64,000 nt of DNA from Flavobacterium johnsoniae UW101 (GTDB lineage: Bacteria; Bacteroidota; Bacteroidia; Flavobacteriales; Flavobacteriaceae): contig NC_009441.1 in NCBI RefSeq assembly GCF_000016645.1, positions 1,674,001-1,738,000 on the forward strand, in the 5' to 3' direction. Below, piece by piece: positions 1 through 64,000 of this stretch (position 1 is its first letter; the number at the start of each line of letters is the position of its first letter). The translations under genes were made by a program, and so were the position numbers. The notes beneath the pieces are model-generated. The model was not told the DNA's origin. It did no database searches and saw nothing but the letters and a program-made list of their open reading frames with translations.

Positions 1-856
1 TCCATCTTCATTTGAAATGGGGGATATTGATGGTTTAAGTTTTGAAAAAGGACGATTTTATAATGAATCTGAATCGAACTCAGGAACTGCTGTAATTGTT
101 TTGGGATACGAAATTGCTCAGGGACTTTTTGGGGATATTGATCCAATTGGTAAAAATATCCGATTGTATGGCCAGCGTTTTACTGTAATTGGTGTAATTG
201 CCAAACAAGGTGCGGGTTTTTTTGGAGACAGTAATGATACATCAGTTTATCTGCCGGCTAATTTTTTACGCCGAATGTATGGCGACAGCGATGCAATGAC
301 TCCAATGATTATTTTAAAACCTACTAAAGGTGTTGATATGGAAGCTTATAAAGCTGAAGTTTCCCAAAAATTAAGAGCAATTCGCGGAATGAAAGCAGGA
401 GAAATGGATAACTTTTTCATAAATGTGCTTTCTGGTTTTACTGATTTTATCGACGGAATTTTAGGCCAGATGAATGTAGTAGGGTGGATTATCAGCGGAT
501 TTTCTCTTTTGGTCGGCGGTTTCGGAATTGCCAATATTATGTTTGTATCGGTTAAAGAAAGAACCAATTTAATTGGTATTCAAAAATCATTGGGAGCCAA
601 AAACAGATTTATATTATTTCAGTTTTTATTTGAAGCTATAATTCTCTCTGTAATTGGCGGAATTATTGGTTTATTGATGGTTTGGGGAATTGCAGTTATT
701 TTAACCAAAGCACTGGATTTTGAATTTGTATTGAGCTTTGGAAATATAATTTTGGGAACAACTTTAGCGGCGCTTATTGGATTGATTTCGGGTATTCTGC
801 CGGCTATTTCTGCAGCAAATCTTGATCCTGTAGAAGCAATTAGAACAGGGATGTAG
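1..856 (+). CDS. ABC transporter permease, MacB/FtsX type (5' end outside window)
   Basis: The reading frame is already open at the left edge (first full codon at base 2), so the N-terminus is missing; the ATG at 17 is internal. The visible part is the end of a periplasmic MacB core-like domain followed by the FtsX permease domain. It has three hydrophobic segments, one starting around GWIISGFSLLVGGFGIANI, a cytoplasmic loop with ERTNLIGIQKSLGA, and a C-terminus ending in DPVEAIRTGM, which is typical of MacB/LolC-like permeases. Such proteins couple an ATPase to mechanical work or efflux across the envelope. The ATPase partner should lie upstream, outside the window. The substrate cannot be told. 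Confidence 0.88.
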   Translation, partial: PSSFEMGDIDGLSFEKGRFYNESESNSGTAVIVLGYEIAQGLFGDIDPIGKNIRLYGQRFTVIGVIAKQGAGFFGDSNDTSVYLPANFLRRMYGDSDAMTPMIILKPTKGVDMEAYKAEVSQKLRAIRGMKAGEMDNFFINVLSGFTDFIDGILGQMNVVGWIISGFSLLVGGFGIANIMFVSVKERTNLIGIQKSLGAKNRFILFQFLFEAIILSVIGGIIGLLMVWGIAVILTKALDFEFVLSFGNIILGTTLAALIGLISGILPAISAANLDPVEAIRTGM

Positions 857-1021
857 TTTTTTTGGAAGATTAAAAGGGGCTTGGATAATAAGGTTCTGAG
901 TTTTTTGTAAATGAAAAATATTTTAAAGTGCCATAAAGTTTTTCCCTGCTTTGTCTTTATTTGAACAGACTTTTCAATTTTTTATGTAGATTCGAAGTTC
1001 AGAGATATGAGGCAAGCATAT

Positions 1022-1564
1022 TTATAAAGATTCTTCTCCTTTTGTCTTTACAACCTTTATAATCCAATCTTCAAAGCTCCTCCAAGATTTGAGTTCATTA
1101 GAAGTTTCTGCATATTCGCAGATAGGGTATTCATGACAATAGACATCAAAATTATTAGTGTCTTGTTTTGTTGTGCAAAAACCAATCCAATCACCCATCG
1201 ATAAATGACTGCCAATCATGAAATAATTGTCTTCTGACGCCTCATCTTCTCCTTCGATTTCTTGTTGTACTAGCGCATTGTAATTTTTCAATTGTTCCAG
1301 ATTATAAAGTTCGAATTTAGCAAAATATTCACCAATAAAGAACTGGCCGGTTCCTATTTCTTGTAAGAAGTAATAATATGAATCTTCTAAATTGTTATTT
1401 GTTAAACTTTTTATATCTTGTAGTTCTTCGGTTGAAATATTTTGAATTTTGAAAGTTTTGATATCAGCTTTCTCATTTCTGTAAGATGTATCTTCAATTA
1501 TTACCTTATTGTTGAGAATCCAGTTTTTTAATTCATTAACTGCATTAAAATATTCAGTTTTCAT
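1022..1564 (-). CDS. SMI1/KNR4 (SUKH) family protein
   Basis: This is a 180 aa acidic, soluble protein with no signal peptide or membrane segment. The central stretch SYYYFLQEIGTGQFFIGEY resembles the SMI1/KNR4 core, where a hydrophobic strand is followed by a Gly-rich turn; the acidic middle (EIEGEDEASEDN) and a Gly/Trp segment (MGDWIGFC) also fit. SUKH proteins often act as immunity proteins against secreted nuclease toxins, but many are orphans. No toxin gene is adjacent here, so an immunity role is only inference. It stands alone between the permease and accD. Confidence 0.6.
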   Translation of the reverse strand: MKTEYFNAVNELKNWILNNKVIIEDTSYRNEKADIKTFKIQNISTEELQDIKSLTNNNLEDSYYYFLQEIGTGQFFIGEYFAKFELYNLEQLKNYNALVQQEIEGEDEASEDNYFMIGSHLSMGDWIGFCTTKQDTNNFDVYCHEYPICEYAETSNELKSWRSFEDWIIKVVKTKGEESL

Positions 1565-1828
1565 TTTATATAAATGTTCAGTAATTAATTTAATTATTTA
1601 TAGTTAAATATTAAACTAACATAGTTAAGGAGCAAAGATAAACAAATATATTTTTATATAAGATTTTTCCTTCTTTTTTATATGAAAATTTTGAAGTTTT
1701 CAAAACCATACAGATGTTATTTAAGGTTTTAATCGATAATATGTGTAGTTTTAAATTTGAGGTCTACAAGGTTTTAAAACCTTGCAAGAGAATTAAAATG
1801 TACTTATAAGACTTATGGTTTAAAAATA
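1565..1828. other. AT-rich intergenic stretch with an 18-bp palindrome
   Basis: No gene is visible. The only structure is a perfect palindrome, CAAGGTTTTAAAACCTTG, at 1767-1784. It lacks a T-run and looks like one of the short dispersed palindromes common between genes in this genome. Confidence 0.5.
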
Positions 1829-1866
1829 AAAAAATCCCATCAGCCGAAGCGAATGGGATTTTGTAT
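1829..1866 (-). terminator. Intrinsic terminator of accD
   Basis: AATCCCAT (1833-1840) pairs with ATGGGATT (1853-1860). Read on the minus strand, the hairpin is followed by a run of T. It lies just after the accD stop codon. Confidence 0.75.
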
Positions 1867-1886
1867 TTAATTTAGAAAGTTTAAAA

Positions 1887-2741
1887 CTATCTAATATCAT
1901 TATTCTGAATCAAATCGATATATAAGTTAATCTTATCTTTCAATTCTTTTCTAGGCGTGATAAAGTCTAAGAAACCGTGCTCTAATAAGAACTCAGCAGT
2001 TTGGAAACCTTCTGGCAAATCTTTTCCTGTAGTGTCACGTACAACACGAGGACCAGCAAAACCAATCAAAGCGCCCGGCTCAGAGATGTTGATGTCTCCT
2101 AACATGGCGTAAGATGCAGTTGTTCCACCCGTTGTAGGGTCTGTACAAAGAGAAATATAAGGTAATTTAGCTTCTGCTAATTGAGCCAGTTTTACAGATG
2201 TTTTTGCTAATTGCATTAATGAATAAGCAGCTTCCATCATACGAGCCCCGCCAGATTTTGAAATCATAACAAAAGGAAGTTTGTTTTTGATCGCGTGATC
2301 AATTCCTCTTGCAATTTTTTCACCTACAACTGCTCCCATAGATCCACCAATAAAGGCGAAATCCATACAGCAAATTACAAGTTCCCTTCCTTTAGATTTT
2401 CCTACTCCCGTACGTACAGCGTCTTTAAGATGAGTTTTTTCCATTACATCTTTTAATCTTTCTGCATATTTTTTTGTATCCACAAAATGCAGAGGATCTT
2501 TTGATGTCATGTTTTTATCTAACTCAACAAATACGTTGTTGTCGAATAAAATTTCAAAATAGGTTGCGCTTCCAATTCGAACGTGAAAATCATCTTCAGG
2601 GCTTACGAATAAGTTTCTCGCTAATTCGTCTGCGTCAATAATTTTTCCAGTAGGAGATTTGTACCACAATCCTTTCGGAACGTCCATCTTATCTTCTGTC
2701 GCGGTCGTAATCCCTTTTTCTTGTCTTTTAAACCAAGCCAT
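1887..2741 (-). CDS. accD: Acetyl-CoA carboxylase carboxyltransferase subunit beta
   Basis: AccD forms the carboxyltransferase with AccA and moves CO2 from biotin-BCCP to acetyl-CoA, the first step of fatty acid synthesis. The 284 aa protein shows the crotonase-like core: [28 protein letters not shown] and [19 protein letters not shown]. The N-terminal zinc-ribbon region of the family is present in length (around residues 22-55, [10 protein letters not shown] and [10 protein letters not shown]), but all four zinc-binding cysteines are replaced, as SPTG and SPED show. The catalytic part looks intact. It lies downstream of fbaA on the same strand, separated by an AT-rich repeat, and is followed by its own terminator. 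Confidence 0.95.
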
Positions 2742-2744
2742 TTT

Positions 2745-2852
2745 TTTAATTTTAGAATGTAGATTTTAAATTTTAGATTTTTCAATCTGAATTCAAAATT
2801 TAAATTTCAGGCTTCTTTAGAAATCTGAAATCTAAATTCAAAAATCTAAAAT
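2745..2852. repeat. AT-rich ATCTAAAAT-type intergenic repeat
   Basis: This is a low-complexity tract made of direct and inverted variants of GATTTTAGATTT / AAATCTAAAAT. It can fold on itself. A similar tract lies between etfB and etfA (13487-13618), and a short piece at 49247-49265, so this is a dispersed family rather than unique sequence. Confidence 0.6.
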
Positions 2853-3920
2853 TTAAAGTGTGTTTACGTTATTTAAATCAGCAAAAGCTTGTTCAAGTCT
2901 TGCGTTGAATGTTACTTCGCTTTCACGAACCCATCTTCTTGGATCGTAATATTTTTTGTTTGGAGCATCCGGACCTTCTGGGTTTCCAATTTGAGATTTT
3001 AAATAGTCAAGATTTTTAACCATATAATCACGGATTCCTTCAGTGTATGCAAACTGTAAATCAGTATCGATGTTCATTTTGATAACTCCGTAGCTGATTC
3101 CTTCTCTGATTTCTTCAAGTGTAGAACCTGAACCTCCGTGGAAAACGAAATCAACTGGGTTGTGGCCAGTGTTGAATTTGTTTTGTACGAAATCCTGAGA
3201 ATTTTTTAAGATTTTTGGAGTTAATTTTACGTTTCCTGGTTTGTAAACACCGTGAACGTTTCCAAAAGCAGCAGCAATTGTAAATTTAGGACTTACTTTA
3301 GATAATTCTTCGTAAGCATAAGCTACTTCTTCTGGCTGAGTATATAATTTTGAGCTGTCTACGTCTGAGTTGTCAACGCCATCTTCTTCACCACCTGTAA
3401 TACCAAGTTCGATTTCTAATGTCATTCCCATTTTACTCATTCTAGCTAAATATTCTTTGCAGATTTCGATGTTCTCTTCGATTGGCTCCTCAGACAAATC
3501 GATCATGTGAGAACTAAATAATGGTTTTCCTGTTTCTGCAAAATGTTTTTCAGAAGCATCTAATAAACCATCAATCCAAGGCAATAATTTTTTTGCGCAG
3601 TGGTCAGTGTGTAGAATTACAGTTGCACCGTAAGCCTCTGCTAATGTGTGAATATGTTTTGCTCCCGCGATTCCTCCTGCGATTGCTGCTTTTTCACCTG
3701 CATTAGATAATCCTTTTCCAGCGTTGAATTGTGCTCCTCCGTTAGAAAATTGAATAATAACTGGCGCGTTTAGTTTTGCTGCAGTTTCAAGAACTCCGTT
3801 AATTGTGCTAGATCCAGTAACGTTTACTGCTGGAAGAGCAAAACCCTTCTCTTTCGCATAATTAAAGATCTCTTGAACTTGATCTCCTGTAGCTACTCCT
3901 GGTTTAATGTTGTGTGCCAT
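2853..3920 (-). CDS. fbaA: Class II fructose-bisphosphate aldolase
   Basis: This zinc-dependent aldolase of glycolysis and gluconeogenesis splits fructose-1,6-bisphosphate into DHAP and glyceraldehyde-3-phosphate. The 355 aa length matches the long class IIA type. Metal and active-site motifs are visible: VILHTDHCAKKLLPWIDG (catalytic Asp and zinc His), LEIELGITGGEEDGVDN, FGNVHGVYKPGNVKL and FHGGSGSTLEEIREGISYGV with NIDTDLQFAYTEG. The start follows a short AT-rich leader. It precedes accD on the same strand. No unusual features were seen. Confidence 0.97.
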   Translation of the reverse strand: MAHNIKPGVATGDQVQEIFNYAKEKGFALPAVNVTGSSTINGVLETAAKLNAPVIIQFSNGGAQFNAGKGLSNAGEKAAIAGGIAGAKHIHTLAEAYGATVILHTDHCAKKLLPWIDGLLDASEKHFAETGKPLFSSHMIDLSEEPIEENIEICKEYLARMSKMGMTLEIELGITGGEEDGVDNSDVDSSKLYTQPEEVAYAYEELSKVSPKFTIAAAFGNVHGVYKPGNVKLTPKILKNSQDFVQNKFNTGHNPVDFVFHGGSGSTLEEIREGISYGVIKMNIDTDLQFAYTEGIRDYMVKNLDYLKSQIGNPEGPDAPNKKYYDPRRWVRESEVTFNARLEQAFADLNNVNTL

Positions 3921-3980
3921 TGTAATTTTTTTTATAGTTGTTTTTAGTTTTTAGGTTGCAAAAATAAGAATTAATTAGCA

Positions 3981-6536
3981 TTAGAACGGATAATTTATTC
4001 CAAAATTTAAAACCGAGTGACCAAAATTGTATTCTTTAAACCATCTGTCTCCCTTGTCATGCGCCGGATTATAGGTCTTAAAGCCTAAATCTAAACGAAT
4101 AACAAAAAAGCTTAAATCGTATCGTAAACCAAATCCTGAGCCCAAAGCAATTTCATCTAAATCGTTTAAGCTGTTAAATCTTGCCTTGTCATCAATCACA
4201 TTATCGAGCACATTCCAGATATTTCCGGCGTCTGCAAAGAGTGCTCCCTTGACATCTCCAAAGATTTTAAAGCGATATTCTGCACTAAGGGCAATCTTCA
4301 TATTTGCCTCGTTAAAATCGTTTAAAGCATTTGTGCTTCCAGGACCAAGTGAGTACGGCTGCCATGCTCTGTTGTCGTTAGAGCCTCCAGAATAATAACT
4401 TCGTGAAAACGGAATGTAATTTGAGTTTCCAAATGGAATTGCGATTCCAAAAAAGCTTCTTACTGCTAATACTTTCTCTTTTCCAAAATCCCAGTGTTTA
4501 ATATAATCGAACTCGCCTTTAATGTATTCAGCATATTCTAAGTTGAAAATCTCATAATTGCCGTTTGCATTTTTGGTTAAATTTCCAATGCTTGAAACTG
4601 CAGACAATAATGTTCCCGCAGATTCTATTTTGGTTTTAAACTGATAAAAAGTATTATCTGCTAAATCGGTTTTAGTGGTTTTGGTAAAAGTATAGCTTGT
4701 AGATAAAATAAAGTCATTTTCAGTCAAACGAATTCTTCTTTCTTCAATACTTTCCACATCTTTATATTGTGGATTATCAGGTGTTAAAGCTGTTTGATTG
4801 GTTAGTACTTGATTCGTGAAATTTGTAGTTCCTTCCGGAATTATCAAGTTTCCGTTATCGTCAAGATTTGTTGTTGTGGTATTATAGTTTTGCGCAATAC
4901 CGTTTAACTCATTATAAGAAGATTTGTAGACATTGAAATAGTTATTCGGATTTAGATTTCGAACATATTGTGCGTTTAATAAATCAAATTTTACGGTATT
5001 ACGTCTTTTTGGAGTCCAATTATAAGAGATACCTCCGGTAAAATTTTCCTTATCTAAACCAATATTCTGCTGCTTAGAAAAACCGGCAGCGATGGAAGTA
5101 GAAGGAATCATTCTTTTCGGAATAATTTTTTCTGTTCCAAAAGGCATCAGGATTCTTGGAAAATTCAGTTTTAAATCCAATCCATATTCCGAAACATTGA
5201 AAAAATTATCATTTGGGTTCGCCATATCTTTTGATGAACCAATATTGGCACGTGCCGAAATTTCTAATGTTTCGGCCCTGTTAAAGACATTTCGAATTGT
5301 TTCTGAAATACTGGCTCCAATACCAAAATCCTGAATGTTAGAGTGCGTAACATCTAATGTAGCACCAAAACTGTATTTTTTTCTTGGCGTTAAATATACC
5401 TTTGCAATCAAAGACTGCGCTGTAGAATCTCGTTTATCTACCTCGTATTGTATCGATGGATAATTGAATATTTTAAGGTTATTCAAATATCTGGAAGAAA
5501 GCGTGGTTCTGGTATCAGAAAACGTACTTCCTTTCGTGATAAAAATAGCATCTGTAATGGCGCGGGGTTTGTATTTCAGCTTTTTATAACTGTACAAATT
5601 AAAGTTATTATAAGTCGTACTGTCATTGATCTTGCTTTTTGAATTAGCAGGAGAATAATCAGTATAGATATTTACATCGCTGATTTTGTATAATTTAAAA
5701 GGTTCAGTTCTGCTCGAATCTCTTTCCTGGATGTTATTGTTATTGATGATTAAAGTTACATCGGCTTTGTTTTTTTTGCCAATTGTATCAATGTCAAAAG
5801 TTACATAAGTAGGCTGAAAAAAGTAAGCTCCGTGATTTCTGTAATAGGTTGTAATCCTGTTTTTTTCTTCTTCAAAATTAGAAGTTTTATATTGGTCACC
5901 TGATTTTAAAAACGAAGGTTCTGTGCTCGTTTTGTATAATGAATCCAGAGCAGGTGTTAATATTTTGGTTTTAATAGTGTCAAGCGTATAAGCCGGGCCG
6001 GTTGTAATGTTGTAGTTTACTTGAGCTTTCTTTTTGGCAATGCTGTCTATTGTGTAATCAGTAGATACATTAAAATATCCATTATTGAAATAATAGAATT
6101 TTAATCGGAGTAATGATTTTCTGGTTTTTGCTGTATCAATAATTACCGGCGGTTCTCCAGTATTTTTTAAGAATTCATGAATTCCTTTATATAAAAACGA
6201 CTGCCCAAGTCTGTCTACTTGTTTTGCAGATAAAAATTTAGCCTGACGTTCGTATAATCCGGGATTATTTTTAAACTTAGCCTGGTAAGTTGAGTCCGGA
6301 TTTAAATTGGCTAAATTGTATAAGTTTAATCTAAGTTTGTAACCCAGCAGTGTACCATTTGGTTTTTGGTACATTTGATTTGTTGCATTTTCATCATTTG
6401 TAGACTTTCCGTTTACAATAATATTGTTTTTTACAAGAAGATTTTTTCCATCAGGAACTCTTTTTACAGCATTACAGGCGCAAATAAGTATTGCTATTAG
6501 AATAAATGCTGTTATTTTTGTGGAATTATTTTTCAA
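3981..6536 (-). CDS. TamL-like lipoprotein of the Omp85 (BamA/TamA) family
   Basis: This is an outer-membrane assembly protein. The N-terminus is a lipoprotein signal (hydrophobic ILIAILICAC, lipid-modified Cys about residue 21) followed by the VPDGKNLLVKNNI segment found in the lipidated TamA variants of Bacteroidetes. Residues of roughly 30-330 form the POTRA-like periplasmic part. From about 400 to 851 there is a beta-barrel ending in HSVLNFGINYPF, with a terminal aromatic residue as in Omp85 proteins; the FADAGNIWN segment near the end is typical of the family. Known Omp85 TAM partners act with a TamB-like protein, which is not in this window. It is divergent from the RNA methyltransferase with only 37 bp between starts. 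Confidence 0.85.
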   Translation of the reverse strand: MKNNSTKITAFILIAILICACNAVKRVPDGKNLLVKNNIIVNGKSTNDENATNQMYQKPNGTLLGYKLRLNLYNLANLNPDSTYQAKFKNNPGLYERQAKFLSAKQVDRLGQSFLYKGIHEFLKNTGEPPVIIDTAKTRKSLLRLKFYYFNNGYFNVSTDYTIDSIAKKKAQVNYNITTGPAYTLDTIKTKILTPALDSLYKTSTEPSFLKSGDQYKTSNFEEEKNRITTYYRNHGAYFFQPTYVTFDIDTIGKKNKADVTLIINNNNIQERDSSRTEPFKLYKISDVNIYTDYSPANSKSKINDSTTYNNFNLYSYKKLKYKPRAITDAIFITKGSTFSDTRTTLSSRYLNNLKIFNYPSIQYEVDKRDSTAQSLIAKVYLTPRKKYSFGATLDVTHSNIQDFGIGASISETIRNVFNRAETLEISARANIGSSKDMANPNDNFFNVSEYGLDLKLNFPRILMPFGTEKIIPKRMIPSTSIAAGFSKQQNIGLDKENFTGGISYNWTPKRRNTVKFDLLNAQYVRNLNPNNYFNVYKSSYNELNGIAQNYNTTTTNLDDNGNLIIPEGTTNFTNQVLTNQTALTPDNPQYKDVESIEERRIRLTENDFILSTSYTFTKTTKTDLADNTFYQFKTKIESAGTLLSAVSSIGNLTKNANGNYEIFNLEYAEYIKGEFDYIKHWDFGKEKVLAVRSFFGIAIPFGNSNYIPFSRSYYSGGSNDNRAWQPYSLGPGSTNALNDFNEANMKIALSAEYRFKIFGDVKGALFADAGNIWNVLDNVIDDKARFNSLNDLDEIALGSGFGLRYDLSFFVIRLDLGFKTYNPAHDKGDRWFKEYNFGHSVLNFGINYPF

Positions 6537-6573
6537 GTGTTTTTTAATATTTAATTCAAAAGTACATTATTTT

Positions 6574-7302
6574 ATGGTTAGTAAAAACCAAATAAAACTT
6601 ATATCAAGTTTACATCAAAAAAAGCAGCGTTTTGCAAATCAATTATTTTTTGCCGAAGGAGTAAAAGTAATTCAGGAATTGCTGCAATCCAATTTTGAAT
6701 TAGAACATTTATACACTACGTTAAATGATTTTGAAGAAGTTCAATCTTCAAAACGAACTCTTATTAATGAACAAGAACTAAAAAAAATAAGTGCTTTAAC
6801 AACTCCAAATTCTTGTCTGGCAGTTTTTAAAATGCCTGTCGAAAATCAAATTATAAATTCTGGTTTAATTCTGGCTTTAGACGACATTCGTGATCCGGGA
6901 AATCTGGGCACAATAATGCGTCTCTGCGACTGGTTCGGGATTAAGCAAATTGTTTGTTCTAAAGAAACAGTCGATATTTATAATCCAAAAGTGGTTCAGG
7001 CCACAATGGGATCTATTGCCAGAGTAAACGTAAATTATGTTGATCTTAAAGCTTTTTTAAGTCAGACAAAACTTCCTGTTTTTGGAACATTTATGGATGG
7101 AGATACAATTTATCAATCTAATTTACCTCAAAATGGAATCATTATTATGGGTAATGAAGCCAATGGTATCTCGGCAGAAATTGAAAAAATAGTAACCACC
7201 CGGCTTACAATTCCAAGATTTGGAGAGCTGCAAAAAACCGAAAGTTTAAATGTAGCTACTGCAACAGCAATTATTCTTAGTGAATTTAAACGAAATAGTT
7301 AA
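6574..7302 (+). CDS. SpoU/TrmH-family RNA 2'-O-methyltransferase
   Basis: It uses SAM to methylate ribose 2'-OH in rRNA or tRNA. The 242 aa form has the substrate-binding N-terminus (KQRFANQLFFAEGVKVIQEL) and the knotted SPOUT domain with its three motifs: DIRDPGNLGTIMRLCDWFG, IIIMGNEANGIS and ESLNVATATAIILSEF. The frame is open upstream to 6424, but that stretch lies inside the divergent tamL-like gene, and homologues begin at the MVSKNQIK position, so the start is placed at 6574. The exact target nucleotide cannot be read from the sequence. Confidence 0.92.
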   Translation: MVSKNQIKLISSLHQKKQRFANQLFFAEGVKVIQELLQSNFELEHLYTTLNDFEEVQSSKRTLINEQELKKISALTTPNSCLAVFKMPVENQIINSGLILALDDIRDPGNLGTIMRLCDWFGIKQIVCSKETVDIYNPKVVQATMGSIARVNVNYVDLKAFLSQTKLPVFGTFMDGDTIYQSNLPQNGIIIMGNEANGISAEIEKIVTTRLTIPRFGELQKTESLNVATATAIILSEFKRNS

Positions 7303-7311
7303 TATTTTGTT

Positions 7312-8025
7312 TTAATGAAATGTGAAATTTATTAAAATTGCTCTTGATTTCATTGAATCAATGTTGTCTGTCCACGGACTTGGGCCATTTATAGGTTTAT
7401 CACGAATTAATTCATCGGTTATACCAAACATTCCTCTTATAGAAGGAGAGAAGATGAAATATTCGGTAAAGAAGTCAACTCCAAAACCTAGTTCATAAGC
7501 AGAAGTCCATTGTTTTACTCTAAATTTATTCTCGAAGTTATCGTCTGTAGATTTTGAATTACTTGATAAATTTAAAGTAGTAGACAATCCTCCAACCAGA
7601 TACGGGCGAATATTTCCAGTTCTAAGAGCTGAAAATTTAAGCAGTAACGGAAAGTGTATATAAGTACTGTTTACTTCGCGTAAATAATCTTTTTCTTGAG
7701 CAAAATTAGGATAATACAAATCACGTTTTGTATAGTACAAACCTGGTTCAAAACGCAGGTTTATATATTCCTGCAGTCTTAAATCGGCTACAACACCAAC
7801 ATTAAATCCAGTTGTTTTTTTTACCTGAATATCCTGCTGAACCGGAGTTTTGTAATCGAATTTAAAGTCGAAACTGTTAAAACCTAAATAGTAGCCAAAA
7901 TAAAGGCGTTGTTTCTGCCAGTTTTCCAGGTTAATAATAGGATCTTTGCTAAACATGCTTTTAGCAAATTGAGAATATCCTTTTGTCGTTAAGACCAATA
8001 AAATGACGATTACAATTTTTCTCAT
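7312..8025 (-). CDS. porT: PorT-family outer membrane protein of the type IX secretion system
   Basis: This 237 aa protein has a signal peptide (MRKIVIVILLVLTTKGYSQ) and an eight-strand-like barrel (LYFGYYLGFNSFDFKF, INLRFEPGLYYTKRDLYY, IRPYLVGGLSTTLNL, WTSAYELGFGVDFF) ending in AILINFTFH. PorT is required for secretion through the T9SS, used in Bacteroidetes for gliding adhesins and secreted enzymes. The match with family length, and the position 1 bp after ubiE on the same strand, is the arrangement known in flavobacteria. It is likely co-transcribed with ubiE. Confidence 0.88.
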   Translation of the reverse strand: MRKIVIVILLVLTTKGYSQFAKSMFSKDPIINLENWQKQRLYFGYYLGFNSFDFKFDYKTPVQQDIQVKKTTGFNVGVVADLRLQEYINLRFEPGLYYTKRDLYYPNFAQEKDYLREVNSTYIHFPLLLKFSALRTGNIRPYLVGGLSTTLNLSSNSKSTDDNFENKFRVKQWTSAYELGFGVDFFTEYFIFSPSIRGMFGITDELIRDKPINGPSPWTDNIDSMKSRAILINFTFH

Positions 8026-8026
8026 A

Positions 8027-8758
8027 CTATTTTTTAGATGCTGAATAAATGGTTGCTACACCAAAAGTTTGCGGCATTGCTACAACATCTATAAACCCAG
8101 TTTTTCTTAAAATATTGTTTAAGGCTTCACCATAAGGAAAAGCAGCAGCAGATTCAGATAAATATCCGTAAGCTGAATTGTCTTTCGAAAACAATTTTCC
8201 AATAAGCGGTAATATATTTTTGCTGTAAAATTTATATCCTTGTTTATATGGTGTTTTATCCGGAACAGAAGTTTCCAGAATTACAAAAATTCCGTTTGGT
8301 TTTAAAACTCGTAAAATTTCAGCAAAACCTTTTTCTAAATTTTCAAAATTACGCACACCAAAACCTACCGTAATGGCATCAAAGTAATTGTCTTCAAAAG
8401 GAATATTTTCAGAATCTCCTAAAACCAGATCAATTACATTAGAGAGTTTTTTTTCCTCAACTTTCTTTTTTCCCACTTCAAGCATTCCGGCGGAAATGTC
8501 AAGACCTATAATTTTTTCTGCTTTCGTCTGCGCCATTAAAATAGCTAAGTCCCCGGTTCCTGTAGCAATATCCAGAATTACTTTTGGTTTAGAATCAGAA
8601 ACTAATTTCAATACTTTTTTTCTCCATTTAGTATCAATACCAAATGAAATTACACGATTCAAATTATCGTAGTTCCCAGAAATGTTATCAAACATTTGAG
8701 CGACCTGCTCTTTTTTACCTAAAGAAGAGTCTTTATATGGAGTTATTTTTTCAGACAT
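8027..8758 (-). CDS. ubiE: Demethylmenaquinone methyltransferase
   Basis: It catalyses SAM-dependent C-methylation of demethylmenaquinone, the last step of menaquinone synthesis. The 243 aa protein has the class I methyltransferase fold: motif [18 protein letters not shown], the UbiE signature region [20 protein letters not shown] near the N-terminus, [19 protein letters not shown] and [14 protein letters not shown]. Flavobacteria use menaquinone, so the MenG role is expected rather than ubiquinone methylation. It is first gene of a two-gene unit with porT. Confidence 0.95.
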
Positions 8759-9310
8759 TATTATAATTTACGCAAATATAAACAATCTAGTTTAACTGTA
8801 ATTGAGTTTTTTAAAATGTCAATTAAATGTTTTGAGACAGAGGCTTAAATCAGCTTTTGAAGTCTTTTTTTTGGCATCACCAAAAGTGGGTATTTTTAAA
8901 AAATCACCAAAAGTGGGTATTGTCTTGTGATGATATTATGCACAACTTTGCTGAAGTAAAAATGATTAAAAGTTTTAAATGATTGATCGTTTTCATTTGA
9001 CTTAATCAAATGGCTGCTTTTTTGCACTGGTAATCATTTGTTCAGGTAAGTAGTTTTTAAAAGTGTTGTTCTTGGGGGAATACTATTTTTAAAAGTGCGA
9101 AGTACGTTCTTAGGATTAAATTTGTTTTTGGAAATTTTAATTTTCTTTGCCTTTAATATCTTAGTGGTATTTGTTATTAAAGGCTTTTTTTGAGATTTAT
9201 CTCAATTAACATTAAATGTTATTCAGTTATTTCAAATGTTACTTTGACATTTGTGATTTTACAAAAACTATTTTCTTGAGCGAGTCAATACTAAAATCAA
9301 TCGTTTTTTA
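8759..9310. other. Gene-free region with a 19-bp direct repeat
   Basis: No coding frame of substance is visible over more than 500 bp. The notable structure is a 19-bp direct repeat, ATCACCAAAAGTGGGTATT, at 8876-8894 and 8903-8921, with start-to-start distance 27 bp. The rest is AT-rich. A small RNA on the plus strand ending at the hairpin 9311-9340 is possible, but nothing shows one directly. Confidence 0.5.
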
Positions 9311-9341
9311 AAAAACATCCTTCAAAAGAGGATGTTTTTTT
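9311..9341. terminator. Intrinsic terminator downstream of folA
   Basis: AAAAACATCC (9311-9320) pairs with GGATGTTTTT (9330-9339), with A/T runs on both sides. It directly follows the folA stop codon on the minus strand and could act in both directions. Confidence 0.75.
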
Positions 9342-9343
9342 AT

Positions 9344-9826
9344 TTATTTTCTAATGTAAGTTTCATAAGTATAATCATAAAGATGTTTTTCATCTTTAAA
9401 ATTTTCTTCAGATTCTACTAACTGCCATTCGCTTTTGCTGATTTTTGGAAAAAAAGCATCGCCCTCAAATGTGTGATGTACTTTGGTGATTTCAATTATA
9501 TCGGCATAAGGCAGACCTAAATTGTAAATTTCACCGCCTCCAATAATATACGAATCTTCATTTTCTGGACAGGCAGCAATAGCTTTTTCCATACTGTCAA
9601 CCACAATACAGCCTTCCGGATTATAATCGGTTTGGCGTGTTATAATAATGTGTGTTCTGTTTGGTAAAGGTTTTGGGAAACTTTCAAAAGTTTTTCTTCC
9701 CATTATAATATGGTGATTAGTCGTAAGTGACTTAAATCTTTTAAAATCATTTGGCAGATGCCATACTAACTCATTGTTTTTTCCAAGAGTATTGTTTTCG
9801 GCAACAGCCGCTATCATTATAATCAT
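9344..9826 (-). CDS. folA: Dihydrofolate reductase
   Basis: It reduces dihydrofolate to tetrahydrofolate with NADPH and replaces the folate oxidised by thymidylate synthase, whose gene lies close by (thyA, 10757-11608). The 160 aa length is standard. Motifs are visible: IAAVAENNTLGKNNELVWHL with the active-site loop, LPNDFKRFKSLT with the catalytic Asp, HHIIMGRKTFESF and YIIGGGEIYNLGLPYAD. It lies 12 bp after the 2TM-domain gene, so the two are probably one transcript. Confidence 0.96.
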   Translation of the reverse strand: MIIMIAAVAENNTLGKNNELVWHLPNDFKRFKSLTTNHHIIMGRKTFESFPKPLPNRTHIIITRQTDYNPEGCIVVDSMEKAIAACPENEDSYIIGGGEIYNLGLPYADIIEITKVHHTFEGDAFFPKISKSEWQLVESEENFKDEKHLYDYTYETYIRK

Positions 9827-9838
9827 GGTATGCTGTAA

Positions 9839-10183
9839 CTAAATTTTATTCTCAGTGTCTTCGTTTATTTTTGATTCTAATTGACTAATTCTTTTTTGCT
9901 GCAAAGCAACAAGTCTGTCAATTTGTTCTCTTTCCCATTTCTTATTCATAAAACGGTCTGTTATATATACTTTTATAAAGTGCAAAATAAAGATAAAGAG
10001 CCAGGCAGTAATGATCCAGATACACCAGTTTTGATTTGTTCCTTCGCCAAAACCAAAAAATCTATTAGCAACAAATAAAAATAAACTTCCTAAAAGGAAA
10101 AGAACAAAATGAAAATATAAGACCTTTTTTTGTCTTAATCGTCTTCTAGCATACTCGTATTGTTCGTGCACTTCTTTTTCCAT
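9839..10183 (-). CDS. 2TM domain-containing small membrane protein
   Basis: The 114 aa protein has a basic N-terminus (YEYARRRLRQKKVLYFHFV), two membrane segments (about 22-40 and 52-74) and a basic/coiled C-terminus (MNKKWEREQIDRLVALQQKR). This is the pattern of the 2TM domain family seen alone or fused to LytTR/histidine-kinase regulators in Bacteroidetes. Its function is unknown. The gene precedes folA by 12 bp. Confidence 0.75.
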   Translation of the reverse strand: MEKEVHEQYEYARRRLRQKKVLYFHFVLFLLGSLFLFVANRFFGFGEGTNQNWCIWIITAWLFIFILHFIKVYITDRFMNKKWEREQIDRLVALQQKRISQLESKINEDTENKI

Positions 10184-10421
10184 AAGATAAAAATGAGATC
10201 ATAAAGTTAAAATTTATTTTTGAAAGACAATATTTTGGATATAGAATATTTGCCTGAAAATCAAACAACAATTTGAAATACAAAATTTTATGTGCCTTAA
10301 ATTATGGATACAGCTAAAAAAATATAGTGTTTTTAGTATTATCGTAAATCGATTGTGACTTCGTTACTATTTGACGGAATTTACTTAATTTAGGATCTAT
10401 AAATCTAAAAACGAAATAGTT

Positions 10422-10718
10422 ATGTCTTTGAAGAAACAATTTATCAAAACGAAGCCGGTTGTTAAAGTTACATTTTCAATAGATGCCAAAGATGCTGATT
10501 CGGCAGCAGTCGTTGGAGATTTTAATAACTGGAACGCTTCAGAAGGTGCTTTAAGCAAGTTGAAGAACGGAACTTTTAAAGCTACTTATGATTTGGTTAA
10601 AGACGCGATTTACGAATTTAAGTACGTAATCGACGGAACGTATGTTAACGACCCAGAAGCTGATTTTTACAAATGGAATGACTATGCCGGAAGTGAAAAT
10701 GGAGTTTTAGTTGTATAA
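10422..10718 (+). CDS. Small CBM48/isoamylase-N-like (glycogen-binding fold) protein
   Basis: The 98 aa protein is a single early-set beta-sandwich: VKVTFSIDAKDADSAAVVGD, FNNWNASEGALSKLKNGTF and YEFKYVIDGTYVNDPEADFY. The FNNW and YEFKYVIDG elements are the hallmark of carbohydrate-binding module 48, as in glycogen-branching enzymes and AMPK beta. There is no catalytic domain, so it is a stand-alone binding module, cytoplasmic since no signal peptide is present. A role in glycogen metabolism is inference. It has its own strong terminator shared with thyA. Confidence 0.8.
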   Translation: MSLKKQFIKTKPVVKVTFSIDAKDADSAAVVGDFNNWNASEGALSKLKNGTFKATYDLVKDAIYEFKYVIDGTYVNDPEADFYKWNDYAGSENGVLVV

Positions 10719-10753
10719 AAAAATCCGCTTAAATATTTAAGCGGATTTTTTTA
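10717..10753. terminator. Bidirectional terminator between the CBM48-like gene and thyA
   Basis: This is a perfect inverted repeat around AAATCCGCTTAAAT / ATTTAAGCGGATTT with A and T runs on either side, sitting between two convergent genes. Confidence 0.9.
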
Positions 10754-10756
10754 TAA

Positions 10757-11608
10757 TTATACAGCAACACTTCCTTGTATGGCAGGATGCGGGTCATAAT
10801 CTACTAAAGTGAAATCGTCATAATCAAAATCAAAAATGTTTTTGATCTCTGGATTCAAAATCATTTTTGGTAATGGTTTTGGCTCACGCGATAATTGTAG
10901 TTCCAATTGTTCAAAATGATTGTTGTAAATGTGTGCGTCACCAAAAGTGTGAATAAATTCACCAGGTTCTAAGTCGCAGACTTGGGCAATCATCATAGTT
11001 AATAATGCGTAAGAAGCAATATTAAAAGGAACTCCTAAAAATATATCGGCACTTCTTTGGTATAACTGGCAGGATAATTTTCCTTTAGTTTCTCCTTTTT
11101 CTAAATCTGGACTTGCTACATAAAATTGGAAAAAGGCATGACATGGAGGCAGAGCAGCTTTGTTGTTGGCTACATTTTCTTCAAAAGATTTTTTAGTATC
11201 TGGCAGAACCGAAGGATTCCATGCAGAAACGATCATTCTTCTGCTGTTTGGGTTTGTTTTTAATTCGGTAATCAGCTCAGAAATCTGATCTATTTCTTCA
11301 CTGTTCCAATTACGCCATTGGTGTCCGTAAACAGGACCTAAATCGCCATTAGAATCTGCCCATTCATCCCAGATTTTTACTCCGTTTTCTTTAAGGTATT
11401 TAATATTGGTATCACCTTTTAAAAACCAAAGCAATTCGTAAATAATCGATTTTAAATGAAGCTTTTTTGTTGTAACCATTGGGAAACCTTCACTTAAATC
11501 AAAGCGCATCTGGTAACCAAAAACACTTTTAGTTCCAGTTCCGGTACGGTCTCCTTTTTGATTGCCGTTTTCTAAAACGTGTTTTACTAAATCTAAATAT
11601 TGCTTCAT
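10757..11608 (-). CDS. thyA: Thymidylate synthase
   Basis: It methylates dUMP to dTMP with methylene-tetrahydrofolate, yielding dihydrofolate that FolA recycles. The 283 aa protein has [20 protein letters not shown] (substrate phosphate loop), [15 protein letters not shown], the catalytic cysteine in [13 protein letters not shown], and [20 protein letters not shown]. It carries a short insertion relative to the E. coli enzyme before the catalytic Cys and around LEKGETKGK, as in many homologues. It is convergent with the CBM48-like gene. Confidence 0.97.
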
Positions 11609-11611
11609 CTT

Positions 11612-11722
11612 TGCTTTAAGCTTTAGGCTTTAAGCTTTAGGCTTTTTCCTAAATGCTTAAAGTTTGTTTTTTTTATGATTATGCTTTAAGCTTACAGCCT
11701 AAAGCTTACGGCTTATAGCCTT
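11612..11722. repeat. GCTTTAAGCTTTAGGCTT-type intergenic repeat
   Basis: Variants of the word TTTAAGCTTTAGGCTT are repeated in direct and inverted orientation so that the tract can fold. The same words recur at 57601-57695 between cysN and the sulfite reductase gene, so it is a dispersed element. No coding potential is seen. Confidence 0.65.
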
Positions 11723-11725
11723 AAA

Positions 11726-12349
11726 TTATCTTCTAGAGATTTCGTCTCTAATTTTTGCTGCTTTTTCATAATCTTCCTGAGAAACGGCCTGATCTAAAAG
11801 CTCATTTAGTTCTTGTAAACTATGTTTTGCGTAAACATCTCCGGATTGGTTTGTTTCTTCCTCGTGTCCAAAAGTTTCCGGGTTAGAAAGTACATCATCA
11901 ATTTCCTGAGATCCCTGATCAGAATCTGCAGTATTTGATTTTAAATAAATTCCGGCTTTGTCTAAGATATTTTTGTAAGTAAAAATTGGAGCGTTGAAAC
12001 GCAGAGCTAATGCAATAGCATCTGATGTTCTGGCATCAATAATTTCTTCAATTTTATCTCTTTCGCAGATTAAGCTTGAATAAAAAACGCCGTCAACAAG
12101 TTTATGAATGATTACTTGTTTTACCACGATATCAAATCTTTCTGCGAAGTTTTTAAACAAATCGTGTGTTAACGGACGTGGTGGTTTTATTTCTTTTTCT
12201 AAGGCAATAGCTATGGATTGGGCTTCGAAAGCGCCAATAACAATAGGTAATTTTCTTTCACCATCAACTTCATTCAAAATTAAGGCATAAGCGCCATTTT
12301 GAGTTTGACTGTATGAAATTCCTTTTATAGATAATTTTACTAGACTCAT
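11726..12349 (-). CDS. Bifunctional nuclease-like protein (DUF151) with C-terminal UVR motif
   Basis: The 207 aa protein starts MSLVKLSIKG; an ATG 21 bp further upstream in the same frame gives a weaker N-terminus. Residues of about 1-130 match the bifunctional nuclease (BFN/DUF151) domain: LILNEVDGERKLPIVIGAFE, AQSIAIALEK, RPLTHDLFKN and IDARTSDAIALALRF. After a linker, residues about 180-207 form a UvrB/UvrC-type motif (LNELLDQAVSQEDYEKAAKI). In plants and some bacteria BFN proteins cut DNA and RNA; here no activity can be claimed. It is separated from etfA by a terminator. Confidence 0.88.
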   Translation of the reverse strand: MSLVKLSIKGISYSQTQNGAYALILNEVDGERKLPIVIGAFEAQSIAIALEKEIKPPRPLTHDLFKNFAERFDIVVKQVIIHKLVDGVFYSSLICERDKIEEIIDARTSDAIALALRFNAPIFTYKNILDKAGIYLKSNTADSDQGSQEIDDVLSNPETFGHEEETNQSGDVYAKHSLQELNELLDQAVSQEDYEKAAKIRDEISRR

Positions 12350-12440
12350 ATATGTTTGTAAAAAAGGCACTTAGCGCCTCATTTTGTTGCTTTTTTTGAT
12401 AGGAAAATAACGCTGCAATTTTAGTCAAAAAATATGGAAC

Positions 12441-12489
12441 AAAAAAGCTGCCTATAAACAAAGATACAATATCTTGTTTTTAGGCAGCA
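12441..12489 (-). terminator. Intrinsic terminator of etfA
   Basis: GCTGCCTA (12447-12454) pairs with TAGGCAGC (12481-12488), extended by an inner AAACAAAGAT/ATCTTGTTTT stem. Read on the minus strand the hairpin is followed by a T-run. It lies just after the etfA stop codon. Confidence 0.85.
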
Positions 12490-12513
12490 AATATTTTTAT
12501 GAGAATTCTCTAA

Positions 12514-13482
12514 TTAAGAATGCTGAGCTTTAAAAGCTTTTAATTTCTCTGTTAATTGCGGTACAATTTCAAAAGCATCACCAACAACTCCGTAATCAGC
12601 AACTTTAAAGAAAGGAGCTTCAGGATCGTTATTGATCACTACTTTTACTTTTGATGAGTTGATACCGGCAATGTGCTGAATAGCTCCAGAGATGCCTATT
12701 GCAATATATAAGTTAGTTGCAACTGGTTTTCCTGTTTGTCCAACGTGCTCGCTGTGAGGTCTCCATCCTAAATCTGAAACTGGTTTAGAACATGCAGTTG
12801 CAGCGCCTAAAACAGCAGCAAGATCTTCAACTAATCCCCAGTTTTCCGGACCTTTCAATCCGCGTCCTCCTGATACTACGATATCAGCATCGGCAATAGA
12901 AACTTTTCCAGAAACTTTTTCAACAGAATCTACTTTAATTCCAAAGTCGTTGTCTCCAAGTGTCGGGTTAAAATCTTCTGCAGCTGCAGCTCCGGCACTT
13001 TCGAAAATTCCGTAAGAGTTTTTAGCAAGACCAAGAACTTTTACATCTGTATCGATTTGTGTAATGTTGAAAGCTTTGTTTGAGAAAGCATTTCTTTTTA
13101 CCTGAAATGGAGAAGTACTAACTGGTAATCCCACAACATTTGATGCAAAACCTGCATTTAAAGCTACTGCAACTAATGATGAAAGGTAAATACTGTCTGT
13201 TGTAGAAGAAAGTAAAACTACTTTTGTTCCTTCTTTTTCAGCAGCTTGTTTAATTACATCGGCATATGCCTTAGCAGTAAAACCAGCTAATTTATCGTTG
13301 TTTACTTTTAGTACTTTATCAACTCCGTATTTGCCTAATTCGCTTACGTCGCTGATGTTTACTGTCAAAGCTGTAACAGTTGTTCCTAAACTTTCGGCTA
13401 CTTTTTTTGCATAAGAAGCTAATTCGAAAGCTACTTTTTTAAATTTTCCTTCTGCAGATTCTGCATATATTAATATTGACAT
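12514..13482 (-). CDS. etfA: Electron transfer flavoprotein subunit alpha
   Basis: EtfA and EtfB form the FAD-containing heterodimer that passes electrons from acyl-CoA and other dehydrogenases to the quinone pool. The 322 aa protein has an N-terminal nucleotide-binding-like half and the C-terminal FAD domain with VSGGRGLKGPENW, CSKPVSDLGWRPHSEHVGQT and LYIAIGISGAIQHIAGI, the family signature. It follows etfB on the same strand with an AT-rich repeat of 138 bp between them, so co-transcription is likely but not tightly coupled. Confidence 0.97.
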   Translation of the reverse strand: MSILIYAESAEGKFKKVAFELASYAKKVAESLGTTVTALTVNISDVSELGKYGVDKVLKVNNDKLAGFTAKAYADVIKQAAEKEGTKVVLLSSTTDSIYLSSLVAVALNAGFASNVVGLPVSTSPFQVKRNAFSNKAFNITQIDTDVKVLGLAKNSYGIFESAGAAAAEDFNPTLGDNDFGIKVDSVEKVSGKVSIADADIVVSGGRGLKGPENWGLVEDLAAVLGAATACSKPVSDLGWRPHSEHVGQTGKPVATNLYIAIGISGAIQHIAGINSSKVKVVINNDPEAPFFKVADYGVVGDAFEIVPQLTEKLKAFKAQHS

Positions 13483-13486
13483 AACA

Positions 13487-13618
13487 ATTTTAGATTTTAG
13501 ATTTTAGATTTCAGATTCTTGAAAATGAAATCCAAAAAGATTATTGATTTTAGATTTTGAAGTGAATCAAATGTTGATTTTAGATTTAATATTGCAGTTT
13601 GCAATCTAAAATCTACAA
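13487..13618. repeat. AT-rich TTTAGATTT intergenic repeat between etfB and etfA
   Basis: Tandem and inverted copies of TTTTAGATTT fill the gap between etfB and etfA; the two ends can pair (ATTTTAGATTTTAGATTT against AATCTAAAATCTACAAT). It is the same family as the tract at 2745-2852. An insertion within an operon is the simplest reading. Confidence 0.6.
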
Positions 13619-13620
13619 TC

Positions 13621-14367
13621 TTAAATCACCTTAGCCTCGTTGTGTAATAAGTTGATTAACTCATCTAAATTATCTGCAGAAACTAATTTCACTGCTGATT
13701 TTGGAGCTGGTTTTTCAAATTTCACTGCTTTTGTATTTACAGGAGCGTCAACTGGCTCAAGAATAGTTAAAGCTTTAGTTCTTGCTGTCATGATTCCTCT
13801 CATATTCGGGATACGTAAATCTTTTTCTTCAACAAGACCTTTTTGAGCGCCAATAATTAAAGGCAGAGTAGTGCTTACAGTTTCTTTTCCGCCGTCAATC
13901 TCACGAACTGCTTTTACATTATTTCCGTCAACAGTTAAGTTTGTGCAAGAGTTTAAGAAGTTAGAACCTAAAATACCAGCAATCATTCCAGGAACCATTC
14001 CGCCGTTGTAGTCTAAAGATTCTTTTCCTGCAATTACTAAATCATAACCACCATTTTTAATAACTTCTGCTAATTGTTTTGCAACAAAAAAACCATCAGT
14101 AGGGTTTGCATTTACACGAATTGCTTCGTTTGCTCCAATTGCCAATGCTTTACGCAATGTTGGTTCAGTATCAGGACCTCCAACGTTTACAACTGTTACA
14201 TTTGCACCTTGCTGTTCTTGGAACCAGATAGCACGTGTAAGGCCGAATTCGTCGTTAGGATTAATTACATATTGTACGCCGTTGGTGTCAAATTCTGAGT
14301 CACCGTTGGTGAAGTTGATTTTTGAAGTAGTATCAGGCACATGGCTGATGCAAACTAGTATTTTCAT
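13621..14367 (-). CDS. etfB: Electron transfer flavoprotein subunit beta
   Basis: This is the partner of EtfA, holding the AMP site of the ETF dimer. The 248 aa protein starts MKILVCISHVPDTTSKINF and has YVINPNDEFGLTRA, LRKALAIGANEAIRV, YDLVIAGKESLDYNGGMVPG and LPLIIGAQKGLVEEKDLRIP NMRGI-type segments typical of the subunit. It is first gene of the etfBA unit and divergent from pdhB across a 500 bp spacer. Confidence 0.96.
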   Translation of the reverse strand: MKILVCISHVPDTTSKINFTNGDSEFDTNGVQYVINPNDEFGLTRAIWFQEQQGANVTVVNVGGPDTEPTLRKALAIGANEAIRVNANPTDGFFVAKQLAEVIKNGGYDLVIAGKESLDYNGGMVPGMIAGILGSNFLNSCTNLTVDGNNVKAVREIDGGKETVSTTLPLIIGAQKGLVEEKDLRIPNMRGIMTARTKALTILEPVDAPVNTKAVKFEKPAPKSAVKLVSADNLDELINLLHNEAKVI

Positions 14368-14829
14368 AAGTATATATTTTGAATTTATAATATGCTTTTA
14401 CAAATTTAGAATTTAATTTGGAATAATTATACTATGCATGCATAATATTTTTTAAAACTATTACGATTTCGCAGATTGTATGGTTTTAGATGATTTTAAT
14501 CGGAATTTAAAAATAAAAAAATACTCATTTTGTCTGATTGTTAGGAATTTTGCAATATTTGTAAAAGGAAGGTGAATATGTTTTTTGTCCAAAAAATACT
14601 AATTTTTGAGTTTTTCCGTTTTGATGAATGAATTTGATGAAAATAAGAATTACACAAATTGAGTAAAGTTTGTCTGAAAAATGATTTTGGCATTTTAAGT
14701 GTGAATTATACGTCTATTATATCGATTTCGTAAATATCACAATATTGCTTAAAAAGTTAAAACCTAAAGAGAGAAAGAACTTCATGCGATTTTAAATTCA
14801 ATTTATGCATTTAAGTTATTTAAAATATT
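14368..14829. other. Spacer between divergent etfB and pdhB, no gene seen
   Basis: The stretch is AT-rich with stop codons in all frames. It should hold the promoters of etfB and pdhB. Apart from the -7 element at 14830, I see no clear repeat or structure. Confidence 0.5.
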
Positions 14830-14837
14830 TATTTTTG
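14830..14837 (+). promoter_or_regulatory. Candidate -7 element of pdhB
   Basis: TATTTTTG matches the Bacteroidetes consensus TAnnTTTG, 32 bp before the pdhB ATG. The -33 TTG is not clear, so this is tentative. Confidence 0.4.
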
Positions 14838-14869
14838 CTCTTCAGAAAATTCAACATACAATAAAAAAT

Positions 14870-15847
14870 ATGAGAACAATACAATTTAGAGAGGCCATTT
14901 GTGAAGCAATGAGCGAAGAAATGCGCCGCGATGAATCCATATATTTAATGGGAGAAGAGGTTGCAGAATACAACGGAGCTTACAAAGCTTCAAAAGGAAT
15001 GCTTGCTGAGTTTGGTGAAAAGAGAGTGATCGATACTCCAATCGCTGAGCTTGGATTTTCAGGAATTGCAGTAGGTTCTGCAATGAATGGAAACCGCCCA
15101 ATTGTAGAATATATGACATTCAACTTCTGTTTAGTTGGTATTGATCAAATTATAAATAACGCTGCTAAAATGCGTCAAATGACAGGAGGACAGTTTAATG
15201 TGCCTATTGTTTTCCGCGGACCAACGGCTTCTGCTGGTCAATTAGGAGCTACTCACTCACAAGCTTTAGAAAACTGGTTTGCTAATACTCCAGGTCTTAA
15301 AGTTGTTGTTCCTTCAACTCCTTACGATGCAAAAGGACTTTTAAAATCAGCAATTCGTGATAATGATCCGGTTATTTTCATGGAATCTGAGCAAATGTAC
15401 GGAGACAAAGGTGAAGTGCCAGACGGAGAATACACAATTCCTCTAGGTGTTGCTGATGTTAAACGTGAAGGAACTGATGTAACTATCGTTTCTTTTGGAA
15501 AAATCATCAAAGAAGCTTTTATCGCTGCTGATGAATTAGCTAAAGAAGGAATTTCATGTGAAATTATCGATTTAAGAACTGTTCGTCCAATGGATAAAGA
15601 TGCGATCTTAAAATCGGTTAAAAAAACAAACCGTTTAGTAATTCTTGAAGAAGCTTGGCCGGTTGCCAGCCTTTCTTCTGAAATTTCTTATATCGTTCAG
15701 GAGCAGGCATTCGATTTCCTTGATGCGCCAATTCAACGTATTACAACTGCAGATACTCCTGCGCCGTATTCTCCAGTATTGCTTAAAGACTGGTTGCCAA
15801 ATGCAGGTGATGTAGTAAAAGCAGTTAAAAAAGTGTTATACAAATAG
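14870..15847 (+). CDS. pdhB: Pyruvate dehydrogenase E1 component subunit beta
   Basis: It is the beta chain of the thiamine-diphosphate-dependent E1 enzyme that decarboxylates pyruvate to feed acetyl-CoA synthesis. The 325 aa protein has EEVAEYNGAYKASKGML, RVIDTPIAELGFSGIAVGSA, MTFNFCLVGIDQIINNAAKM and FRGPTASAGQLGATHSQALE, then the transketolase C-terminal domain (VTIVSFGKIIKEAF, EIIDLRTVRPMD). No alpha subunit or E2 gene is adjacent. The branched-chain 2-oxoacid E1 beta is the main alternative, but sequence motifs favour PDH. Confidence 0.92.
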   Translation: MRTIQFREAICEAMSEEMRRDESIYLMGEEVAEYNGAYKASKGMLAEFGEKRVIDTPIAELGFSGIAVGSAMNGNRPIVEYMTFNFCLVGIDQIINNAAKMRQMTGGQFNVPIVFRGPTASAGQLGATHSQALENWFANTPGLKVVVPSTPYDAKGLLKSAIRDNDPVIFMESEQMYGDKGEVPDGEYTIPLGVADVKREGTDVTIVSFGKIIKEAFIAADELAKEGISCEIIDLRTVRPMDKDAILKSVKKTNRLVILEEAWPVASLSSEISYIVQEQAFDFLDAPIQRITTADTPAPYSPVLLKDWLPNAGDVVKAVKKVLYK

Positions 15848-15865
15848 TATATATTTAAAATACTC

Positions 15866-15909
15866 ACAAAACTTCATCATTCATAGTTAATTGATGAAGT
15901 TTTTTTTTG
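15866..15909 (+). terminator. Intrinsic terminator of pdhB
   Basis: AACTTCATCA (15870-15879) pairs with TGATGAAGTT (15892-15901), followed by a run of eight T. Because the stem reaches 15901, the next gene cannot sensibly start at the upstream ATG 15891. Confidence 0.9.
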
Positions 15910-15917
15910 CCCAGACA

Positions 15918-18419
15918 ATGAAAAGAACAATTTTACTCAGCCTATTTTTTGTATTCGCATTTGCGGCTATTGTTACTGCACAAACAAAAGTGAGTGGAAT
16001 TGTTTTGGACAAGTCTAATCAGCCGATACCATTTGCAAATGTTGTTTTTAAAGGTTCAAATATTGGAATTGTTTCTAACGAAGACGGTCGTTTTTATTTA
16101 GAATCATCAGAAACTTATACAGCATTATTGGTGAGTTCTGCGGGATTTTCAGATAAAGAAGTTCCTTTGGAAAAAGCAGTGAATTATAACTTTAAAATCG
16201 TTTTAAGCGAACCAGAAGCATTAAGTGAAGTTGTAATTTATACGGGTAAAACTTCAAAAAAGAATAATCCGGCATTGGATATTTTGAGAAAAATATGGGA
16301 GAGAAAGCGTAAAAACGGGCTTTACCAATTTAATCAATATCAAATGCAGAAGTACGAAAAAGTTGAGTTTGACATGAACACAATTGACAGTGCTTTTATG
16401 AAAAATAAACTCTTTAAAGGAATGGAGTTTGTTTTTAATCATGTTGATACTTCAGAAGTTACAGGAAAAACCTATCTGCCTATTTTCATTAACGAATCGG
16501 TTTATGATGTTTACGGAGATAACAGAATAAAGAAAGTAAAAGAAAACCTTACCGGAAATAAAATGTCTGGTTTTAATGGAAACCAACAGATTTTAGCTTT
16601 CGTAAAAGACCTTTATTCAGATTACAATATCTACGATAATCACCTTAAATTTTTTGATAAAAGTTTTACCAGTCCGCTTTCAAGAACCGGAATTGATGTT
16701 TACAATTACGTATTGAAAGACAGTGCTTATATTGATAAAAAATGGTGCTTTAATATTGTTTTTTATCCAAGACGTAAAAACGAATTAACTTTTAAAGGAG
16801 ATTTCTGGGTAAACGATACCACTTTTGCGATCAAGAAAATTAATATGGGCGTTACTAAAAGTGCCAATATTAACTGGGTAAAAGATATTTATATCGAGCA
16901 GGAGTTTGAAGTAGAAAACGATTCTGTTTTCCTTTTAACCCGCGATTACATGATGTCTGATTTTGCTTTGAATAAAAAAGAAAAATCAAAAGGAGTTTAT
17001 GGAAAACGAACGACCTTGTATCGTAATCATAAATTCAACATTCAAAAACCCGAAAAATTTTATAAAGAAGAAGTCAATTTCATAGATAATGCGGTCTATG
17101 AACGACCGCCGGAATTTTGGGAAGAAAATCGTTTTGAGAAATTAAATAAAGACGAAGCGGGTATTTATAAAATGCTCGATACACTGCAGACGGTCAAACG
17201 ATTTAAGCAGCTGTATAATCTCGTCTCCATTTTAGGAAGCGGTTATATCGAATTTAAGAACTTCGATTACGGTCCTATTTATTCTACATTTGGTTATAAT
17301 GAAGTCGAAGGTTTAAGGCTGAGAGTAGGAGGAAGAACGTATTTTGGACCTAATGATCCTTGGCGTTTGCAGGCTTATACAGCATACGGATTTGACGATA
17401 ATAAATTCAAATACGGAGTTTCTGGTAAATGGATGATCGACAAGAAAAAACGTATTATTATTTCTGGAGGAAACAGGCGGGATATTGAACAAATTGGAGC
17501 CAGTTTAACCACAACAAATGATATTTTAGGACGAAGTTTTGCATCGTCGGCCTTGTTTACAACCGGAAGCAACGGAAAGCTCACGAATATTAATTTGAGC
17601 AACGTTTCTATCGAAATGGAGCCTAAAAAGAATTTTCTTGTTTCGGCAGGATTCTCTTATCGAACATTAGAATCGGCTTCAAAGACATTTAGTCTGGATT
17701 ATTATACCACTTTGCCAAGTGTATCAGATCCGATGGGAGTGATAAAGAGTGATGTAAAACAATCAGAAGCCAATATCCAATTTGAGTATATGCCAAACCG
17801 AAAAACAATTGGTTATGGTGTCGAAAGAGATTTAGTTGACAGTCCTTTTAGTCATTTCTTTGTAAATTTCAGTTATGGTCTTAAAGGAGTTTTAGACAGC
17901 GATTTTGCTTACGAAAAAATTCAGGTTTTCTACAAACAGCCTATTATAATTGGACCTTTAGGAAGATCTAATATTATTTTGGAAACAGGAAAAACATTTG
18001 GAACAATTCCATTAGGGTTAATGAGTGTAATTCCGGGTAACCAGACTTATTTTACAATTGAAAATACGTTTAGCAACCTTAATTTCTACGAATTTGTAAC
18101 AGATCAATATACTACTTTGCAGTGGAATCATGATTTTGGAGGAAGATTATTCGCGAGAATTCCGTTTATGAGAAAATTAAACTGGAGAGAGTTTGTAGGA
18201 GTTAGAGCGGTTCATGGAACTATTTCTAAAGCAAATCGCGAAATAAACGCTTCTGGACTTCCTTATAATGCACCAGAAAATGTATATTGGGAATACAATG
18301 CCGGAATTGGAAATATCTTTAAAGTCTTCCGTCTTGATTTTTCTTGGAGAGGAAACTATTTAGATATGCCGGATGCTCATAAATTTGCTATCAAAGGATC
18401 TTTCGGGTTCTATTTTTAA
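15918..18419 (+). CDS. DUF5686 / CarboxypepD_reg-like outer membrane protein
   Basis: The 833 aa protein begins MKRTILLSLFFVFAFAAIVT, a signal peptide ending near TAQ. An in-frame ATG at 15891 lies inside the pdhB terminator and is rejected. Residues about 24-110 are a carboxypeptidase-regulatory-like beta-sandwich (TKVSGIVLDKSNQPIPFANV, NEDGRFYL) and the rest is the large DUF5686 region with many alternating beta strands, ending GSFGFYF, which suggests an outer-membrane barrel. This is a common but uncharacterised Bacteroidetes family. The substrate is unknown. Confidence 0.82.
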   Translation: MKRTILLSLFFVFAFAAIVTAQTKVSGIVLDKSNQPIPFANVVFKGSNIGIVSNEDGRFYLESSETYTALLVSSAGFSDKEVPLEKAVNYNFKIVLSEPEALSEVVIYTGKTSKKNNPALDILRKIWERKRKNGLYQFNQYQMQKYEKVEFDMNTIDSAFMKNKLFKGMEFVFNHVDTSEVTGKTYLPIFINESVYDVYGDNRIKKVKENLTGNKMSGFNGNQQILAFVKDLYSDYNIYDNHLKFFDKSFTSPLSRTGIDVYNYVLKDSAYIDKKWCFNIVFYPRRKNELTFKGDFWVNDTTFAIKKINMGVTKSANINWVKDIYIEQEFEVENDSVFLLTRDYMMSDFALNKKEKSKGVYGKRTTLYRNHKFNIQKPEKFYKEEVNFIDNAVYERPPEFWEENRFEKLNKDEAGIYKMLDTLQTVKRFKQLYNLVSILGSGYIEFKNFDYGPIYSTFGYNEVEGLRLRVGGRTYFGPNDPWRLQAYTAYGFDDNKFKYGVSGKWMIDKKKRIIISGGNRRDIEQIGASLTTTNDILGRSFASSALFTTGSNGKLTNINLSNVSIEMEPKKNFLVSAGFSYRTLESASKTFSLDYYTTLPSVSDPMGVIKSDVKQSEANIQFEYMPNRKTIGYGVERDLVDSPFSHFFVNFSYGLKGVLDSDFAYEKIQVFYKQPIIIGPLGRSNIILETGKTFGTIPLGLMSVIPGNQTYFTIENTFSNLNFYEFVTDQYTTLQWNHDFGGRLFARIPFMRKLNWREFVGVRAVHGTISKANREINASGLPYNAPENVYWEYNAGIGNIFKVFRLDFSWRGNYLDMPDAHKFAIKGSFGFYF

Positions 18420-18450
18420 TTATAAAAGACGCAAAGCTTCAAAGTTACAT

Positions 18451-18486
18451 AGTCGCAAAGGTTTAAAATCTTTGCGGCTTTTTTTA
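18451..18486 (+). terminator. Intrinsic terminator after the DUF5686 gene
   Basis: CGCAAAG (18454-18460) pairs with CTTTGCG (18470-18476), followed by a T-run. Confidence 0.75.
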
Positions 18487-18494
18487 TGCTTAAT

Positions 18495-18612
18495 TTTTTT
18501 TGCCCGCAGATTCTACAGATTTAAACCGGTCGAAGCAGATTTAATTTTTCAATCTTTAATTTTTCAATTTGAGCTTATCAGTCTAAATCTGTAAAATCTG
18601 CGGGCAAAAAAA
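18495..18612. repeat. 118-bp element with 29-bp near-perfect terminal inverted repeats
   Basis: The left arm 18495-18523 (starts TTTTTTTGCCCGCAGATT) and right arm 18584-18612 (ends AATCTGCGGGCAAAAAAA) are inverted copies differing at one of 29 positions. The inner 60 bp shows no gene. The element could act as a terminator, but the arms are far longer than the terminators here. A related palindrome with CCACAGATTA arms lies at 41562-41630. Confidence 0.75.
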
Positions 18613-18671
18613 CTTTACAAGAATTAATTTCATTTTTAATTAATTTTGAAATTGACTTAAAAGTAAAAGTT

Positions 18672-19271
18672 ATGCAGGAAGCTATCGATTTTCTAACCAA
18701 TAAAAATCCAATCTTTCGGGAGATAATCGAAAAATATGGATTGCCGCCCATTCCAAAACGGCCTCAGGGGTTTGAAACTTTGGTGTTATTAATTTTGGAA
18801 CAGCAGGTTTCTATAGATTCGGCGAAAGCCACATTCTTAAAAATAAAAGAATATACAACCTGCAATCCTGAAACGATGGTCATTTTACCTGATGAAGAAT
18901 ATCGAAATCTTGGAGTGAGCCGTCAAAAAACAAAATACATTAAAATTTTAGCCGAAGCAATTTTGAACAAAGAGTTAGATGTTGAAAGTTTAGCTTCAAA
19001 ACCAGCAAAGCAGGTTCGTGAAGAACTTATTAAATTGAAAGGAATTGGAAACTGGACAATTGATATTTATTTAATGTTTTGTCTTCAGGAACCGGATTTG
19101 ATTCCGTTAGGCGATATTGCAGTTGTAAATACCATTAAAGAACTGCTGGATATTCATGATAAACAAGAAATGGAAATACATGCAGAACAGTGGAGTCCTT
19201 ATAGATCTTATGCGACCTATTTGCTCTGGCATTATTATTTAAATAAGCGAAATAGGAAAATTACATATTAA
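18672..19271 (+). CDS. HhH-GPD base-excision DNA glycosylase (AlkA-like)
   Basis: This 199 aa enzyme probably removes alkylated bases (3-methyladenine type). It has LVLLILEQQVSIDSAKATFL, the start of the family core, then the helix-hairpin-helix LIKLKGIGNWTIDIYLMFCL followed by DLIPLGDIAVV, where the Asp of the LGD motif is the expected catalytic residue. There is no C-terminal 4Fe-4S cluster, so it belongs to the AlkA/MPG II side rather than MutY/Nth. It is shorter than E. coli AlkA, lacking the extra N-terminal domain. It stands alone. Confidence 0.88.
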   Translation: MQEAIDFLTNKNPIFREIIEKYGLPPIPKRPQGFETLVLLILEQQVSIDSAKATFLKIKEYTTCNPETMVILPDEEYRNLGVSRQKTKYIKILAEAILNKELDVESLASKPAKQVREELIKLKGIGNWTIDIYLMFCLQEPDLIPLGDIAVVNTIKELLDIHDKQEMEIHAEQWSPYRSYATYLLWHYYLNKRNRKITY

Positions 19272-19289
19272 CTGTCTGTTATATAAAAA

Positions 19290-19338
19290 GAAAAGTATAT
19301 TAATTAATGTATATATATACAGATTAATATACTTTTTT
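19290..19338 (+). terminator. Terminator-like long AT hairpin after the glycosylase gene
   Basis: AAAAGTATATTAAT (19291-19304) pairs with ATTAATATACTTTT (19323-19336), followed by more T. The stem is long but AT-only. Confidence 0.7.
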
Positions 19339-19340
19339 CA

Positions 19341-19370
19341 TTGTAAAAAAGGATTGTTTGGTTACTTTTG
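19341..19370 (+). promoter_or_regulatory. Promoter of ppa (TTG-N19-TAnnTTTG)
   Basis: TTG at 19341-19343 and TACTTTTG at 19363-19370, with 19 bp between. The element overlaps the 5' end of the longest open frame (ATG 19354), which fixes the true ppa start at 19405. Confidence 0.7.
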
Positions 19371-19404
19371 CAATCGAAATTATAGATATAATAATAAAAC
19401 AAAA

Positions 19405-19935
19405 ATGACCGCAGACAAACTAACAACTTTCGATGTATTAATCGAAATACCAAGAGGAAGCAGAAATAAATATGAGTACGATTTTGAAATCAAAAGAATG
19501 CGTTTCGACAGAATGTTATTCTCTTCAATGATGTACCCTGCAGATTACGGATTTATTCCAGAAACTTTAGCTCTTGACGGTGATCCTCTTGATGTATTGG
19601 TTTTAGTAAATGAACCAACTTTCCCTGGATGTGTTATGGAAGTAAAACCAATTGGTGTTTTCCATATGGCAGATGATAAAGGACCAGACGAAAAAATTAT
19701 TTGTGTACCAGTTTCAGATCCAATCTGGAATTCATTAAACGATCTTTCTGATATTAACCCTCACTTAGTAAAAGAAATTGAGCATTTCTTCCAGGTTTAT
19801 AAAGATCTTGAAAACAAAAAAGTTGATGTTGAAGGATGGGGAGATGTAAAAGAGGCTTACGAAATTATTGCAGAGTGCACTAAGCGTTTTGATGATATTG
19901 AAAATAAACCAGCAGGATTATTTAGTATTAAATAA
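19405..19935 (+). CDS. ppa: Inorganic pyrophosphatase
   Basis: This family I soluble enzyme hydrolyses pyrophosphate in the cytoplasm. The 176 aa protein starts MTADKLTTFDVLIEIPRG. It has the family signature DGDPLDVLVLVNEP with the metal-binding aspartates, plus EIPRGSRNKYEYD and MMYPADYGFIPETL. The longer frame starting at 19354 is rejected because the promoter lies in it. Its neighbour hppA is a membrane pyrophosphatase, so two pyrophosphate-consuming enzymes sit side by side, separated by a terminator. Confidence 0.96.
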   Translation: MTADKLTTFDVLIEIPRGSRNKYEYDFEIKRMRFDRMLFSSMMYPADYGFIPETLALDGDPLDVLVLVNEPTFPGCVMEVKPIGVFHMADDKGPDEKIICVPVSDPIWNSLNDLSDINPHLVKEIEHFFQVYKDLENKKVDVEGWGDVKEAYEIIAECTKRFDDIENKPAGLFSIK

Positions 19936-19956
19936 TTTAAGCATTCATAATTTATA

Positions 19957-19996
19957 AAAAAAGCAATACTGCCGTCAGGAGTATTGCTTTTTTGTT
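19957..19996 (+). terminator. Intrinsic terminator of ppa
   Basis: AAGCAATACT (19961-19970) pairs with AGTATTGCTT (19980-19989), followed by T-run. Confidence 0.88.
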
Positions 19997-20048
19997 TAAA
20001 TTCGTTTTAGTTAGTTTGTTGACTATTAACCAAAACCAATAAAATATT

Positions 20049-22592
20049 ATGAATGCATTTATGATTTACCTGCCAATTGTCATGGCAGTTTTAGGATTAC
20101 TTTTCATGGGAATAAAAAGGACTTGGGTTTTAAAACAAGACGCTGGAGACGGTAAAATGAAAGAGATTTCAGATTACATCTACGAAGGAGCCTTAGCCTT
20201 CCTAAAAGCCGAATACAAACTGTTAACCATCTTTGTAATTATTGCCAGCTTAGCTTTGGCAGGAATCACTTTTATTCCGGGAGTAAAAACCCATTTATTA
20301 ATTGTAATTGCCTTTATTTTTGGTGCATTATTTTCTGCTTACGCCGGAAATATTGGAATGAAAATAGCAACTAAAACAAACGTAAGAACTACTCAGGCCG
20401 CGCGTACAAGTTTACCGCAGGCATTAAAAGTTTCTTTTGGCGGCGGCACCGTAATGGGTTTAGGCGTTGCTGGATTAGCAGTATTAGGTTTAACAGCCTT
20501 TTTTATAATTTTCTTTAATTTATTTTCTGGCGGAGTCTGGAAAGATACCGAAACAATGACCGTTGTTTTAGAAACTTTAGCGGGATTTTCGCTTGGTGCA
20601 GAATCAATTGCTTTGTTTGCCAGAGTTGGAGGCGGAATCTACACAAAAGCAGCCGATGTTGGTGCTGACTTAGTTGGTAAAGTTGAAGCTGGAATTCCAG
20701 AAGATGATCCGCGTAATCCTGCAACAATTGCAGATAACGTTGGAGATAACGTAGGTGATGTTGCCGGTATGGGAGCTGATTTATTTGGTTCGTATGTGGC
20801 AACCGTTTTGGCCGCAATGGTTCTAGGGAATTATGTTATAAAAGATATGGGCGGCAGTATTAATGACGCTTTTGGCGGTATTGGACCAATTTTACTTCCA
20901 ATGGCAATTGCCGGTTTCGGAATTTTATTCTCAATTATTGGAACAACTTTAGTGAAAATTTCAGATGATAATGCTAAAGAAGCACAAGTACAGAAAGCAT
21001 TAAATATAGGAAACTGGGTTTCAATTGTTTTAACAGCTGTAGCTTGTTTCTTTTTAGTACAGCACATGCTTCCTGAAACGATGCAGATGAGTTTCTTTGG
21101 AGAAGGATCAAAAGCCATTTCATCAATGCGTGTTTTTTACGCGACTTTGGTTGGATTAGTTGTTGGAGGTGCTATCTCATCAGTAACTGAATATTATACC
21201 GGATTAGGAACAAAACCAGTAATGGCTATTGTTCAAAAATCATCTACAGGAGCAGGAACTAACGTAATTGCAGGTTTAGCAACAGGAATGATTTCGACTT
21301 TTCCAACCGTATTATTGTTTGCTGTAGCAATTTGGATTTCGTATGCTTTAGCAGGATTCTATGGAGTAGCTTTAGCGGCTTCGGCCATGATGGCTACAAC
21401 AGCAATGCAATTGGCAATTGATGCTTTTGGGCCAATATCTGACAACGCTGGTGGAATCGCCGAAATGAGCGAATTACCAAAAGAGGTTCGCACCAGAACC
21501 GATATTTTAGATTCAGTAGGAAACACAACTGCAGCAACCGGAAAAGGATTTGCGATTGCTTCTGCAGCTTTAACTTCATTAGCCTTATTTGCTGCTTACG
21601 TAACTTTTACAGGAATTGATGGAATTAATATTTTTAAGGCGCCAGTTTTAGCCATGTTATTTGTGGGTGGAATGATTCCGGTAGTTTTCTCAGCTTTAGC
21701 GATGAATTCTGTTGGAAAAGCCGCAATGGATATGGTTTACGAAGTACGTCGTCAGTTTAAGGAAATTCCGGGAATTATGGAAGGAACCGGAAAACCGGAG
21801 TATGGAAAATGTGTTGAAATTTCTACAAAAGCTGCTTTGCGTGAAATGATGCTTCCGGGAATTTTAACGATTGGTTTTCCAATTGCAATTGTACTTTTAG
21901 GAAAATTAGTTTACTCAGATAATAACCAGTTAATTGCTGAAATGCTAGGCGGATATATGGCTGGAGTTACGGTTTCTGGAGTTCTTTGGGCTGTTTTTCA
22001 AAACAACGCCGGAGGTGCGTGGGACAATGCTAAAAAATCTTTTGAAGCCGGAGTTATGATCAATGGAGAAATGACATACAAAGGTTCTGATGCACATAAA
22101 GCAGCGGTTACGGGAGATACAGTTGGAGATCCATTTAAAGATACTTCAGGACCTTCAATGAATATTTTAATCAAATTAACGTGTTTAATTGGATTGGTAA
22201 TTGCACCAATTTTAGGAGAAGGACATTCTCCATCAGACATTGCAGGAAAAGCTTCTTGCTGTGCAAAAATAGAAATGCATGCCGGAGTTTCTAAATGCGG
22301 TGATATGTCTGGAATGACAAAAGAAGAATGTATTAAAATGTGTAAAGAAAAAGGCTGTTCGCCAGAAGAAACAGCAAAATGTCTGGCTCATTTTGATGCA
22401 AGTGGAAAATATCAAAAAACAGACTGTTTTGATACAAGTAAATATGAGAAAAAATCAGTTAATGTTGAAGTGAAAAATATAAACGGAAAAACCACAGGAA
22501 CTGTTACTAAAACAGAAAATGGTAAAACAACAACCGAAGTTTTCGAAGGAACCGAAGAAGAAGTTTTAGCAAAAGTGGAAGCCGCTAAATAA
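20049..22592 (+). CDS. hppA: Membrane-bound, K+-dependent pyrophosphatase (H+ or Na+ pump)
   Basis: It couples pyrophosphate hydrolysis to ion pumping across the inner membrane. The 847 aa protein has many membrane helices and the substrate motif DDPRNPATIADNVGDNVGDV, with further Asp/Lys motifs DAFGPISDNAGGIAEMS and GDTVGDPFKDTSGPS. In the GNTTAATGKG segment the position that is Lys in K+-independent enzymes is Ala, and Gly follows three residues on, so it belongs to the K+-dependent branch, which includes Na+ pumps. The last 100 or so residues, after the final membrane helix, are an unusual tail: nine cysteines (from ASCCAKIEMHAGVSKCGDM to TDC) and then a polar Thr/Glu/Lys-rich end. Confidence 0.96.
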   Translation: MNAFMIYLPIVMAVLGLLFMGIKRTWVLKQDAGDGKMKEISDYIYEGALAFLKAEYKLLTIFVIIASLALAGITFIPGVKTHLLIVIAFIFGALFSAYAGNIGMKIATKTNVRTTQAARTSLPQALKVSFGGGTVMGLGVAGLAVLGLTAFFIIFFNLFSGGVWKDTETMTVVLETLAGFSLGAESIALFARVGGGIYTKAADVGADLVGKVEAGIPEDDPRNPATIADNVGDNVGDVAGMGADLFGSYVATVLAAMVLGNYVIKDMGGSINDAFGGIGPILLPMAIAGFGILFSIIGTTLVKISDDNAKEAQVQKALNIGNWVSIVLTAVACFFLVQHMLPETMQMSFFGEGSKAISSMRVFYATLVGLVVGGAISSVTEYYTGLGTKPVMAIVQKSSTGAGTNVIAGLATGMISTFPTVLLFAVAIWISYALAGFYGVALAASAMMATTAMQLAIDAFGPISDNAGGIAEMSELPKEVRTRTDILDSVGNTTAATGKGFAIASAALTSLALFAAYVTFTGIDGINIFKAPVLAMLFVGGMIPVVFSALAMNSVGKAAMDMVYEVRRQFKEIPGIMEGTGKPEYGKCVEISTKAALREMMLPGILTIGFPIAIVLLGKLVYSDNNQLIAEMLGGYMAGVTVSGVLWAVFQNNAGGAWDNAKKSFEAGVMINGEMTYKGSDAHKAAVTGDTVGDPFKDTSGPSMNILIKLTCLIGLVIAPILGEGHSPSDIAGKASCCAKIEMHAGVSKCGDMSGMTKEECIKMCKEKGCSPEETAKCLAHFDASGKYQKTDCFDTSKYEKKSVNVEVKNINGKTTGTVTKTENGKTTTEVFEGTEEEVLAKVEAAK

Positions 22593-22612
22593 TAACTTTG
22601 ACAACATTTCAA

Positions 22613-22654
22613 AATAAAAAAATGCCTCTAAAGAAATTTAGCGGCATTTTTTGT
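22613..22654 (+). terminator. Intrinsic terminator of hppA
   Basis: AAATGCC-T-CTAAA pairs with TTTAG-C-GGCATTT with one mismatch, followed by T-run. It is very similar to the hairpin at 23221-23252 on the other side of the next gene. Confidence 0.8.
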
Positions 22655-22655
22655 A

Positions 22656-23144
22656 TCAAATTTTCTCAATTTTAATAATATCTGTTTTATTGTGTTCGAG
22701 ATAATGGATTTTTATAGGCATCCCAATATATAATTGTGAAAACGGAAAAGGAGGATTGTTGTTTAGTAATGTTATTCTCCAGCTATCAATAATTCGATAT
22801 TCAGTACTTATGATAAATCTAATTCCTATTCTATAATTATATGTTTCTTTAAAATCTAAAACAATAGTTGATTGGATTAATTTATTTTTTGCTTTTACAC
22901 TCTTATAAGTATATATGTAACCAGGAATGACATATTTAAAAACTAAAAAAATCATAGCAGCTAATAACAGTAAGCCAAATAATTGTAATTCATCAAAATT
23001 ATAAAATGAAAAGTCACTAATATAGGTATAGATGAAAAAGCCAAAAAGAGGTAATAGTAATATTCCTAAAACAATTCGACTTATGAATAATTTTTTGAAC
23101 ATTCTTTTTTCATCGTTAGATAAGGGAGAAGAAATAATTGTCAT
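22656..23144 (-). CDS. Hypothetical two-helix membrane protein
   Basis: I do not recognise this 162 aa protein. It starts MTIISSPLSNDEKRMFKK and has two membrane helices (ISRIVLGILLLPLFGFFIYT and LFGLLLLAAMIFLVFKYVIP), followed by about 85 polar residues with beta-strand character ending in HNKTDIIKIEKI. The frame is open to an upstream ATG at 23186, but a -7 promoter element lies at 23164-23171 on this strand, so transcription probably begins after that ATG. It is read towards hppA and sits between two near-identical hairpins, which suggests a late arrival. Confidence 0.65.
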   Translation of the reverse strand: MTIISSPLSNDEKRMFKKLFISRIVLGILLLPLFGFFIYTYISDFSFYNFDELQLFGLLLLAAMIFLVFKYVIPGYIYTYKSVKAKNKLIQSTIVLDFKETYNYRIGIRFIISTEYRIIDSWRITLLNNNPPFPFSQLYIGMPIKIHYLEHNKTDIIKIEKI

Positions 23145-23163
23145 TTCGCTATAAATAAAAGTG

Positions 23164-23171
23164 CAAATATA
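23164..23171 (-). promoter_or_regulatory. -7 element deciding the start of the hypothetical membrane protein
   Basis: On the minus strand the sequence reads TATATTTG, matching TAnnTTTG. The predicted transcript start falls about 13 bp before the ATG at 23144. Confidence 0.5.
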
Positions 23172-23218
23172 GTAATTTTCTTTCATTTTGTTTTTTATGA
23201 AATTGAATAGTTAAAAAG

Positions 23219-23253
23219 AGAAAAATGCCTCTAAATTTTAGAGGCATTTTTTA
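23219..23253. terminator. Hairpin with perfect stem in a divergent gap
   Basis: AAAAATGCCTCTAAA pairs with TTTAGAGGCATTTTT, followed by T. It lies between the starts of two divergent genes, where a terminator is not expected, and matches the hppA terminator in sequence. Confidence 0.75.
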
Positions 23254-23422
23254 TTTGAGTTACTTAAGAAAAACAAAGAGCATATTTTTTCGGGGTTAAA
23301 TAAATGTCTTAAAATGTTATTTTAAAAACTTTTTGCGGCTGTTTTCAATCTATTTTCAATCTAATTTCGCCCCTTATAAATCTAGGAGATTGAATTTTAG
23401 GAATTTGTAAAAAGATTAAGAA

Positions 23423-24781
23423 ATGAAAAAAATTATACACATATTGCTATTACTGCAGAGTGGGTTTATTATGGCTCAAACTGAAACAGTTGTTTCACCA
23501 AATGGGAAAAAAGTGCAGGTTAATCCTTATGCTAACAATGGATTGCAGGCCAATAATGGTTATGTTCAGTTAGGCGGGCCATTAGTACAGCCTTCTGTTT
23601 TAACTACTGACAGTAACTTTACACTGGGAATAGCAGGACTAACAGCAGGTGCTGCTACAGATGATATTTTAGTATTAGATTCAAATAATATCTTAAGAAA
23701 AGTCAGCGCTTCTTCATTAACGTCAGGGTATTGGAGTTTATTAGGAAATGCGGGAACAAACTCTGCGGTTAATTTTTTAGGAACTACAGATAACACACCT
23801 CTTGTGTTTAAAGTTAATAATCAATATGCAGGTAAACTATCTTCTACATCGACGGCTTTTGGTTACAATGCTTTAAATTCTGTTACTGCATTACAAGGTG
23901 CAGGAAATACAGCTATTGGTGTTTCTGCAATGGCTCTTACTACCAGCACTGGTATGTATAATACAGCGCTAGGAGGGAATACTTTAGCAAATAATACTAC
24001 AGGTAGCAATAATATTGCAATTGGATACCAGAGTGGTAATACTATTACAACAGGCAGTAATAACATTACAATAGGGGCATCAACTACTCCAGTTGGTCCA
24101 AGTTCGGCAGCGGCAAGTAATGAGATGAATATTGGTAATACTTTGTACGGTACTGGGGTTAACAACAGTAATGCAGGAAAAATAGGGGTAAACACCAATG
24201 CGCCAACCGCAGAAATGGACGTAAACGGTTATGCCAGAGTTCGTTCAATGAATGTGGGAGATCTAACTGATAACGTAGTAACAGCAGATGCAAATGGTAA
24301 TTTGCGTCAAAGGGCAGCAATAGATGTTTCAGCAACTACATTGGGCTTTGCAAAGTTAGGTTCGGGGGTTAACTTTACTGCTTCTGGATCATATTTTTAT
24401 ACAGGGACTGTGCTTACTCTGGGGCCTGGTAAATGGCTGGTAACTTTAAATATGTTATTATCAAAATCATCAGGAACATTAGTTGCAACAGGTGCAACTG
24501 AAACCTGGTGGGTGCGTTCTGGTTTCAGTAACAGCTCTACTGTTTTTGCTACTAGCTCGGATATTATTTCTACTAATACACTTATAAGCGGTTTACTGCC
24601 ATCTAGCAGCTATTATGCGATGCTTTATGGAACCGTAATTATTAACAATACTTCTGGAGCTAATAAAAACTATTATTATTGGGGCGGAAATGTAGCAGCT
24701 GTTAATCCTGCTGGTACAATGTTAAATTTTGGTGGCAGCAACTGGTCTGAAGATTATGTCACATTTCAAAAAATCAATTAA
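23423..24781 (+). CDS. Secreted surface protein with YadA-head-like repeats
   Basis: The 452 aa protein starts with a signal peptide (MKKIIHILLLLQSGFIMAQ). Residues about 140-240 carry repeats of the type N-TAIG-xxAL / NNIAIGYQSGN / NNITIGAST, the beta-roll repeat of trimeric autotransporter heads and phage-fibre-like proteins. Before it is AFGYNALNSV, and after it GKIGVNTNAPTAEMDVNGYA, the pivot segment common in Bacteroidetes tail-fibre-like secreted proteins. The C-terminal 150 residues form an unassigned beta-rich domain. No T9SS C-terminal sorting domain is evident. A surface or adhesion role is inference. Confidence 0.7.
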   Translation: MKKIIHILLLLQSGFIMAQTETVVSPNGKKVQVNPYANNGLQANNGYVQLGGPLVQPSVLTTDSNFTLGIAGLTAGAATDDILVLDSNNILRKVSASSLTSGYWSLLGNAGTNSAVNFLGTTDNTPLVFKVNNQYAGKLSSTSTAFGYNALNSVTALQGAGNTAIGVSAMALTTSTGMYNTALGGNTLANNTTGSNNIAIGYQSGNTITTGSNNITIGASTTPVGPSSAAASNEMNIGNTLYGTGVNNSNAGKIGVNTNAPTAEMDVNGYARVRSMNVGDLTDNVVTADANGNLRQRAAIDVSATTLGFAKLGSGVNFTASGSYFYTGTVLTLGPGKWLVTLNMLLSKSSGTLVATGATETWWVRSGFSNSSTVFATSSDIISTNTLISGLLPSSSYYAMLYGTVIINNTSGANKNYYYWGGNVAAVNPAGTMLNFGGSNWSEDYVTFQKIN

Positions 24782-24800
24782 TAAAGGAATATCCATTAAT

Positions 24801-24841
24801 ATAAAAAGAGGCTGTCTAAATCTAGACAGCCTCTTTTTTAT
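24801..24841 (+). terminator. Intrinsic terminator after the head-repeat protein gene
   Basis: AAAAGAGGCTGTCTA pairs with TAGACAGCCTCTTTT with a short loop and T-run. Confidence 0.9.
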
Positions 24842-24898
24842 TTAAAAGTGAAGTAAAAAAACTAACACAATTTTATTTGGTTTTTGCAGCGACAGAGA

Positions 24899-25513
24899 CT
24901 AAAACAGCCCGTTCAATTCAGCATCAATTCTATTAATGATGTCTCCCAAATCTTCAGGATTATCAACAAAATTAATATTGTCAACATCAATAATTAGTAA
25001 CTTTCCTTTTGTATAAGTCTGAATCCAGGCTTCGTATCTTTCATTTAAACGGCTTAAATAATCGATAGAAATAGAGTTTTCGTATTCGCGTCCGCGTTTG
25101 TGAATTTGTCCAACTAAATTAGGGATAGTGCTTCTTAAATAAATTAATAAATCTGGTGCTTTTACCAACGATTCCATTAATTCGAATAAAGACGTATAAT
25201 TTTCAAAATCACGGCTTGTCATTAATCCCATTGCGTATAAGTTGGGAGCAAAAATATAAGCATCTTCATAAATCGTTCTGTCCTGAATGATTTTTTTTCC
25301 GCTTTCGCGGATTTGCTGCACCTGACGAAAACGACTGTTTAAGAAATAAATCTGTAAATTAAAAGACCAGCGTTCCATTTGATGATAAAAATCGTCTAAG
25401 TACGGATTATCAACTACATCTTCATAATGAGGCTCCCATTTAAAATGTTTCGCTAATAATTTAGTTAATGTAGTTTTTCCTGCGCCTATATTTCCTGCTA
25501 TTGCTATGTGCAT
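24899..25513 (-). CDS. Deoxynucleoside kinase (dNK family)
   Basis: It phosphorylates deoxynucleosides in nucleotide salvage. The 204 aa protein has the P-loop IAGNIGAGKTTLTKLLAKHF at the N-terminus, WSFNLQIYFLNSRFRQVQQI and IIQDRTIYEDAYIFA (the ERS/DRT catalytic region), and the lid-like KRGREYENSISIDYLSRLN. The substrate base cannot be told; bacterial members are mostly deoxyadenosine or deoxyguanosine kinases. Its start codon overlaps the stop of the preceding gene by one base, so the two are translationally coupled. Confidence 0.92.
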   Translation of the reverse strand: MHIAIAGNIGAGKTTLTKLLAKHFKWEPHYEDVVDNPYLDDFYHQMERWSFNLQIYFLNSRFRQVQQIRESGKKIIQDRTIYEDAYIFAPNLYAMGLMTSRDFENYTSLFELMESLVKAPDLLIYLRSTIPNLVGQIHKRGREYENSISIDYLSRLNERYEAWIQTYTKGKLLIIDVDNINFVDNPEDLGDIINRIDAELNGLF

Positions 25514-26316
25514 TACCGTGTTACGATTTTATAATTTAAAATTTCTTTAGCTGTAAAAATAGATAAAATTTGGTCTTTGTAATAGTATTTGTCAAACGTT
25601 TTTTCTAAAATTTCAATTTCTGAAATTGTGTTTGTATTTTCTCTCAAATACAGTGCATTAGCTTTGCTGAAAATGTATTTTTGAGGAGAAATTATTTCAA
25701 TTTTATCAAAATCGGGAACGGTTCCCAAACTCGAAATTTTACCGAAAATATCACAAGAAAACCAATTGTTTTTTTTATCAATCCAAAAGAAAGTATTAAA
25801 GTCGGTTTGGTAATATTTTATGCTTTCTGTAAGCGGAATTGAAACTGTTTTGTATTCATTTTTTAAATAATCAAAAAGCCCGATCTGCTGGTTTAAAGTA
25901 TTAAAAATCCAAAGCTGGTTTTGAGTCGACATTCCAATAGCGTTTACAACAATAGGAATGGTATTTTGCGAAAAATTAATTTCGGTCATTTTATTTAGTT
26001 GATTATCCAGAAGAACAACGCTGTTAAAATCTTCGTAAAACAATACAATTTTAAGCGGATTCTGAATGTCGACTTTAGTAATATTTCCCAAAGAGACATT
26101 TTTATATTCAAAAATCTCGTTTCCTTTTATTTTGGAGAAAACATTGTTTTTTATCTGATATGAATATCCAAAAGAGTCATAACCAATAAATTCATCGGCA
26201 TCAATTTTAAATTTTGAAATTAAAACAGGATTTACTTTTTGGCTTTGCCCAAATATAATCGAGGAAAAACATGCGATAAACAGCAATACTAAAATTTGGC
26301 GCAGCGTTTTACTCAT
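25513..26316 (-). CDS. Secreted hypothetical protein, possible beta-propeller
   Basis: The 267 aa protein has a signal peptide (MSKTLRQILVLLFIACFSSI, cleavage near IFGQS). The remainder is strand-rich with repeated blocks such as LVLLDNQLNKMTEINF, TQNQLWIFNTLNQQIGLFDY and FFWIDKKNNWFSCDIFGK, which look like beta-propeller blades. It is conserved next to the deoxynucleoside kinase in flavobacteria as far as I recall, but the function is unknown. Confidence 0.65.
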   Translation of the reverse strand: MSKTLRQILVLLFIACFSSIIFGQSQKVNPVLISKFKIDADEFIGYDSFGYSYQIKNNVFSKIKGNEIFEYKNVSLGNITKVDIQNPLKIVLFYEDFNSVVLLDNQLNKMTEINFSQNTIPIVVNAIGMSTQNQLWIFNTLNQQIGLFDYLKNEYKTVSIPLTESIKYYQTDFNTFFWIDKKNNWFSCDIFGKISSLGTVPDFDKIEIISPQKYIFSKANALYLRENTNTISEIEILEKTFDKYYYKDQILSIFTAKEILNYKIVTR

Positions 26317-26549
26317 AAATTTAATAATTTCGAATAGCCAAAGTACAAAAAGTGCAGTAAAGAATACCTTTAAATTAGCATTTTAGCCCATATTTAGATT
26401 TAAACCTTTCCAAAATCTAATAGTCTTACAAACTTGCTGTTCTGTCGATAGCATTTTGGCATTAATATATTTAACTTTCAGTATCTTAAAATTAATAATA
26501 AATTTGAATGTAAGTTTGACCAACTTTACAATCTATTAAACATTTACAC

Positions 26550-27437
26550 ATGAAAAAACTAACCTATTTGCTTTTAGTATTGGCTTTCAGTCAGGTTCAG
26601 GCACAAAAAGATTTTCAGGGAATGGCGGTTTACGAATCTAAAACTCAGGCTCCTAAATTTGAAGGAATGAGAGCAGGAAATCGTGATATAACGCCGGAAA
26701 TGCAAAAATCAATGGAAGAGCGAATGAAAAAAATGCTGGAGAAAACTTTTATTTTAAATTTTGACAAAACGGCTTCTATTTATAAAGAAGAAGAAAAATT
26801 AGATACTCCCGGACAGCAGGGCGGAGGGATGCGAATGATGATGAACTCTATGATGGGAGGCGGAGGCACTTTTTATAAAGATGTTAAAACCAAATCCTAT
26901 ACAGTTGATAAAGAATTTATGGGTAAAGAATTTCTAGTTGTAGATTCTCTGCCAAAATTAAATTGGAAACTGGAACAGGAAACCAAACAAATAGGCGGGT
27001 ACAATTGTTTTAAAGCAACAGCTGTAAAAGAAGCCAGTAAAACCGATTTTAGAAATTTCAGACCTAAAAATAATGATGATAAAAAGGATGAGGTAAAAAA
27101 GACTTCGGGAGATACAAAAACGAATTTTGAAGACAATTTTGAAATTCCGAAAGAAATTGTTGTTACAGCTTGGTATACGCCGGAGATTCCGGTTAATCAG
27201 GGTCCGGAAAACTATTGGGGACTTCCGGGTTTAATTTTGGAAGTTAACGATGGAAAAACAACCATTTTATGTTCTAAAATTGTTTTAAATGCCAAAGATA
27301 AAGTCGAAATAAAACCATCTAAAAAAGGAAAAGTAATTTCTCAAAAAGACTATGATGAAACGGTAATTAAAAAAATGGAAGAGTTTAGAGAAATGAACCG
27401 CGGACGTGCCGGAGGCCCACCGCCAATGGGAAGATAA
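26550..27437 (+). CDS. GLPGLI family secreted protein
   Basis: The 295 aa protein has a signal peptide (MKKLTYLLLVLAFSQVQAQ) and the family-naming motif in NYWGLPGLILEVNDGKT near residue 225. It also has an N-terminal strand pair (GMAVYESKTQAPKFEG), a Met-rich stretch (MRMMMNSMMGGGG) and a Gly/Pro-rich C-terminus (GRAGGPPPMGR). The family is periplasmic or outer-membrane linked in Bacteroidetes and often pairs with a TonB-receptor-like barrel, as here with the next gene. A metal-related role has been suggested for some such pairs but is not shown by the sequence. Confidence 0.85.
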   Translation: MKKLTYLLLVLAFSQVQAQKDFQGMAVYESKTQAPKFEGMRAGNRDITPEMQKSMEERMKKMLEKTFILNFDKTASIYKEEEKLDTPGQQGGGMRMMMNSMMGGGGTFYKDVKTKSYTVDKEFMGKEFLVVDSLPKLNWKLEQETKQIGGYNCFKATAVKEASKTDFRNFRPKNNDDKKDEVKKTSGDTKTNFEDNFEIPKEIVVTAWYTPEIPVNQGPENYWGLPGLILEVNDGKTTILCSKIVLNAKDKVEIKPSKKGKVISQKDYDETVIKKMEEFREMNRGRAGGPPPMGR

Positions 27438-27496
27438 AATTTATACGATTCCAAAAAAAATCCCGAAGCTTCGGGCCAAATTCCAATATTCTGATA

Positions 27497-30184
27497 ATGA
27501 ATAAAACACTTTTTATTTTTGCCTTATTTTTTACTTCTATATGCTTTTCTCAAAGTGTTCGTTTTGATGGTTTTATTCAGGATGAGCAGAAAAATCCGTT
27601 GGAAATGGCCAATATTATGGCGGTTAACAATACCACAAAAGCAATGGATTCTTATGGAATTACCAATGATAAAGGAAAATTTCAGCTCACTTTAAAGCCT
27701 AATACTTCTTACACGGTTAAAGTAAGCTATCTTGGAATGAAGTCTAAAGAAATTGCCGTTTCGACCAAAACCGAAAACATTGCCCAGAATATTGTTATGG
27801 ACGGCGCAGGAATAGAACTCGAAGGTGTTGAGATTGTTCGTGAAATGCCGGTTTCTATAAAAGGCGACACGATTGTTTACAATGCCGATTCTTTTAAATC
27901 TGGAACCGAAAAAAAACTCGAAGATGTCCTGAAAAAACTTCCAGGCGTTGAGGTAAATGCCGATGGTGAAATTGAGGTTGAAGGAAAAAAAGTAAGTAAA
28001 TTAATGGTAGAAGGAAAAGACTTTTTTGACGGCGATACCAAACTCGGAGTCAAAAACATTCCTGCAGATGCTATTGATAAAGTTCAGGTTTTAAGAAACT
28101 ATAACGAAATAAGCCAATTAAAAGGTCTCGAAAACGATCAGGAAAATGTGGCAATGAACATTAAGCTGAAAGAAGGTAAAAAGAACTTTTGGTTTGGAGA
28201 TGTTACTGCCGGAACCGGAGTTGCAGAATTAGACAGCCGTTATATTATTAATCCGAAATTGTTTTATTACAGTCCGAAGTATAGTATAAACTTAATTACC
28301 AATTTTAATAATATTGGAGAACTGCCGCTTACGGCTCAGGATTATTTTAAGTTTACAGGCGGATTTAAAAACATGATGAAAAAAGGAGGCAGCAGTTTTA
28401 ATGTTTCATCAAATGATTTAGGAATTTCAGTTTTAAGAAACAACAGGGCCAAGGAAATTGAAACCAAATTTGGCGCGACAAATTTCTCTTATTCTCCAGC
28501 AAAAACATGGACTATAAGCGGTTTTGGAATCCTTTCGACTTCAAAAACCGATTTAGAAACTAAATCCCAAACCACGATTCTAGATTCTGGAGATCAGCAG
28601 AAACGAGATGAATTAACGCATCAAAAAAATAATTTAGGACTTTTTAAATTAAGTTCGACTTATAAACCAAACGATAAATTTCAGTTTGATTATGACATCT
28701 TAACTAAATTGTCTAAACAACAAGAAGACACTGATTTACTGCGTGAGTCTGTTGTAAACAATGTGGCGGATGCAGAAAGTATTTTTACGAATAAAAAGCA
28801 GGATCCAACCTCGGTAAACCAAAATTTAAGTTTGTATTATACACAAAGTGCCAAGAATATTTTTGCCTTTGAAATGCAGCATTTATATCAGGATGAAAAT
28901 CCTTTTTATAATGCCAATTTGCGAACACAGCCTTTTGACTTAGCAGGTTACACAGTAGGACAAAATAGAAACGATTTAAACCAGGATCGTTTTGTAAAAA
29001 CCAATAAACTAGATGCAAAATTGGATTACTATTATATGATAACACCAAAAAGCAACATCAATATTACTTTAGGGAATACATATTCATATCAAAATTTTAA
29101 TTCTCATATATTCCAAATTTTGGATAATGGAGACCGAAATGACTTGGAAACTCCTGAAAATAATAATGATGTCAATTATAACTTTGATGATGTTTTTCTG
29201 GGATTTCATTATAAAATCTTAACCGGGAAATTTACTTTCACGCCAGGTGTCAGCGTACATTCTTATGCAATGAAAAACACGCAGTTAGGGACAGATTATT
29301 CTCAGAATTTCGTAAAAGTTCTGCCGGATTTCTTCGCTTTGTACCAAATTAAAAAATCAGAAACGCTGACGTATAATTTTTCGCTGACAAATGATTTTAC
29401 AGATATCAACCAATTAGCAGCTGGTTATGTTTTGTCTGATTACAGCAGTTTATTCCATGGAAATCGTTTCTTAGAAAACGCAACATCACAAGTACATTCG
29501 CTTCGCTATTTTAAATACAATATGTTCAATTTTGAGAACATTTTTGCCAATGCAACCTATACTAAAAAAGTAGATGCGATTAAAACGCAGGCAGATTTTG
29601 AAGGAATTAATCAGTCATCAGTTCCATACAATTCAAATTTAGCCGATGAAACTTTCAGCGGAATGGGAACTTACGGCCGCTCTTTCCTGAAAAACTATAA
29701 AGCATCGGCAACAGCAAGTTTGAACTGGTCAAAATTCAACAACATTCAAAATGATAAATTAGCCACAACAGAGAGTTTTGTTCAAAATTATACCATAAGA
29801 GCTTCGACTAATTATAAAAACCTGCCAAATATTGAATTTGGTTATAACCTTTTGGTCAATAAATACAGCGGTTCTACATTTTATACCGATAAGCCTTTTG
29901 CCAGATTAGATTATTATTTTTTAGATAGTTTTTCTTTTGTTTCAGAATATGAATTCTACCATTATTACAATGGAAACAAAACAGTAGATAACGAATACGA
30001 CTTTTTGAGCGCCAGTTTAATCTACCAAAAGAAAAACAGTAAATGGGAATACAAAGTCTCGGCAACCAATTTGCTCAACACGAAATATCTTAACGACGAC
30101 AGCTTCTCACAATTTTCAACAAGAGTCTCTCAATACACCGTACAGCCTCGTTACATCATATTTTCGATGAAATACAATTTGTAG
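27497..30184 (+). CDS. Outer-membrane beta-barrel (TonB-receptor-like) with CarboxypepD_reg-like N-terminus
   Basis: The 895 aa protein has a signal peptide (MNKTLFIFALFFTSICFS), a carboxypeptidase-regulatory-like domain (about 22-110; VRFDGFIQDEQKNPLEMANI), a plug-like region with LEDVLKKLPGVEVNADGEIE and VEGKDFFDGDTKLGVKNIPA, then a long barrel ending YIIFSMKYNL. It belongs to the barrel family that accompanies GLPGLI proteins. No canonical TonB box is obvious, and the DFF/KLGVKNIP plug differs from siderophore receptors. It is co-directional and 59 bp downstream of the GLPGLI gene, so one operon is likely. Confidence 0.82.
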   Translation: MNKTLFIFALFFTSICFSQSVRFDGFIQDEQKNPLEMANIMAVNNTTKAMDSYGITNDKGKFQLTLKPNTSYTVKVSYLGMKSKEIAVSTKTENIAQNIVMDGAGIELEGVEIVREMPVSIKGDTIVYNADSFKSGTEKKLEDVLKKLPGVEVNADGEIEVEGKKVSKLMVEGKDFFDGDTKLGVKNIPADAIDKVQVLRNYNEISQLKGLENDQENVAMNIKLKEGKKNFWFGDVTAGTGVAELDSRYIINPKLFYYSPKYSINLITNFNNIGELPLTAQDYFKFTGGFKNMMKKGGSSFNVSSNDLGISVLRNNRAKEIETKFGATNFSYSPAKTWTISGFGILSTSKTDLETKSQTTILDSGDQQKRDELTHQKNNLGLFKLSSTYKPNDKFQFDYDILTKLSKQQEDTDLLRESVVNNVADAESIFTNKKQDPTSVNQNLSLYYTQSAKNIFAFEMQHLYQDENPFYNANLRTQPFDLAGYTVGQNRNDLNQDRFVKTNKLDAKLDYYYMITPKSNINITLGNTYSYQNFNSHIFQILDNGDRNDLETPENNNDVNYNFDDVFLGFHYKILTGKFTFTPGVSVHSYAMKNTQLGTDYSQNFVKVLPDFFALYQIKKSETLTYNFSLTNDFTDINQLAAGYVLSDYSSLFHGNRFLENATSQVHSLRYFKYNMFNFENIFANATYTKKVDAIKTQADFEGINQSSVPYNSNLADETFSGMGTYGRSFLKNYKASATASLNWSKFNNIQNDKLATTESFVQNYTIRASTNYKNLPNIEFGYNLLVNKYSGSTFYTDKPFARLDYYFLDSFSFVSEYEFYHYYNGNKTVDNEYDFLSASLIYQKKNSKWEYKVSATNLLNTKYLNDDSFSQFSTRVSQYTVQPRYIIFSMKYNL

Positions 30185-30218
30185 TATTTTGATTTCAAAT
30201 ATTATAGTTTTTTATGAT

Positions 30219-30246
30219 TTGTTTAGGCAGGAATCAAATATCTTTG
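30219..30246 (+). promoter_or_regulatory. Promoter of the first 754-aa paralogue
   Basis: TTG at 30219-30221, a 17-bp spacer and TATCTTTG at 30239-30246. The start codon is at 30278. Confidence 0.65.
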
Positions 30247-30277
30247 TGCTATATTATTAACAACAAAAAATGTAGTT

Positions 30278-32542
30278 ATGCGCAATTTTATTTGGAGTTT
30301 ATCACTCTTGTTTGCCGGAATGTCTGTTTTTTTCGCTCAAACAAAAGGTATCGAAAAAGGAACCTATTTATCTACAAATAAAGGAGAAAAAATAAAACTA
30401 AATTTATTAGACGATAATAAATACGAATTGGTTTTTTATACCGGAGATTATGAAATTAAAGGCGATTCGCTGGTTTTTTCTAAAAAGGAAAAATCAGAAA
30501 ACAGATTCGATCTTTCATTTAAAAATGATAAAAAAGCCAAAAAGGTCAAAATTAAGTTCTTAAATCCTTCTTATTATTCATTTTATATAGGAACTCAAAA
30601 AGGTTCAGAAGCAATTCAATACCAAAGAGTTTCTGATATTAAAACAAAAGTAGATCCAAACTGGACATCAACAGATTTAGATTTTGAAATAGACAAAACA
30701 GATTTTCTGTATCTGGTTTATGAAGATTATGACGGAAAAAGTGATGTTAGTAAATATGCATTGCCAAAAGATGTTTCAGAGGTAACAATTGATTATCAGC
30801 TGCAGCTTTTGGGCAGGATGAACATTGCCGGATTTTATGATAGAAAAACAAACGAGCTGAAAGTTTCTGAAAGATCAGGGAAAGATCCTTTGGTTTTTAT
30901 GAATGAAAAAGATGTACAGCCGGCTAAAGCTCCAACAGTTGTTCCATTAGAAAATAATATAGTGACAAACTGGACTTATCCGGGCAAAAGCTCTTATTAT
31001 GACAGCTATGGAGGTGCAGCAACAGATAGTATATATAATGGTCTTGCGGTTGACAGTACAGCGGTACCTGCAGCAGATTATACGATAGATACAGCGAGTT
31101 CTTACTCTCAGTACAATTTCAAACTAAAAATTGAAAGCAGTTTAAGCAAGGCATTAGCTGCTACAAAAGAAGCTGCCAGCAATAAGTTTTTAGTAGTTTA
31201 TCATGACAGTAATAAAACAGCTAAAGAAACTTTTAATGCTTTTGTAAAAGATCAGGAAACACAGACTGGCTATAATATGTATGACAAATATTATGAACAG
31301 TATGATATCTATAATTATTATCTGGCTGGAGCCGATGATAAAAAATGGCTGAAAAACAATAAAATAACAAACGATCCAAGTGTTTTTGTTTTAAATAAAA
31401 ATGGCGATGTACTGGCGCTTGCAAAATCAGATTTAACATCAAAACAATACCAATTTAGTTATTACGGAGATTTTTACCGTAAACTATTGCGTGCAGATGC
31501 TTTCCTGGCTATTGATAAGACTTTGAAAAATAAAAAAGCGTCAGATACAGATTTAATAAGCGCATTTAATAAGGCAGCTTTGCTGGAAGCACCTTATGAT
31601 TATGATTCAGATTATACTGTAGATGATCCTAGTGAGTTTGTAATTTCAAAAACAGCATTAGATAAAAAAGAAGTTACTCAAACCTGGAAAAAATTGATTG
31701 AAGCACATCAAAAAGATAAAAAACCCGATATGATTTTGGTAGAAACAATCATAAGAGAAATCAAAAATCAAGGATTTACAAAACAGCTTTTTAACGAAGA
31801 CAAAATCTTAAACGATACAGATTTCCTTGCAATTGATTATCTACTAAAACATTCTGATGAAATCGAAAGCAATCGTGCAGCATTTAACAGCAATGCGCCA
31901 GAAATTCATAACATAGGTAATCCAGTTTCTGAAGTTTCTAATGCGTTGCAGACAAATGTATATGCTTCTCAAGATGGAGTGACTGGAGATATGAATAAAG
32001 AGAAAATCAATTCTGTTTATAAAAAAATCATTGCTTCTGGAAAAGGAAATTTTGATGCCTACAGAAATTATTTTTATTACTTAGCCCAGATAGAAGATAA
32101 CGACGGATCTAATATAACGTACTTAAAAGAGTTTAATACTTATTTTGATAACACGTTAGCAGGATCAAGTCCAATTGAAAAATTAGACGCTATTTTTGAA
32201 GGATTAGATTCAAGCTCTAGTTATTCGTATGACGGATGGAATTCATTTAAATTATACCATTCAGATATTTGCAATAATGCAGCCTGGACTGTTGTACAGA
32301 AACCGCAAAACTCAAACTTTATTAAAGATGCCATAAAATGGTCTGAATATAGTTTAGTAATATCTAAAAACAATCCATATTATTTAGATACACTTGCACA
32401 GTTGTATTACAAAGACGGACAAAAAGATAAAGCTGTTGCTACTCAGACTCTGGCAGTAAAATACTTAACCGATACTGTTGAAGAGGAAACTGCAAATGAT
32501 ATAAAAGAAGTTTTATCTAAAATGCAGAACGGAACATACTAA
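30278..32542 (+). CDS. Large secreted protein with thioredoxin-like and TPR-like regions (paralogue 1)
   Basis: I do not recognise the whole 754 aa protein. It has a signal peptide (MRNFIWSLSLLFAGMSVFFA), a beta-rich N-terminal part with a repeated STNKGEKIKLNLLDDNKY block, and a low-complexity Tyr/Ser/Ala linker near 245-280. A thioredoxin-fold-like segment (NKFLVVYHDSNKTAKETF to DPSVFVLNKNGDVLALAKS) has no CxxC. A helical C-terminal half ends in a TPR-like pair (WSEYSLVISKNNPYYLDTLA, QLYYKDGQKDKAVATQTLAV). The next gene is a close copy. A sensory or chaperone-like periplasmic role is possible but unproven. Confidence 0.7.
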   Translation: MRNFIWSLSLLFAGMSVFFAQTKGIEKGTYLSTNKGEKIKLNLLDDNKYELVFYTGDYEIKGDSLVFSKKEKSENRFDLSFKNDKKAKKVKIKFLNPSYYSFYIGTQKGSEAIQYQRVSDIKTKVDPNWTSTDLDFEIDKTDFLYLVYEDYDGKSDVSKYALPKDVSEVTIDYQLQLLGRMNIAGFYDRKTNELKVSERSGKDPLVFMNEKDVQPAKAPTVVPLENNIVTNWTYPGKSSYYDSYGGAATDSIYNGLAVDSTAVPAADYTIDTASSYSQYNFKLKIESSLSKALAATKEAASNKFLVVYHDSNKTAKETFNAFVKDQETQTGYNMYDKYYEQYDIYNYYLAGADDKKWLKNNKITNDPSVFVLNKNGDVLALAKSDLTSKQYQFSYYGDFYRKLLRADAFLAIDKTLKNKKASDTDLISAFNKAALLEAPYDYDSDYTVDDPSEFVISKTALDKKEVTQTWKKLIEAHQKDKKPDMILVETIIREIKNQGFTKQLFNEDKILNDTDFLAIDYLLKHSDEIESNRAAFNSNAPEIHNIGNPVSEVSNALQTNVYASQDGVTGDMNKEKINSVYKKIIASGKGNFDAYRNYFYYLAQIEDNDGSNITYLKEFNTYFDNTLAGSSPIEKLDAIFEGLDSSSSYSYDGWNSFKLYHSDICNNAAWTVVQKPQNSNFIKDAIKWSEYSLVISKNNPYYLDTLAQLYYKDGQKDKAVATQTLAVKYLTDTVEEETANDIKEVLSKMQNGTY

Positions 32543-32557
32543 AATCTTTTAAACACA

Positions 32558-32600
32558 ATAAAAAAATCCAATGGCTAATAAGTCATTGGATTTTTTATTG
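32558..32600 (+). terminator. Terminator between the tandem paralogues
   Basis: AAAAAATCCAATG (32561-32573) pairs with CATTGGATTTTTT (32584-32596) and is followed by T/A-rich sequence. Each paralogue is thus an independent unit. Confidence 0.85.
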
Positions 32601-32636
32601 TAGTATTTTAACTACAATATTATGATTTTTTTGGCT

Positions 32637-32664
32637 TTGTTTGAGAGTGAATCAGATAATTTTG
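32637..32664 (+). promoter_or_regulatory. Promoter of the second paralogue
   Basis: TTG at 32637-32639, a 17-bp spacer and TAATTTTG at 32657-32664, the same spacing as the promoter of paralogue 1. Confidence 0.65.
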
Positions 32665-32689
32665 TACTATTATTAAATACAAAATAGTC

Positions 32690-34948
32690 ATGCGCAATAT
32701 TGTTTGGAGTTTATCACTCTTGTTTGCCGGAATGTTTGTTTCTTTCGCTCAAACAAATGGTATTCAAAAAGGAACTTATTTATCTACAAATAAAGGTGGA
32801 AAAATAAAACTAAATTTATTAGACGATAACAAATACGAACTGGTCTTTTATACGGGAGAATATGAAATTAAAGGCGATTCGTTAGTTTTTTCTAAAAATG
32901 CACAATCAGAAAACGGGTTTAATCTTTCGTTTAAAAATGATAAAAAAGCCAAAAAGATTAAGATTAAAATCTTAGACCCAACTCTTTATTCAGTTTATAT
33001 AGGACCTAACTTTTATATAGGTACTCAAAAAGCTTCAGAAACAGTTCAGTATCAAAGAATTTCTGATATTAGAGCAAAAGTAGATCCAAACTGGACATCA
33101 ACAGATTTAGAATTTGAAATAGACAAAACAGATTTTTTGTATTTGGTTATAGAAAATCATGACGGAAAAAGTAATATTAGTAAATATGCACTGGACAAAG
33201 ATGTTTCAGAAGCAGCAATTGATTATCAGTCACAGCCTTTAGGTAATCTCAATTTTGCCGGGTTTTATGACAGAAAAACAAACCAGCTGAAAGTTTCTGA
33301 ACCATTAGTAAACGAGCCTTTCGTATTTGTAAACGAAAAAGATGTACAGCCGGATAAAACGCCTAAAGTTGTTCCTTTAGAAAATCAAACTATAACAAAC
33401 TGGACTTATCCGGGAAAAAGCCCTTATTATGACTATTATGGAACTGCTGTAGACAGTACTCAAAATAATGCAATTGATAGTGTTGCTGTTGACACAACTG
33501 CATACGCTTCAACAGATTATTCATATAATTTTAAACTTAAAATAGAAAATAATCTAAAAAGTGCTCTTGCTGCAACTAAAGATGCTAAAACTAAGTTTTT
33601 AGTTGGAATTGTAGACAGCAAAAATCCCTCTGCAAAAGCAAATTTTGATGCATTCATAAAAAGTCAGGAATCACAGACAGGATACAACATGTATGATAAA
33701 TATGATGCAAAATATGATGTTTATAATTATTACATGGCCGGTGCCGATGATAAAAAATGGCTGAAAAACAATAAAATAACAAACGACCCAAGTATATTCA
33801 TTTTAAACGGAAACGGTGATCTATTAGCTGTTGCAAAATCTGATTTAATATCAAACCAATATCAGTTTAGTTATAATGGCAGCTATTATCTTAAACTATT
33901 GCGTGCAGATGCTTCTATGTCTATTGGTAAAGTCCTGAAAAATAAAAAAGCATCTGATGCTGATTTGATTCAGGCTTTTAATAAAACGGCAGCACTGCAA
34001 ACATCTTATGATGATGATTATACTGCATATGATTCTGCTGATCTGGTAATTTCTAAACCAGCCTTAGATAAAAAAGAAGTGGCTCAAACCTGGAAAAAAT
34101 TAATTGAGGCACATCAAAAAGATAAAAATCCAGATATGAGTTTGGCAGAAACCATTATAAAAGAAATTAAGAATGTTGGATTTACCAAACAGCTTTTTAA
34201 CGAAGACAGAATTTTAGACGATACAGACTTCTTAGCAATTGATTATTTGTTAAAACATTCTGATGAAATAGAAAGTAATCGTGCAGCATTCAATAATGAT
34301 GCACCGGAAGTTCATTATATAGACAATGTTTTTTCTGAAATTTCCAATGCATTGCAGGGTAATCTAAATGTTTCTAAAGATGGAGCAGGAGGAGAAAAAA
34401 ACAAAGACAAAGTCAATTCGATTTATAAAAAAATCATTGCATCTGGAAAAGGAAATTTTGAATCCTATAGAAACTATTTTGACTATTTAGGTCAGTTTAC
34501 AGACAATGACGGTTCTAATACAACCTACTTAAAAGAGTTTAATACTTATTTTGATAATACATTAGCAGGGGCAAATCCAATTGAAAAATTAGATGTTATT
34601 TTTTCAGGATTAGACCCGAACTCTAGTTATTCTTATGACGGATGGAACTCATTTAAACTTTACAATTCAGATATTTGCAATAATGCAGCCTGGATGGTTG
34701 TATTAAAATCTCAGAATTCTAACTTTATTAAAGATGCTATAAAATGGTCTGAATATAGTTTAGTAATATCTAAAAACAATCCATATTATTTAGATACGCT
34801 GGCACAGTTGTATTACAAAGACGGACAAAAAGATAAAGCCATTGCAACTGAGACTCTGGCAGTACAATATTTAACCGATAGTGTTGAAGAACAAACTGCA
34901 AATGATATAAAAGAAGTTTTATCTAAAATGCAGAATGGAACCTATTAA
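32690..34948 (+). CDS. Large secreted protein with thioredoxin-like and TPR-like regions (paralogue 2)
   Basis: This 752 aa protein is a tandem duplicate of the preceding gene: the signal peptide, the STNKG block, the NKITNDPS segment and the C-terminal TPR pair are shared in long identical runs. Differences cluster in the linker (about residues 235-275) and in short insertions such as GPNFYIG. It has its own promoter and terminator, so the duplication included the regulatory region. As in paralogue 1 there is no CxxC in the thioredoxin-like part. The function is unknown. Confidence 0.7.
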   Translation: MRNIVWSLSLLFAGMFVSFAQTNGIQKGTYLSTNKGGKIKLNLLDDNKYELVFYTGEYEIKGDSLVFSKNAQSENGFNLSFKNDKKAKKIKIKILDPTLYSVYIGPNFYIGTQKASETVQYQRISDIRAKVDPNWTSTDLEFEIDKTDFLYLVIENHDGKSNISKYALDKDVSEAAIDYQSQPLGNLNFAGFYDRKTNQLKVSEPLVNEPFVFVNEKDVQPDKTPKVVPLENQTITNWTYPGKSPYYDYYGTAVDSTQNNAIDSVAVDTTAYASTDYSYNFKLKIENNLKSALAATKDAKTKFLVGIVDSKNPSAKANFDAFIKSQESQTGYNMYDKYDAKYDVYNYYMAGADDKKWLKNNKITNDPSIFILNGNGDLLAVAKSDLISNQYQFSYNGSYYLKLLRADASMSIGKVLKNKKASDADLIQAFNKTAALQTSYDDDYTAYDSADLVISKPALDKKEVAQTWKKLIEAHQKDKNPDMSLAETIIKEIKNVGFTKQLFNEDRILDDTDFLAIDYLLKHSDEIESNRAAFNNDAPEVHYIDNVFSEISNALQGNLNVSKDGAGGEKNKDKVNSIYKKIIASGKGNFESYRNYFDYLGQFTDNDGSNTTYLKEFNTYFDNTLAGANPIEKLDVIFSGLDPNSSYSYDGWNSFKLYNSDICNNAAWMVVLKSQNSNFIKDAIKWSEYSLVISKNNPYYLDTLAQLYYKDGQKDKAIATETLAVQYLTDSVEEQTANDIKEVLSKMQNGTY

Positions 34949-34967
34949 TATCAAGATATCAGAATAA

Positions 34968-35008
34968 AAAGAAACCCGGCAAATTTTAGTTTTGCCGGGT
35001 TTTCTTTT
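34968..35008 (+). terminator. Terminator after the paralogue pair
   Basis: AAACCCGGCAAA (34972-34983) pairs with TTTGCCGGGTTT (34991-35002) with T-run. It may also serve the convergent DUF4153 gene. Confidence 0.9.
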
Positions 35009-35009
35009 A

Positions 35010-36782
35010 CTATTTTTTAATGCCTGCCATTACTTTGATTTGATAATGTGCAGGATCTTTTTTATTGTTTTTTATCTTACCATTTACACTTAGATAATTC
35101 AGTAAAATAATATATTTTGAAGTTTCTATTTTCTGTTCTATTTTATTTTCAGAATCATAATCTCTTTTAAAAGCAGAATTTGCATTAATAAAATCGTTTA
35201 TTTTAAGAGGAATAATGTCTTTATTAATCTGTAATTCCTGACCATAATTTGTAGTTTTAGACTTAATTGAATATGTAGTGCCATTCAAAGTAATACATTG
35301 GTTACAGTCGAATGCATTGTTTTTATTCAAAATAAAAATGAAATCATAACCATGAATGTTATCCACAACATTATTATTGTTTTCATAGTAATAATAGTTA
35401 AAATAATCATTTTCTTTAGGTTTGTCTTCATATTCAGATCGATACTGAAAACCTAAACTTTCCATTATTTTAGTTGATCCCGGATCTTTGTCTTTTTTGT
35501 ACAGCGCATCTAATTTTTTATGCGCATACGGAAGCATAATTTCAAAAGAGTAATTTCTTTGTAAAAAATAAACAATACTGCTTAATTCTTTTTCTTCCTC
35601 AAAAGTTAATGTTTTGCCTTGAGCTTTTTGCAGATAGTTTTCGAATCGGGATAACTGACTGTATTTTGAAACAGAATCAGCACTTTGCGGTCCAATAATC
35701 GAAAACAAACCGGCAATGCACATGGTTATAGGGATGAATTTTATTTTTGGATGTTTTGCAATTAAAAAATAAGCCACAACAACCGCGAGCCAAATAGATA
35801 ATAATAAAACATAATAACGTTCGTGAGTAAATCCGTAAAGATTAATTCGGTATAAAATGGCCCAAAAAAGCAATGCCAACAACGGAATTAATAAAAAATA
35901 AAACCAGCGGTTAAAGGTACGCATCCATAAATTACCGCTTTCATTTGCAATAGGATGTATCAATAAAAAAGAAAGAATTCCAACGATAGCAAATGCCAGA
36001 ACCAGATACGAAACCCATCCTACAGGAAGCGAAAGCGTAACCAGAATTTTGGCTTCGTAACAAATTAATATTACCAGATAAATACTTATAAGAGGAAGTA
36101 ACACAAACTGAGTGAAATTTTTAAGTCCTTTTGGGTAATTTAATTCAAGCGGGAATTCTTTGCTATTCGTTTCAGGAACACCGCTTAAAAAGAAAATAGT
36201 ATTAAAAACTCCTGCAATGACAAAAAATAGATATCCGTATATTTTGCCATCAAATTCTACTTTAAATAATTGATCGACGGCTAAAATTGCTAAAGCTAAA
36301 CCAGTATAAAGAACAATACTATACAAACCTGAAGTAAGAATTCGTATAAAAAGCTGTTTATTAAATTCCCAAAACTCTTCCTGATTGTATGTTCTTGGAA
36401 TAAAACCTGCAAAAGAAACCAATAAATGCAAAGTAAGGTTGAGAACAAAAAACTGCTGCCATTGAGCATCTGAGACTCTTTCTCCAAAATTAAATACAAA
36501 AGCAATTAAAGGTACGCTGACTAGTATACTAACAGTAAAGCGTATGATATTGTTTTTGTGTTTGGCAGCAAAAAATAAACTTGCAGAAACAAACCAAACC
36601 AGGCATAAAGAGCAGCTCATGATTGCTTTTAAATAGAATTCGTCATGGTTCGAATAATCCTGTCTAATATTTAAAACAGCGAAAATGGTACCGCAAATTG
36701 CTGTAATAGTTTCTAAAGGAAATCTCAGAATAGTTTTTTGCGCTGCATTTAACACGTTCTGTAATGAAGGAAGTCTGCTCAT
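35010..36782 (-). CDS. DUF4153 polytopic membrane protein
   Basis: The 590 aa protein has an N-terminal half with about ten membrane helices (for example SLCLVWFVSASLFFA, LYSIVLYTGLALAILAVDQL, YLFFVIAGVFNTIFFLSGVP) and a soluble C-terminal part from about residue 375 rich in Asn/Lys with a CNQC pair in NAFDCNQCITLNG. This layout fits the DUF4153 family. No enzymatic motif is seen and its function is unknown. Convergent with the paralogue pair and upstream of metK on the same strand, but apparently separate. Confidence 0.75.
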   Translation of the reverse strand: MSRLPSLQNVLNAAQKTILRFPLETITAICGTIFAVLNIRQDYSNHDEFYLKAIMSCSLCLVWFVSASLFFAAKHKNNIIRFTVSILVSVPLIAFVFNFGERVSDAQWQQFFVLNLTLHLLVSFAGFIPRTYNQEEFWEFNKQLFIRILTSGLYSIVLYTGLALAILAVDQLFKVEFDGKIYGYLFFVIAGVFNTIFFLSGVPETNSKEFPLELNYPKGLKNFTQFVLLPLISIYLVILICYEAKILVTLSLPVGWVSYLVLAFAIVGILSFLLIHPIANESGNLWMRTFNRWFYFLLIPLLALLFWAILYRINLYGFTHERYYVLLLSIWLAVVVAYFLIAKHPKIKFIPITMCIAGLFSIIGPQSADSVSKYSQLSRFENYLQKAQGKTLTFEEEKELSSIVYFLQRNYSFEIMLPYAHKKLDALYKKDKDPGSTKIMESLGFQYRSEYEDKPKENDYFNYYYYENNNNVVDNIHGYDFIFILNKNNAFDCNQCITLNGTTYSIKSKTTNYGQELQINKDIIPLKINDFINANSAFKRDYDSENKIEQKIETSKYIILLNYLSVNGKIKNNKKDPAHYQIKVMAGIKK

Positions 36783-36831
36783 TTTTTAGTCAGTTATTTT
36801 GTACTAAGGAAAGCAAATGCCGTCAAATAAA

Positions 36832-36878
36832 CAAATAAAAAATCCCGAACTCTAAACAAATAGAATTCAGGATTTATA
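36832..36878 (-). terminator. Terminator of metK
   Basis: On the minus strand an imperfect stem (AATCCTGAATTCTA against TAGAGTTCGGGATT) is followed by a T-run. It lies 45-90 bp after the metK stop codon. Confidence 0.65.
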
Positions 36879-36921
36879 TATAAGTAAGATTAAGGAAATT
36901 TAGCTTTGAAGCTTAAAAAAA

Positions 36922-38172
36922 TTATAATCCAAATGCAGTTTTTACCTGGTCAACAAAATCAAGTTTTTCCCATGTAAACAACTCAACAGTAACAGTTTTT
37001 TCGTTTCCGCCTGGAGCAGAGAAAGTTTTAGTAACCGTTTCTGGTTTACGTCCCATGTGTCCGTAAGCAGCCGTTTCGCTGTAAATAGGATTTCTTAATT
37101 TTAAACGCTGCTCAATAAAGTAAGGACGCATATCAAAGATAGCTTCTACTTTTTTAGCGATTTCACCGTTTGTTAAGTTTACTTTAGAAGTCCCGTAAGT
37201 CTCAATGAAAATACCCATTGGCTCAGCAACTCCAATTGCGTAAGAAACCTGAACTAAGATTTCGTCAGCAACACCTGCAGCAACTAAGTTTTTAGCGATA
37301 TGACGAGTTGCATAAGCAGCACTTCTGTCTACTTTACTTGGATCTTTTCCAGAGAATGCACCACCACCGTGAGCACCTTTACCTCCGTAAGTATCAACAA
37401 TAATTTTTCTTCCTGTTAAACCAGTATCTCCGTGAGGCCCTCCAATAACGAATTTTCCTGTTGGGTTAATATGGTAATTGATTTTATCGTTAAATAAATG
37501 AGCGTGCTCAGGGTTTTTAGCGATAATTCTTGGAATCAAAATTTCGATAACATCTTTTTTGATTTTAGCAAGCATTGCAGCTTCTTCATCAAAATCATCA
37601 TGCTGAGTCGAGATAACAATCGCGTCAATACGAGTTGGTTTGTTATCGTCGCTGTATTCTAAAGTTACCTGAGATTTAGCATCTGGACGTAAATACGTGA
37701 TTTCTTTGTTTTCACGTCTTAAAATAGCTAACTCTTGTAATAATTTATGAGATAAATCAAGTGCCAATGGCATGAAGTTCTCAGTTTCGTTTGTAGCGTA
37801 ACCAAACATCATTCCTTGATCTCCAGCACCTTGCTCTTCCGGCTTAGCTCTGTCAACTCCTTGGTTAATGTCTGCAGACTGCTCGTGAATAGCTGATAAA
37901 ATTCCACAAGAATTTGCCTCAAACATATATTCACTTTTAGTATATCCAATTTTACGGATTACCTCACGTGCAATTTGTTGTACATCAAGATAAGTATTTG
38001 ATTTTACCTCACCTGCTAAAATAACCTGACCTGTAGTAACCAATGTTTCACAAGCTACTTTCGAATCAGCGTCAAATGCCAGAAAGTTATCAATTAAAGC
38101 ATCCGAAATTTGATCTGCAACTTTGTCTGGATGCCCTTCACTAACAGATTCTGACGTAAATAAATAAGCCAT
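36922..38172 (-). CDS. metK: S-adenosylmethionine synthetase
   Basis: It makes SAM from methionine and ATP. The 416 aa protein has [20 protein letters not shown] at the N-terminus with the ATP-binding His, [17 protein letters not shown], and the loop [19 protein letters not shown]; these are the family signatures. It is the first gene of the sulfur island and divergent from the TonB receptor. Its 5'-UTR of about 165 nt is highly structured and resembles a SAM-II-like aptamer (see the leader entry), so feedback by its own product is likely. Confidence 0.97.
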
Positions 38173-38175
38173 AAT

Positions 38176-38338
38176 AATTTATTAAATTAACATTAAGCGA
38201 GGAAAAGTAATTGCTGAAAGTGCTAAAGGAGAGTTCCTGCTTTAGCATTTTTTACTACCGAAATCTTTGTTTCGGCATCCATAATGAACCGTTTCATTAT
38301 GAAGAGGTTGCAATCAGTTCAAATTTTTCCTCTGTATT
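38176..38338 (-). ncRNA. Structured metK leader, candidate SAM-II-like riboswitch
   Basis: On the minus strand the RNA begins near 38338. AGAGG pairs with CCTCT around a loop with ATTTGAACTGATTGCAA, matching the SAM-II pattern of a UUUG-type 5' segment and a UUGCA segment inside the first stem. Two extra hairpins follow (CATAATGAA/TTCATTATG and CCGAAA/TTTCGG), then a GCTAAAG element that pairs with CTTTAGC close to the gene. SAM-II aptamers normally have short loops; the inserted hairpins would make this a long-loop form, which I recall being described from Bacteroidetes but cannot check here. The gene context (metK) supports SAM sensing. Confidence 0.55.
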
Positions 38339-38344
38339 CGCGTG

Positions 38345-38373
38345 CAAAGGTATAAAACCATTTTGATTTGCAA
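38345..38373 (-). promoter_or_regulatory. Promoter of metK
   Basis: On the minus strand TACCTTTG (38345-38352) is preceded by TTG with an 18-bp spacer. It gives a leader of about 165 nt. Confidence 0.7.
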
Positions 38374-38425
38374 ATTAAAGTTCAACTTTTTTTATTTTTT
38401 ATAGCAGAAATTTAACAAAAGCATA

Positions 38426-38445
38426 CTATTTTGATAGGGTAATAG
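38426..38445. promoter_or_regulatory. Candidate operator A, sulfur dyad motif
   Basis: CTATTTTGATAGGGTAATAG has CTATT/AATAG ends in inverted orientation. The 13-mer GATAGGGTAATAG is repeated exactly at 53407-53419 in the promoter of the sulfate assimilation operon. It lies upstream of the TonB-receptor leader promoter. Confidence 0.55.
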
Positions 38446-38464
38446 AAAATATTTTGATTTTTGT

Positions 38465-38495
38465 TTGGCTGATTAAAAAATAGTTTGCAAATTTG
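38465..38495 (+). promoter_or_regulatory. Candidate promoter of leader A
   Basis: TTG at 38465-38467, a 20-bp spacer and CAAATTTG at 38488-38495 (one mismatch to TAnnTTTG). The same TTG-N20-CAAATTTG arrangement precedes leader C. Confidence 0.45.
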
Positions 38496-38519
38496 CCTTG
38501 TTAAAATCACAGAACAAAA

Positions 38520-38588
38520 ATGAAATTTACAGTTTGCAATATGATGTCTTGTAAGATGCCGGAATTCTCCGCAGAGACTCTATTGTAG
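38520..38588 (+). CDS. Met/Cys-rich leader peptide A (attenuator of the TonB receptor gene)
   Basis: A 22-codon frame begins MKFTVCNMMSCKM: four Met and two Cys codons, five of these within codons 6-13. It ends at TAG 38586-38588. It is followed by a terminator (38611-38640) and by a competing structure in which GCAGAG (38571-38576) and CTATTGT at the end of the frame pair with ACAAT..AATAG and CTCTGC, taking away the 5' arm of the terminator. A ribosome waiting at the Met/Cys codons would leave that 5' strand free and allow read-through. It is too short for usual gene prediction. The architecture is seen; the mechanism is inferred. Confidence 0.75.
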   Translation: MKFTVCNMMSCKMPEFSAETLL

Positions 38589-38607
38589 ATTTTTTTCAAC
38601 AATATAA

Positions 38608-38642
38608 TAGAACCTCTGCCCGCCGCAGAGGTTTTTTTTGTT
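38608..38642 (+). terminator. Attenuator terminator A
   Basis: AACCTCTGC (38611-38619) pairs with GCAGAGGTT (38625-38633) and is followed by a run of T. It lies between leader A and the receptor gene. The alternative partner of CTCTGC is GCAGAG at 38571-38576. Confidence 0.88.
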
Positions 38643-38700
38643 TCAAACCGAAAAAACTGTAAGTCTTTTAAGCCAAAAACAAATTAATCACTAAAAAGAA

Positions 38701-41547
38701 ATGAAAAAAAATGTACTAATCGTTTTGGGTCTTGTGACATTTTCAGGCCTTTATGCTCAGGACAATAAAACCGAGCAGGATTCTTTGAAGAATAATGAAT
38801 TGTCAGAAGTAACCATAATTGGATCAAGAAGTAAGAACAGAGTAAAAACAGATGTGCCGGTTCCGGTTGATGTTTTTAATATTGCCGATATTACAAAAGG
38901 AGCGCCGCAAACCAGCGTAACTCAAATTTTAAATTATGTTGCGCCGTCGTTTACAAGTAACGCAACATCAACTGCCGATGCAACAGATCACGTTGATCCG
39001 GCACAATTAAGAGGTTTAGGACCAGATCAGGTTTTAATTTTAGTAAACGGAAAACGAAGACATACCAGCGCATTGGTAAACATAAACGGATCGCCGGGAA
39101 GAGGATCTGTAGGAACTGATTTAAATGCCATTCCATCTTTTGCTATTGAAAGAATCGAAGTTTTGAGAGACGGTGCGGCTGCACAATATGGTTCAGATGC
39201 TATTGCAGGAGTTATCAATATCGTATTAAAGAAAAATGCCAACTATATTTCTGGAGGAGTTCAGTATGGAGCTAACTTGTCATCAGGTTCAAATAACTTT
39301 AAAGGAGGATCAGATGGACAAACAACCCAGATTGATTTAAATTACGGAACTTCTTTAGGAAAACCCGGAAGTTATTTAAACCTAACTGCTGTTGGTGTAA
39401 CAAGACAGGCAACAAGCAGAGCAGGAATTAGAAATAACGGAATTTTTAATGCTTATAATGCTGTAGAAAACAGAGCGGCTCAAAATGGAGTCGAAATCAA
39501 TTCATTGTTCAGTAATATTAATGCGACTGGAAATTCGGCACAAATTATAAGTTCGCTGCAGCAATATGCGCCGCAGGTAAGTTATTTTACAACAGCACAG
39601 CAAAATGCAATTGCATCGGCAACAACAATTGCTCAAATGCAGACAGCGCTTAATTTTGATGTTACTAATAATGAGTTAGCTTACAGAGGACAGCAAAGAG
39701 CAGATTATAATATGAGTGTGGGTCAGTCAGAATTGGCTTCGGGACAGGCATATTATAATGCAAAATATCCTTTAACCGAAACAACTTCACTATATTCATT
39801 TGGAGGAATCTCTTATAGAAACGGGAAATCGTATGCTTTTAACAGACTGCCAAACGGTTCAGGAACTTTCACGCAAGTGTATCAAAACGGATTTTTACCG
39901 GAAATTGAATCTAAAATTTTAGATGCTTCAGCTGCACTTGGGGTTACAACAAATATTTTAGGCTTCGATACAGATTTAAGCACCAATTTAGGAACCAATT
40001 CATTTAATTATGATGTAAACAATACTATCAATGCTACTTTAGGAACCAATTCACCTTTGAGTTTCGATGCTGGAAAAGTTTCATTTTTACAAAGCACAAC
40101 CAATTTAGATTTCAGTAAAAAGCTTGATGTTCTTTCTGGATTAAATGTTGCTTTTGGAGGAGAATTTAGATATGAAAATTACCAAATTAAAGCAGGAGAA
40201 GAAGCTTCATACGGATTATATGATGTAAACGGAGCTTTGGTAACCGGAATTTTACCAAGTACTTCACCTTTAATTGTTACTGATTTCTTTGGCAACAAAC
40301 GTGGAGCGGGAGCGCAGGGATTCTCAGGATTTCAGCCTTCAGATGCTAAAGAAAAAGACAGACAAAGCGGTGCTGCCTACATTGATTTAGAGTTGAATGC
40401 AACCGAAAAATGGCTGGTAAACGGAGCGGCACGTTATGAAAACTATTCAGATTTTGGAAGTACAGTTACTTTTAAATTAGCTTCTCTTTTAAAATTAACA
40501 GATAATATCAATTGGAGAGTTTCAGGACAGACAGGTTTTAGAGCGCCATCATTACAGCAAAAATATTTTGAAAGCAGTTCTACACAATTCATTAATGGGG
40601 CGCCTTATCAGGTTGGATATTTTACAAATGATTCTCAGGCCGCAAAAAGTATTGGTGTAGAAAATTTAAAACCAGAAAAATCAAAAAGCATCAGTACAGG
40701 ATTTACATTTAAAATTCCGGAAGCAAACATTACAATTTCTACAGATGCTTATTATACAAGAATCAACGACAGAATTGTTTTATCAGGACAATATGCAAGA
40801 CCAACAGATGCACAGATAAATGCTGCAACATCGCAGACACAAAAAGATGCTTTGACATTGTTTCAACAGGCATTTGATTTAAAAGGTGTTGAGAGAGCTT
40901 CATTCTGGACAAACGGAATTGACTCAGAAACAAAAGGAGTTGATTTAGTAATTTCTCAAAAATATGATGTAATTCAGGATTTTGTAATCAGAAACGATTT
41001 TGCTTTAAGTTTTAATGAAACAAAAAGAGTAGGCGCTTTAAATGTACCACAGTCTATTATTGATGCAGGAGGCGATCCTTATATATATTCATTTTTTCCT
41101 GAGTCAAGCCGAATTTATTTAGAAGAAGCAATTCCGAAATTAAAAGCAAACCTAACAACGACTTTCAGTATCAAAAAACTGGATATATATTTAAGGAACA
41201 GCTATTTTGGAAAAGTAACAGATCCGGGAGCAACAGATGTTAATTTAGATGGATTTTCTTCTGTTTACGAACATCCGGAATACAGTGCAAAACTAGTAAC
41301 CGATTTATCTTTTGGATACCAGATAAACGAACATTTTAGAGCGACTGTTGGATTTAATAATATAGGAGATGTTTATCCGGACAGAAATAATCCTTCGACT
41401 CCGGCTTTCACAAACACAACTCCAACTTTATCTCCGGCGCCAAGTACAGACTTAACAAACGCAAATCAGTTTGCATATTCAAGAGCTGTATCGCAATTTG
41501 GATTAAACGGAAGATTTGGATTTGCACGTTTAAGCTTTAAATTTTAA
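38701..41547 (+). CDS. TonB-dependent outer-membrane receptor
   Basis: The 948 aa protein has a signal peptide (MKKNVLIVLGLVTFSGLYAQ), a TonB-box-like region (NELSEVTIIGSRSKN), a plug domain (about 45-170) with VDPAQLRGLGPDQVLILVNG and IERIEVLRDGAAAQYGSDAI AGVIN-type motifs, and a barrel ending GRFGFARLSFKF. The family imports siderophores, cobalamin, peptides or other scarce nutrients. Here the gene follows a Met/Cys attenuator and faces metK, so uptake of a sulfur compound, methionine-containing peptide or similar is a reasonable inference, not shown by the receptor sequence itself. Confidence 0.9.
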   Translation: MKKNVLIVLGLVTFSGLYAQDNKTEQDSLKNNELSEVTIIGSRSKNRVKTDVPVPVDVFNIADITKGAPQTSVTQILNYVAPSFTSNATSTADATDHVDPAQLRGLGPDQVLILVNGKRRHTSALVNINGSPGRGSVGTDLNAIPSFAIERIEVLRDGAAAQYGSDAIAGVINIVLKKNANYISGGVQYGANLSSGSNNFKGGSDGQTTQIDLNYGTSLGKPGSYLNLTAVGVTRQATSRAGIRNNGIFNAYNAVENRAAQNGVEINSLFSNINATGNSAQIISSLQQYAPQVSYFTTAQQNAIASATTIAQMQTALNFDVTNNELAYRGQQRADYNMSVGQSELASGQAYYNAKYPLTETTSLYSFGGISYRNGKSYAFNRLPNGSGTFTQVYQNGFLPEIESKILDASAALGVTTNILGFDTDLSTNLGTNSFNYDVNNTINATLGTNSPLSFDAGKVSFLQSTTNLDFSKKLDVLSGLNVAFGGEFRYENYQIKAGEEASYGLYDVNGALVTGILPSTSPLIVTDFFGNKRGAGAQGFSGFQPSDAKEKDRQSGAAYIDLELNATEKWLVNGAARYENYSDFGSTVTFKLASLLKLTDNINWRVSGQTGFRAPSLQQKYFESSSTQFINGAPYQVGYFTNDSQAAKSIGVENLKPEKSKSISTGFTFKIPEANITISTDAYYTRINDRIVLSGQYARPTDAQINAATSQTQKDALTLFQQAFDLKGVERASFWTNGIDSETKGVDLVISQKYDVIQDFVIRNDFALSFNETKRVGALNVPQSIIDAGGDPYIYSFFPESSRIYLEEAIPKLKANLTTTFSIKKLDIYLRNSYFGKVTDPGATDVNLDGFSSVYEHPEYSAKLVTDLSFGYQINEHFRATVGFNNIGDVYPDRNNPSTPAFTNTTPTLSPAPSTDLTNANQFAYSRAVSQFGLNGRFGFARLSFKF

Positions 41548-41560
41548 AGTAAAAGAATAG

Positions 41561-41640
41561 ACCACAGATTATAAAGATTAGACGAATTAGCGCTGATTTT
41601 TTAAATCAATGTAATCTTATTAATCTGTGGCTAATTTTTT
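41561..41640. repeat. Palindromic CCACAGATTA element
   Basis: The left arm at 41562-41580 (CCACAGATTATAAAGATTA) and right arm 41612-41630 are inverted copies with two differences in 19. A T-run follows, so it may end the receptor transcript. It resembles the element at 18495-18612 in the CAGATT/AATCTG core. Confidence 0.7.
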
Positions 41641-41714
41641 TATGATATTAATTAAGCTGGAGAACTTAATTTAATTGAGTTAGAAAATTTTAATATAAAA
41701 TATCAAACTTTTAT

Positions 41715-41745
41715 TTGGCAGTTAGAAAAATAGTTATTACATTTA
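41715..41745 (+). promoter_or_regulatory. Candidate promoter of leader B
   Basis: TTG at 41715-41717, a 20-bp spacer and TACATTTA at 41738-41745. It would start the transcript about 40 nt before leader B. Confidence 0.45.
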
Positions 41746-41759
41746 CTCTATCGAATTAG
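41741..41759. promoter_or_regulatory. Candidate operator B, related to the sulfur dyad motif
   Basis: ATTTACTCTATCGAATTAG matches the reverse complement of operator A at 14 of 19 positions, with the core CTATC kept. It overlaps the -7 element and presumed start point. Confidence 0.4.
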
Positions 41760-41790
41760 TCGAGTTTAAAAAAGATAAATTTTAAAAGAA

Positions 41791-41871
41791 ATGAAAACAA
41801 TAGCAGGAAAAAATATGATGTGTTGTAGTATGATGCAAATGTGCATCCAACCTTGCTGTTGCCAAAAGTAA
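41791..41871 (+). CDS. Met/Cys-rich leader peptide B (attenuator of the metY operon)
   Basis: This 26-codon frame has six Met and six Cys codons, including the runs NMMCCSMMQMC and QPCCCQK before TAA. Such composition does not arise easily by chance. The last codons (CCAAAAG, 41862-41868) can pair with CTTTTGG (41907-41913), enclosing two small hairpins (AAAGAT/ATCTTT, TTATAG/CTATAA), which prevents the terminator at 41902-41932. Ribosome position therefore decides between the two structures. The downstream genes make homocysteine/methionine, exactly the amino acids counted. It is the clearest of the three leaders. Confidence 0.85.
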   Translation: MKTIAGKNMMCCSMMQMCIQPCCCQK

Positions 41872-41901
41872 AAGATACAATCTTTGTTATAGTTACACTA
41901 T

Positions 41902-41938
41902 AAGCCCTTTTGGTCGCCATCCGAAAGGGCTTTTTTCA
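41902..41938 (+). terminator. Attenuator terminator B
   Basis: AAGCCCTTT (41902-41910) pairs with AAAGGGCTT (41924-41932), followed by T-run. It lies 30 nt after leader B and before the small gene at 41963. Confidence 0.9.
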
Positions 41939-41962
41939 TTTCAACACTTTAAATTAAAAATC

Positions 41963-42151
41963 ATGAAAACATTAAATTCCATAGCAGTAGAATATTTATT
42001 GAGAAACGATTCTCAAAATGACAATAACAAATCAGAAAATCTAACAAAAGAAATCACAAGAATCAATTCAGAACAAGATAGAAAAGTTCAAAAATCATTA
42101 CTGTTTCAAATGTATGATCTTGAAATAGAAGGAGAATTTTCTTTTGCTTAA
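41963..42151 (+). CDS. Small protein of unknown function in the metY operon
   Basis: The 62 aa protein starts MKTLNSIAVEYLLRND, with a polar, Asn/Lys/Glu-rich middle, and ends with VQKSLLFQMYDLEIEGEFSF. It has no signal peptide or membrane helix. It stands just after attenuator B and 73 bp before metY. A second small gene after attenuator C (45273-45464) has the same size and a similar C-terminal K-SLLF-x-MY segment, so the two look related. I recognise no domain; a regulatory or enzyme-partner role is possible. Confidence 0.6.
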   Translation: MKTLNSIAVEYLLRNDSQNDNNKSENLTKEITRINSEQDRKVQKSLLFQMYDLEIEGEFSFA

Positions 42152-42224
42152 TCACCACAAAATTTAATTACAATCAGATAACAATATATAATAGTATTAA
42201 CAATACCTAAAAAACTAAGAAATC

Positions 42225-43529
42225 ATGAGCACACAAAAATTTGCAACAAACGCATTACACGCAGGACACGATGTTACCAAAAATTCAGGAACAAGAGCAG
42301 TACCAATTTATCAGACATCATCATACGTATTTAATAATGCCGATCATGCTGCCAATTTATTCGGTCTTGCCGAAGCCGGATTTATTTACACAAGATTAAA
42401 TAACCCAACAAACGATGTTTTAGAACAGAGGCTTGCCACACTCGAAGGCGGTATTGGAGCTGTAGTTACGGCATCTGGAGCATCAGCAATTTCTACCACT
42501 TTATTAACTTTATTAAGAACCGGCGATCATATCGTCGCATCAAATAGTTTATACGGCGGTACTTACAACTTATTAAGCGTAACATTACCTCGTTTAGGAA
42601 TTACAACCACTTTTGTAGACCCTTCAGATCCACAAAATTTCACTAAAGCAGCAAAAGAAAATACCAGAGCATTTTTTGTAGAATCTTTAGGAAATCCAAA
42701 ATTAGACGTATTAGACTTAAAAGCAATTTCGGCAGAAGCCAAAGCATTTAAAGTGCCATTTATAGTAGACAATACAGTTGCGACACCTTATTTATTAAAC
42801 CCAATTAAATATGGTGCCGATATTGTAATTCACTCATTAACTAAATATATAGCCGGAAACGGAACATCATTAGGCGGTGTAATTATCGATGCCGGAAACT
42901 TTGACTGGGCTAATGGAAAATTTCCTGAATTTACAGAGCCGTCTGCAGGATATCACGGATTAGTATATCACGAAGCTTTAGGAAATGCAGCCTTTATTGC
43001 AAAAGCAAGAATCGAAGGATTACGAGATTTCGGAGCTGCTTTGAGTCCGTTTAATGCTTTTCAGATAATTCAGGGATTAGAAACACTTCCAATCCGAATT
43101 AAAAAACACAGTGAAAATGCTTTGGTTCTGGCCGAATGGTTAGAAAAACAAGATGAGGTAGTCTGGGTAAATTATCCAGGTTTGAAATCAAATAAATATT
43201 ATGATTTAGCCAAAGAATATCTTCCGGAAGGGCAAAGCGGTATTATCACCTTTGGATTAAAAGGAGGTTTTGACGCCGCTAAAAAAGTAGTAGACGAAAC
43301 GAAGTTATTCTCGCTTTTGGCCAATATTGGCGACACAAAATCGCTGATTATTCACCCTGCAAGCACTACTCACCAGCAATTGTCTGAAGAAGACCAATTG
43401 GCTACAGGAGTATCAAAAGATTTAGTCCGACTTTCTGTTGGAATAGAAGATGTTGAAGATTTAATTGCCGACTTACAAGCGGTTTTTGAAAGCGTAACCC
43501 AATCGCAGTACAGCATCAATAAGAATTAG
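42225..43529 (+). CDS. metY: O-acetylhomoserine sulfhydrylase (aminocarboxypropyltransferase)
   Basis: This PLP enzyme makes homocysteine directly from O-acetylhomoserine and sulfide. The 434 aa length and motifs match MetY of the Cys/Met metabolism family: TNALHAGHDVTKNSGTRAVP at the N-terminus, SGASAISTTLLTLL, and the PLP-lysine in IVIHSLTKYIAGNGTSLGGV. The long insert before FTEPSAGYHGLVYHEALG is a MetY hallmark. It is controlled by attenuator B. A second, shorter sulfhydrylase (metZ) lies in the same island under a SAM riboswitch. Confidence 0.94.
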   Translation: MSTQKFATNALHAGHDVTKNSGTRAVPIYQTSSYVFNNADHAANLFGLAEAGFIYTRLNNPTNDVLEQRLATLEGGIGAVVTASGASAISTTLLTLLRTGDHIVASNSLYGGTYNLLSVTLPRLGITTTFVDPSDPQNFTKAAKENTRAFFVESLGNPKLDVLDLKAISAEAKAFKVPFIVDNTVATPYLLNPIKYGADIVIHSLTKYIAGNGTSLGGVIIDAGNFDWANGKFPEFTEPSAGYHGLVYHEALGNAAFIAKARIEGLRDFGAALSPFNAFQIIQGLETLPIRIKKHSENALVLAEWLEKQDEVVWVNYPGLKSNKYYDLAKEYLPEGQSGIITFGLKGGFDAAKKVVDETKLFSLLANIGDTKSLIIHPASTTHQQLSEEDQLATGVSKDLVRLSVGIEDVEDLIADLQAVFESVTQSQYSINKN

Positions 43530-43554
43530 GTTTTTTTGTTTTTTGTTTGAAAAA

Positions 43555-43592
43555 TTGCCTTTAGCAGCGTGAGTTCTGCTAGAGGTGATTTT
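43555..43592 (+). terminator. Terminator-like hairpin between metY and the HSD-like gene
   Basis: CCTTTAGCAG pairs with CTGCTAGAGG with one internal mismatch, followed by GATTTTTTAT. It would reduce expression of the downstream gene relative to metY. Confidence 0.6.
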
Positions 43593-43639
43593 TTATGAAA
43601 AGAAAATCATCATACAGATATATTTTAAAAATTAAAATT

Positions 43640-44728
43640 ATGTCAAAGCTTAAAATAAATATCATCCTATTTGGAATAGGAAATATAGGAAGCACATTAA
43701 TCAATCAGATTATCGAAAGTCAGGAGTTTTTTCTGCAAAGCAAAAATGTTGATTTTCATTTTCCTATCATCACCAATTCTACAGTAGCCTTTTTCGAGAA
43801 AGAAGGTGTTGGATATGCCTGGGAAACCAATTTTAGAGAATTGGCTGTTCCGTTTAGAGTCGAAGATATTATTGAATTTGCAAAAGAAAACGAATTCGAA
43901 AATCTTATTGCCGTTGATGCCACTGCCAGCGACGAATTGATTGGTCATTATAATACTTTAATCGAAAACGGATTCAATATCGTGGCTGTAAACAAAAAAG
44001 CCAATACGCTCCCAATTGATCTCTATAAAAAAATTAGGGAAAATCTAAAAAAATACGACAAAGAGTTCTTGTATGAAACCTCCGTAGATACAGGATTTCC
44101 GGTTTTGCAGACATTAAGAGATTTGTATTATTCAGGAGAAAAAATAACCAAAATACGAGGTGTGTTTTCAGATAACCTGAGTTATGTATTTAATCGTTTT
44201 TCGGCCGAAGAAAACTCTTTTTCCTCTATTTTAAAAGATGCCAGCCTTCTCGGATTAATGCGTTCTACATTTAAAGAAGATCTGTCTGGAAATGATACAG
44301 CCAGAAAATTATTGATCCTGACGAGGGAAATAGGAAAAGAATTCGAATTTTCAGATATCAAAATTCATCCTCTGATAAGAGAAGAACATTTAGAAAAAAA
44401 TGGAATACTGAATAAAGATGCTATTGATAAATCATTTAAAATTGCCAAAATAACCCAAAAAGACAATCACGTCTTACGATATATAGGAGAATTTGATGTT
44501 GAAAAAAATACTCTCGAAGTAAAATTAGTCTCAGAACCTGTAACATCAGCAATTGGCCAGTTAAAAGGTTCAGACTCTATTTTCGAAATTTACACACAAT
44601 CTTATGCTAATACTCCAATTGTGCTTCAAAGCGCATCACCGTGCAAACAGGCAATTTCGAGAGGTTTAATAACCGATATTCTAAAAGTTGCAGAAAAAAT
44701 AAAAAATAAAGAAGCAGTCTGGCTTTAG
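43640..44728 (+). CDS. Divergent homoserine dehydrogenase-like protein
   Basis: The 362 aa protein has the NAD(P) loop FGIGNIGSTLI, the region IAVDATASDELIGHYNTLIE, VAVNKKANT with the catalytic-type Lys, and DLSGNDTARKLLILTREIGK. It matches the second half of the nearby thrA. Where thrA and true homoserine dehydrogenases have GYTEPDPREDL, this protein has GLMRSTFKEDL, so the Glu of the substrate site and an adjacent Asp are lost. It may be a non-catalytic or altered-function paralogue. The frame is open to 43595, but the SKLKIN start at 43640 matches the family. It lies in the metY operon behind a hairpin. Confidence 0.78.
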   Translation: MSKLKINIILFGIGNIGSTLINQIIESQEFFLQSKNVDFHFPIITNSTVAFFEKEGVGYAWETNFRELAVPFRVEDIIEFAKENEFENLIAVDATASDELIGHYNTLIENGFNIVAVNKKANTLPIDLYKKIRENLKKYDKEFLYETSVDTGFPVLQTLRDLYYSGEKITKIRGVFSDNLSYVFNRFSAEENSFSSILKDASLLGLMRSTFKEDLSGNDTARKLLILTREIGKEFEFSDIKIHPLIREEHLEKNGILNKDAIDKSFKIAKITQKDNHVLRYIGEFDVEKNTLEVKLVSEPVTSAIGQLKGSDSIFEIYTQSYANTPIVLQSASPCKQAISRGLITDILKVAEKIKNKEAVWL

Positions 44729-45062
44729 TGGTTTTTCAATATTAGATAGTTCTTTGACAGATTGAAACAGAAAGTTAGATATTTTTTGTAAGATTTAACC
44801 TTCTTTAATTCAAAATGTAATTTTGTAAGATGTTTTTTAACGATAAAAAGCTTTTTTTTAACGTTTTTTAAGAAAAAATAAGCTTTTATAACTTGCAATA
44901 TTAAAAAAATATTCGCAAATTTGTAAGACAAGTTAGAACTGTTAAAAAAGCAGTAATAATTGTTAAAATAGACAAAAACACTTTTTCGATTTTAATCACA
45001 TCAAAAAAGTTTATAAAAAATACTAAATGCAAGATTTTTTAAAAATAACAGTCAAATCACAA
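44729..45062. other. AT-rich promoter region before leader C
   Basis: No gene is visible. The word TTTGTAAGA occurs three times (44785-44793, 44822-44830, 44920-44928). A candidate promoter, TTG at 44893-44895, 20 bp, CAAATTTG at 44916-44923, would give a long leader (about 130 nt) before leader C; a nearer start cannot be excluded. Confidence 0.45.
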
Positions 45063-45128
45063 ATGAATAAGTCCCTACAGATGAACAAGATGTTCAATGT
45101 CGCACGTATTTGTGTATGCGTCTGTTGA
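45063..45128 (+). CDS. Cys/Met-containing leader peptide C (attenuator upstream of the metX region)
   Basis: This 21-codon frame has Met at 1, 7 and 10 and ends in ARICVCVC followed by TGA, so three of the last five codons are Cys. Just after the stop, CTAAAAG (45131-45137) can pair with CTTTTGG (45166-45172), enclosing a TAAGTT/AACTTA hairpin, and this disrupts the terminator at 45163-45192. The arrangement equals that of leaders A and B. The Cys codons lie closer to the antiterminator than in A and B, so the details of stalling may differ. Confidence 0.75.
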   Translation: MNKSLQMNKMFNVARICVCVC

Positions 45129-45160
45129 TACTAAAAGTATATATAAGTTGTATAAAACTT

Positions 45161-45199
45161 AGACCCTTTTGGTATTAAAAATCCAAAAGGGTTTTTTTA
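45161..45199 (+). terminator. Attenuator terminator C
   Basis: ACCCTTTTGG (45163-45172) pairs perfectly with CCAAAAGGGT (45183-45192), then a T-run. It lies between leader C and the small gene at 45273. Confidence 0.9.
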
Positions 45200-45272
45200 T
45201 TCCATTTAGCATCATAACAAAGAATTAAAGTAAACATAAGATTAAAAAATAACTAACATAAACTTAAACATC

Positions 45273-45464
45273 ATGAGCGCAATTAACTACTTAAGAAAAA
45301 AATTCAGAAGTACAAAAACTGAAAGAAACAATCCGCCGCCAGCAAATGAATTGATCCACCCAAGTTTCGGAATAACTGAAACAGATAAAAAAGCGGTAAA
45401 AAAAGCACCAAATTCATTGTTGTTTTTGATGTATTCTAAAGAAAATGAAACGCTTTTCATCTAA
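45273..45464 (+). CDS. Small basic protein of unknown function after attenuator C
   Basis: The 63 aa protein starts MSAINYLRKKFRSTKTERNN, has a Pro-rich middle (PPPANELIHPSFGITE) and ends KKAPNSLLFLMYSKENETLF I-type tail. The SLLF-x-MY segment is shared with the small protein at 41963-42151, which also follows an attenuator. It has no signal peptide or membrane segment. Conservation of size, position and motif supports that it is real. It precedes the metX riboswitch region by 190 bp. The function is unknown. Confidence 0.55.
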   Translation: MSAINYLRKKFRSTKTERNNPPPANELIHPSFGITETDKKAVKKAPNSLLFLMYSKENETLFI

Positions 45465-45595
45465 GTTGAAAAGTACCATCATACAGGGCTGAAACCTGCA
45501 TAACATTACTGGGCATAACGTTCGGTAATTTTGTGCGTACAATAGTTTCTGATTGAATTATGTTTAAGAAATTGAATAATCAGTTTCGATAAAAT

Positions 45596-45626
45596 TTGTT
45601 AGTTTAAGAAATTAGTAGTTAATTTG
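45596..45626 (+). promoter_or_regulatory. Candidate promoter of the metX riboswitch transcript
   Basis: TTG at 45596-45598, a 20-bp spacer and TTAATTTG at 45619-45626. It is placed correctly for a transcript starting about 25 nt before the SAM-I aptamer. Confidence 0.5.
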
Positions 45627-45656
45627 CACCGTTAAGTTCAAAAACGTATTGAAAAT

Positions 45657-45761
45657 GTTATAAAGAAAGGAGGAGGGATTAGACCCGATGAATCCTTAGC
45701 AACCCTTCGTTAATTCGAAGAAGGTGCTGCATTCTACCACGCCCAAACGTGGAAAGATAAC
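45657..45761 (+). ncRNA. SAM-I (S-box) riboswitch upstream of metX
   Basis: The conserved S-box core is present: GGAGGGATTAGACCCGATGA, then ATCCTTAGCAACCCTT, AAGGTGCTGCATTCTACC and GGAAAGATAAC, with the closing stem GTTAT (45657-45661) and ATAAC (45757-45761). It binds SAM and shuts down expression in classical systems. The following sequence has a TCTAG/CTAGA hairpin but no long T-run, so the off state may not be a standard terminator. It controls metX-thrA-osmC-metZ. Confidence 0.95.
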
Positions 45762-45836
45762 AACAAGAATTTTTCTAGTTTCAACTCTAGACTTTCTTTC
45801 TAATATTTCCACATACAAATCAAAAAGTAAAAAGAT

Positions 45837-46826
45837 TTGAAATTGGAAAATATACCAAGTCCCATTATAATTCAAGATTTCATCACCGAAAGTGGTGCAC
45901 TGTATCAATCGTTACCGTTAAGTTTTACACTTTCCGGAAAACCGTTGTATACCGCTCCAATTGTTTTGGTTAATCATGCCTTAACCGGAAACGCACAAGT
46001 TACCGGCGAAAATGGCTGGTGGAGTGATCTAATCGGCGAAGCCAAAACTATCGATACCAATCAATATACCGTTTTAGCATTTAATGTTCCCGGAAACGGA
46101 ACCGATTCGTTTATAATCGAGAATTATCAGGATTTTACAACCAGAGATATTGCCAAAATCTTCATCAAAGGATTAAAAGCACTGCATATTGAAAAAGTTT
46201 TTGCCATAATAGGCGGTTCTGTCGGCGGAGGAATCGCTTGGGAAATTTTGGCTCTGGACCCCAATATTACAGAACATTTAATTCCTATTGCTACCGATTG
46301 GAAATCGACTGACTGGATGATTGCCAACTGTTTCCTGCAAGAACAAATTCTAAACAATTCTTCGAGACCAATCGAAGATGCCAGAATACACGCTATGTTG
46401 TGTTACCGTTCTCCGGAATCATTCAAAGAAAAATTTCAGCGAACCATCAATCAGGATCTTTTGATTTTTAATATCGAAAGCTGGCTGGCTCATCATGGCA
46501 AAAAATTACAGCAGCGATATCAGTTGTCATCTTATAAATTGATGAACCAATTGCTTAAAACCATCGATATTACCAGAAATAGTGAGGATTTCGAAACGTT
46601 AATATCTAAATCAAATGCTGCGATTCATATCGTGGCTATCAATTCAGATTTGTTTTTTACACCAAAAGAAAATCTGGAAACCTACAATGAATTAAAGAAA
46701 TTTAAAAACAATGTTTTTTACAGCGAGATTGATTCGGTTCACGGACATGACGCTTTTTTAATCGAGTACAAACAATTAGATCATTTACTTGCCGATATTT
46801 TTAAGGCAGAAACAATAGCAAAATAA
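45837..46826 (+). CDS. metX: Homoserine O-acetyltransferase
   Basis: This alpha/beta-hydrolase-fold enzyme acetylates homoserine for methionine synthesis. The 329 aa protein has IVLVNHALTGNAQVTGENGW, the nucleophile elbow IIGGSVGGGIAWEI, and the terminal SVHGHDAFLIEYKQL with the catalytic His, as in MetX. There is no ATG at the front: the frame opens with TTG at 45837, and a second TTG at 45843 would give MENIPSP-type N-terminus as in relatives, so the start may be 45843. It lies 75 nt after the SAM-I aptamer and is followed by thrA with 1 bp between. Confidence 0.93.
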   Translation: MKLENIPSPIIIQDFITESGALYQSLPLSFTLSGKPLYTAPIVLVNHALTGNAQVTGENGWWSDLIGEAKTIDTNQYTVLAFNVPGNGTDSFIIENYQDFTTRDIAKIFIKGLKALHIEKVFAIIGGSVGGGIAWEILALDPNITEHLIPIATDWKSTDWMIANCFLQEQILNNSSRPIEDARIHAMLCYRSPESFKEKFQRTINQDLLIFNIESWLAHHGKKLQQRYQLSSYKLMNQLLKTIDITRNSEDFETLISKSNAAIHIVAINSDLFFTPKENLETYNELKKFKNNVFYSEIDSVHGHDAFLIEYKQLDHLLADIFKAETIAK

Positions 46827-46827
46827 A

Positions 46828-49242
46828 ATGAAAGTATTAAAATTTGGAGGTAAATCATTATCAAACGGAGAAGGACTTAACAAAGTAGTTTCAATCATTT
46901 CAGATAAAGTAAATCAAGGCGAACAAATTGCCGTAGTCGTTTCTGCCCGAGGAAATGCGACAGATGAATTAGAAGATATCTTAAGAATTGCTGCTAAAAA
47001 CGGTAATTATAAGCCTTTATTAGAAAGTTTTAAAGCATACCAGACTTCAGATTATCCGCAGGTAGATTTATCTGAGGAATTCAATATTTTAGATAAATTA
47101 TTTGAAGGAGTTAGTCTTATTGGTGATTACAGCAATAAAATTAAAGATCAGATTTTGTCAAAAGGCGAATTGCTTTCGGCTAAATTATTGACTTCAATTT
47201 TAGTTGAAAAAGGAATTCCTGCCAATTTTGTTGATACAAGAGAATTGTTGAAAACAGATTCTAAATTTGGCGACGCCCAGCCTTTAGAACAGCTTTCAAA
47301 GAAAAACGTTATCAATTATTTCAAACTTCATAATGGTGAAACAGTAAATATCGTTACTGGTTTTATTGGTTCAAACAACAACAACGACACCACAACTTTA
47401 GGAAGAAACGGAAGCAATTACACCGCTTCGTTAATTGCTAATTATCTGGATGCAGAAGAACTTCAAAACTTTACACACGTTGACGGAATCTATACAGCAA
47501 ATCCAGATTTAGTTGCCGATGCTAAAAAAATCGAATTTTTATCGTTTAATGAAGCAAATGAATTAGCCAATTTTGGAGCAACAATTCTGCATGCCAAAAC
47601 GATAATTCCTTTATTAGAAAAAAATATTCCGCTTCGTATTTTAAATACATTCAATCACGAAAATCACGGAACTTTAATCACTTCAAATTCTGCTAAAGAA
47701 GGAATTAAAACCCTTTCTGTTTTAGAAAATGTATCTCTTGTAAATCTTGAAGGACGAGGATTACTTGGAAAAGCCGGAGTTGATGCCCGAATTTTTAAAG
47801 TAATGGGCGATCACAACATCAGCGTAAGCATTATTTCGCAAGGTTCTTCTGAAAGAGGAATTGGATTAGTTGTGGCTAAAGACAAAGCAACTCTTGCAAT
47901 GGTTGAATTAGAAAAAGAGTTCGAAAACGACTTTTATTCTAAAGATGTAAACCAGATTACAGTGACTGATAATGTTTCGGTAATTTCTATCATCGGGCAG
48001 GATTTAAGTACATTCCATAAACCATATACAGCTTTAATCAAAAATAAAATAGTTCCAATTTTATTCAACAATACCGTTACTGGTAAAAACGTGAGTTTGG
48101 TTGTTAAAAAAGAAGAATTAAACAAAGCCTTAAACGTAATTCACGGAGAGATTTTTGGAGTTTCTAAAAAAATCAATATTGCGATTTTCGGTCACGGATT
48201 AGTGGGCGGAACTTTGATTAATCAAATTTTAGAATCGGCTTCTGCAATCGAAAAACGAAAAGATATTAAGCTGAATGTTTTTGCTATCGCAAACTCTAAA
48301 AAACTGCTTTTAAATAAAAATGGCGTAACTCCAAGCTGGAAAAACGACATTGAAACAAAAGGCGAATCATATACGATTCAGGACATTATTGATTATGCAA
48401 ATGAATACCATTTAGAGAACTTAATTGCAGTTGATAATACAGCGAGTGCTTCATTTGTAGAAAATTATGTTACACTGGTAGAAAGCAGTTTTGACTTAAT
48501 TTCGTCAAATAAAGTCGCTAATACTTTAACGTATGGTTTCTATAAAGAATTGAGAAAAGCTTTGGCAGAAAATCAAAAGAATTATTTGTACGAAACAAAT
48601 GTTGGAGCTGGATTACCGTTAATTGATACAATTAAACTGCTTCACCTTTCAGGAGAAAACATTACAAAAATTAAGGGAGTTTTCTCAGGAACATTAAGTT
48701 ATTTATTCAATAATTTTTCTGCAAAAGATGCTCCATTCAGCGAAATTCTGCAGGAAGCCATTGATAACGGATATACAGAACCAGATCCGCGTGAAGATTT
48801 ATGCGGAAATGATGTGGGAAGAAAATTATTGATTCTGGCAAGAGAATTAGATTTGCAAAATGAGTTTGAAGAAATTTCAATTCAAAATTTAATTCCGGAG
48901 CACTTACGTGAAGGAAGCGCTGCCGATTTCTTGACAAAATTAAAAGAATTTGACCCAATTTATGCGAAGATAAAAGCAGAACAACAGCCAAATCACGTAT
49001 TAAGATATATTGGTGAATTGTCTGGAGATTTGCAGAATGACAAAGGAAATTTAGAAGTAAAATTAGTTTCAGTACCTTCAGATACTGCTTTAGGCGGATT
49101 AAAAGGTTCAGATTCTTTCTTCGAAATTTATACAGAATCTTACGGAGATCGTCCAATCGTTATTCAGGGAGCCGGTGCAGGTTCTGCCGTAACAGCAAGA
49201 GGAGTTTTTGGAGATATTTTGAGATTATCTGATAAGGGATAA
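46828..49242 (+). CDS. thrA: Bifunctional aspartokinase/homoserine dehydrogenase
   Basis: It phosphorylates aspartate and reduces aspartate semialdehyde to homoserine, feeding methionine and threonine. The 804 aa fusion has the kinase part (about 1-290, KFGGKSLSNGEG, TTLGRNGSNYTASL), two ACT domains (about 300-450, GKAGVDARIFKVMGDHNISV) and the dehydrogenase part (about 455-804) with FGHGLVGGTLI, SSNKVANT and the intact GYTEPDPREDLCGNDVGRK. The kinase motif has Asn where many relatives have Asp (GSD to GSN). Its placement after metX under a SAM riboswitch suggests a role mainly in methionine supply. Confidence 0.96.
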   Translation: MKVLKFGGKSLSNGEGLNKVVSIISDKVNQGEQIAVVVSARGNATDELEDILRIAAKNGNYKPLLESFKAYQTSDYPQVDLSEEFNILDKLFEGVSLIGDYSNKIKDQILSKGELLSAKLLTSILVEKGIPANFVDTRELLKTDSKFGDAQPLEQLSKKNVINYFKLHNGETVNIVTGFIGSNNNNDTTTLGRNGSNYTASLIANYLDAEELQNFTHVDGIYTANPDLVADAKKIEFLSFNEANELANFGATILHAKTIIPLLEKNIPLRILNTFNHENHGTLITSNSAKEGIKTLSVLENVSLVNLEGRGLLGKAGVDARIFKVMGDHNISVSIISQGSSERGIGLVVAKDKATLAMVELEKEFENDFYSKDVNQITVTDNVSVISIIGQDLSTFHKPYTALIKNKIVPILFNNTVTGKNVSLVVKKEELNKALNVIHGEIFGVSKKINIAIFGHGLVGGTLINQILESASAIEKRKDIKLNVFAIANSKKLLLNKNGVTPSWKNDIETKGESYTIQDIIDYANEYHLENLIAVDNTASASFVENYVTLVESSFDLISSNKVANTLTYGFYKELRKALAENQKNYLYETNVGAGLPLIDTIKLLHLSGENITKIKGVFSGTLSYLFNNFSAKDAPFSEILQEAIDNGYTEPDPREDLCGNDVGRKLLILARELDLQNEFEEISIQNLIPEHLREGSAADFLTKLKEFDPIYAKIKAEQQPNHVLRYIGELSGDLQNDKGNLEVKLVSVPSDTALGGLKGSDSFFEIYTESYGDRPIVIQGAGAGSAVTARGVFGDILRLSDKG

Positions 49243-49262
49243 TTGATTTTAGATTGCAGATT

Positions 49263-49286
49263 TTAGTCCCGATAGCTATCGGGATA
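49263..49286. repeat. Dispersed palindrome, copy 1
   Basis: Contains CCCGATAGCTATCGGG. A 24-bp stretch around it is identical to 63332-63355 upstream of metH. Confidence 0.75.
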
Positions 49287-49331
49287 GATTTAAGATTTGA
49301 ATTCAAACAAAACAAAAAAAATAACAACACA

Positions 49332-49757
49332 ATGAAAGTAACACTTAACAGAGTAAATGACGCATTTCATTTTAAAGTAAAAAATGAACGCGGACACATA
49401 GTTGACGTTGACAGCAGAGCTGAATTTGGCGGAAGCGATTTAGGTGCAAGTCCAATGGAATTAGTTTTAATGGGAGTTGCAGGGTGCAGCGCTATTGATA
49501 TGATTTCGATTTTAAAGAAACAGCGCCAGGAAATCACTTCTTTTAACGCTGAAGTTGAAGGAACACGAGTGCAGATTGAAGAAGCAAAACCTTTTAAAGA
49601 AATCGATGTGGTTTTCTATTTAGAAGGAGAAATCAACCCGGAAAAAGCAAAAAAAGCAGCGCAGCTTTCTTTTGAAAAATACTGTTCGGTTGCCAAAACA
49701 GTTGAACCAACAGCAACAATTAAATACAAAGTTGTCTTGAACAGCGAAGCTTTATAA
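49332..49757 (+). CDS. OsmC family protein
   Basis: The 141 aa protein starts MKVTLNRVNDAFHFKVKNER; the upstream ATG at 49254 would run through a dispersed palindrome and is rejected. OsmC/Ohr-type features are present: FGGSDLGASPMELVLMGVAG with the helix holding a Cys (GCSAIDMI) and a second Cys in FEKYCSVAKTV, giving the paired peroxidatic cysteines of the family. It reduces organic peroxides in characterised members. Lying inside the metX-thrA-metZ unit, it may serve sulfur/thiol protection, which is inference. Confidence 0.85.
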   Translation: MKVTLNRVNDAFHFKVKNERGHIVDVDSRAEFGGSDLGASPMELVLMGVAGCSAIDMISILKKQRQEITSFNAEVEGTRVQIEEAKPFKEIDVVFYLEGEINPEKAKKAAQLSFEKYCSVAKTVEPTATIKYKVVLNSEAL

Positions 49758-49899
49758 TAGAATTAGAAAATTAGTCAATTAGGGAATTAGATAATTCTCT
49801 GTTAATTGAAAAAAACTAGAAAGATTATTTTGCGAAACTCTGTTTTCACTTTGTGAATCTTCGCGAAATAAACCGTTCAAAAAACAAAAAAACAACACA

Positions 49900-51072
49900 A
49901 TGAACACAGAAGAATTTGGTTTTGAAACACAAGCCATTAGAACACAATTAGAAAGATCACAATATTTAGAACATTCGGTGCCTTTGTACCTGTCGTCAAG
50001 CTTTGTTTTTGAAGATGCCGAAGATATGAGAGCTTCTTTTACAGAAGAAAAAGAAAGAAATATTTACAGCCGTTTCAGCAATCCAAACACAACTGAGTTT
50101 GTGGAGAAAATCTGCAAAATGGAAGGAGCTGAATCTGGTTATGCATTCGCAACAGGAATGGCTGCGGTATATTCTACTTTTGCCGGTTTATTGAATTCAG
50201 GCGATCATATCGTTTCTGCAAGCAGTGTTTTTGGTTCTACTCACGCTTTGTTTATGACTTATTTTCCAAAATGGAATATCGAAACTTCTTATTTCGAAAT
50301 TAATAAGCCGGAAACAATCGAAAGTTTCATCAAACCAAACACTAAAATTTTATACGCCGAATCTCCAACAAATCCCGGAGTAGATGTTATCGATTTAGAA
50401 TTGTTAGGAAATATTGCCAAAAAACACAACTTGATTTTAATTATCGACAACTGTTTTGCAACGCCATATTTACAACAGCCAATTAAATTTGGGGCGCATT
50501 TAGTAATTCATTCTGCTACAAAATTAATCGACGGACAAGGCCGCGTTTTAGGCGGGGTAACAGTTGGTAATGCCGATTTGATCAGACAGATTTATTTGTT
50601 TTCAAGAAATACAGGACCGGCATTATCACCATTTAATGCTTGGGTTCTTTCAAAAAGTTTAGAAACTTTAGCCGTTCGTGTCGACAGACACTGCGAAAAT
50701 GCTTTAAAAGTAGCTGAGTTTTTAGAAAGTCATCCAAATGTAAACAGCGTAAAATATCCGTTCTTGAAATCGCATCCACAGTATGAAATTGCTAAAAAGC
50801 AAATGAAAGCGGGTGGAAACATTATTGCATTTGAAATTAAAGGTGGTATCGAAGCAGGAAGAAAATTTCTGAATTCAATCGAACTTTGCTCATTATCTGC
50901 AAATATTGGTGATACAAGAACAATCGTAACGCATCCGGCATCGACAACGCACAGTAAATTATCTGAAGAAGATCAATTGGCAGTAGGAATCACGCAAGGT
51001 CTTGTTCGTGTTTCTGTAGGTTTAGAAACTGTAGAAGATGTAATTGCCGATTTAAAACAAGCGCTTGGATAA
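49900..51072 (+). CDS. metZ: Trans-sulfuration PLP enzyme, O-succinyl/acetylhomoserine sulfhydrylase type
   Basis: It makes homocysteine from an O-acylhomoserine and sulfide. The 390 aa length and motifs fit the MetZ branch: ETQAIRTQLERSQYLEHSVP, YSRFSNPNTTEFVEKICKME, GYAFATGMAAVYSTFAGLLN and the PLP lysine in VIHSATKLIDGQGRVLGG. As metX in the same unit makes O-acetylhomoserine, the acetyl ester is the likely substrate despite the family name. Cystathionine gamma-synthase is a less likely alternative. It overlaps in task with metY but is under the SAM riboswitch. Confidence 0.9.
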   Translation: MNTEEFGFETQAIRTQLERSQYLEHSVPLYLSSSFVFEDAEDMRASFTEEKERNIYSRFSNPNTTEFVEKICKMEGAESGYAFATGMAAVYSTFAGLLNSGDHIVSASSVFGSTHALFMTYFPKWNIETSYFEINKPETIESFIKPNTKILYAESPTNPGVDVIDLELLGNIAKKHNLILIIDNCFATPYLQQPIKFGAHLVIHSATKLIDGQGRVLGGVTVGNADLIRQIYLFSRNTGPALSPFNAWVLSKSLETLAVRVDRHCENALKVAEFLESHPNVNSVKYPFLKSHPQYEIAKKQMKAGGNIIAFEIKGGIEAGRKFLNSIELCSLSANIGDTRTIVTHPASTTHSKLSEEDQLAVGITQGLVRVSVGLETVEDVIADLKQALG

Positions 51073-51181
51073 ATCTCTTAGATTTAAAAATTCAAATTAT
51101 ATATTAATGACGATTTTTGACTGTAAATTTATTACTGTTAAAAATCGTCATTCTTTTTGAGTGATACTTGAGTAAAAATTA

Positions 51182-51189
51182 TATTTTTG
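51182..51189 (+). promoter_or_regulatory. -7 element of the RDD gene
   Basis: TATTTTTG matches TAnnTTTG, with a TTG 22 bp upstream (51157-51159). Confidence 0.45.
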
Positions 51190-51232
51190 TTTCGGAAGAA
51201 AAACTAATACAGTCAAAATTAACCATATAACA

Positions 51233-51724
51233 ATGAGTCAATCCACTTACATTCTTGATGATAAACTATTAGCTTCTGTTGGAGCGCGGTTTTTAAATTA
51301 TATTATAGATCTTTTTGCTTTTATAATTCTTTTTGTGATAACAGCACTTTTTTTGGGAATTTTAATAGGTTTAGGATTTACAGAAATTGGAGTGTGGATG
51401 GATAATATGGGAGATTTTGGATGGAATGTTATTGCTCTTTTTATTTCATTAATTTATTATCTAGTGATGGAAGGCTTATTTTCAAGATCAATAGGGAAAT
51501 TTATTACCGGAACTATTGTGGTTGATGAAAACGGTCAAAAACCTGACTTTGGAACTATTTTTAAAAGAAATTTATGTCGTTTTATCCCGTTTGATGCATT
51601 TACTTTTTTAGGAGGTTCGCGAGGCTGGCATGATTCTATTTCTCATACTTATGTGGTTAATAAAAAAGCACTGGATGAAGAAATTAAAATATTTCATGAG
51701 TTTAATTTAATAGGAAACAAATAA
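51233..51724 (+). CDS. RDD family membrane protein
   Basis: The 163 aa protein has two to three membrane helices and the RDD-like signature GARFLNYIIDLFAFIILFVI (Arg and Asp) and SRSIGKFITGTIVVDENGQK followed by KRNLCRFIPFDAFTFLGGSR. The family is widespread; some members transport cations or protect envelopes, but no role is established here. It stands alone with its own promoter. Confidence 0.85.
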   Translation: MSQSTYILDDKLLASVGARFLNYIIDLFAFIILFVITALFLGILIGLGFTEIGVWMDNMGDFGWNVIALFISLIYYLVMEGLFSRSIGKFITGTIVVDENGQKPDFGTIFKRNLCRFIPFDAFTFLGGSRGWHDSISHTYVVNKKALDEEIKIFHEFNLIGNK

Positions 51725-51787
51725 GTAATTTGATAGAATTAGTAGAATTTAACTATTCGTCTGTTATTTTTCTCATTTAAAAAGACT

Positions 51788-51795
51788 ATTTTTGT
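51788..51795 (+). promoter_or_regulatory. -7 element of the Rrf2 gene
   Basis: TATTTTTG matches TAnnTTTG; the -33 element is unclear. Confidence 0.4.
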
Positions 51796-51865
51796 TGCAG
51801 AAAAATATGAAGTTTGTTTGTTTTAGAAAAAATATAAAATTTACAATCTCATCTAAAATATAAAA

Positions 51866-52276
51866 ATGCTTTCAAAGAAGACAAAATACGGAATTAAAGC
51901 CCTTACATATTTAGCCAGGAGAGAAAATAACGAACCTGTACAAATTGCCGAAATTGCCAAAAGTGAACATATTTCGATTAAATTTCTGGAAAGTATTTTA
52001 TTATTACTTCGAAATTCAGGATTTCTTGGTGCCAAAAAAGGAAAAGGCGGTGGTTACTATTTAATTAAAGATCCGAAAGATATTAGTATGGCTAAAGTGT
52101 ATCGTATTTTAGAAGGTCCAATTGCGCTGCTTCCATGTGCAAGTCATAATTTCTACGAAAAATGCGACGACTGCGATGACGAATCTACTTGTGCTGCAAG
52201 ACGGTTAATGACAGAAGTTCGTGATAATACACTCAAAATATTAGAAAGTAATTCTTTAGCAGATATTGCGTTCTAA
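51866..52276 (+). CDS. Rrf2 family transcriptional regulator
   Basis: This is a winged-helix DNA-binding protein of 136 aa. The N-terminus MLSKKTKYGIKALTYLARRE and the recognition region SIKFLESILLLLRNSGFLGA plus wing KGKGGGYYLIKDP are typical of Rrf2 (IscR/CymR/NsrR group). Residues about 92-112 carry four cysteines spaced C-x8-C-x2-C-x5-C with a His after the first, which could bind a metal or Fe-S cluster or sense thiols. It lies between metZ/RDD and the divergent TSUP genes of the sulfate operon, so it is the obvious candidate to bind the shared dyad motif at sulfur promoters. Confidence 0.9.
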   Translation: MLSKKTKYGIKALTYLARRENNEPVQIAEIAKSEHISIKFLESILLLLRNSGFLGAKKGKGGGYYLIKDPKDISMAKVYRILEGPIALLPCASHNFYEKCDDCDDESTCAARRLMTEVRDNTLKILESNSLADIAF

Positions 52277-52294
52277 GAATTAGTTAATCCATAA

Positions 52295-52335
52295 TAAAAA
52301 AGACCATTTCTAAATTCGAAATGGTCTTTTTTATT
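52295..52335. terminator. Bidirectional terminator between Rrf2 and the TSUP gene
   Basis: AAAAAAGACCATTTC pairs with GAAATGGTCTTTTTT between two convergent genes. Confidence 0.9.
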
Positions 52336-52353
52336 TTTTAAGAAATTTTAGTT

Positions 52354-53136
52354 TTAAAAAATCAATTTATATCCGGCCATAAAAAGCATTAAGGCTATGG
52401 CATTTCTTAGAAACTGATCTGGAACTTTTCCGCTCAGCATACTTCCCATATATATTCCGGGAAGCGATCCCATTAATAATTGTCCCAAAAGGGCTAAATC
52501 TAAATTTCCCATAGACGCATGGCCAAGTCCTGCAACTAGTGTTAAAGGAACAGCATGTGCAATCTCAGTTCCTACTAAACGAGGAGTTGGCAGTAATGGA
52601 TAAAGGAAAAATAAAGTTACAGTTCCTAAAGCTCCTGCTCCAATAGAAGTTAGGGTTACGGTTGCGCCTAGTAAAACTCCAATTGCAATCGTGAGCATAT
52701 TTTGTGTAGTGCTTTCACTGTGAAATTTATCTCCGGCATGTTTTTGAGAATATTTTAAAATTTTATTTTTAAATATAATGGCGACTGAGGTAAACAATAA
52801 AGCCCAGCCTAAACTATATTTAATAACACGATTTATTGTTTCAATATCAGTTTTAATACTGTTTAAAATCCATAAAGTAACTAAAGCTGCTGGAACGCTG
52901 CCAAGAGTAAGCCAGCCTGTAATTTTCCAGTTTATGTTTCCTTTTTTATTGTGAACAAAAACGCCTCCTGCTTTAGTAAATGCGGCATATAATAAATCAG
53001 TTCCTACAGCGGTTGTTGGCGGAATGTTGAAGTATAATAAAATTGGAGTCATTAAGGAACCGCCGCCAACTCCGGTCAGTCCAACAATAAAACCAACGGC
53101 TAATCCTGCAATTACAAGACCTATTTGAAAATCCAT
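52354..53136 (-). CDS. TauE/SafE (TSUP) family membrane permease 1
   Basis: The 260 aa form starts MDFQIGLVIAGLAVGFIVGL; an ATG 27 bp upstream lies by the predicted promoter. It has seven to eight helices and the TSUP motifs VGLTGVGGGSLMTPILLY and TSIGAGALGTVTLFFLYPLL. Members export sulfite or organosulfonates or move other small sulfur anions. Divergent from the sulfate assimilation operon across a 312 bp spacer holding two dyad motifs. The direction of transport is not decidable. Confidence 0.85.
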   Translation of the reverse strand: MDFQIGLVIAGLAVGFIVGLTGVGGGSLMTPILLYFNIPPTTAVGTDLLYAAFTKAGGVFVHNKKGNINWKITGWLTLGSVPAALVTLWILNSIKTDIETINRVIKYSLGWALLFTSVAIIFKNKILKYSQKHAGDKFHSESTTQNMLTIAIGVLLGATVTLTSIGAGALGTVTLFFLYPLLPTPRLVGTEIAHAVPLTLVAGLGHASMGNLDLALLGQLLMGSLPGIYMGSMLSGKVPDQFLRNAIALMLFMAGYKLIF

Positions 53137-53171
53137 AAATAAAAGTTTGGGGCTAAAATACAATAATTTTA

Positions 53172-53194
53172 TAATAATCCTATCGATTTTATAG
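53172..53194. promoter_or_regulatory. Candidate operator D in front of TSUP gene 1
   Basis: This 23-bp site keeps the CCTATCG core and agrees with the reverse complement of the operator at 53397-53419 at 16 of 23 positions. It lies close to the presumed promoter of the minus-strand TSUP gene. Confidence 0.35.
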
Positions 53195-53358
53195 AGATTA
53201 GAAAATGTATTTAATTATCAAATATTTTTGACGTCTAAATTGTTGAAATATCCTGCAATACGGCATTATTTGTGAAATTATACTGCATAATTCTTAATAC
53301 TCTCTTTTAGAATGTAATAAATGACTAATTGAGGGCTCAAAAAAATAATAATATTGCT

Positions 53359-53387
53359 TTGTAATTTAGAAATAAGTAGTATTTTTG
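53359..53387 (+). promoter_or_regulatory. Promoter of the sulfate assimilation operon
   Basis: TTG at 53359-53361, an 18-bp spacer and TATTTTTG at 53380-53387. Confidence 0.7.
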
Positions 53388-53396
53388 CAAAGTAAT

Positions 53397-53419
53397 CTAT
53401 TAACCCGATAGGGTAATAG
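53397..53419. promoter_or_regulatory. Candidate operator C at the sulfate assimilation promoter
   Basis: CTATTA and TAATAG flank ACCC-GATA-GGG, making a dyad directly after the expected transcript start. It shares the exact 13-mer GATAGGGTAATAG with the site at 38433-38445. A repressor bound here would block initiation; as RNA it could also form a small hairpin. Confidence 0.6.
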
Positions 53420-53448
53420 TTTTTCGAAACAAATTTAAACTTTTTAAT

Positions 53449-54336
53449 ATGGAGAAAGAACTGAAAATAAATAATACAGCCTCTTTTAAAGAGAAGCTTT
53501 GGATTGGAATTCCTGTTGTTTTACTAGTAGGTTTATTATTCACTTTAATATACAAGCATCACGCTGAATTTTCCTGGGACGGATTTGTAGCAGGATTCAA
53601 TCAGGAATTTTTAGTGTTTTTTGCCATTGGAGTTTTTGCTCAATTGGTAGACGGAACACTGGGAATGGGATATGGAGCAACTTCAACCTCATTTTTATTG
53701 GCTTATGGAGTACCGCCGGTTATGAGCAGTACCGCAGTTCACGTTTCTGAAATGTTTACAACGGGCGCATCGGCACTTTCTCACCATCGTTTTGGGAACA
53801 TCAATAAAAAACTGGTAAGGCATTTATTGATTCCGGGAGTTTTAGGTTCTATTACTGGAGCTTATTTGTTGTCAGACGTAATTAATGGCGATGTTATTAA
53901 GCCATTTATTGCGGTTTACATGATTATTTTGGCGGTTATCATTATCAGAAAAGCGTTAAAAAAGAATATTGTAAAAAAGAAAACTAAAAAATTAGGTGCT
54001 TTAGCAGTTTTCGGCGGATTTATGGATTCTGTTGGAGGCGGAGGCTGGGGGCCAATTGTGACTTCAACTTTATTAGGAAGAGGAAGAAACCCAAGATATA
54101 CTATTGGTTCTGTAAATGCTGCAGAGTTTGCCATTTCATTTGCAAGCGGTATCACATTTATGCTTTTTGGAGGAATCCACGGCTGGCAGGTTATTATAGG
54201 ACTGATTTTAGGAGGAGTATTTTCGGCACCTTTAGCAGCTTATTTAGTAAATAAAATCAAAAGAAAACCAATGATGGTTGCTGTTGGAGTTCTAATTATA
54301 TTATTGAGTTTAAAAACATTATCTAAATTATTATAA
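53449..54336 (+). CDS. TauE/SafE (TSUP) family membrane permease 2, probable sulfate/sulfur anion uptake
   Basis: The 295 aa protein has an N-terminal cytoplasmic part, about eight helices and the two TSUP halves: GVFAQLVDGTLGMGYGATST and GGFMDSVGGGGWGPIVTSTL. As first gene of an operon with all sulfate-reduction enzymes, and with no other sulfate transporter in sight, import of sulfate is the most economical role. It lies 25 bp before cysH and is paralogous to the divergent gene at 52354-53136. Confidence 0.85.
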   Translation: MEKELKINNTASFKEKLWIGIPVVLLVGLLFTLIYKHHAEFSWDGFVAGFNQEFLVFFAIGVFAQLVDGTLGMGYGATSTSFLLAYGVPPVMSSTAVHVSEMFTTGASALSHHRFGNINKKLVRHLLIPGVLGSITGAYLLSDVINGDVIKPFIAVYMIILAVIIIRKALKKNIVKKKTKKLGALAVFGGFMDSVGGGGWGPIVTSTLLGRGRNPRYTIGSVNAAEFAISFASGITFMLFGGIHGWQVIIGLILGGVFSAPLAAYLVNKIKRKPMMVAVGVLIILLSLKTLSKLL

Positions 54337-54361
54337 TTCTTTAGATAGGGAGAAAGAGATT

Positions 54362-55072
54362 ATGAGTGCGATTATTGTACAAGAATTATTAGAGAAAACG
54401 AAAGATTTCTCACTTGACGAAACCTTAGTTTTTTTAGCAGAAGAATTTCCGGGAAAAGTAATTTTTTCGACTTCTTTTGGGCAGGAAGATCAGGTAATTA
54501 CTGATTTTATTGCAAAAAGTAACACAGATATTACTGTTTTTACTTTAGACACAGGAAGATTATTTCAGGAAACGTATGACGTTTTTCACAAAACATTAAA
54601 AAAGTATAAAAGACCAATTGAGGTTTATTTTCCAGAAGCGGCGGCTGTAGAAAATTTACTAAAATCAAAAGGACCAAACAGCTTTTACGATTCAGTTGAA
54701 AACAGAAAAGAATGCTGTTTTATTCGAAAAGTGGTTCCGTTGAGAAAAGCTTTATCAGGAAACGCAGTTTGGATTACTGGTTTAAGAGCAGAACAATCAG
54801 AAAACAGACAAGATCTAAACTTGTTTGAATACGACGGAAACTTCGAAATCATCAAATTTAATCCGTTATTAAAATGGACTTTAGAAGAAGTTGAAACGTA
54901 TTTGTCAGAAAATAATGTTCCTCAAAACGCTTTACACAAACAAGGTTTCGTAAGTATTGGATGTGCGCCTTGTACGAGAGCGATTTTCCCTGGAGAAGAT
55001 ATCAGAGCCGGAAGATGGTGGTGGGAGTCAAGCCATAAAGAGTGCGGGCTTCACAGTGCGAAAAAAGAGTAA
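54362..55072 (+). CDS. cysH: APS-type adenylyl-sulfate reductase
   Basis: It reduces activated sulfate to sulfite. The 236 aa protein has the P-loop-like FSTSFGQEDQVITDFI, GLRAEQSENRQ, and the four cysteines typical of the iron-sulfur form: ECC in NRKECCFIRKVVP and CAPC in SIGCAPCTRAIFPGEDIRAG, plus the catalytic Cys in KECGLH. Enzymes with this CC..CxxC set use APS directly, which agrees with the absence of a cysC kinase gene in the operon. It lies between the TSUP permease and cysD. Confidence 0.94.
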   Translation: MSAIIVQELLEKTKDFSLDETLVFLAEEFPGKVIFSTSFGQEDQVITDFIAKSNTDITVFTLDTGRLFQETYDVFHKTLKKYKRPIEVYFPEAAAVENLLKSKGPNSFYDSVENRKECCFIRKVVPLRKALSGNAVWITGLRAEQSENRQDLNLFEYDGNFEIIKFNPLLKWTLEEVETYLSENNVPQNALHKQGFVSIGCAPCTRAIFPGEDIRAGRWWWESSHKECGLHSAKKE

Positions 55073-55110
55073 GTAGAAGAAAGAAGCAATAGCAAAGAAA
55101 ATAGATTTAA

Positions 55111-55158
55111 AGTTCCGAAGGAACGATTCATATTGTAGCGCCGGATTTTAATCCGGGG
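55111..55158. repeat. Composite palindromic repeat, cysH-cysD spacer
   Basis: Unit made of GTTCCGAAGGAAC, the linker TTCATATTGTAGCG and a CCGGATTTTAATCCGG palindrome. The same unit occurs twice at 61312-61404, with variants of the first module at 60570-60712. Confidence 0.75.
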
Positions 55159-55306
55159 GGAGAGGTGATAAAAAATAATAGATTTTATCCATTGAAGAGA
55201 GAATAAAGAGAATATAATAAAGAGTGAAGATTTTAGACTAGGCGAAAATGTGAAACTTAAACCTGAAACAAAATTTTCACAACATAAAATATCAAACAAA
55301 AAAACA

Positions 55307-56206
55307 ATGAGTTCAGTATTAAAAACAAACGCTTTAGAGAGTGAAGCGATATACATTTTCAGAGAAGTAATTTCACAGTTTGACAAACCGGTTTTACTTT
55401 TCTCAGGAGGAAAAGATTCTATCACATTAGTGCGTTTAGCGCAAAAGGCATTTTTCCCTGCTAAGATTCCGTTTCCTCTATTACACGTTGATACGGGACA
55501 TAATTTCCCTGAAACAATTGCTTTCAGAGATAAATTGGTAGAAGAATTAGGTTTAGAGCTAATCGTTCGTAATGTTCAGGATGCTATTGATGAAGGAAAA
55601 GTGGTTGAAGAAACTGGGAAATATTCAAGCCGTAACAGCTTACAAACAACAACACTTTTAGATGCAATTGAAGAATTTAAGTTTGATGCTTGTATTGGTG
55701 GTGCACGTCGTGATGAAGAAAAAGCAAGAGCAAAAGAACGTATTTTCTCTGTTCGTGATGATTTCGGTCAATGGGACGAAAAAAATCAGAGACCAGAATT
55801 GTTTGATATTTTGAATGGAAAAATTGAAAATGGACAAAACGTTCGTGTTTTCCCAATTTCAAACTGGACAGAATTAGATGTTTGGAGTTATATCGAAAAA
55901 GAAAATATCGAGATTCCTTCAATCTACTTCTCACATAAAAGAAAAGTTTTTTTGAGAGACGGTTTAATCTGGTCGCATTCTCCTTTTGTGTACCAAGAAG
56001 AAGACGAACAAATCGAAGAAAGAATTGTTCGCTTCAGAACCGTTGGAGATATGAGTTGTACAGCAGCTGTTGAATCTTATGCAGCAACAATCGAAGAAGT
56101 AGTTGGAGAAATTAGATCATCAACTATTTCTGAAAGAGGAGCCAGAATCGACGACAAACGTTCTGAAGCTGCAATGGAAAAGAGAAAACAACAAGGATAT
56201 TTTTAA
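55307..56206 (+). CDS. cysD: Sulfate adenylyltransferase subunit 2
   Basis: With CysN it makes APS from sulfate and ATP. The 299 aa protein has the PP-loop VLLFSGGKDSITLVRLAQKA, PLLHVDTGHNFPE, GGARRDEEKARAKERIFSVR and the C-terminal MEKRKQQGYF common to CysD. The start is placed at 55307 (MSSVLKTNALESEAIYIFRE); the frame extends to 55250 but the extra 19 residues are not family-like. Cotranscribed with cysH and cysN. Confidence 0.96.
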   Translation: MSSVLKTNALESEAIYIFREVISQFDKPVLLFSGGKDSITLVRLAQKAFFPAKIPFPLLHVDTGHNFPETIAFRDKLVEELGLELIVRNVQDAIDEGKVVEETGKYSSRNSLQTTTLLDAIEEFKFDACIGGARRDEEKARAKERIFSVRDDFGQWDEKNQRPELFDILNGKIENGQNVRVFPISNWTELDVWSYIEKENIEIPSIYFSHKRKVFLRDGLIWSHSPFVYQEEDEQIEERIVRFRTVGDMSCTAAVESYAATIEEVVGEIRSSTISERGARIDDKRSEAAMEKRKQQGYF

Positions 56207-56353
56207 GTTGTTGGTTGATAGTTTTTAGTTGATAGCTGAAAACTTCAATAATTACAACAATAACAAAAAAAGCAGACTAAATATTTTGATGGTTTTAGTT
56301 GATGTTTTATAAAAACCAACAACCATAAACCAACAACCAACAACATAAAAAGA

Positions 56354-57598
56354 ATGGACGTTTTAAAAATAGCAACAGCAGGAAGTGTAGATGACGGAAA
56401 AAGTACTTTGATCGGGAGATTATTGTACGATACAAAATCATTGACAACTGATAAAATAGAAGCAATCGAAAAAAGCAGTAAGCAAAAAGGATACGATTAC
56501 CTTGATTTTTCTTTGGCAACTGATGGTTTAGTAGCAGAAAGAGAACAAGGAATCACGATTGACGTTGCGCATATTTATTTTTCGACTGCAAAGAAAAGTT
56601 ACATTATTGCCGATACTCCGGGTCACGTAGAATATACAAGAAACATGGTTACAGGAGCTTCGACTTCTCAGGTTTCTATCATTTTAATTGATGCCAGAAA
56701 AGGAGTTATCGAGCAGACTTACCGTCACTTTTTTATCAATAATTTATTGAGAGTAAAAGAGGTAATCGTAGCGATAAACAAAATGGATTTAGTTGATTAC
56801 TCAGAAGAAGTTTTCAATAAAATCAAAGCCGATTTTCAGGCATTAAATGCAAAAAGCACATTCAAAGAGCAAAACGTAAGTTATATTCCGTTAAGCGCTA
56901 TTAACGGCGGAAACGTGGTTGATAAATCTGAAAATATGCCTTGGTATGATGGACAAACGGTTTTAGAACATTTAGAAGGATTACATTCACATGATGTTTT
57001 TGAAGCAGGAAAAGCACGTTTTCCAGTTCAGACTGTTATTCGTCCAAAAACGGAAGAATACCATGATTTTAGAGGTTACGCTGGTAAATTATACGGAAAC
57101 TCAATTAAAGTTGGAGATGCTGTTACAGTTCTTCCATCTTTAACAGAATCTAAAGTGTCTAAAATTCACTTTTTCGATAAAACATTTGACGAAGCTGTTG
57201 CAGGTTCTTCAATTACAATCGAATTAGAAAATGATATCAATGTGACGAGAGGTGATATGATTGTAAAATCAGATGAACTTCCAAAAATTGAAAAAGACAT
57301 TACAACGACAGTTTGCTGGATGGACAGCAAAAAACTGGTTCCAGGAACAAAATATTTAGTACAACACAATACAAACAGAGTTTTAGCAAAAGTAGAAAGC
57401 ATTAAAAATACAATTGCTACAGATTATTCTGGAACGACAGAAGCTTCACAATTGGCCATCAACGAAATTGGAGAAGTAACGATCAAATTAAGCAAACCGT
57501 TATATTTTGATTCATACAACGAAAACAAATCAAACGGAGCTTTCATCTTAATTGATACAGCAACAAACACAACAGCAGGAGTAGGATTTATTAGGTAA
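56354..57598 (+). CDS. cysN: Sulfate adenylyltransferase subunit 1 (GTPase)
   Basis: This GTPase drives APS synthesis by CysD. The 414 aa protein is EF-Tu-like: G1 AGSVDDGKSTLIGRLLYD, G3 IADTPGHVEYTRNM, G4 AINKMDLVDY, then beta-barrel domains ending GAFILIDTATNTTAGVGFI. It is shorter than fused CysNC proteins, having no APS-kinase domain, which fits an APS-reducing pathway. It lies between cysD and the reductase gene; the 100 bp after it is a GCTTTAAGC-type repeat. Confidence 0.96.
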   Translation: MDVLKIATAGSVDDGKSTLIGRLLYDTKSLTTDKIEAIEKSSKQKGYDYLDFSLATDGLVAEREQGITIDVAHIYFSTAKKSYIIADTPGHVEYTRNMVTGASTSQVSIILIDARKGVIEQTYRHFFINNLLRVKEVIVAINKMDLVDYSEEVFNKIKADFQALNAKSTFKEQNVSYIPLSAINGGNVVDKSENMPWYDGQTVLEHLEGLHSHDVFEAGKARFPVQTVIRPKTEEYHDFRGYAGKLYGNSIKVGDAVTVLPSLTESKVSKIHFFDKTFDEAVAGSSITIELENDINVTRGDMIVKSDELPKIEKDITTTVCWMDSKKLVPGTKYLVQHNTNRVLAKVESIKNTIATDYSGTTEASQLAINEIGEVTIKLSKPLYFDSYNENKSNGAFILIDTATNTTAGVGFIR

Positions 57599-57600
57599 AC

Positions 57601-57695
57601 CTGCTATAAGCTTTAAGCAATAAGCCTTAAGCTTAAAAGATTGAAGACACAAAGTTTAAAAAGCTTATAGCCTACAGCTTAAAGCCTAAAGCAAG
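57601..57695. repeat. GCTTTAAGC-type intergenic repeat, second copy
   Basis: Words such as TAAGCTTTAAGC and CTTAAAGCCTAAAGC repeat and invert, as at 11612-11722. Confidence 0.6.
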
Positions 57696-57704
57696 AAAAA
57701 GAAA

Positions 57705-59795
57705 ATGGAAAGTTTTAGAACAGAAATAGAAAATCCGGTAGTTCAGAAGGAGATTATCGAATTAGAAAAAAAGATTCATTTATTCCGTGGAGGAAAAATT
57801 GATGATGAGCGTTTTCGTAGTCTTCGTTTAGCGCGTGGAATCTACGGTCAGCGTCAGGAAGGCGTTCAGATGATCCGTATCAAATTGCCTTACGGTAAAG
57901 TAACCAGCGAGCAATTGGTGCGTATTACTCAGGTTTCTGACGAATATTCTACGGGACGTTTGCACATTACAACACGTCAGGATATCCAGATTCACTATGT
58001 GAGTTTAGACAGAACACCGGAACTTTGGGCAGATTTGGCTAAAGACGATATCACACTTCGTGAAGCTTGTGGAAACACCGTTAGAAATATTACAGGAAGT
58101 GAACTAGCTGGAGTTGACGTAAACGAACCATTTGATGTTTCGCCTTATGCACACGGACTTTTTCAGTATTTGTTAAGAAACCCAATCTGTCAGGAAATGG
58201 GACGTAAATTCAAAATTTCGTTCTCGTCTTCAGATGAAGATACTGCTTTGAGTTATTTACACGATTTAGGATTTATTCCGAAAATCAAAGATGGACAAAA
58301 AGGTTTTAAAATCATGTTTGGTGGAGGTTTAGGATCTCAGCCAGCACATGCAGAATTGCTTTCGGAGTTTGTTCCCGTAAACGAAATCATCCCAACAGCA
58401 GAAGGAATCATTCGTATTTTTGATAGATACGGAGAACGTGCTAAAAGAATGAAAGCGCGTATGAAATTCTTAATCAAAGAAATGGGAAGAGATGTTTTCC
58501 TTGATTTGGTTGAAAAAGAGAAAAAAGCTATCGCTTTTGAAACATACGAAATTGATACAACCGCTTTTGACGGATCAATTCCAGAACCAGTTTTAGAAGT
58601 TCCGCAAGTTACAATCGAAGATACAGAAGCGTATGAAGCGTGGAAAAAATCGAATGTAATCAAACAGAAACAAGACGGTTATTATGCTATTGGAATTAAA
58701 GTTTTATTAGGAGATTTTTATACTGATAAAGCGCGATTATTAGCTGCTTTAATTAAGAATTACGCAGCAAATGAATTACGTTTTTCATTGCGTCAAAATA
58801 TTGTAATACGTCACGTAAAAGAAGAAAATTTACCATTCTTTTACCAAGAATTAGCCAAATTGGATTTTGTTCAGTTAGGATATAATTCGGTTGGAGATAT
58901 TACGGCATGTCCGGGTACTGATACTTGCAACTTGGGGATTGCAAGTAGTACCGGTATTGCAGAAGAATTAGAAAGAGTTTTAAGTGCAGAATATCCTCAG
59001 TATTTAAACAACCGCGAAATCGAAATTAAAATTTCAGGCTGTATGAATGCCTGCGGACAACATAATATGTCTGCAATTGGATTCCAAGGAATGTCTATCA
59101 ATTCAGGAAAACTAGTAGCTCCGGCTTTACAAGTTTTATTGGGTGGGGGAAGATTAGGAAATGGCGCAGGACGTTTTGCTGATAAAGTAATCAAAGTACC
59201 GAGTCGTAGAGGTCCAGATGCGTTGCGTACCATCTTAAATGATTTTGATGCTAACGGAAGCGGACAAAAATTCCTTGATTATTATGATACAAAAGGAGAA
59301 AAGTATTTTTACGAAATCTTAAAACCTTACGCAGATGTAACCAATTTAACAGAAGCAGATTTTGTAGATTGGGGTAATGCAGACAATTACGTAAAAGCAG
59401 TTGGAGTTGGAGAATGTGCTGGAGTTGTAATCGATTTAGTAGCGACATTATTGTTTGAAGCTAAAGAGAAATTGATTTTGGCTCAGGAATCTTTCGATGA
59501 GAAAAAATGGTCAGATGCAATTTACCATGCTTACGCTGGATTTGTAAATGGAGCAAAAGCTTTATTGTTGTCAGAAAACCAAAAAACAAACCATCACGCA
59601 GGAATCGTGGATTTGTTTGATACTGTTTTTATCGACACGAATAAAATAGAATTAAACTCAACTTTTAAAGATTTGGTTTACCAAATCAATAAAAATGAAC
59701 CATCTGAAGCTTTCGCTAAAGATTACATTGCTCAGGCAACTGTTTTCTTTGATAAAATCGAAACTTTCAGAGCTCAGGAATTAGAAAATGCTTAA
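57705..59795 (+). CDS. Sulfite (nitrite-type) reductase with C-terminal HEPN-like region
   Basis: This siroheme and 4Fe-4S enzyme reduces sulfite to sulfide with reduced ferredoxin. The 696 aa protein has two half-domains (GRLHITTRQDIQIHYVSLDR; NTVRNITGSELAGVDVNE) and the cluster cysteines as C-x5-C (ACPGTDTCNLG) and C-x3-C (SGCMNACGQHNM). Assignment to sulfite rather than nitrite rests on the operon. From about residue 590 to the end the chain leaves the reductase fold and resembles a HEPN helical domain (SDAIYHAYAGFVNGAKALLL), an addition I do not know from classical CysI. It overlaps the next gene by 8 bp. Confidence 0.88.
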   Translation: MESFRTEIENPVVQKEIIELEKKIHLFRGGKIDDERFRSLRLARGIYGQRQEGVQMIRIKLPYGKVTSEQLVRITQVSDEYSTGRLHITTRQDIQIHYVSLDRTPELWADLAKDDITLREACGNTVRNITGSELAGVDVNEPFDVSPYAHGLFQYLLRNPICQEMGRKFKISFSSSDEDTALSYLHDLGFIPKIKDGQKGFKIMFGGGLGSQPAHAELLSEFVPVNEIIPTAEGIIRIFDRYGERAKRMKARMKFLIKEMGRDVFLDLVEKEKKAIAFETYEIDTTAFDGSIPEPVLEVPQVTIEDTEAYEAWKKSNVIKQKQDGYYAIGIKVLLGDFYTDKARLLAALIKNYAANELRFSLRQNIVIRHVKEENLPFFYQELAKLDFVQLGYNSVGDITACPGTDTCNLGIASSTGIAEELERVLSAEYPQYLNNREIEIKISGCMNACGQHNMSAIGFQGMSINSGKLVAPALQVLLGGGRLGNGAGRFADKVIKVPSRRGPDALRTILNDFDANGSGQKFLDYYDTKGEKYFYEILKPYADVTNLTEADFVDWGNADNYVKAVGVGECAGVVIDLVATLLFEAKEKLILAQESFDEKKWSDAIYHAYAGFVNGAKALLLSENQKTNHHAGIVDLFDTVFIDTNKIELNSTFKDLVYQINKNEPSEAFAKDYIAQATVFFDKIETFRAQELENA

Positions 59796-60561
59796 TATAA
59801 AACCCAAAATAACTTTAGTCGGTGCAGGTCCGGGCGATCCCGATTTACTGACGCTAAAAGCTGTAAAGGCATTGGCTGAAGCAAATGTGGTTTTATACGA
59901 CGCTTTGGCCAATGAAGAAATTCTGGATTATGCACCTAAAACTGCCATTCGAATTTTTGTTGGAAAAAGAATCGGAAATCATGCTTTCACTCAAGATCAA
60001 ATCAATCAGCTGATTGTAGATAATGCTTTGACTTACGGAAATGTAGTTCGATTAAAAGGCGGAGATCCATTTATTTTTGGAAGAGGAAGCGAAGAAGTAG
60101 AATTTGCAGAAAGTTTCGGAATAGAAACCATCGTAGTTCCCGGAATTTCATCTATAGTTGCAGTTCCTGCAAGTCAGGGAATTTCGATTACAAAGCGAGG
60201 AGTTTCAGAAAGCTTTTGGGCCATTACCGGAACAACTTCTGATAGAAAATTATCGTCAGATATAGCTTTGGCTGCACAATCTTCTGCAACAGTTGTGATT
60301 TTGATGGGAATGCACAAATTGGCTCAAATCATCGATTTGTTTCAAAAAGAAGACAAAGGAAATTTACCCGTTGCGATCATCCAAAACGGAACAACAGCAG
60401 AAGAAAAAGTTGGAGTTGGAACAGTTGATTCAATTTTAGAAGTTGTAAAACAAAAAGAATTAGGTTCGCCAGCTATTATTGTTATTGGTGAAGTGGTTCG
60501 CGAAAGCAACAAACTAAAAGGATTTTACGAAGAATTTCTATCAAAAGAAGAAATTCGTTAG
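59788..60561 (+). CDS. cobA: Uroporphyrinogen-III C-methyltransferase
   Basis: It methylates uroporphyrinogen III twice to precorrin-2, the first siroheme step. The 257 aa protein has LVGAGPGDPDLLTLKAVKAL at the N-terminus, VVRLKGGDPFIFGRGSEEVE and TGTTSDRKLSS, the standard SUMT motifs. It starts 8 bp before the end of the sulfite reductase gene, so translation is coupled to the enzyme that needs the cofactor. The dehydrogenase/chelatase for the following steps is the next gene. Confidence 0.96.
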   Translation: MLNIKPKITLVGAGPGDPDLLTLKAVKALAEANVVLYDALANEEILDYAPKTAIRIFVGKRIGNHAFTQDQINQLIVDNALTYGNVVRLKGGDPFIFGRGSEEVEFAESFGIETIVVPGISSIVAVPASQGISITKRGVSESFWAITGTTSDRKLSSDIALAAQSSATVVILMGMHKLAQIIDLFQKEDKGNLPVAIIQNGTTAEEKVGVGTVDSILEVVKQKELGSPAIIVIGEVVRESNKLKGFYEEFLSKEEIR

Positions 60562-60569
60562 AATTTATA

Positions 60570-60712
60570 TGTTCCGTTAGGAACATTTCATCGGTAGAAA
60601 AAAAAATGTTTTCACATTAATAATGTTCCGTTAGGAACATATGATTGACACCGATTTTGCAGCGTCAGGTTTTAACCCGAAGTTTGCATTATTAATTGTT
60701 CCGTTAGGAACA
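60570..60712. repeat. Three copies of TGTTCCGTTAGGAACA
   Basis: The 16-bp sequence occurs at 60570-60585, 60624-60639 and 60697-60712, with a CAGGTTTTAACCCG palindrome at about 60666-60679 between. They fill the gap between the two siroheme genes. Confidence 0.85.
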
Positions 60713-60725
60713 ACATATTGGTAAC

Positions 60726-61310
60726 ATGGAACAAAACGAATTATATCCAATATTTCTAAAGCTTCACAATTTAAATGTATTGATTGTAGGCGGAGGAAAT
60801 GTAGGTCTGGAAAAGCTTTCTTTCTTGCTCAAGTCAAGTCCGAATGCAAATGTTGAGGTAGTGGCGAAAGAATTTCATTTAGAAATAAAAGTTCTGGCCG
60901 AAAAACATCCTTCGATTAAATTGACAGAATCGAAGTTCAAAAAGAAAATGCTCAAAAAACGTCACATGGTAATTGCCTGTACAGACGATTTGAAAGTAAA
61001 TAAAAAGGTTTACGATTTAGCAAGAAAACGCTGTTTGATTTGCAATATAGCCGACACACCAGATTTATGTGATTATTATCTGGGGGGAATCGTAACAAAA
61101 GGGAATGTAAAAATTGCGATTTCAACAAACGGAAAATCGCCAACAACGGCAAAAAGATTGCGTGAATTTTTTGAAGAAGTAATTCCAGAAGATATCAACC
61201 AAATGGTTGAGAATCTGAACGAATATCGAAAAACGCTAAAAGGCAATTTTGAAGAAAAGGTTAAACGAATGAATGAGATAACCGATTCATTGAAAAATAA
61301 GGGATTATAA
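60726..61310 (+). CDS. Precorrin-2 dehydrogenase / sirohydrochlorin ferrochelatase (Met8/CysG-N type)
   Basis: It oxidises precorrin-2 with NAD and probably inserts iron to finish siroheme. The 194 aa protein has the Rossmann loop VLIVGGGNVGLEKLSFLL, ADTPDLCDYYLGGIV and IAISTNGKSPTTAKRLREF F-type segments of the Met8p/CysG N-terminal domain, with the Asp and Ser/Lys of the active site. It is single-domain, lacking the methyltransferase half, which is encoded by the preceding cobA. Confidence 0.92.
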   Translation: MEQNELYPIFLKLHNLNVLIVGGGNVGLEKLSFLLKSSPNANVEVVAKEFHLEIKVLAEKHPSIKLTESKFKKKMLKKRHMVIACTDDLKVNKKVYDLARKRCLICNIADTPDLCDYYLGGIVTKGNVKIAISTNGKSPTTAKRLREFFEEVIPEDINQMVENLNEYRKTLKGNFEEKVKRMNEITDSLKNKGL

Positions 61311-61311
61311 G

Positions 61312-61404
61312 AGTTCCGGAGGAACGTTTCATATTGTAGCGTCGGGTTTCAACCCGATGAAGGCAGGACGTTTCATATTGTAGCGTCGGGTTTTAACCCG
61401 ATGA
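61312..61404. repeat. Two tandem composite palindromic repeats
   Basis: AGTTCCGGAGGAAC, TTCATATTGTAGCG and GTCGGGTTTCAACCCGA (61312-61361), then a second partial unit (61367-61404) with the same linker and GTCGGGTTTTAACCCGA. The same unit occurs at 55111-55158. Confidence 0.8.
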
Positions 61405-61528
61405 ACGATGAAATTAAAAAATAAAGAGTAAAAAAGTTTCGGAAAGAAATAAATGATAAAAATCATTGAAAGTACAAGGATTTATTCGTTTCTTTGCGTT
61501 ATTAAGAATGATTATAAACAACAACATA

Positions 61529-62581
61529 ATGATTAAAACAGATATACTTATAATTGGAGCAGGCCCAACAGGTTTATTTGCCGTATTTGAGGCAGGATTG
61601 TTAAAATTAAAATGCCACATTTTAGATGCTCTTCCACAACCAGGAGGACAGCTATCAGAGTTATATCCAAAAAAACCAATTTATGATATTCCTGGATTCC
61701 CAGAAGTATTAGCTGGAGATTTAGTTGACGGATTAATGGAGCAAATTAAACAATTTGAACCAGGATTTACTTTGGGAGAGCGTGCTGAAACTGTTGAAAA
61801 GCAAGAAGACGGAACTTTCATTGTAACATCAAACAAAGGAACTAAATTTCACGCACCAGTTATTGCAATCGCAGGAGGTTTAGGAAGTTTTGAGCCTCGT
61901 AAGCCACTTATCGAAGATATCGAGTTTTATGAAGATAAAGGAGTAAAATACTTCATCAAAAATCCTGAGAAATTCAGAGATAAAAGAGTAGTCATTGCAG
62001 GAGGAGGAGATTCAGCATTAGACTGGAGTATCTTCTTAGCAAACGTAGCTTCAGAAGTAACTTTGATTCACAGAAGAAACGAATTCAGAGGAGCTTTAGA
62101 TTCTGTAGAAAAAGTACAGGAATTAAAATCAGCTGGAAAAATTAAATTAATTACTCCAGCAGAAGTTATCGGAATCAATGGTGCTGAGCACGTTGAATCA
62201 TTAGATATCGAAGAAAACGGCGCACACCGTAAAATCGAATGCGACTATTTCATTCCGCTTTTCGGATTAACACCAAAATTAGGTCCAATTGGAGACTGGG
62301 GATTAGAAATCGAGAAAAATGCAATTAAAGTAAATAATGCATTAGATTATCAAACCAACATTCCGGGAATCTTTGCCATTGGAGACGTAAATACATACCC
62401 AGGAAAATTAAAGTTAATTCTTTGCGGTTTCCACGAAGCAACTTTAATGTGCCAGGCTGCATACGGAATCATCAACCCAGGTAAAAAATATGTATTGAAA
62501 TATACAACAGTTTCTGGAGTAGACGGTTTCGACGGAACTCGTAAAGAAGCTCCAAAAGCGGTTGTCAAAGCGATTGTTTAA
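61529..62581 (+). CDS. Thioredoxin-reductase-like ferredoxin/flavodoxin-NADP reductase
   Basis: The 350 aa flavoprotein has the FAD loop LIIGAGPTGLFAVFEAGLLK, PQPGGQLSELYPKKPIYDIP and the NADP loop VIAGGGDSALDWSIFLANVA, then IFAIGDVNTYPGKLKLILCG. There is no CxxC redox pair, so it is the FNR type (YumC-like) rather than thioredoxin reductase. As last gene of the sulfate operon it probably supplies electrons through ferredoxin to the sulfite reductase. An ATG at 61508 would add seven residues; 61529 is chosen by homologue starts. Confidence 0.9.
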   Translation: MIKTDILIIGAGPTGLFAVFEAGLLKLKCHILDALPQPGGQLSELYPKKPIYDIPGFPEVLAGDLVDGLMEQIKQFEPGFTLGERAETVEKQEDGTFIVTSNKGTKFHAPVIAIAGGLGSFEPRKPLIEDIEFYEDKGVKYFIKNPEKFRDKRVVIAGGGDSALDWSIFLANVASEVTLIHRRNEFRGALDSVEKVQELKSAGKIKLITPAEVIGINGAEHVESLDIEENGAHRKIECDYFIPLFGLTPKLGPIGDWGLEIEKNAIKVNNALDYQTNIPGIFAIGDVNTYPGKLKLILCGFHEATLMCQAAYGIINPGKKYVLKYTTVSGVDGFDGTRKEAPKAVVKAIV

Positions 62582-62590
62582 TCTGAGGTG

Positions 62591-62866
62591 CTGAGAGGCT
62601 GAGGGACTAAGGCGCTAAAGTTTTTAAATATTGTAAAGCCTAAACTTTTTAAAGTTTGGGCTTTTTTTATTAATCCCGGAGGGATGGCATATTTATAGAA
62701 TAAAATTGATGTCGTTTGAGAAAGAGCTCCGGCGGAGCGAAATATATGTCGCTCCGCTGGAGCTTTTGTTTGCTTGGTTAATTGTTTTCTATAAATATTA
62801 TGCTCCTCTGGAGCTAAATCACATGCAAGGTAAAAACCTTAGAACCTTAGTCCCTCAGCCTCTCAG
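62591..62866. repeat. Repeat-rich spacer bounded by 22-bp inverted repeats
   Basis: CTGAGAGGCTGAGGGACTAA-GG at 62591-62612 is inverted exactly at 62845-62866. Between them are GCTCCGGCGGAGC and CGCTCCGCTGGAGC palindromes and the terminator at 62635. A 73-codon open frame here (62706) is made of repeats and is not believed. Confidence 0.75.
62635..62670 (+). terminator. Terminator of the sulfate assimilation operon
   Basis: AGCC-T-AAACTTT pairs with AAAGTTT-G-GGCT, then T-run. Confidence 0.85.
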
Positions 62867-62884
62867 AACCTTAGAAAAAAACAT

Positions 62885-62915
62885 TTGCAAATCGAAACCC
62901 TATTTCATACCTTTG
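62885..62915 (+). promoter_or_regulatory. Promoter of metH
   Basis: TTG at 62885-62887, a 20-bp spacer and TACCTTTG at 62908-62915, about 25 bp before the SAM-I aptamer. Confidence 0.7.
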
Positions 62916-62938
62916 CACTGTTCTTAAAATTATTGTCA

Positions 62939-63051
62939 GTTATCACGAAAGGCGGAGGGATAGACCCGATGAAACCTTAGCAACCCTTTATCATAAAGAA
63001 GGTGCTAAATTCTACTTTATACGACATTTTCCAGTATTAAAGATAGATAAC
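62939..63051 (+). ncRNA. SAM-I (S-box) riboswitch upstream of metH
   Basis: The S-box core is present: GGAGGGATAGACCCGATGAA, ACCTTAGCAACCCTTT, AAGGTGCTAAATTCTAC and AAAGATAGATAAC, closed by GTTATC (62939-62944) and GATAAC (63046-63051). No clear T-rich terminator follows. Confidence 0.95.
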
Positions 63052-63380
63052 ACAAATACATACTCGTATTTCTCAAAACTTTTCCAGACAACATACAATA
63101 TTTACTGAAATAACTCAGTAAAGGAGCGAATCATTGGCGCATTTTTGCAGTCAATAGTTCCCGCTTTTCGTTGCAATCATTTTGCTTTTTTAAAGAAAAA
63201 AGCAAAATAATTTCCTCTTCAATCGGGGCTAATGAGCCAGCAATAGTGCACTTTTGGAATTAATGTGAACAAAATATTCGAAGCAAAGCTAACAGGTTTG
63301 CTTCAAAATCATAATAAAAAAACTTAGCATCTTAGTCCCGATAGCTATCGGGATAATCTCAGAAGCTAAAAAAATAAGCC
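63052..63380. other. Long untranslated stretch between the riboswitch and metH
   Basis: Over 300 nt without a believable frame. It holds hairpins AAATAC/GTATTT (right after the aptamer), GCTTTTTT/AAAAAAGC (63184-63203) and GAAGCAAA/TTTGCTTC (63280-63304) and a dispersed palindrome (63332-63355). Its role in riboswitch action is unclear. Confidence 0.5.
63332..63355. repeat. Dispersed palindrome, copy 2
   Basis: Identical over 24 bp to 49263-49286, containing CCCGATAGCTATCGGG. Confidence 0.75.
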
Positions 63381-64000
63381 ATGGCAATAACAATTCAAGA
63401 AGCAATAAAAAAAAATATCCTAATCCTAGATGGAGCAATGGGAACAATGTTGCAGCGCTATAATTTCTCCGAAGAAGATTTCAGAGGAGAGCGTTTCAAA
63501 GATTTTCCGCATCCGTTAAAAGGAAACAACGATTTACTATCCCTAACACAACCACAAGCAATTCGCGATGTTCATGCCGCTTATTATGAAGCTGGTGCTG
63601 ACATTGTAGAAACCAATACCTTCTCAGGAACGACAATCGGTATGGCTGATTATCACATGGAAGATTTGGTTTACGAGTTAAACTACGAATCGGCAAAAAT
63701 CGCAAGACAAGTAGCCGATGAGTTTACCGCAAAAAATCCAGAAAAACCACGTTTCGTTGCCGGTTCAATCGGACCGACAAACCGTACGGCAAGTATGTCG
63801 CCAGACGTAAATGATCCGGGTTACAGAGCTGTAACGTTTGACGATTTAAGAATTGCGTACAAACAACAAGCAGAAGCTTTAATGGATGGTGGATGCGATT
63901 TACTTTTAGTAGAAACAATTTTCGATACGCTAAATGCAAAAGCAGCACTTTTTGCAATCGAAGAAGTAAAAGAAGAACGCAACATTGATATTCCAATCAT
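63381..64000 (+). CDS. metH: Homocysteine methyltransferase, N-terminal domain (runs off the window)
   Basis: The frame starts at ATG 63381 ([20 protein letters not shown]) and stays open to the end. The visible 206 residues are the homocysteine-binding barrel: [56 protein letters not shown] and [20 protein letters not shown], as in cobalamin-dependent methionine synthase. The zinc cysteines and B12 domains would lie beyond the edge; in many Bacteroidetes MetH is split after this barrel, which cannot be checked here. It is controlled by the SAM-I riboswitch. Confidence 0.93.

Follow-up and report, generated by a model that had tools for sequence, protein, structure and literature searches.

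Leader frames and the genes around them

Three short open reading frames, designated leaders A, B and C, lie on the plus strand of the window, the whole stretch of 64,000 nucleotides of Flavobacterium johnsoniae UW101 that was analysed. Leader A (38520–38588; 22 codons; MKFTVCNMMSCKMPEFSAETLL) is of type I and stands in front of a gene for a TonB-dependent receptor (38701–41547, plus strand; Pfam PF00593 and PF07715). Leader B (41791–41871; 26 codons; MKTIAGKNMMCCSMMQMCIQPCCCQK), of type II, is followed by a 62-residue ORF without a Pfam match (41963–42151, plus strand), which sits between terminator B and metY, by metY itself (42225–43529, plus strand; O-acetylhomoserine sulfhydrylase family, TIGR01326 at 644 bits against a cut-off of 495), and by a homoserine dehydrogenase gene (43595–44728, plus strand; PF00742 and PF03447). 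Leader C (45063–45128; 21 codons; MNKSLQMNKMFNVARICVCVC), also of type II, has a 63-residue ORF directly behind its terminator (45273–45464, plus strand); this ORF has a match in 55 of the 121 genomes of the genus, and none in Pfam or NCBIfam. The initial annotation had placed metX under the control of this third leader. The leader itself is real, but the 63-residue ORF lies directly behind it and metX, which starts at 45837, has its own SAM-I riboswitch (45655–45763); at most, leader C would control metX indirectly. The other SAM riboswitch matches in the window lie at 38232–38338 (minus strand) and 62937–63053, and none falls on leaders A–C.

The codon counts first reported for the three frames were recovered unchanged: four Met and two Cys codons in leader A, six of each in leader B and three of each in leader C. 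Met and Cys make up 5 of 21, 11 of 25 and 5 of 20 internal codons, respectively, against a background of 1.13% (68 of 5993 residues in nine window genes). The corresponding binomial p values, uncorrected for the choice of frame, are 3e-6, 2e-15 and 3e-6. Each locus appears to hold a short, translatable frame with codons suited to its operon, presumptively so for A and C. An in-frame ATG at 45027 would extend leader C to 33 codons if used as the start. Peptide patterns were matched in 72 of 81 loci for leader A, 65 of 81 for leader B and 61 of 81 for leader C; the pattern for leader A was composed only once the peptides had been inspected.

A promoter had been proposed at every locus. Upstream of leader A, a pattern match identified the promoter-like pair TTTG...TAGTTTG (38460–38487, plus strand), which we take to be the Bacteroidetes-type promoter motif. 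The proposal may hold for this locus; in the same pattern scan leader B had only a loose match to the pair, and leader C had none within 140 nt upstream of either start. A scan for the sigma-70 consensus was uninformative for this window (36 found, 41.4 expected from shuffles).

Terminators and competing helices

Window folds confirmed the further proposal that each frame is followed by an intrinsic terminator and by a competing antiterminator formed from the frame's end. The terminators, all on the plus strand, between frame and gene, and ending in a T-run, were located at 38609–38639 for A (strand 3 at 38611–38619, strand 4 at 38625–38633; fold and alignment), 41902–41938 for B (fold) and 45161–45200 for C (fold), with folding energies of -15.8, -18.5 and -16.0 kcal/mol. 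The antiterminators, folded as stretches ending in or near the terminator loop, reached -19.4, -12.5 and -12.5 kcal/mol. Their 5' strand, strand 2, consists in leader A of the final codons and the stop (38571–38588, plus strand; fold, duplex test and relatives), in leader B of UUGCCAAAAGU (41859–41869, plus strand), which in relatives reaches the terminator loop and covaries with it, and in leader C of positions 45124–45138 (plus strand).

A duplex test compared pairing between the frame's end and the terminator 5' arm plus loop with dinucleotide shuffles. The strand at the frame's end took the terminator 5' arm as expected in A (p = 0.017) and C (p = 0.003). In the case of leader B, the best duplex (p = 0.023) involved a segment upstream of the proposed strand 2, and antiterminator B therefore rests on the fold and on relatives. 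In both B and C, the final Cys codons are near enough to strand 2 for a ribosome paused there to mask part of it.

Two of the leaders hold further pairings. Strand 1 of leader A (38535–38549, plus strand) covers the Cys-Asn-Met-Met-Ser codons and pairs with the final codons, and the resulting helix 1:2 encloses a small hairpin, CGGA-AUUC-UCCG (38560–38571, plus strand). Leader B folds a hairpin GAUGC-N6-GCAUC (41832–41847, plus strand) whose sequence varies yet pairs in several relatives (uncounted).

Covariation of the helices in relatives

Terminator 3:4 was paired in 98.5% of cells across 37 sequences (slid controls, 37–60%), with both-side changes at seven of nine pairs. The small hairpin together with antiterminator 2:3 was paired in 85.8% of cells (slid controls, 42–54%), with both-side changes at six of nine pairs compared to 2.5 in letter shuffles. 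The inner hairpin alone was paired in 80.2% of cells despite its changing sequence, and CGGU/ACCG and CAGGA/UCCUG occur as alternative paired forms. Changes also run through three strands at once, strand 2 variants CAGAG, CAGCG, CAGGG and CAAGG being mirrored in strands 3 and 4.

Helix 1:2 is the weakest of the type I helices. It was paired in 76.7% of cells (slid controls, 29.5–54.7%; letter shuffles, 73.2%, with 1 of 500 reaching the observed value), its both-side changed pairs are unremarkable (82 of 500 letter shuffles reach the count), and strand 2 pairs nearly as frequently with shuffled upstream sequence as with the real one (0.64 vs 0.71). A helix over the control codons that excludes 2:3 was looked for and found in type I, above its slid versions and with the shuffle results just given. 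The alignments show helices 1:2, 2:3 and 3:4 of type I persisting with paired changes across relatives, 1:2 least clearly.

D-type rows fit the 2:3 register in part (three to five of six pairs). Type II antiterminators reach into terminator-loop bases, which, judged by eye, covary with strand 2. When strand 2 was set against strand 3 plus loop in 33 hand-picked leaders, 22 beat their shuffles at p ≤ 0.05 (mean z -3.0 for the set); the remaining 11 failed singly, and one, L178, was worse than its shuffles. Both-side changed pairs in alignment A1 were no more numerous than in letter shuffles, and paired changes are concentrated in few clades.

Conservation of the frame and its control codons

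Covariance models R1 and R2 hold the antiterminator as structure and the terminator as sequence, and their matches are partly dependent tests of the terminator; many of the 79 matches were used to build R1, in which the frame itself has no part. The frame was intact in 78 of the 79, and it carries 4.05 Met and Cys codons per 16, compared to 1.92 and 0.52 in the other two frames. Loci that keep the terminator and lose the frame or its codons, named in the initial annotation as a refuting case, were sought among these matches, and only three exceptions turned up: L095 of F. psychrophilum, which has lost its stop codon and runs to 41 codons, and L070 and L124, each with one internal Met or Cys codon when read in the frame of the model, a different frame of L124 being Met-rich.

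Six of the 78 intact frames lack Cys and none lacks an internal Met, which indicates that Met, not Cys, is the constant signal of type I; in more distant genera, leaders of this type are often Met-only. Judged by codon content, Met is probably the constant control codon of type I and Cys a frequent second one. Where Cys is kept, it is kept through either codon (B column 21: TGC 54, TGT 11; C column 17: TGC 33, TGT 26). D-type and some C-type leaders retain one or two internal Met/Cys codons and would be weak sensors at best. The peptides are conserved within the genus; between genera they diverge strongly outside Met and Cys, while the codon bias and the helices stay.

Leaders and SAM-I riboswitches upstream of metY

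A look at relatives for Met/Cys frames upstream of metY, as had been suggested, identified a leader with terminator in 13 of the 97 metY upstream regions of the host's family, compared to 0.27 expected, and in 8 of these 13 the leaders are in tandem. Of 37 family metY regions with a terminator, 24 have no such leader, and beyond the family the layout turns up only here and there, at 3 of 21 metY loci. In 71 of the 97 family members, the SAM-I riboswitch (RF00162) takes up this position in front of metY. It was never found together with a leader: it is present in none of the 13 leader-bearing regions and in 71 of the 84 others (Fisher p = 2e-9, a value that ignores kinship).

Leaders with other codons

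The models also match, with weak scores, leaders whose codons suit the gene behind them. Ile/Val leaders precede ilvA-, ilvN-, ilvD- and ilvE-like genes, Cys leaders precede serine acetyltransferase-like and cysteine-synthase-like genes, and Met/Cys leaders precede genes for a metNI-like ABC transporter and, in the reduction of sulfate and sulfite, cysH/cysD-like genes and nitrite/sulfite reductase genes. Some matches were rejected. No fitting leader was present at 5 of 23 R1 places outside the genus. In the host genome R2 gave 13 matches at E ≤ 10, one of them leader A, and 7 of the 11 other matches examined had no fitting leader. Three of six places outside the genus were excluded as sulfur leaders in the class search.

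Discussion

The sequence shows directly the frames with their codons, the terminators, and helices that compete and change in pairs; it also shows that these features are conserved and that leaders and SAM-I riboswitches replace one another. Each of the three loci is, on this evidence, very probably a ribosome-mediated transcription attenuator that senses the charging of Met and Cys tRNA. Attenuation of the his/trp type had been claimed for them, and the parts open to sequence analysis (frame, control codons, terminator, antiterminator and, in type I, helix 1:2) held. RNA polymerase would transcribe the leader and a ribosome would initiate at its ATG. With ample charged Met-tRNA and Cys-tRNA, the ribosome would reach the stop codon and cover strand 2, terminator 3:4 would form, and expression would be off. 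A ribosome held at the Met/Cys codons would open helix 1:2 and leave strand 2 free to pair with the terminator 5' arm (2:3), and the polymerase would continue. With no ribosome, helix 1:2, examined in type I, would promote termination. We infer that leader translation, stalling and read-through follow tRNA charging in this way, and a response to Met or Cys supply would be expected. Starvation for Met also lowers initiator tRNA, a complication for Met as a signal. An earlier idea, that the inner hairpin alone serves as a polymerase pause hairpin, was set aside after helix 1:2 was found.

In the trp and his attenuators of enterobacteria, a short frame with control codons is combined with helices 1:2, 2:3 and 3:4, with strand 2 at the frame's end. 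The leaders described here share the frame, the control codons, the helices (1:2 in type I) and the placement of strand 2, but belong to another phylum, use Met and Cys as control codons and often stand in tandem as two complete attenuators. In Rfam searches, no T-box match was found in the window and the SAM riboswitch cut-off was not reached at the three leaders. The best lax Rfam match on a leader, trpB RF04312 on leader C (30.5 bits against a cut-off of 59), was dropped as terminator-like because sub-threshold matches to this model are widespread (25 places in the own genome, and matches in 5 of 14 control genomes including E. coli and B. subtilis). Bacteroid-trp (RF01692), which we take to be a Trp leader, occurs elsewhere in this genome at 78.5 bits (cut-off 49) with the frame MRTIMNNTWWWNNLRQTS inside the match; it differs in its Trp codons, and at the Rfam cut-off it has no match in the window, leaders A–C included.

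Bacteroid-trp is described in passages of Weinberg 2010 (PMC2864571). Leader-peptide attenuation has been proposed 5' of amino-acid biosynthesis operons in F. psychrophilum (PMC9723704), where pheA and hisG belong to the conserved 5' elements named; "methionine" is absent from the main text of that paper and "cysteine" appears in an unrelated passage only. In Bacteroides thetaiotaomicron, short frames in long 5' UTRs are called reminiscent of attenuating leader peptides, in passages that give no amino acid or mechanism (PMC7366714). The polycysteine leaders of mycobacteria (Canestrari 2020, via PMC13236596 and PMC9094748) likewise attenuate an operon through a short frame upstream of it that holds Cys codons, but are leaderless ORFs according to the title, belong to Actinobacteria and use Cys alone. 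The uORFC-8-2 motif (PMC8632094) joins an intrinsic terminator to a short frame in which Cys codons stand in tandem, but, as described in that source, is found in Rhodobacterales upstream of cysS, with these codons usually in positions 14 and 15. No description of Met/Cys leaders in Bacteroidetes was found among the matches listed in the open-licence literature (titles, starts of abstracts and main-text passages). Leader-peptide control itself has precedents in Bacteroidetes in Bacteroid-trp and F. psychrophilum, and the Met/Cys leaders would add a variant to it.

The same device could respond to a generic signal, with any slow or stalled leader translation, whether from antibiotics, cold or general starvation, causing read-through. 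Leader devices of the trp/his kind do respond to stalls of whatever cause, and some D leaders, with only one or two control codons, would fit; however, codons that track the pathway, Ile/Val with ilv, Cys with cysteine synthesis and Met/Cys with met and sulfur reduction genes, are needless for a general sensor, and we consider this reading improbable. It is rather less probable still that a factor acting in trans, whether small molecule, protein or RNA, switches the terminator, the frame being a bystander or a keeper of ribosomes. The conserved helix 1:2 of type I with its inner hairpin would be compatible with a binding domain, and SAM-I riboswitches do occupy the same genomic place in relatives. 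However, every Rfam family stays below its gathering score on leaders A–C, nearly every frame is intact, synonymous Cys changes are tolerated, and the inner hairpin holds its pairing while its sequence changes.

The runs CC, CCC and MM, which are like those of metal-binding peptides, and the conservation of the peptides within the genus, might instead suggest peptides that act themselves, for example by binding metal or in redox reactions, behind which the terminators are ordinary. This is the least credible of the three alternatives, and we give it very little weight: from one genus to another the residues other than Met and Cys differ strongly while the codon bias and the RNA helices are kept, the frame's end is constrained as RNA, and a similar layout with Ile-rich frames before ilv-like genes makes no sense as metal binding.

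Returning to attenuation by tRNA charging, we lean, by a modest degree, to a wider view in which Bacteroidia hold a modular family of leader attenuators. Its members would share an RNA core of control codons, helix 1:2 with an inner hairpin, 2:3 and 3:4, with the codons swapped among Met, Met/Cys, Cys and Ile/Val to suit the pathway. The charging of Met-tRNA would be the sulfur signal, and two attenuators in series would act as a gate with two steps. At metY, the module would have been swapped with SAM-I, in either direction, several times. The SAM-I riboswitch senses SAM directly, and the clean exchange at metY within a single family is a natural experiment in which one can ask why a cell would measure Met-tRNA instead of SAM. 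For the orphan TonB-dependent receptor behind it, leader A hints at a role in sulfur nutrition. The best-known controls of bacterial sulfur amino-acid genes are SAM riboswitches, T-boxes and repressors; here, sensing of charged tRNA by a translating ribosome, often through two attenuators in a row, seems to fill the place of the SAM riboswitch. This would imply that coupling of transcription and translation in the phylum Bacteroidetes is tight enough for control of the his/trp type.

Met/Cys leaders and their neighbors in the window

Leader A (38520-38588, + strand) lies before a TonB-dependent receptor (38701-41547). Leader B (41791-41871, +) precedes a 62-aa ORF, metY and homoserine dehydrogenase, and leader C (45063-45128, +) precedes a 63-aa ORF. 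A recount of their Met and Cys codons agreed with the initial annotation. The terminators and alternative pairings it described were also recovered: an intrinsic terminator was found 3' of each frame, and RNA stopping in or before the terminator loop is predicted to refold into an antiterminator whose start lies at the stop or within the final codons. Internal Met/Cys codons number 5/21 in A, 11/25 in B and 5/20 in C; across nine genes of the window, Met plus Cys account for 1.13% of residues. Comparative tests are stronger than this codon enrichment.

The 62-aa ORF (41963-42151) and the 63-aa ORF (45273-45464) lie directly 3' of terminators B and C, respectively. They look related because, by eye, both have an SLLFxMY stretch near the end. 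Neither had a Pfam match; the 63-aa ORF has a match in 55/121 genomes of the genus. Known elements in the window are a SAM-I riboswitch behind leader C (45655-45763) that belongs to metX, a second SAM-I (62937-63053, +), a SAM-II riboswitch (38232-38338, -) before the divergent metK, and a Flavo-1 element (63153-63234, -). Several relatives (e.g. L040) carry leader A directly before leader B and metY, and the receptor therefore either entered a tandem pair or disappeared from one.

Conservation of the frames

Comparison was made across 80 named loci, collected by metY similarity, plus the window (n = 81). Peptide patterns, drawn up after the peptides had been seen, matched leaders A, B and C in 72, 65 and 61 loci. 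All 80 named loci (80/80) had, within the 700 nt before metY, one or more frames with no fewer than five Met/Cys codons (start codon counted, at least one Cys demanded, terminator not required). In the Cys columns, Cys is kept with either codon used.

Type I leaders (A and its relatives) were searched for in 70 loci with R1, an RNA model that leaves the frame outside. The best 79 matches had E values of up to about 3.5e-7; the window was among them, and many were rows used to build R1. In 78 of the 79, a frame of 17-30 codons that begins at model position 1 is intact, and 73 of these 78 have ATG at that position. The sole exception, L095 (F. psychrophilum), has lost its stop. Codon 17 was reached without a stop in 79/79 matches in frame, as compared to 3/79 and 23/79 in the other two frames. 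Retention of the Met/Cys codons themselves stood for Met, found internally in all 78 intact frames, and was incomplete otherwise, with six frames lacking Cys and two having a single internal Met/Cys codon. Met is the constant codon of type I, with Cys added in Flavobacterium.

RNA helices

Strand 2, at the frame end, can pair with strand 1 (early helix) or strand 3 (antiterminator), and strand 3 with strand 4 (terminator). In A4, an alignment of 37 diverse type I leaders selected from Flavobacterium and other genera, the terminator was 98.5% paired, with 7/9 pairs changed on both sides, and the small hairpin plus antiterminator 85.8% paired, with 6/9 so changed; both were far above slid versions. 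In a first alignment (n = 58) the corresponding values were 97.3% and 85.0%. Its cells with changes on both sides outnumbered those of every letter shuffle; its count of pairs with such changes did not. Strands 2, 3 and 4 covary (CAGAG, CAGCG, CAGGG, CAAGG). Leaders of a further type I group, D, fit this register only in part; L125 keeps 3/6 pairs and L127 4/6.

Confidence is lowest for helix 1:2. Pairing of UGCAAUAUGU with the last codons reached 76.7%, compared to 29.5-54.7% for slid versions; letter shuffles already gave 73.2%. When folded without strand 3, strand 2 was paired in 37/37 leaders, partly within its own neighborhood, and its pairing (0.71) was nearly equal to that with shuffled upstream sequence (0.64; mean energy z -1.3).

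Folds of 32 leaders are the basis for the type II structure (B, C and relatives). In these, strand 2 often extends into the terminator loop, and pairing there holds while the sequence changes (UUGCC:GGUAA, GAUAUUGCC:GGUAAUAUC, GCUAUUGCCAG:CUGGUAAUAGC). A duplex test of the strand 2 region against strand 3 and loop, run on 33 leaders chosen by hand from both types and several pathways, reached p<=0.05 over shuffles in 22 of them (mean z -3.0). A single leader, L178, went in the opposite direction, with no detectable 2:3 antiterminator. This locus, from a far family, has a frame ending STCCCCCC, then a terminator, upstream of metY.

Distribution among relatives

At E<=0.01, R1 matched 23/149 family genomes, the window's own genome and one congener included. 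Judged by eye, 14 of 23 R1 places outside the genus show a Met-rich leader in front of metY or of a gene resembling metX. Of the others, L137 has Cys-only tandem leaders before serine acetyltransferase-like and cysteine-synthase-like genes, L128 carries a series of three Ile-rich leaders with terminators before a class IV aminotransferase gene, L126 has a Met-rich leader and behind it, close to a contig end, a transposase-like ORF, five appear chance-like and L129 is ambiguous. The L128 aminotransferase gene is apparently broken by a frame change.

A model-free survey of 97 family genomes took in the 650 nt preceding metY, two stretches being shortened by contig ends. Besides the own genome, metY was found at cut-off in 98/149; G157, where the gene is split across two contigs, was omitted. 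A terminator was present in 37/97 and a Met/Cys leader with terminator in 13/97, eight of them tandem, as compared to 0.27 expected when leader DNA was shuffled and the same terminators kept. Rfam placed SAM-I in sense before metY in 71/97 regions: 0/13 leader-positive regions and 71/84 others (Fisher p 2e-9, kinship ignored). Both were absent from 13/97, one of which (L254) has SAM-II in sense. In a quick metY tree of 98 rows, one of them the window, 12 changes of the leader label were required, compared to a shuffled mean of 13.4; well-supported branches force only two, and gain and loss are indistinguishable there.

Across the class, R2, a second RNA model, matched 10/198 genomes (E<=0.01). 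Of its six places outside the genus, three carry Met/Cys or Cys leaders; the genes behind these are metY, a nitrite/sulfite reductase, and acyltransferase plus cysteine-synthase-like genes. Without a model, 3/21 metY loci outside Flavobacterium (metY threshold E<=1e-140) were positive (L167, L169, L178). In many species a D leader (e.g. MKFNVCNMSKAIQEKSCGSLVA) precedes the C-type leader (L091:9639-9765, L082:8861-8990, others); an R1 search of the window gave no D leader before leader C.

In the own genome, R2 at E<=10 found leader A and 12 weaker matches; when 11 of these were inspected by eye, four proved to be leaders whose codons fit the gene behind (E 0.3 to 8). The four places have a Met/Cys leader before a metNI-like ABC transporter with NIL domain and permease, an Ile/Val leader before dihydroxy-acid dehydratase, a single Ile leader preceding threonine dehydratase and a tandem of Ile leaders preceding the acetolactate synthase small subunit. 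The known Bacteroid-trp element is also present. In a congener (L158), tandem Met/Cys leaders precede two PAPS-reductase-domain genes, cysH- and cysD-looking.

Proposed mechanism

An E. coli ribosome shields roughly 15 nt to each side of its P site. Placed by hand, a ribosome at the leader A stop would cover 38568-38598, and therefore all of strand 2; with the ribosome stalled on the final Met codon instead, its front edge would come to about 38568 and strand 2 would stay free. For B and C, strand 2 is so near the final Cys codons that it would be fully free only during stalls at earlier ones. This geometry would thus switch expression on under Met/Cys shortage and off when the tRNAs are charged. 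With tandem leaders, polymerase would have to get past both, and a sharper response may result.

Three papers already hint at leaders for other amino acids in Bacteroidetes (PMC2864571, PMC9723704, PMC7366714). As judged from sequence comparison, the leaders described here very probably extend trp/his-type attenuation to methionine and cysteine in this phylum.
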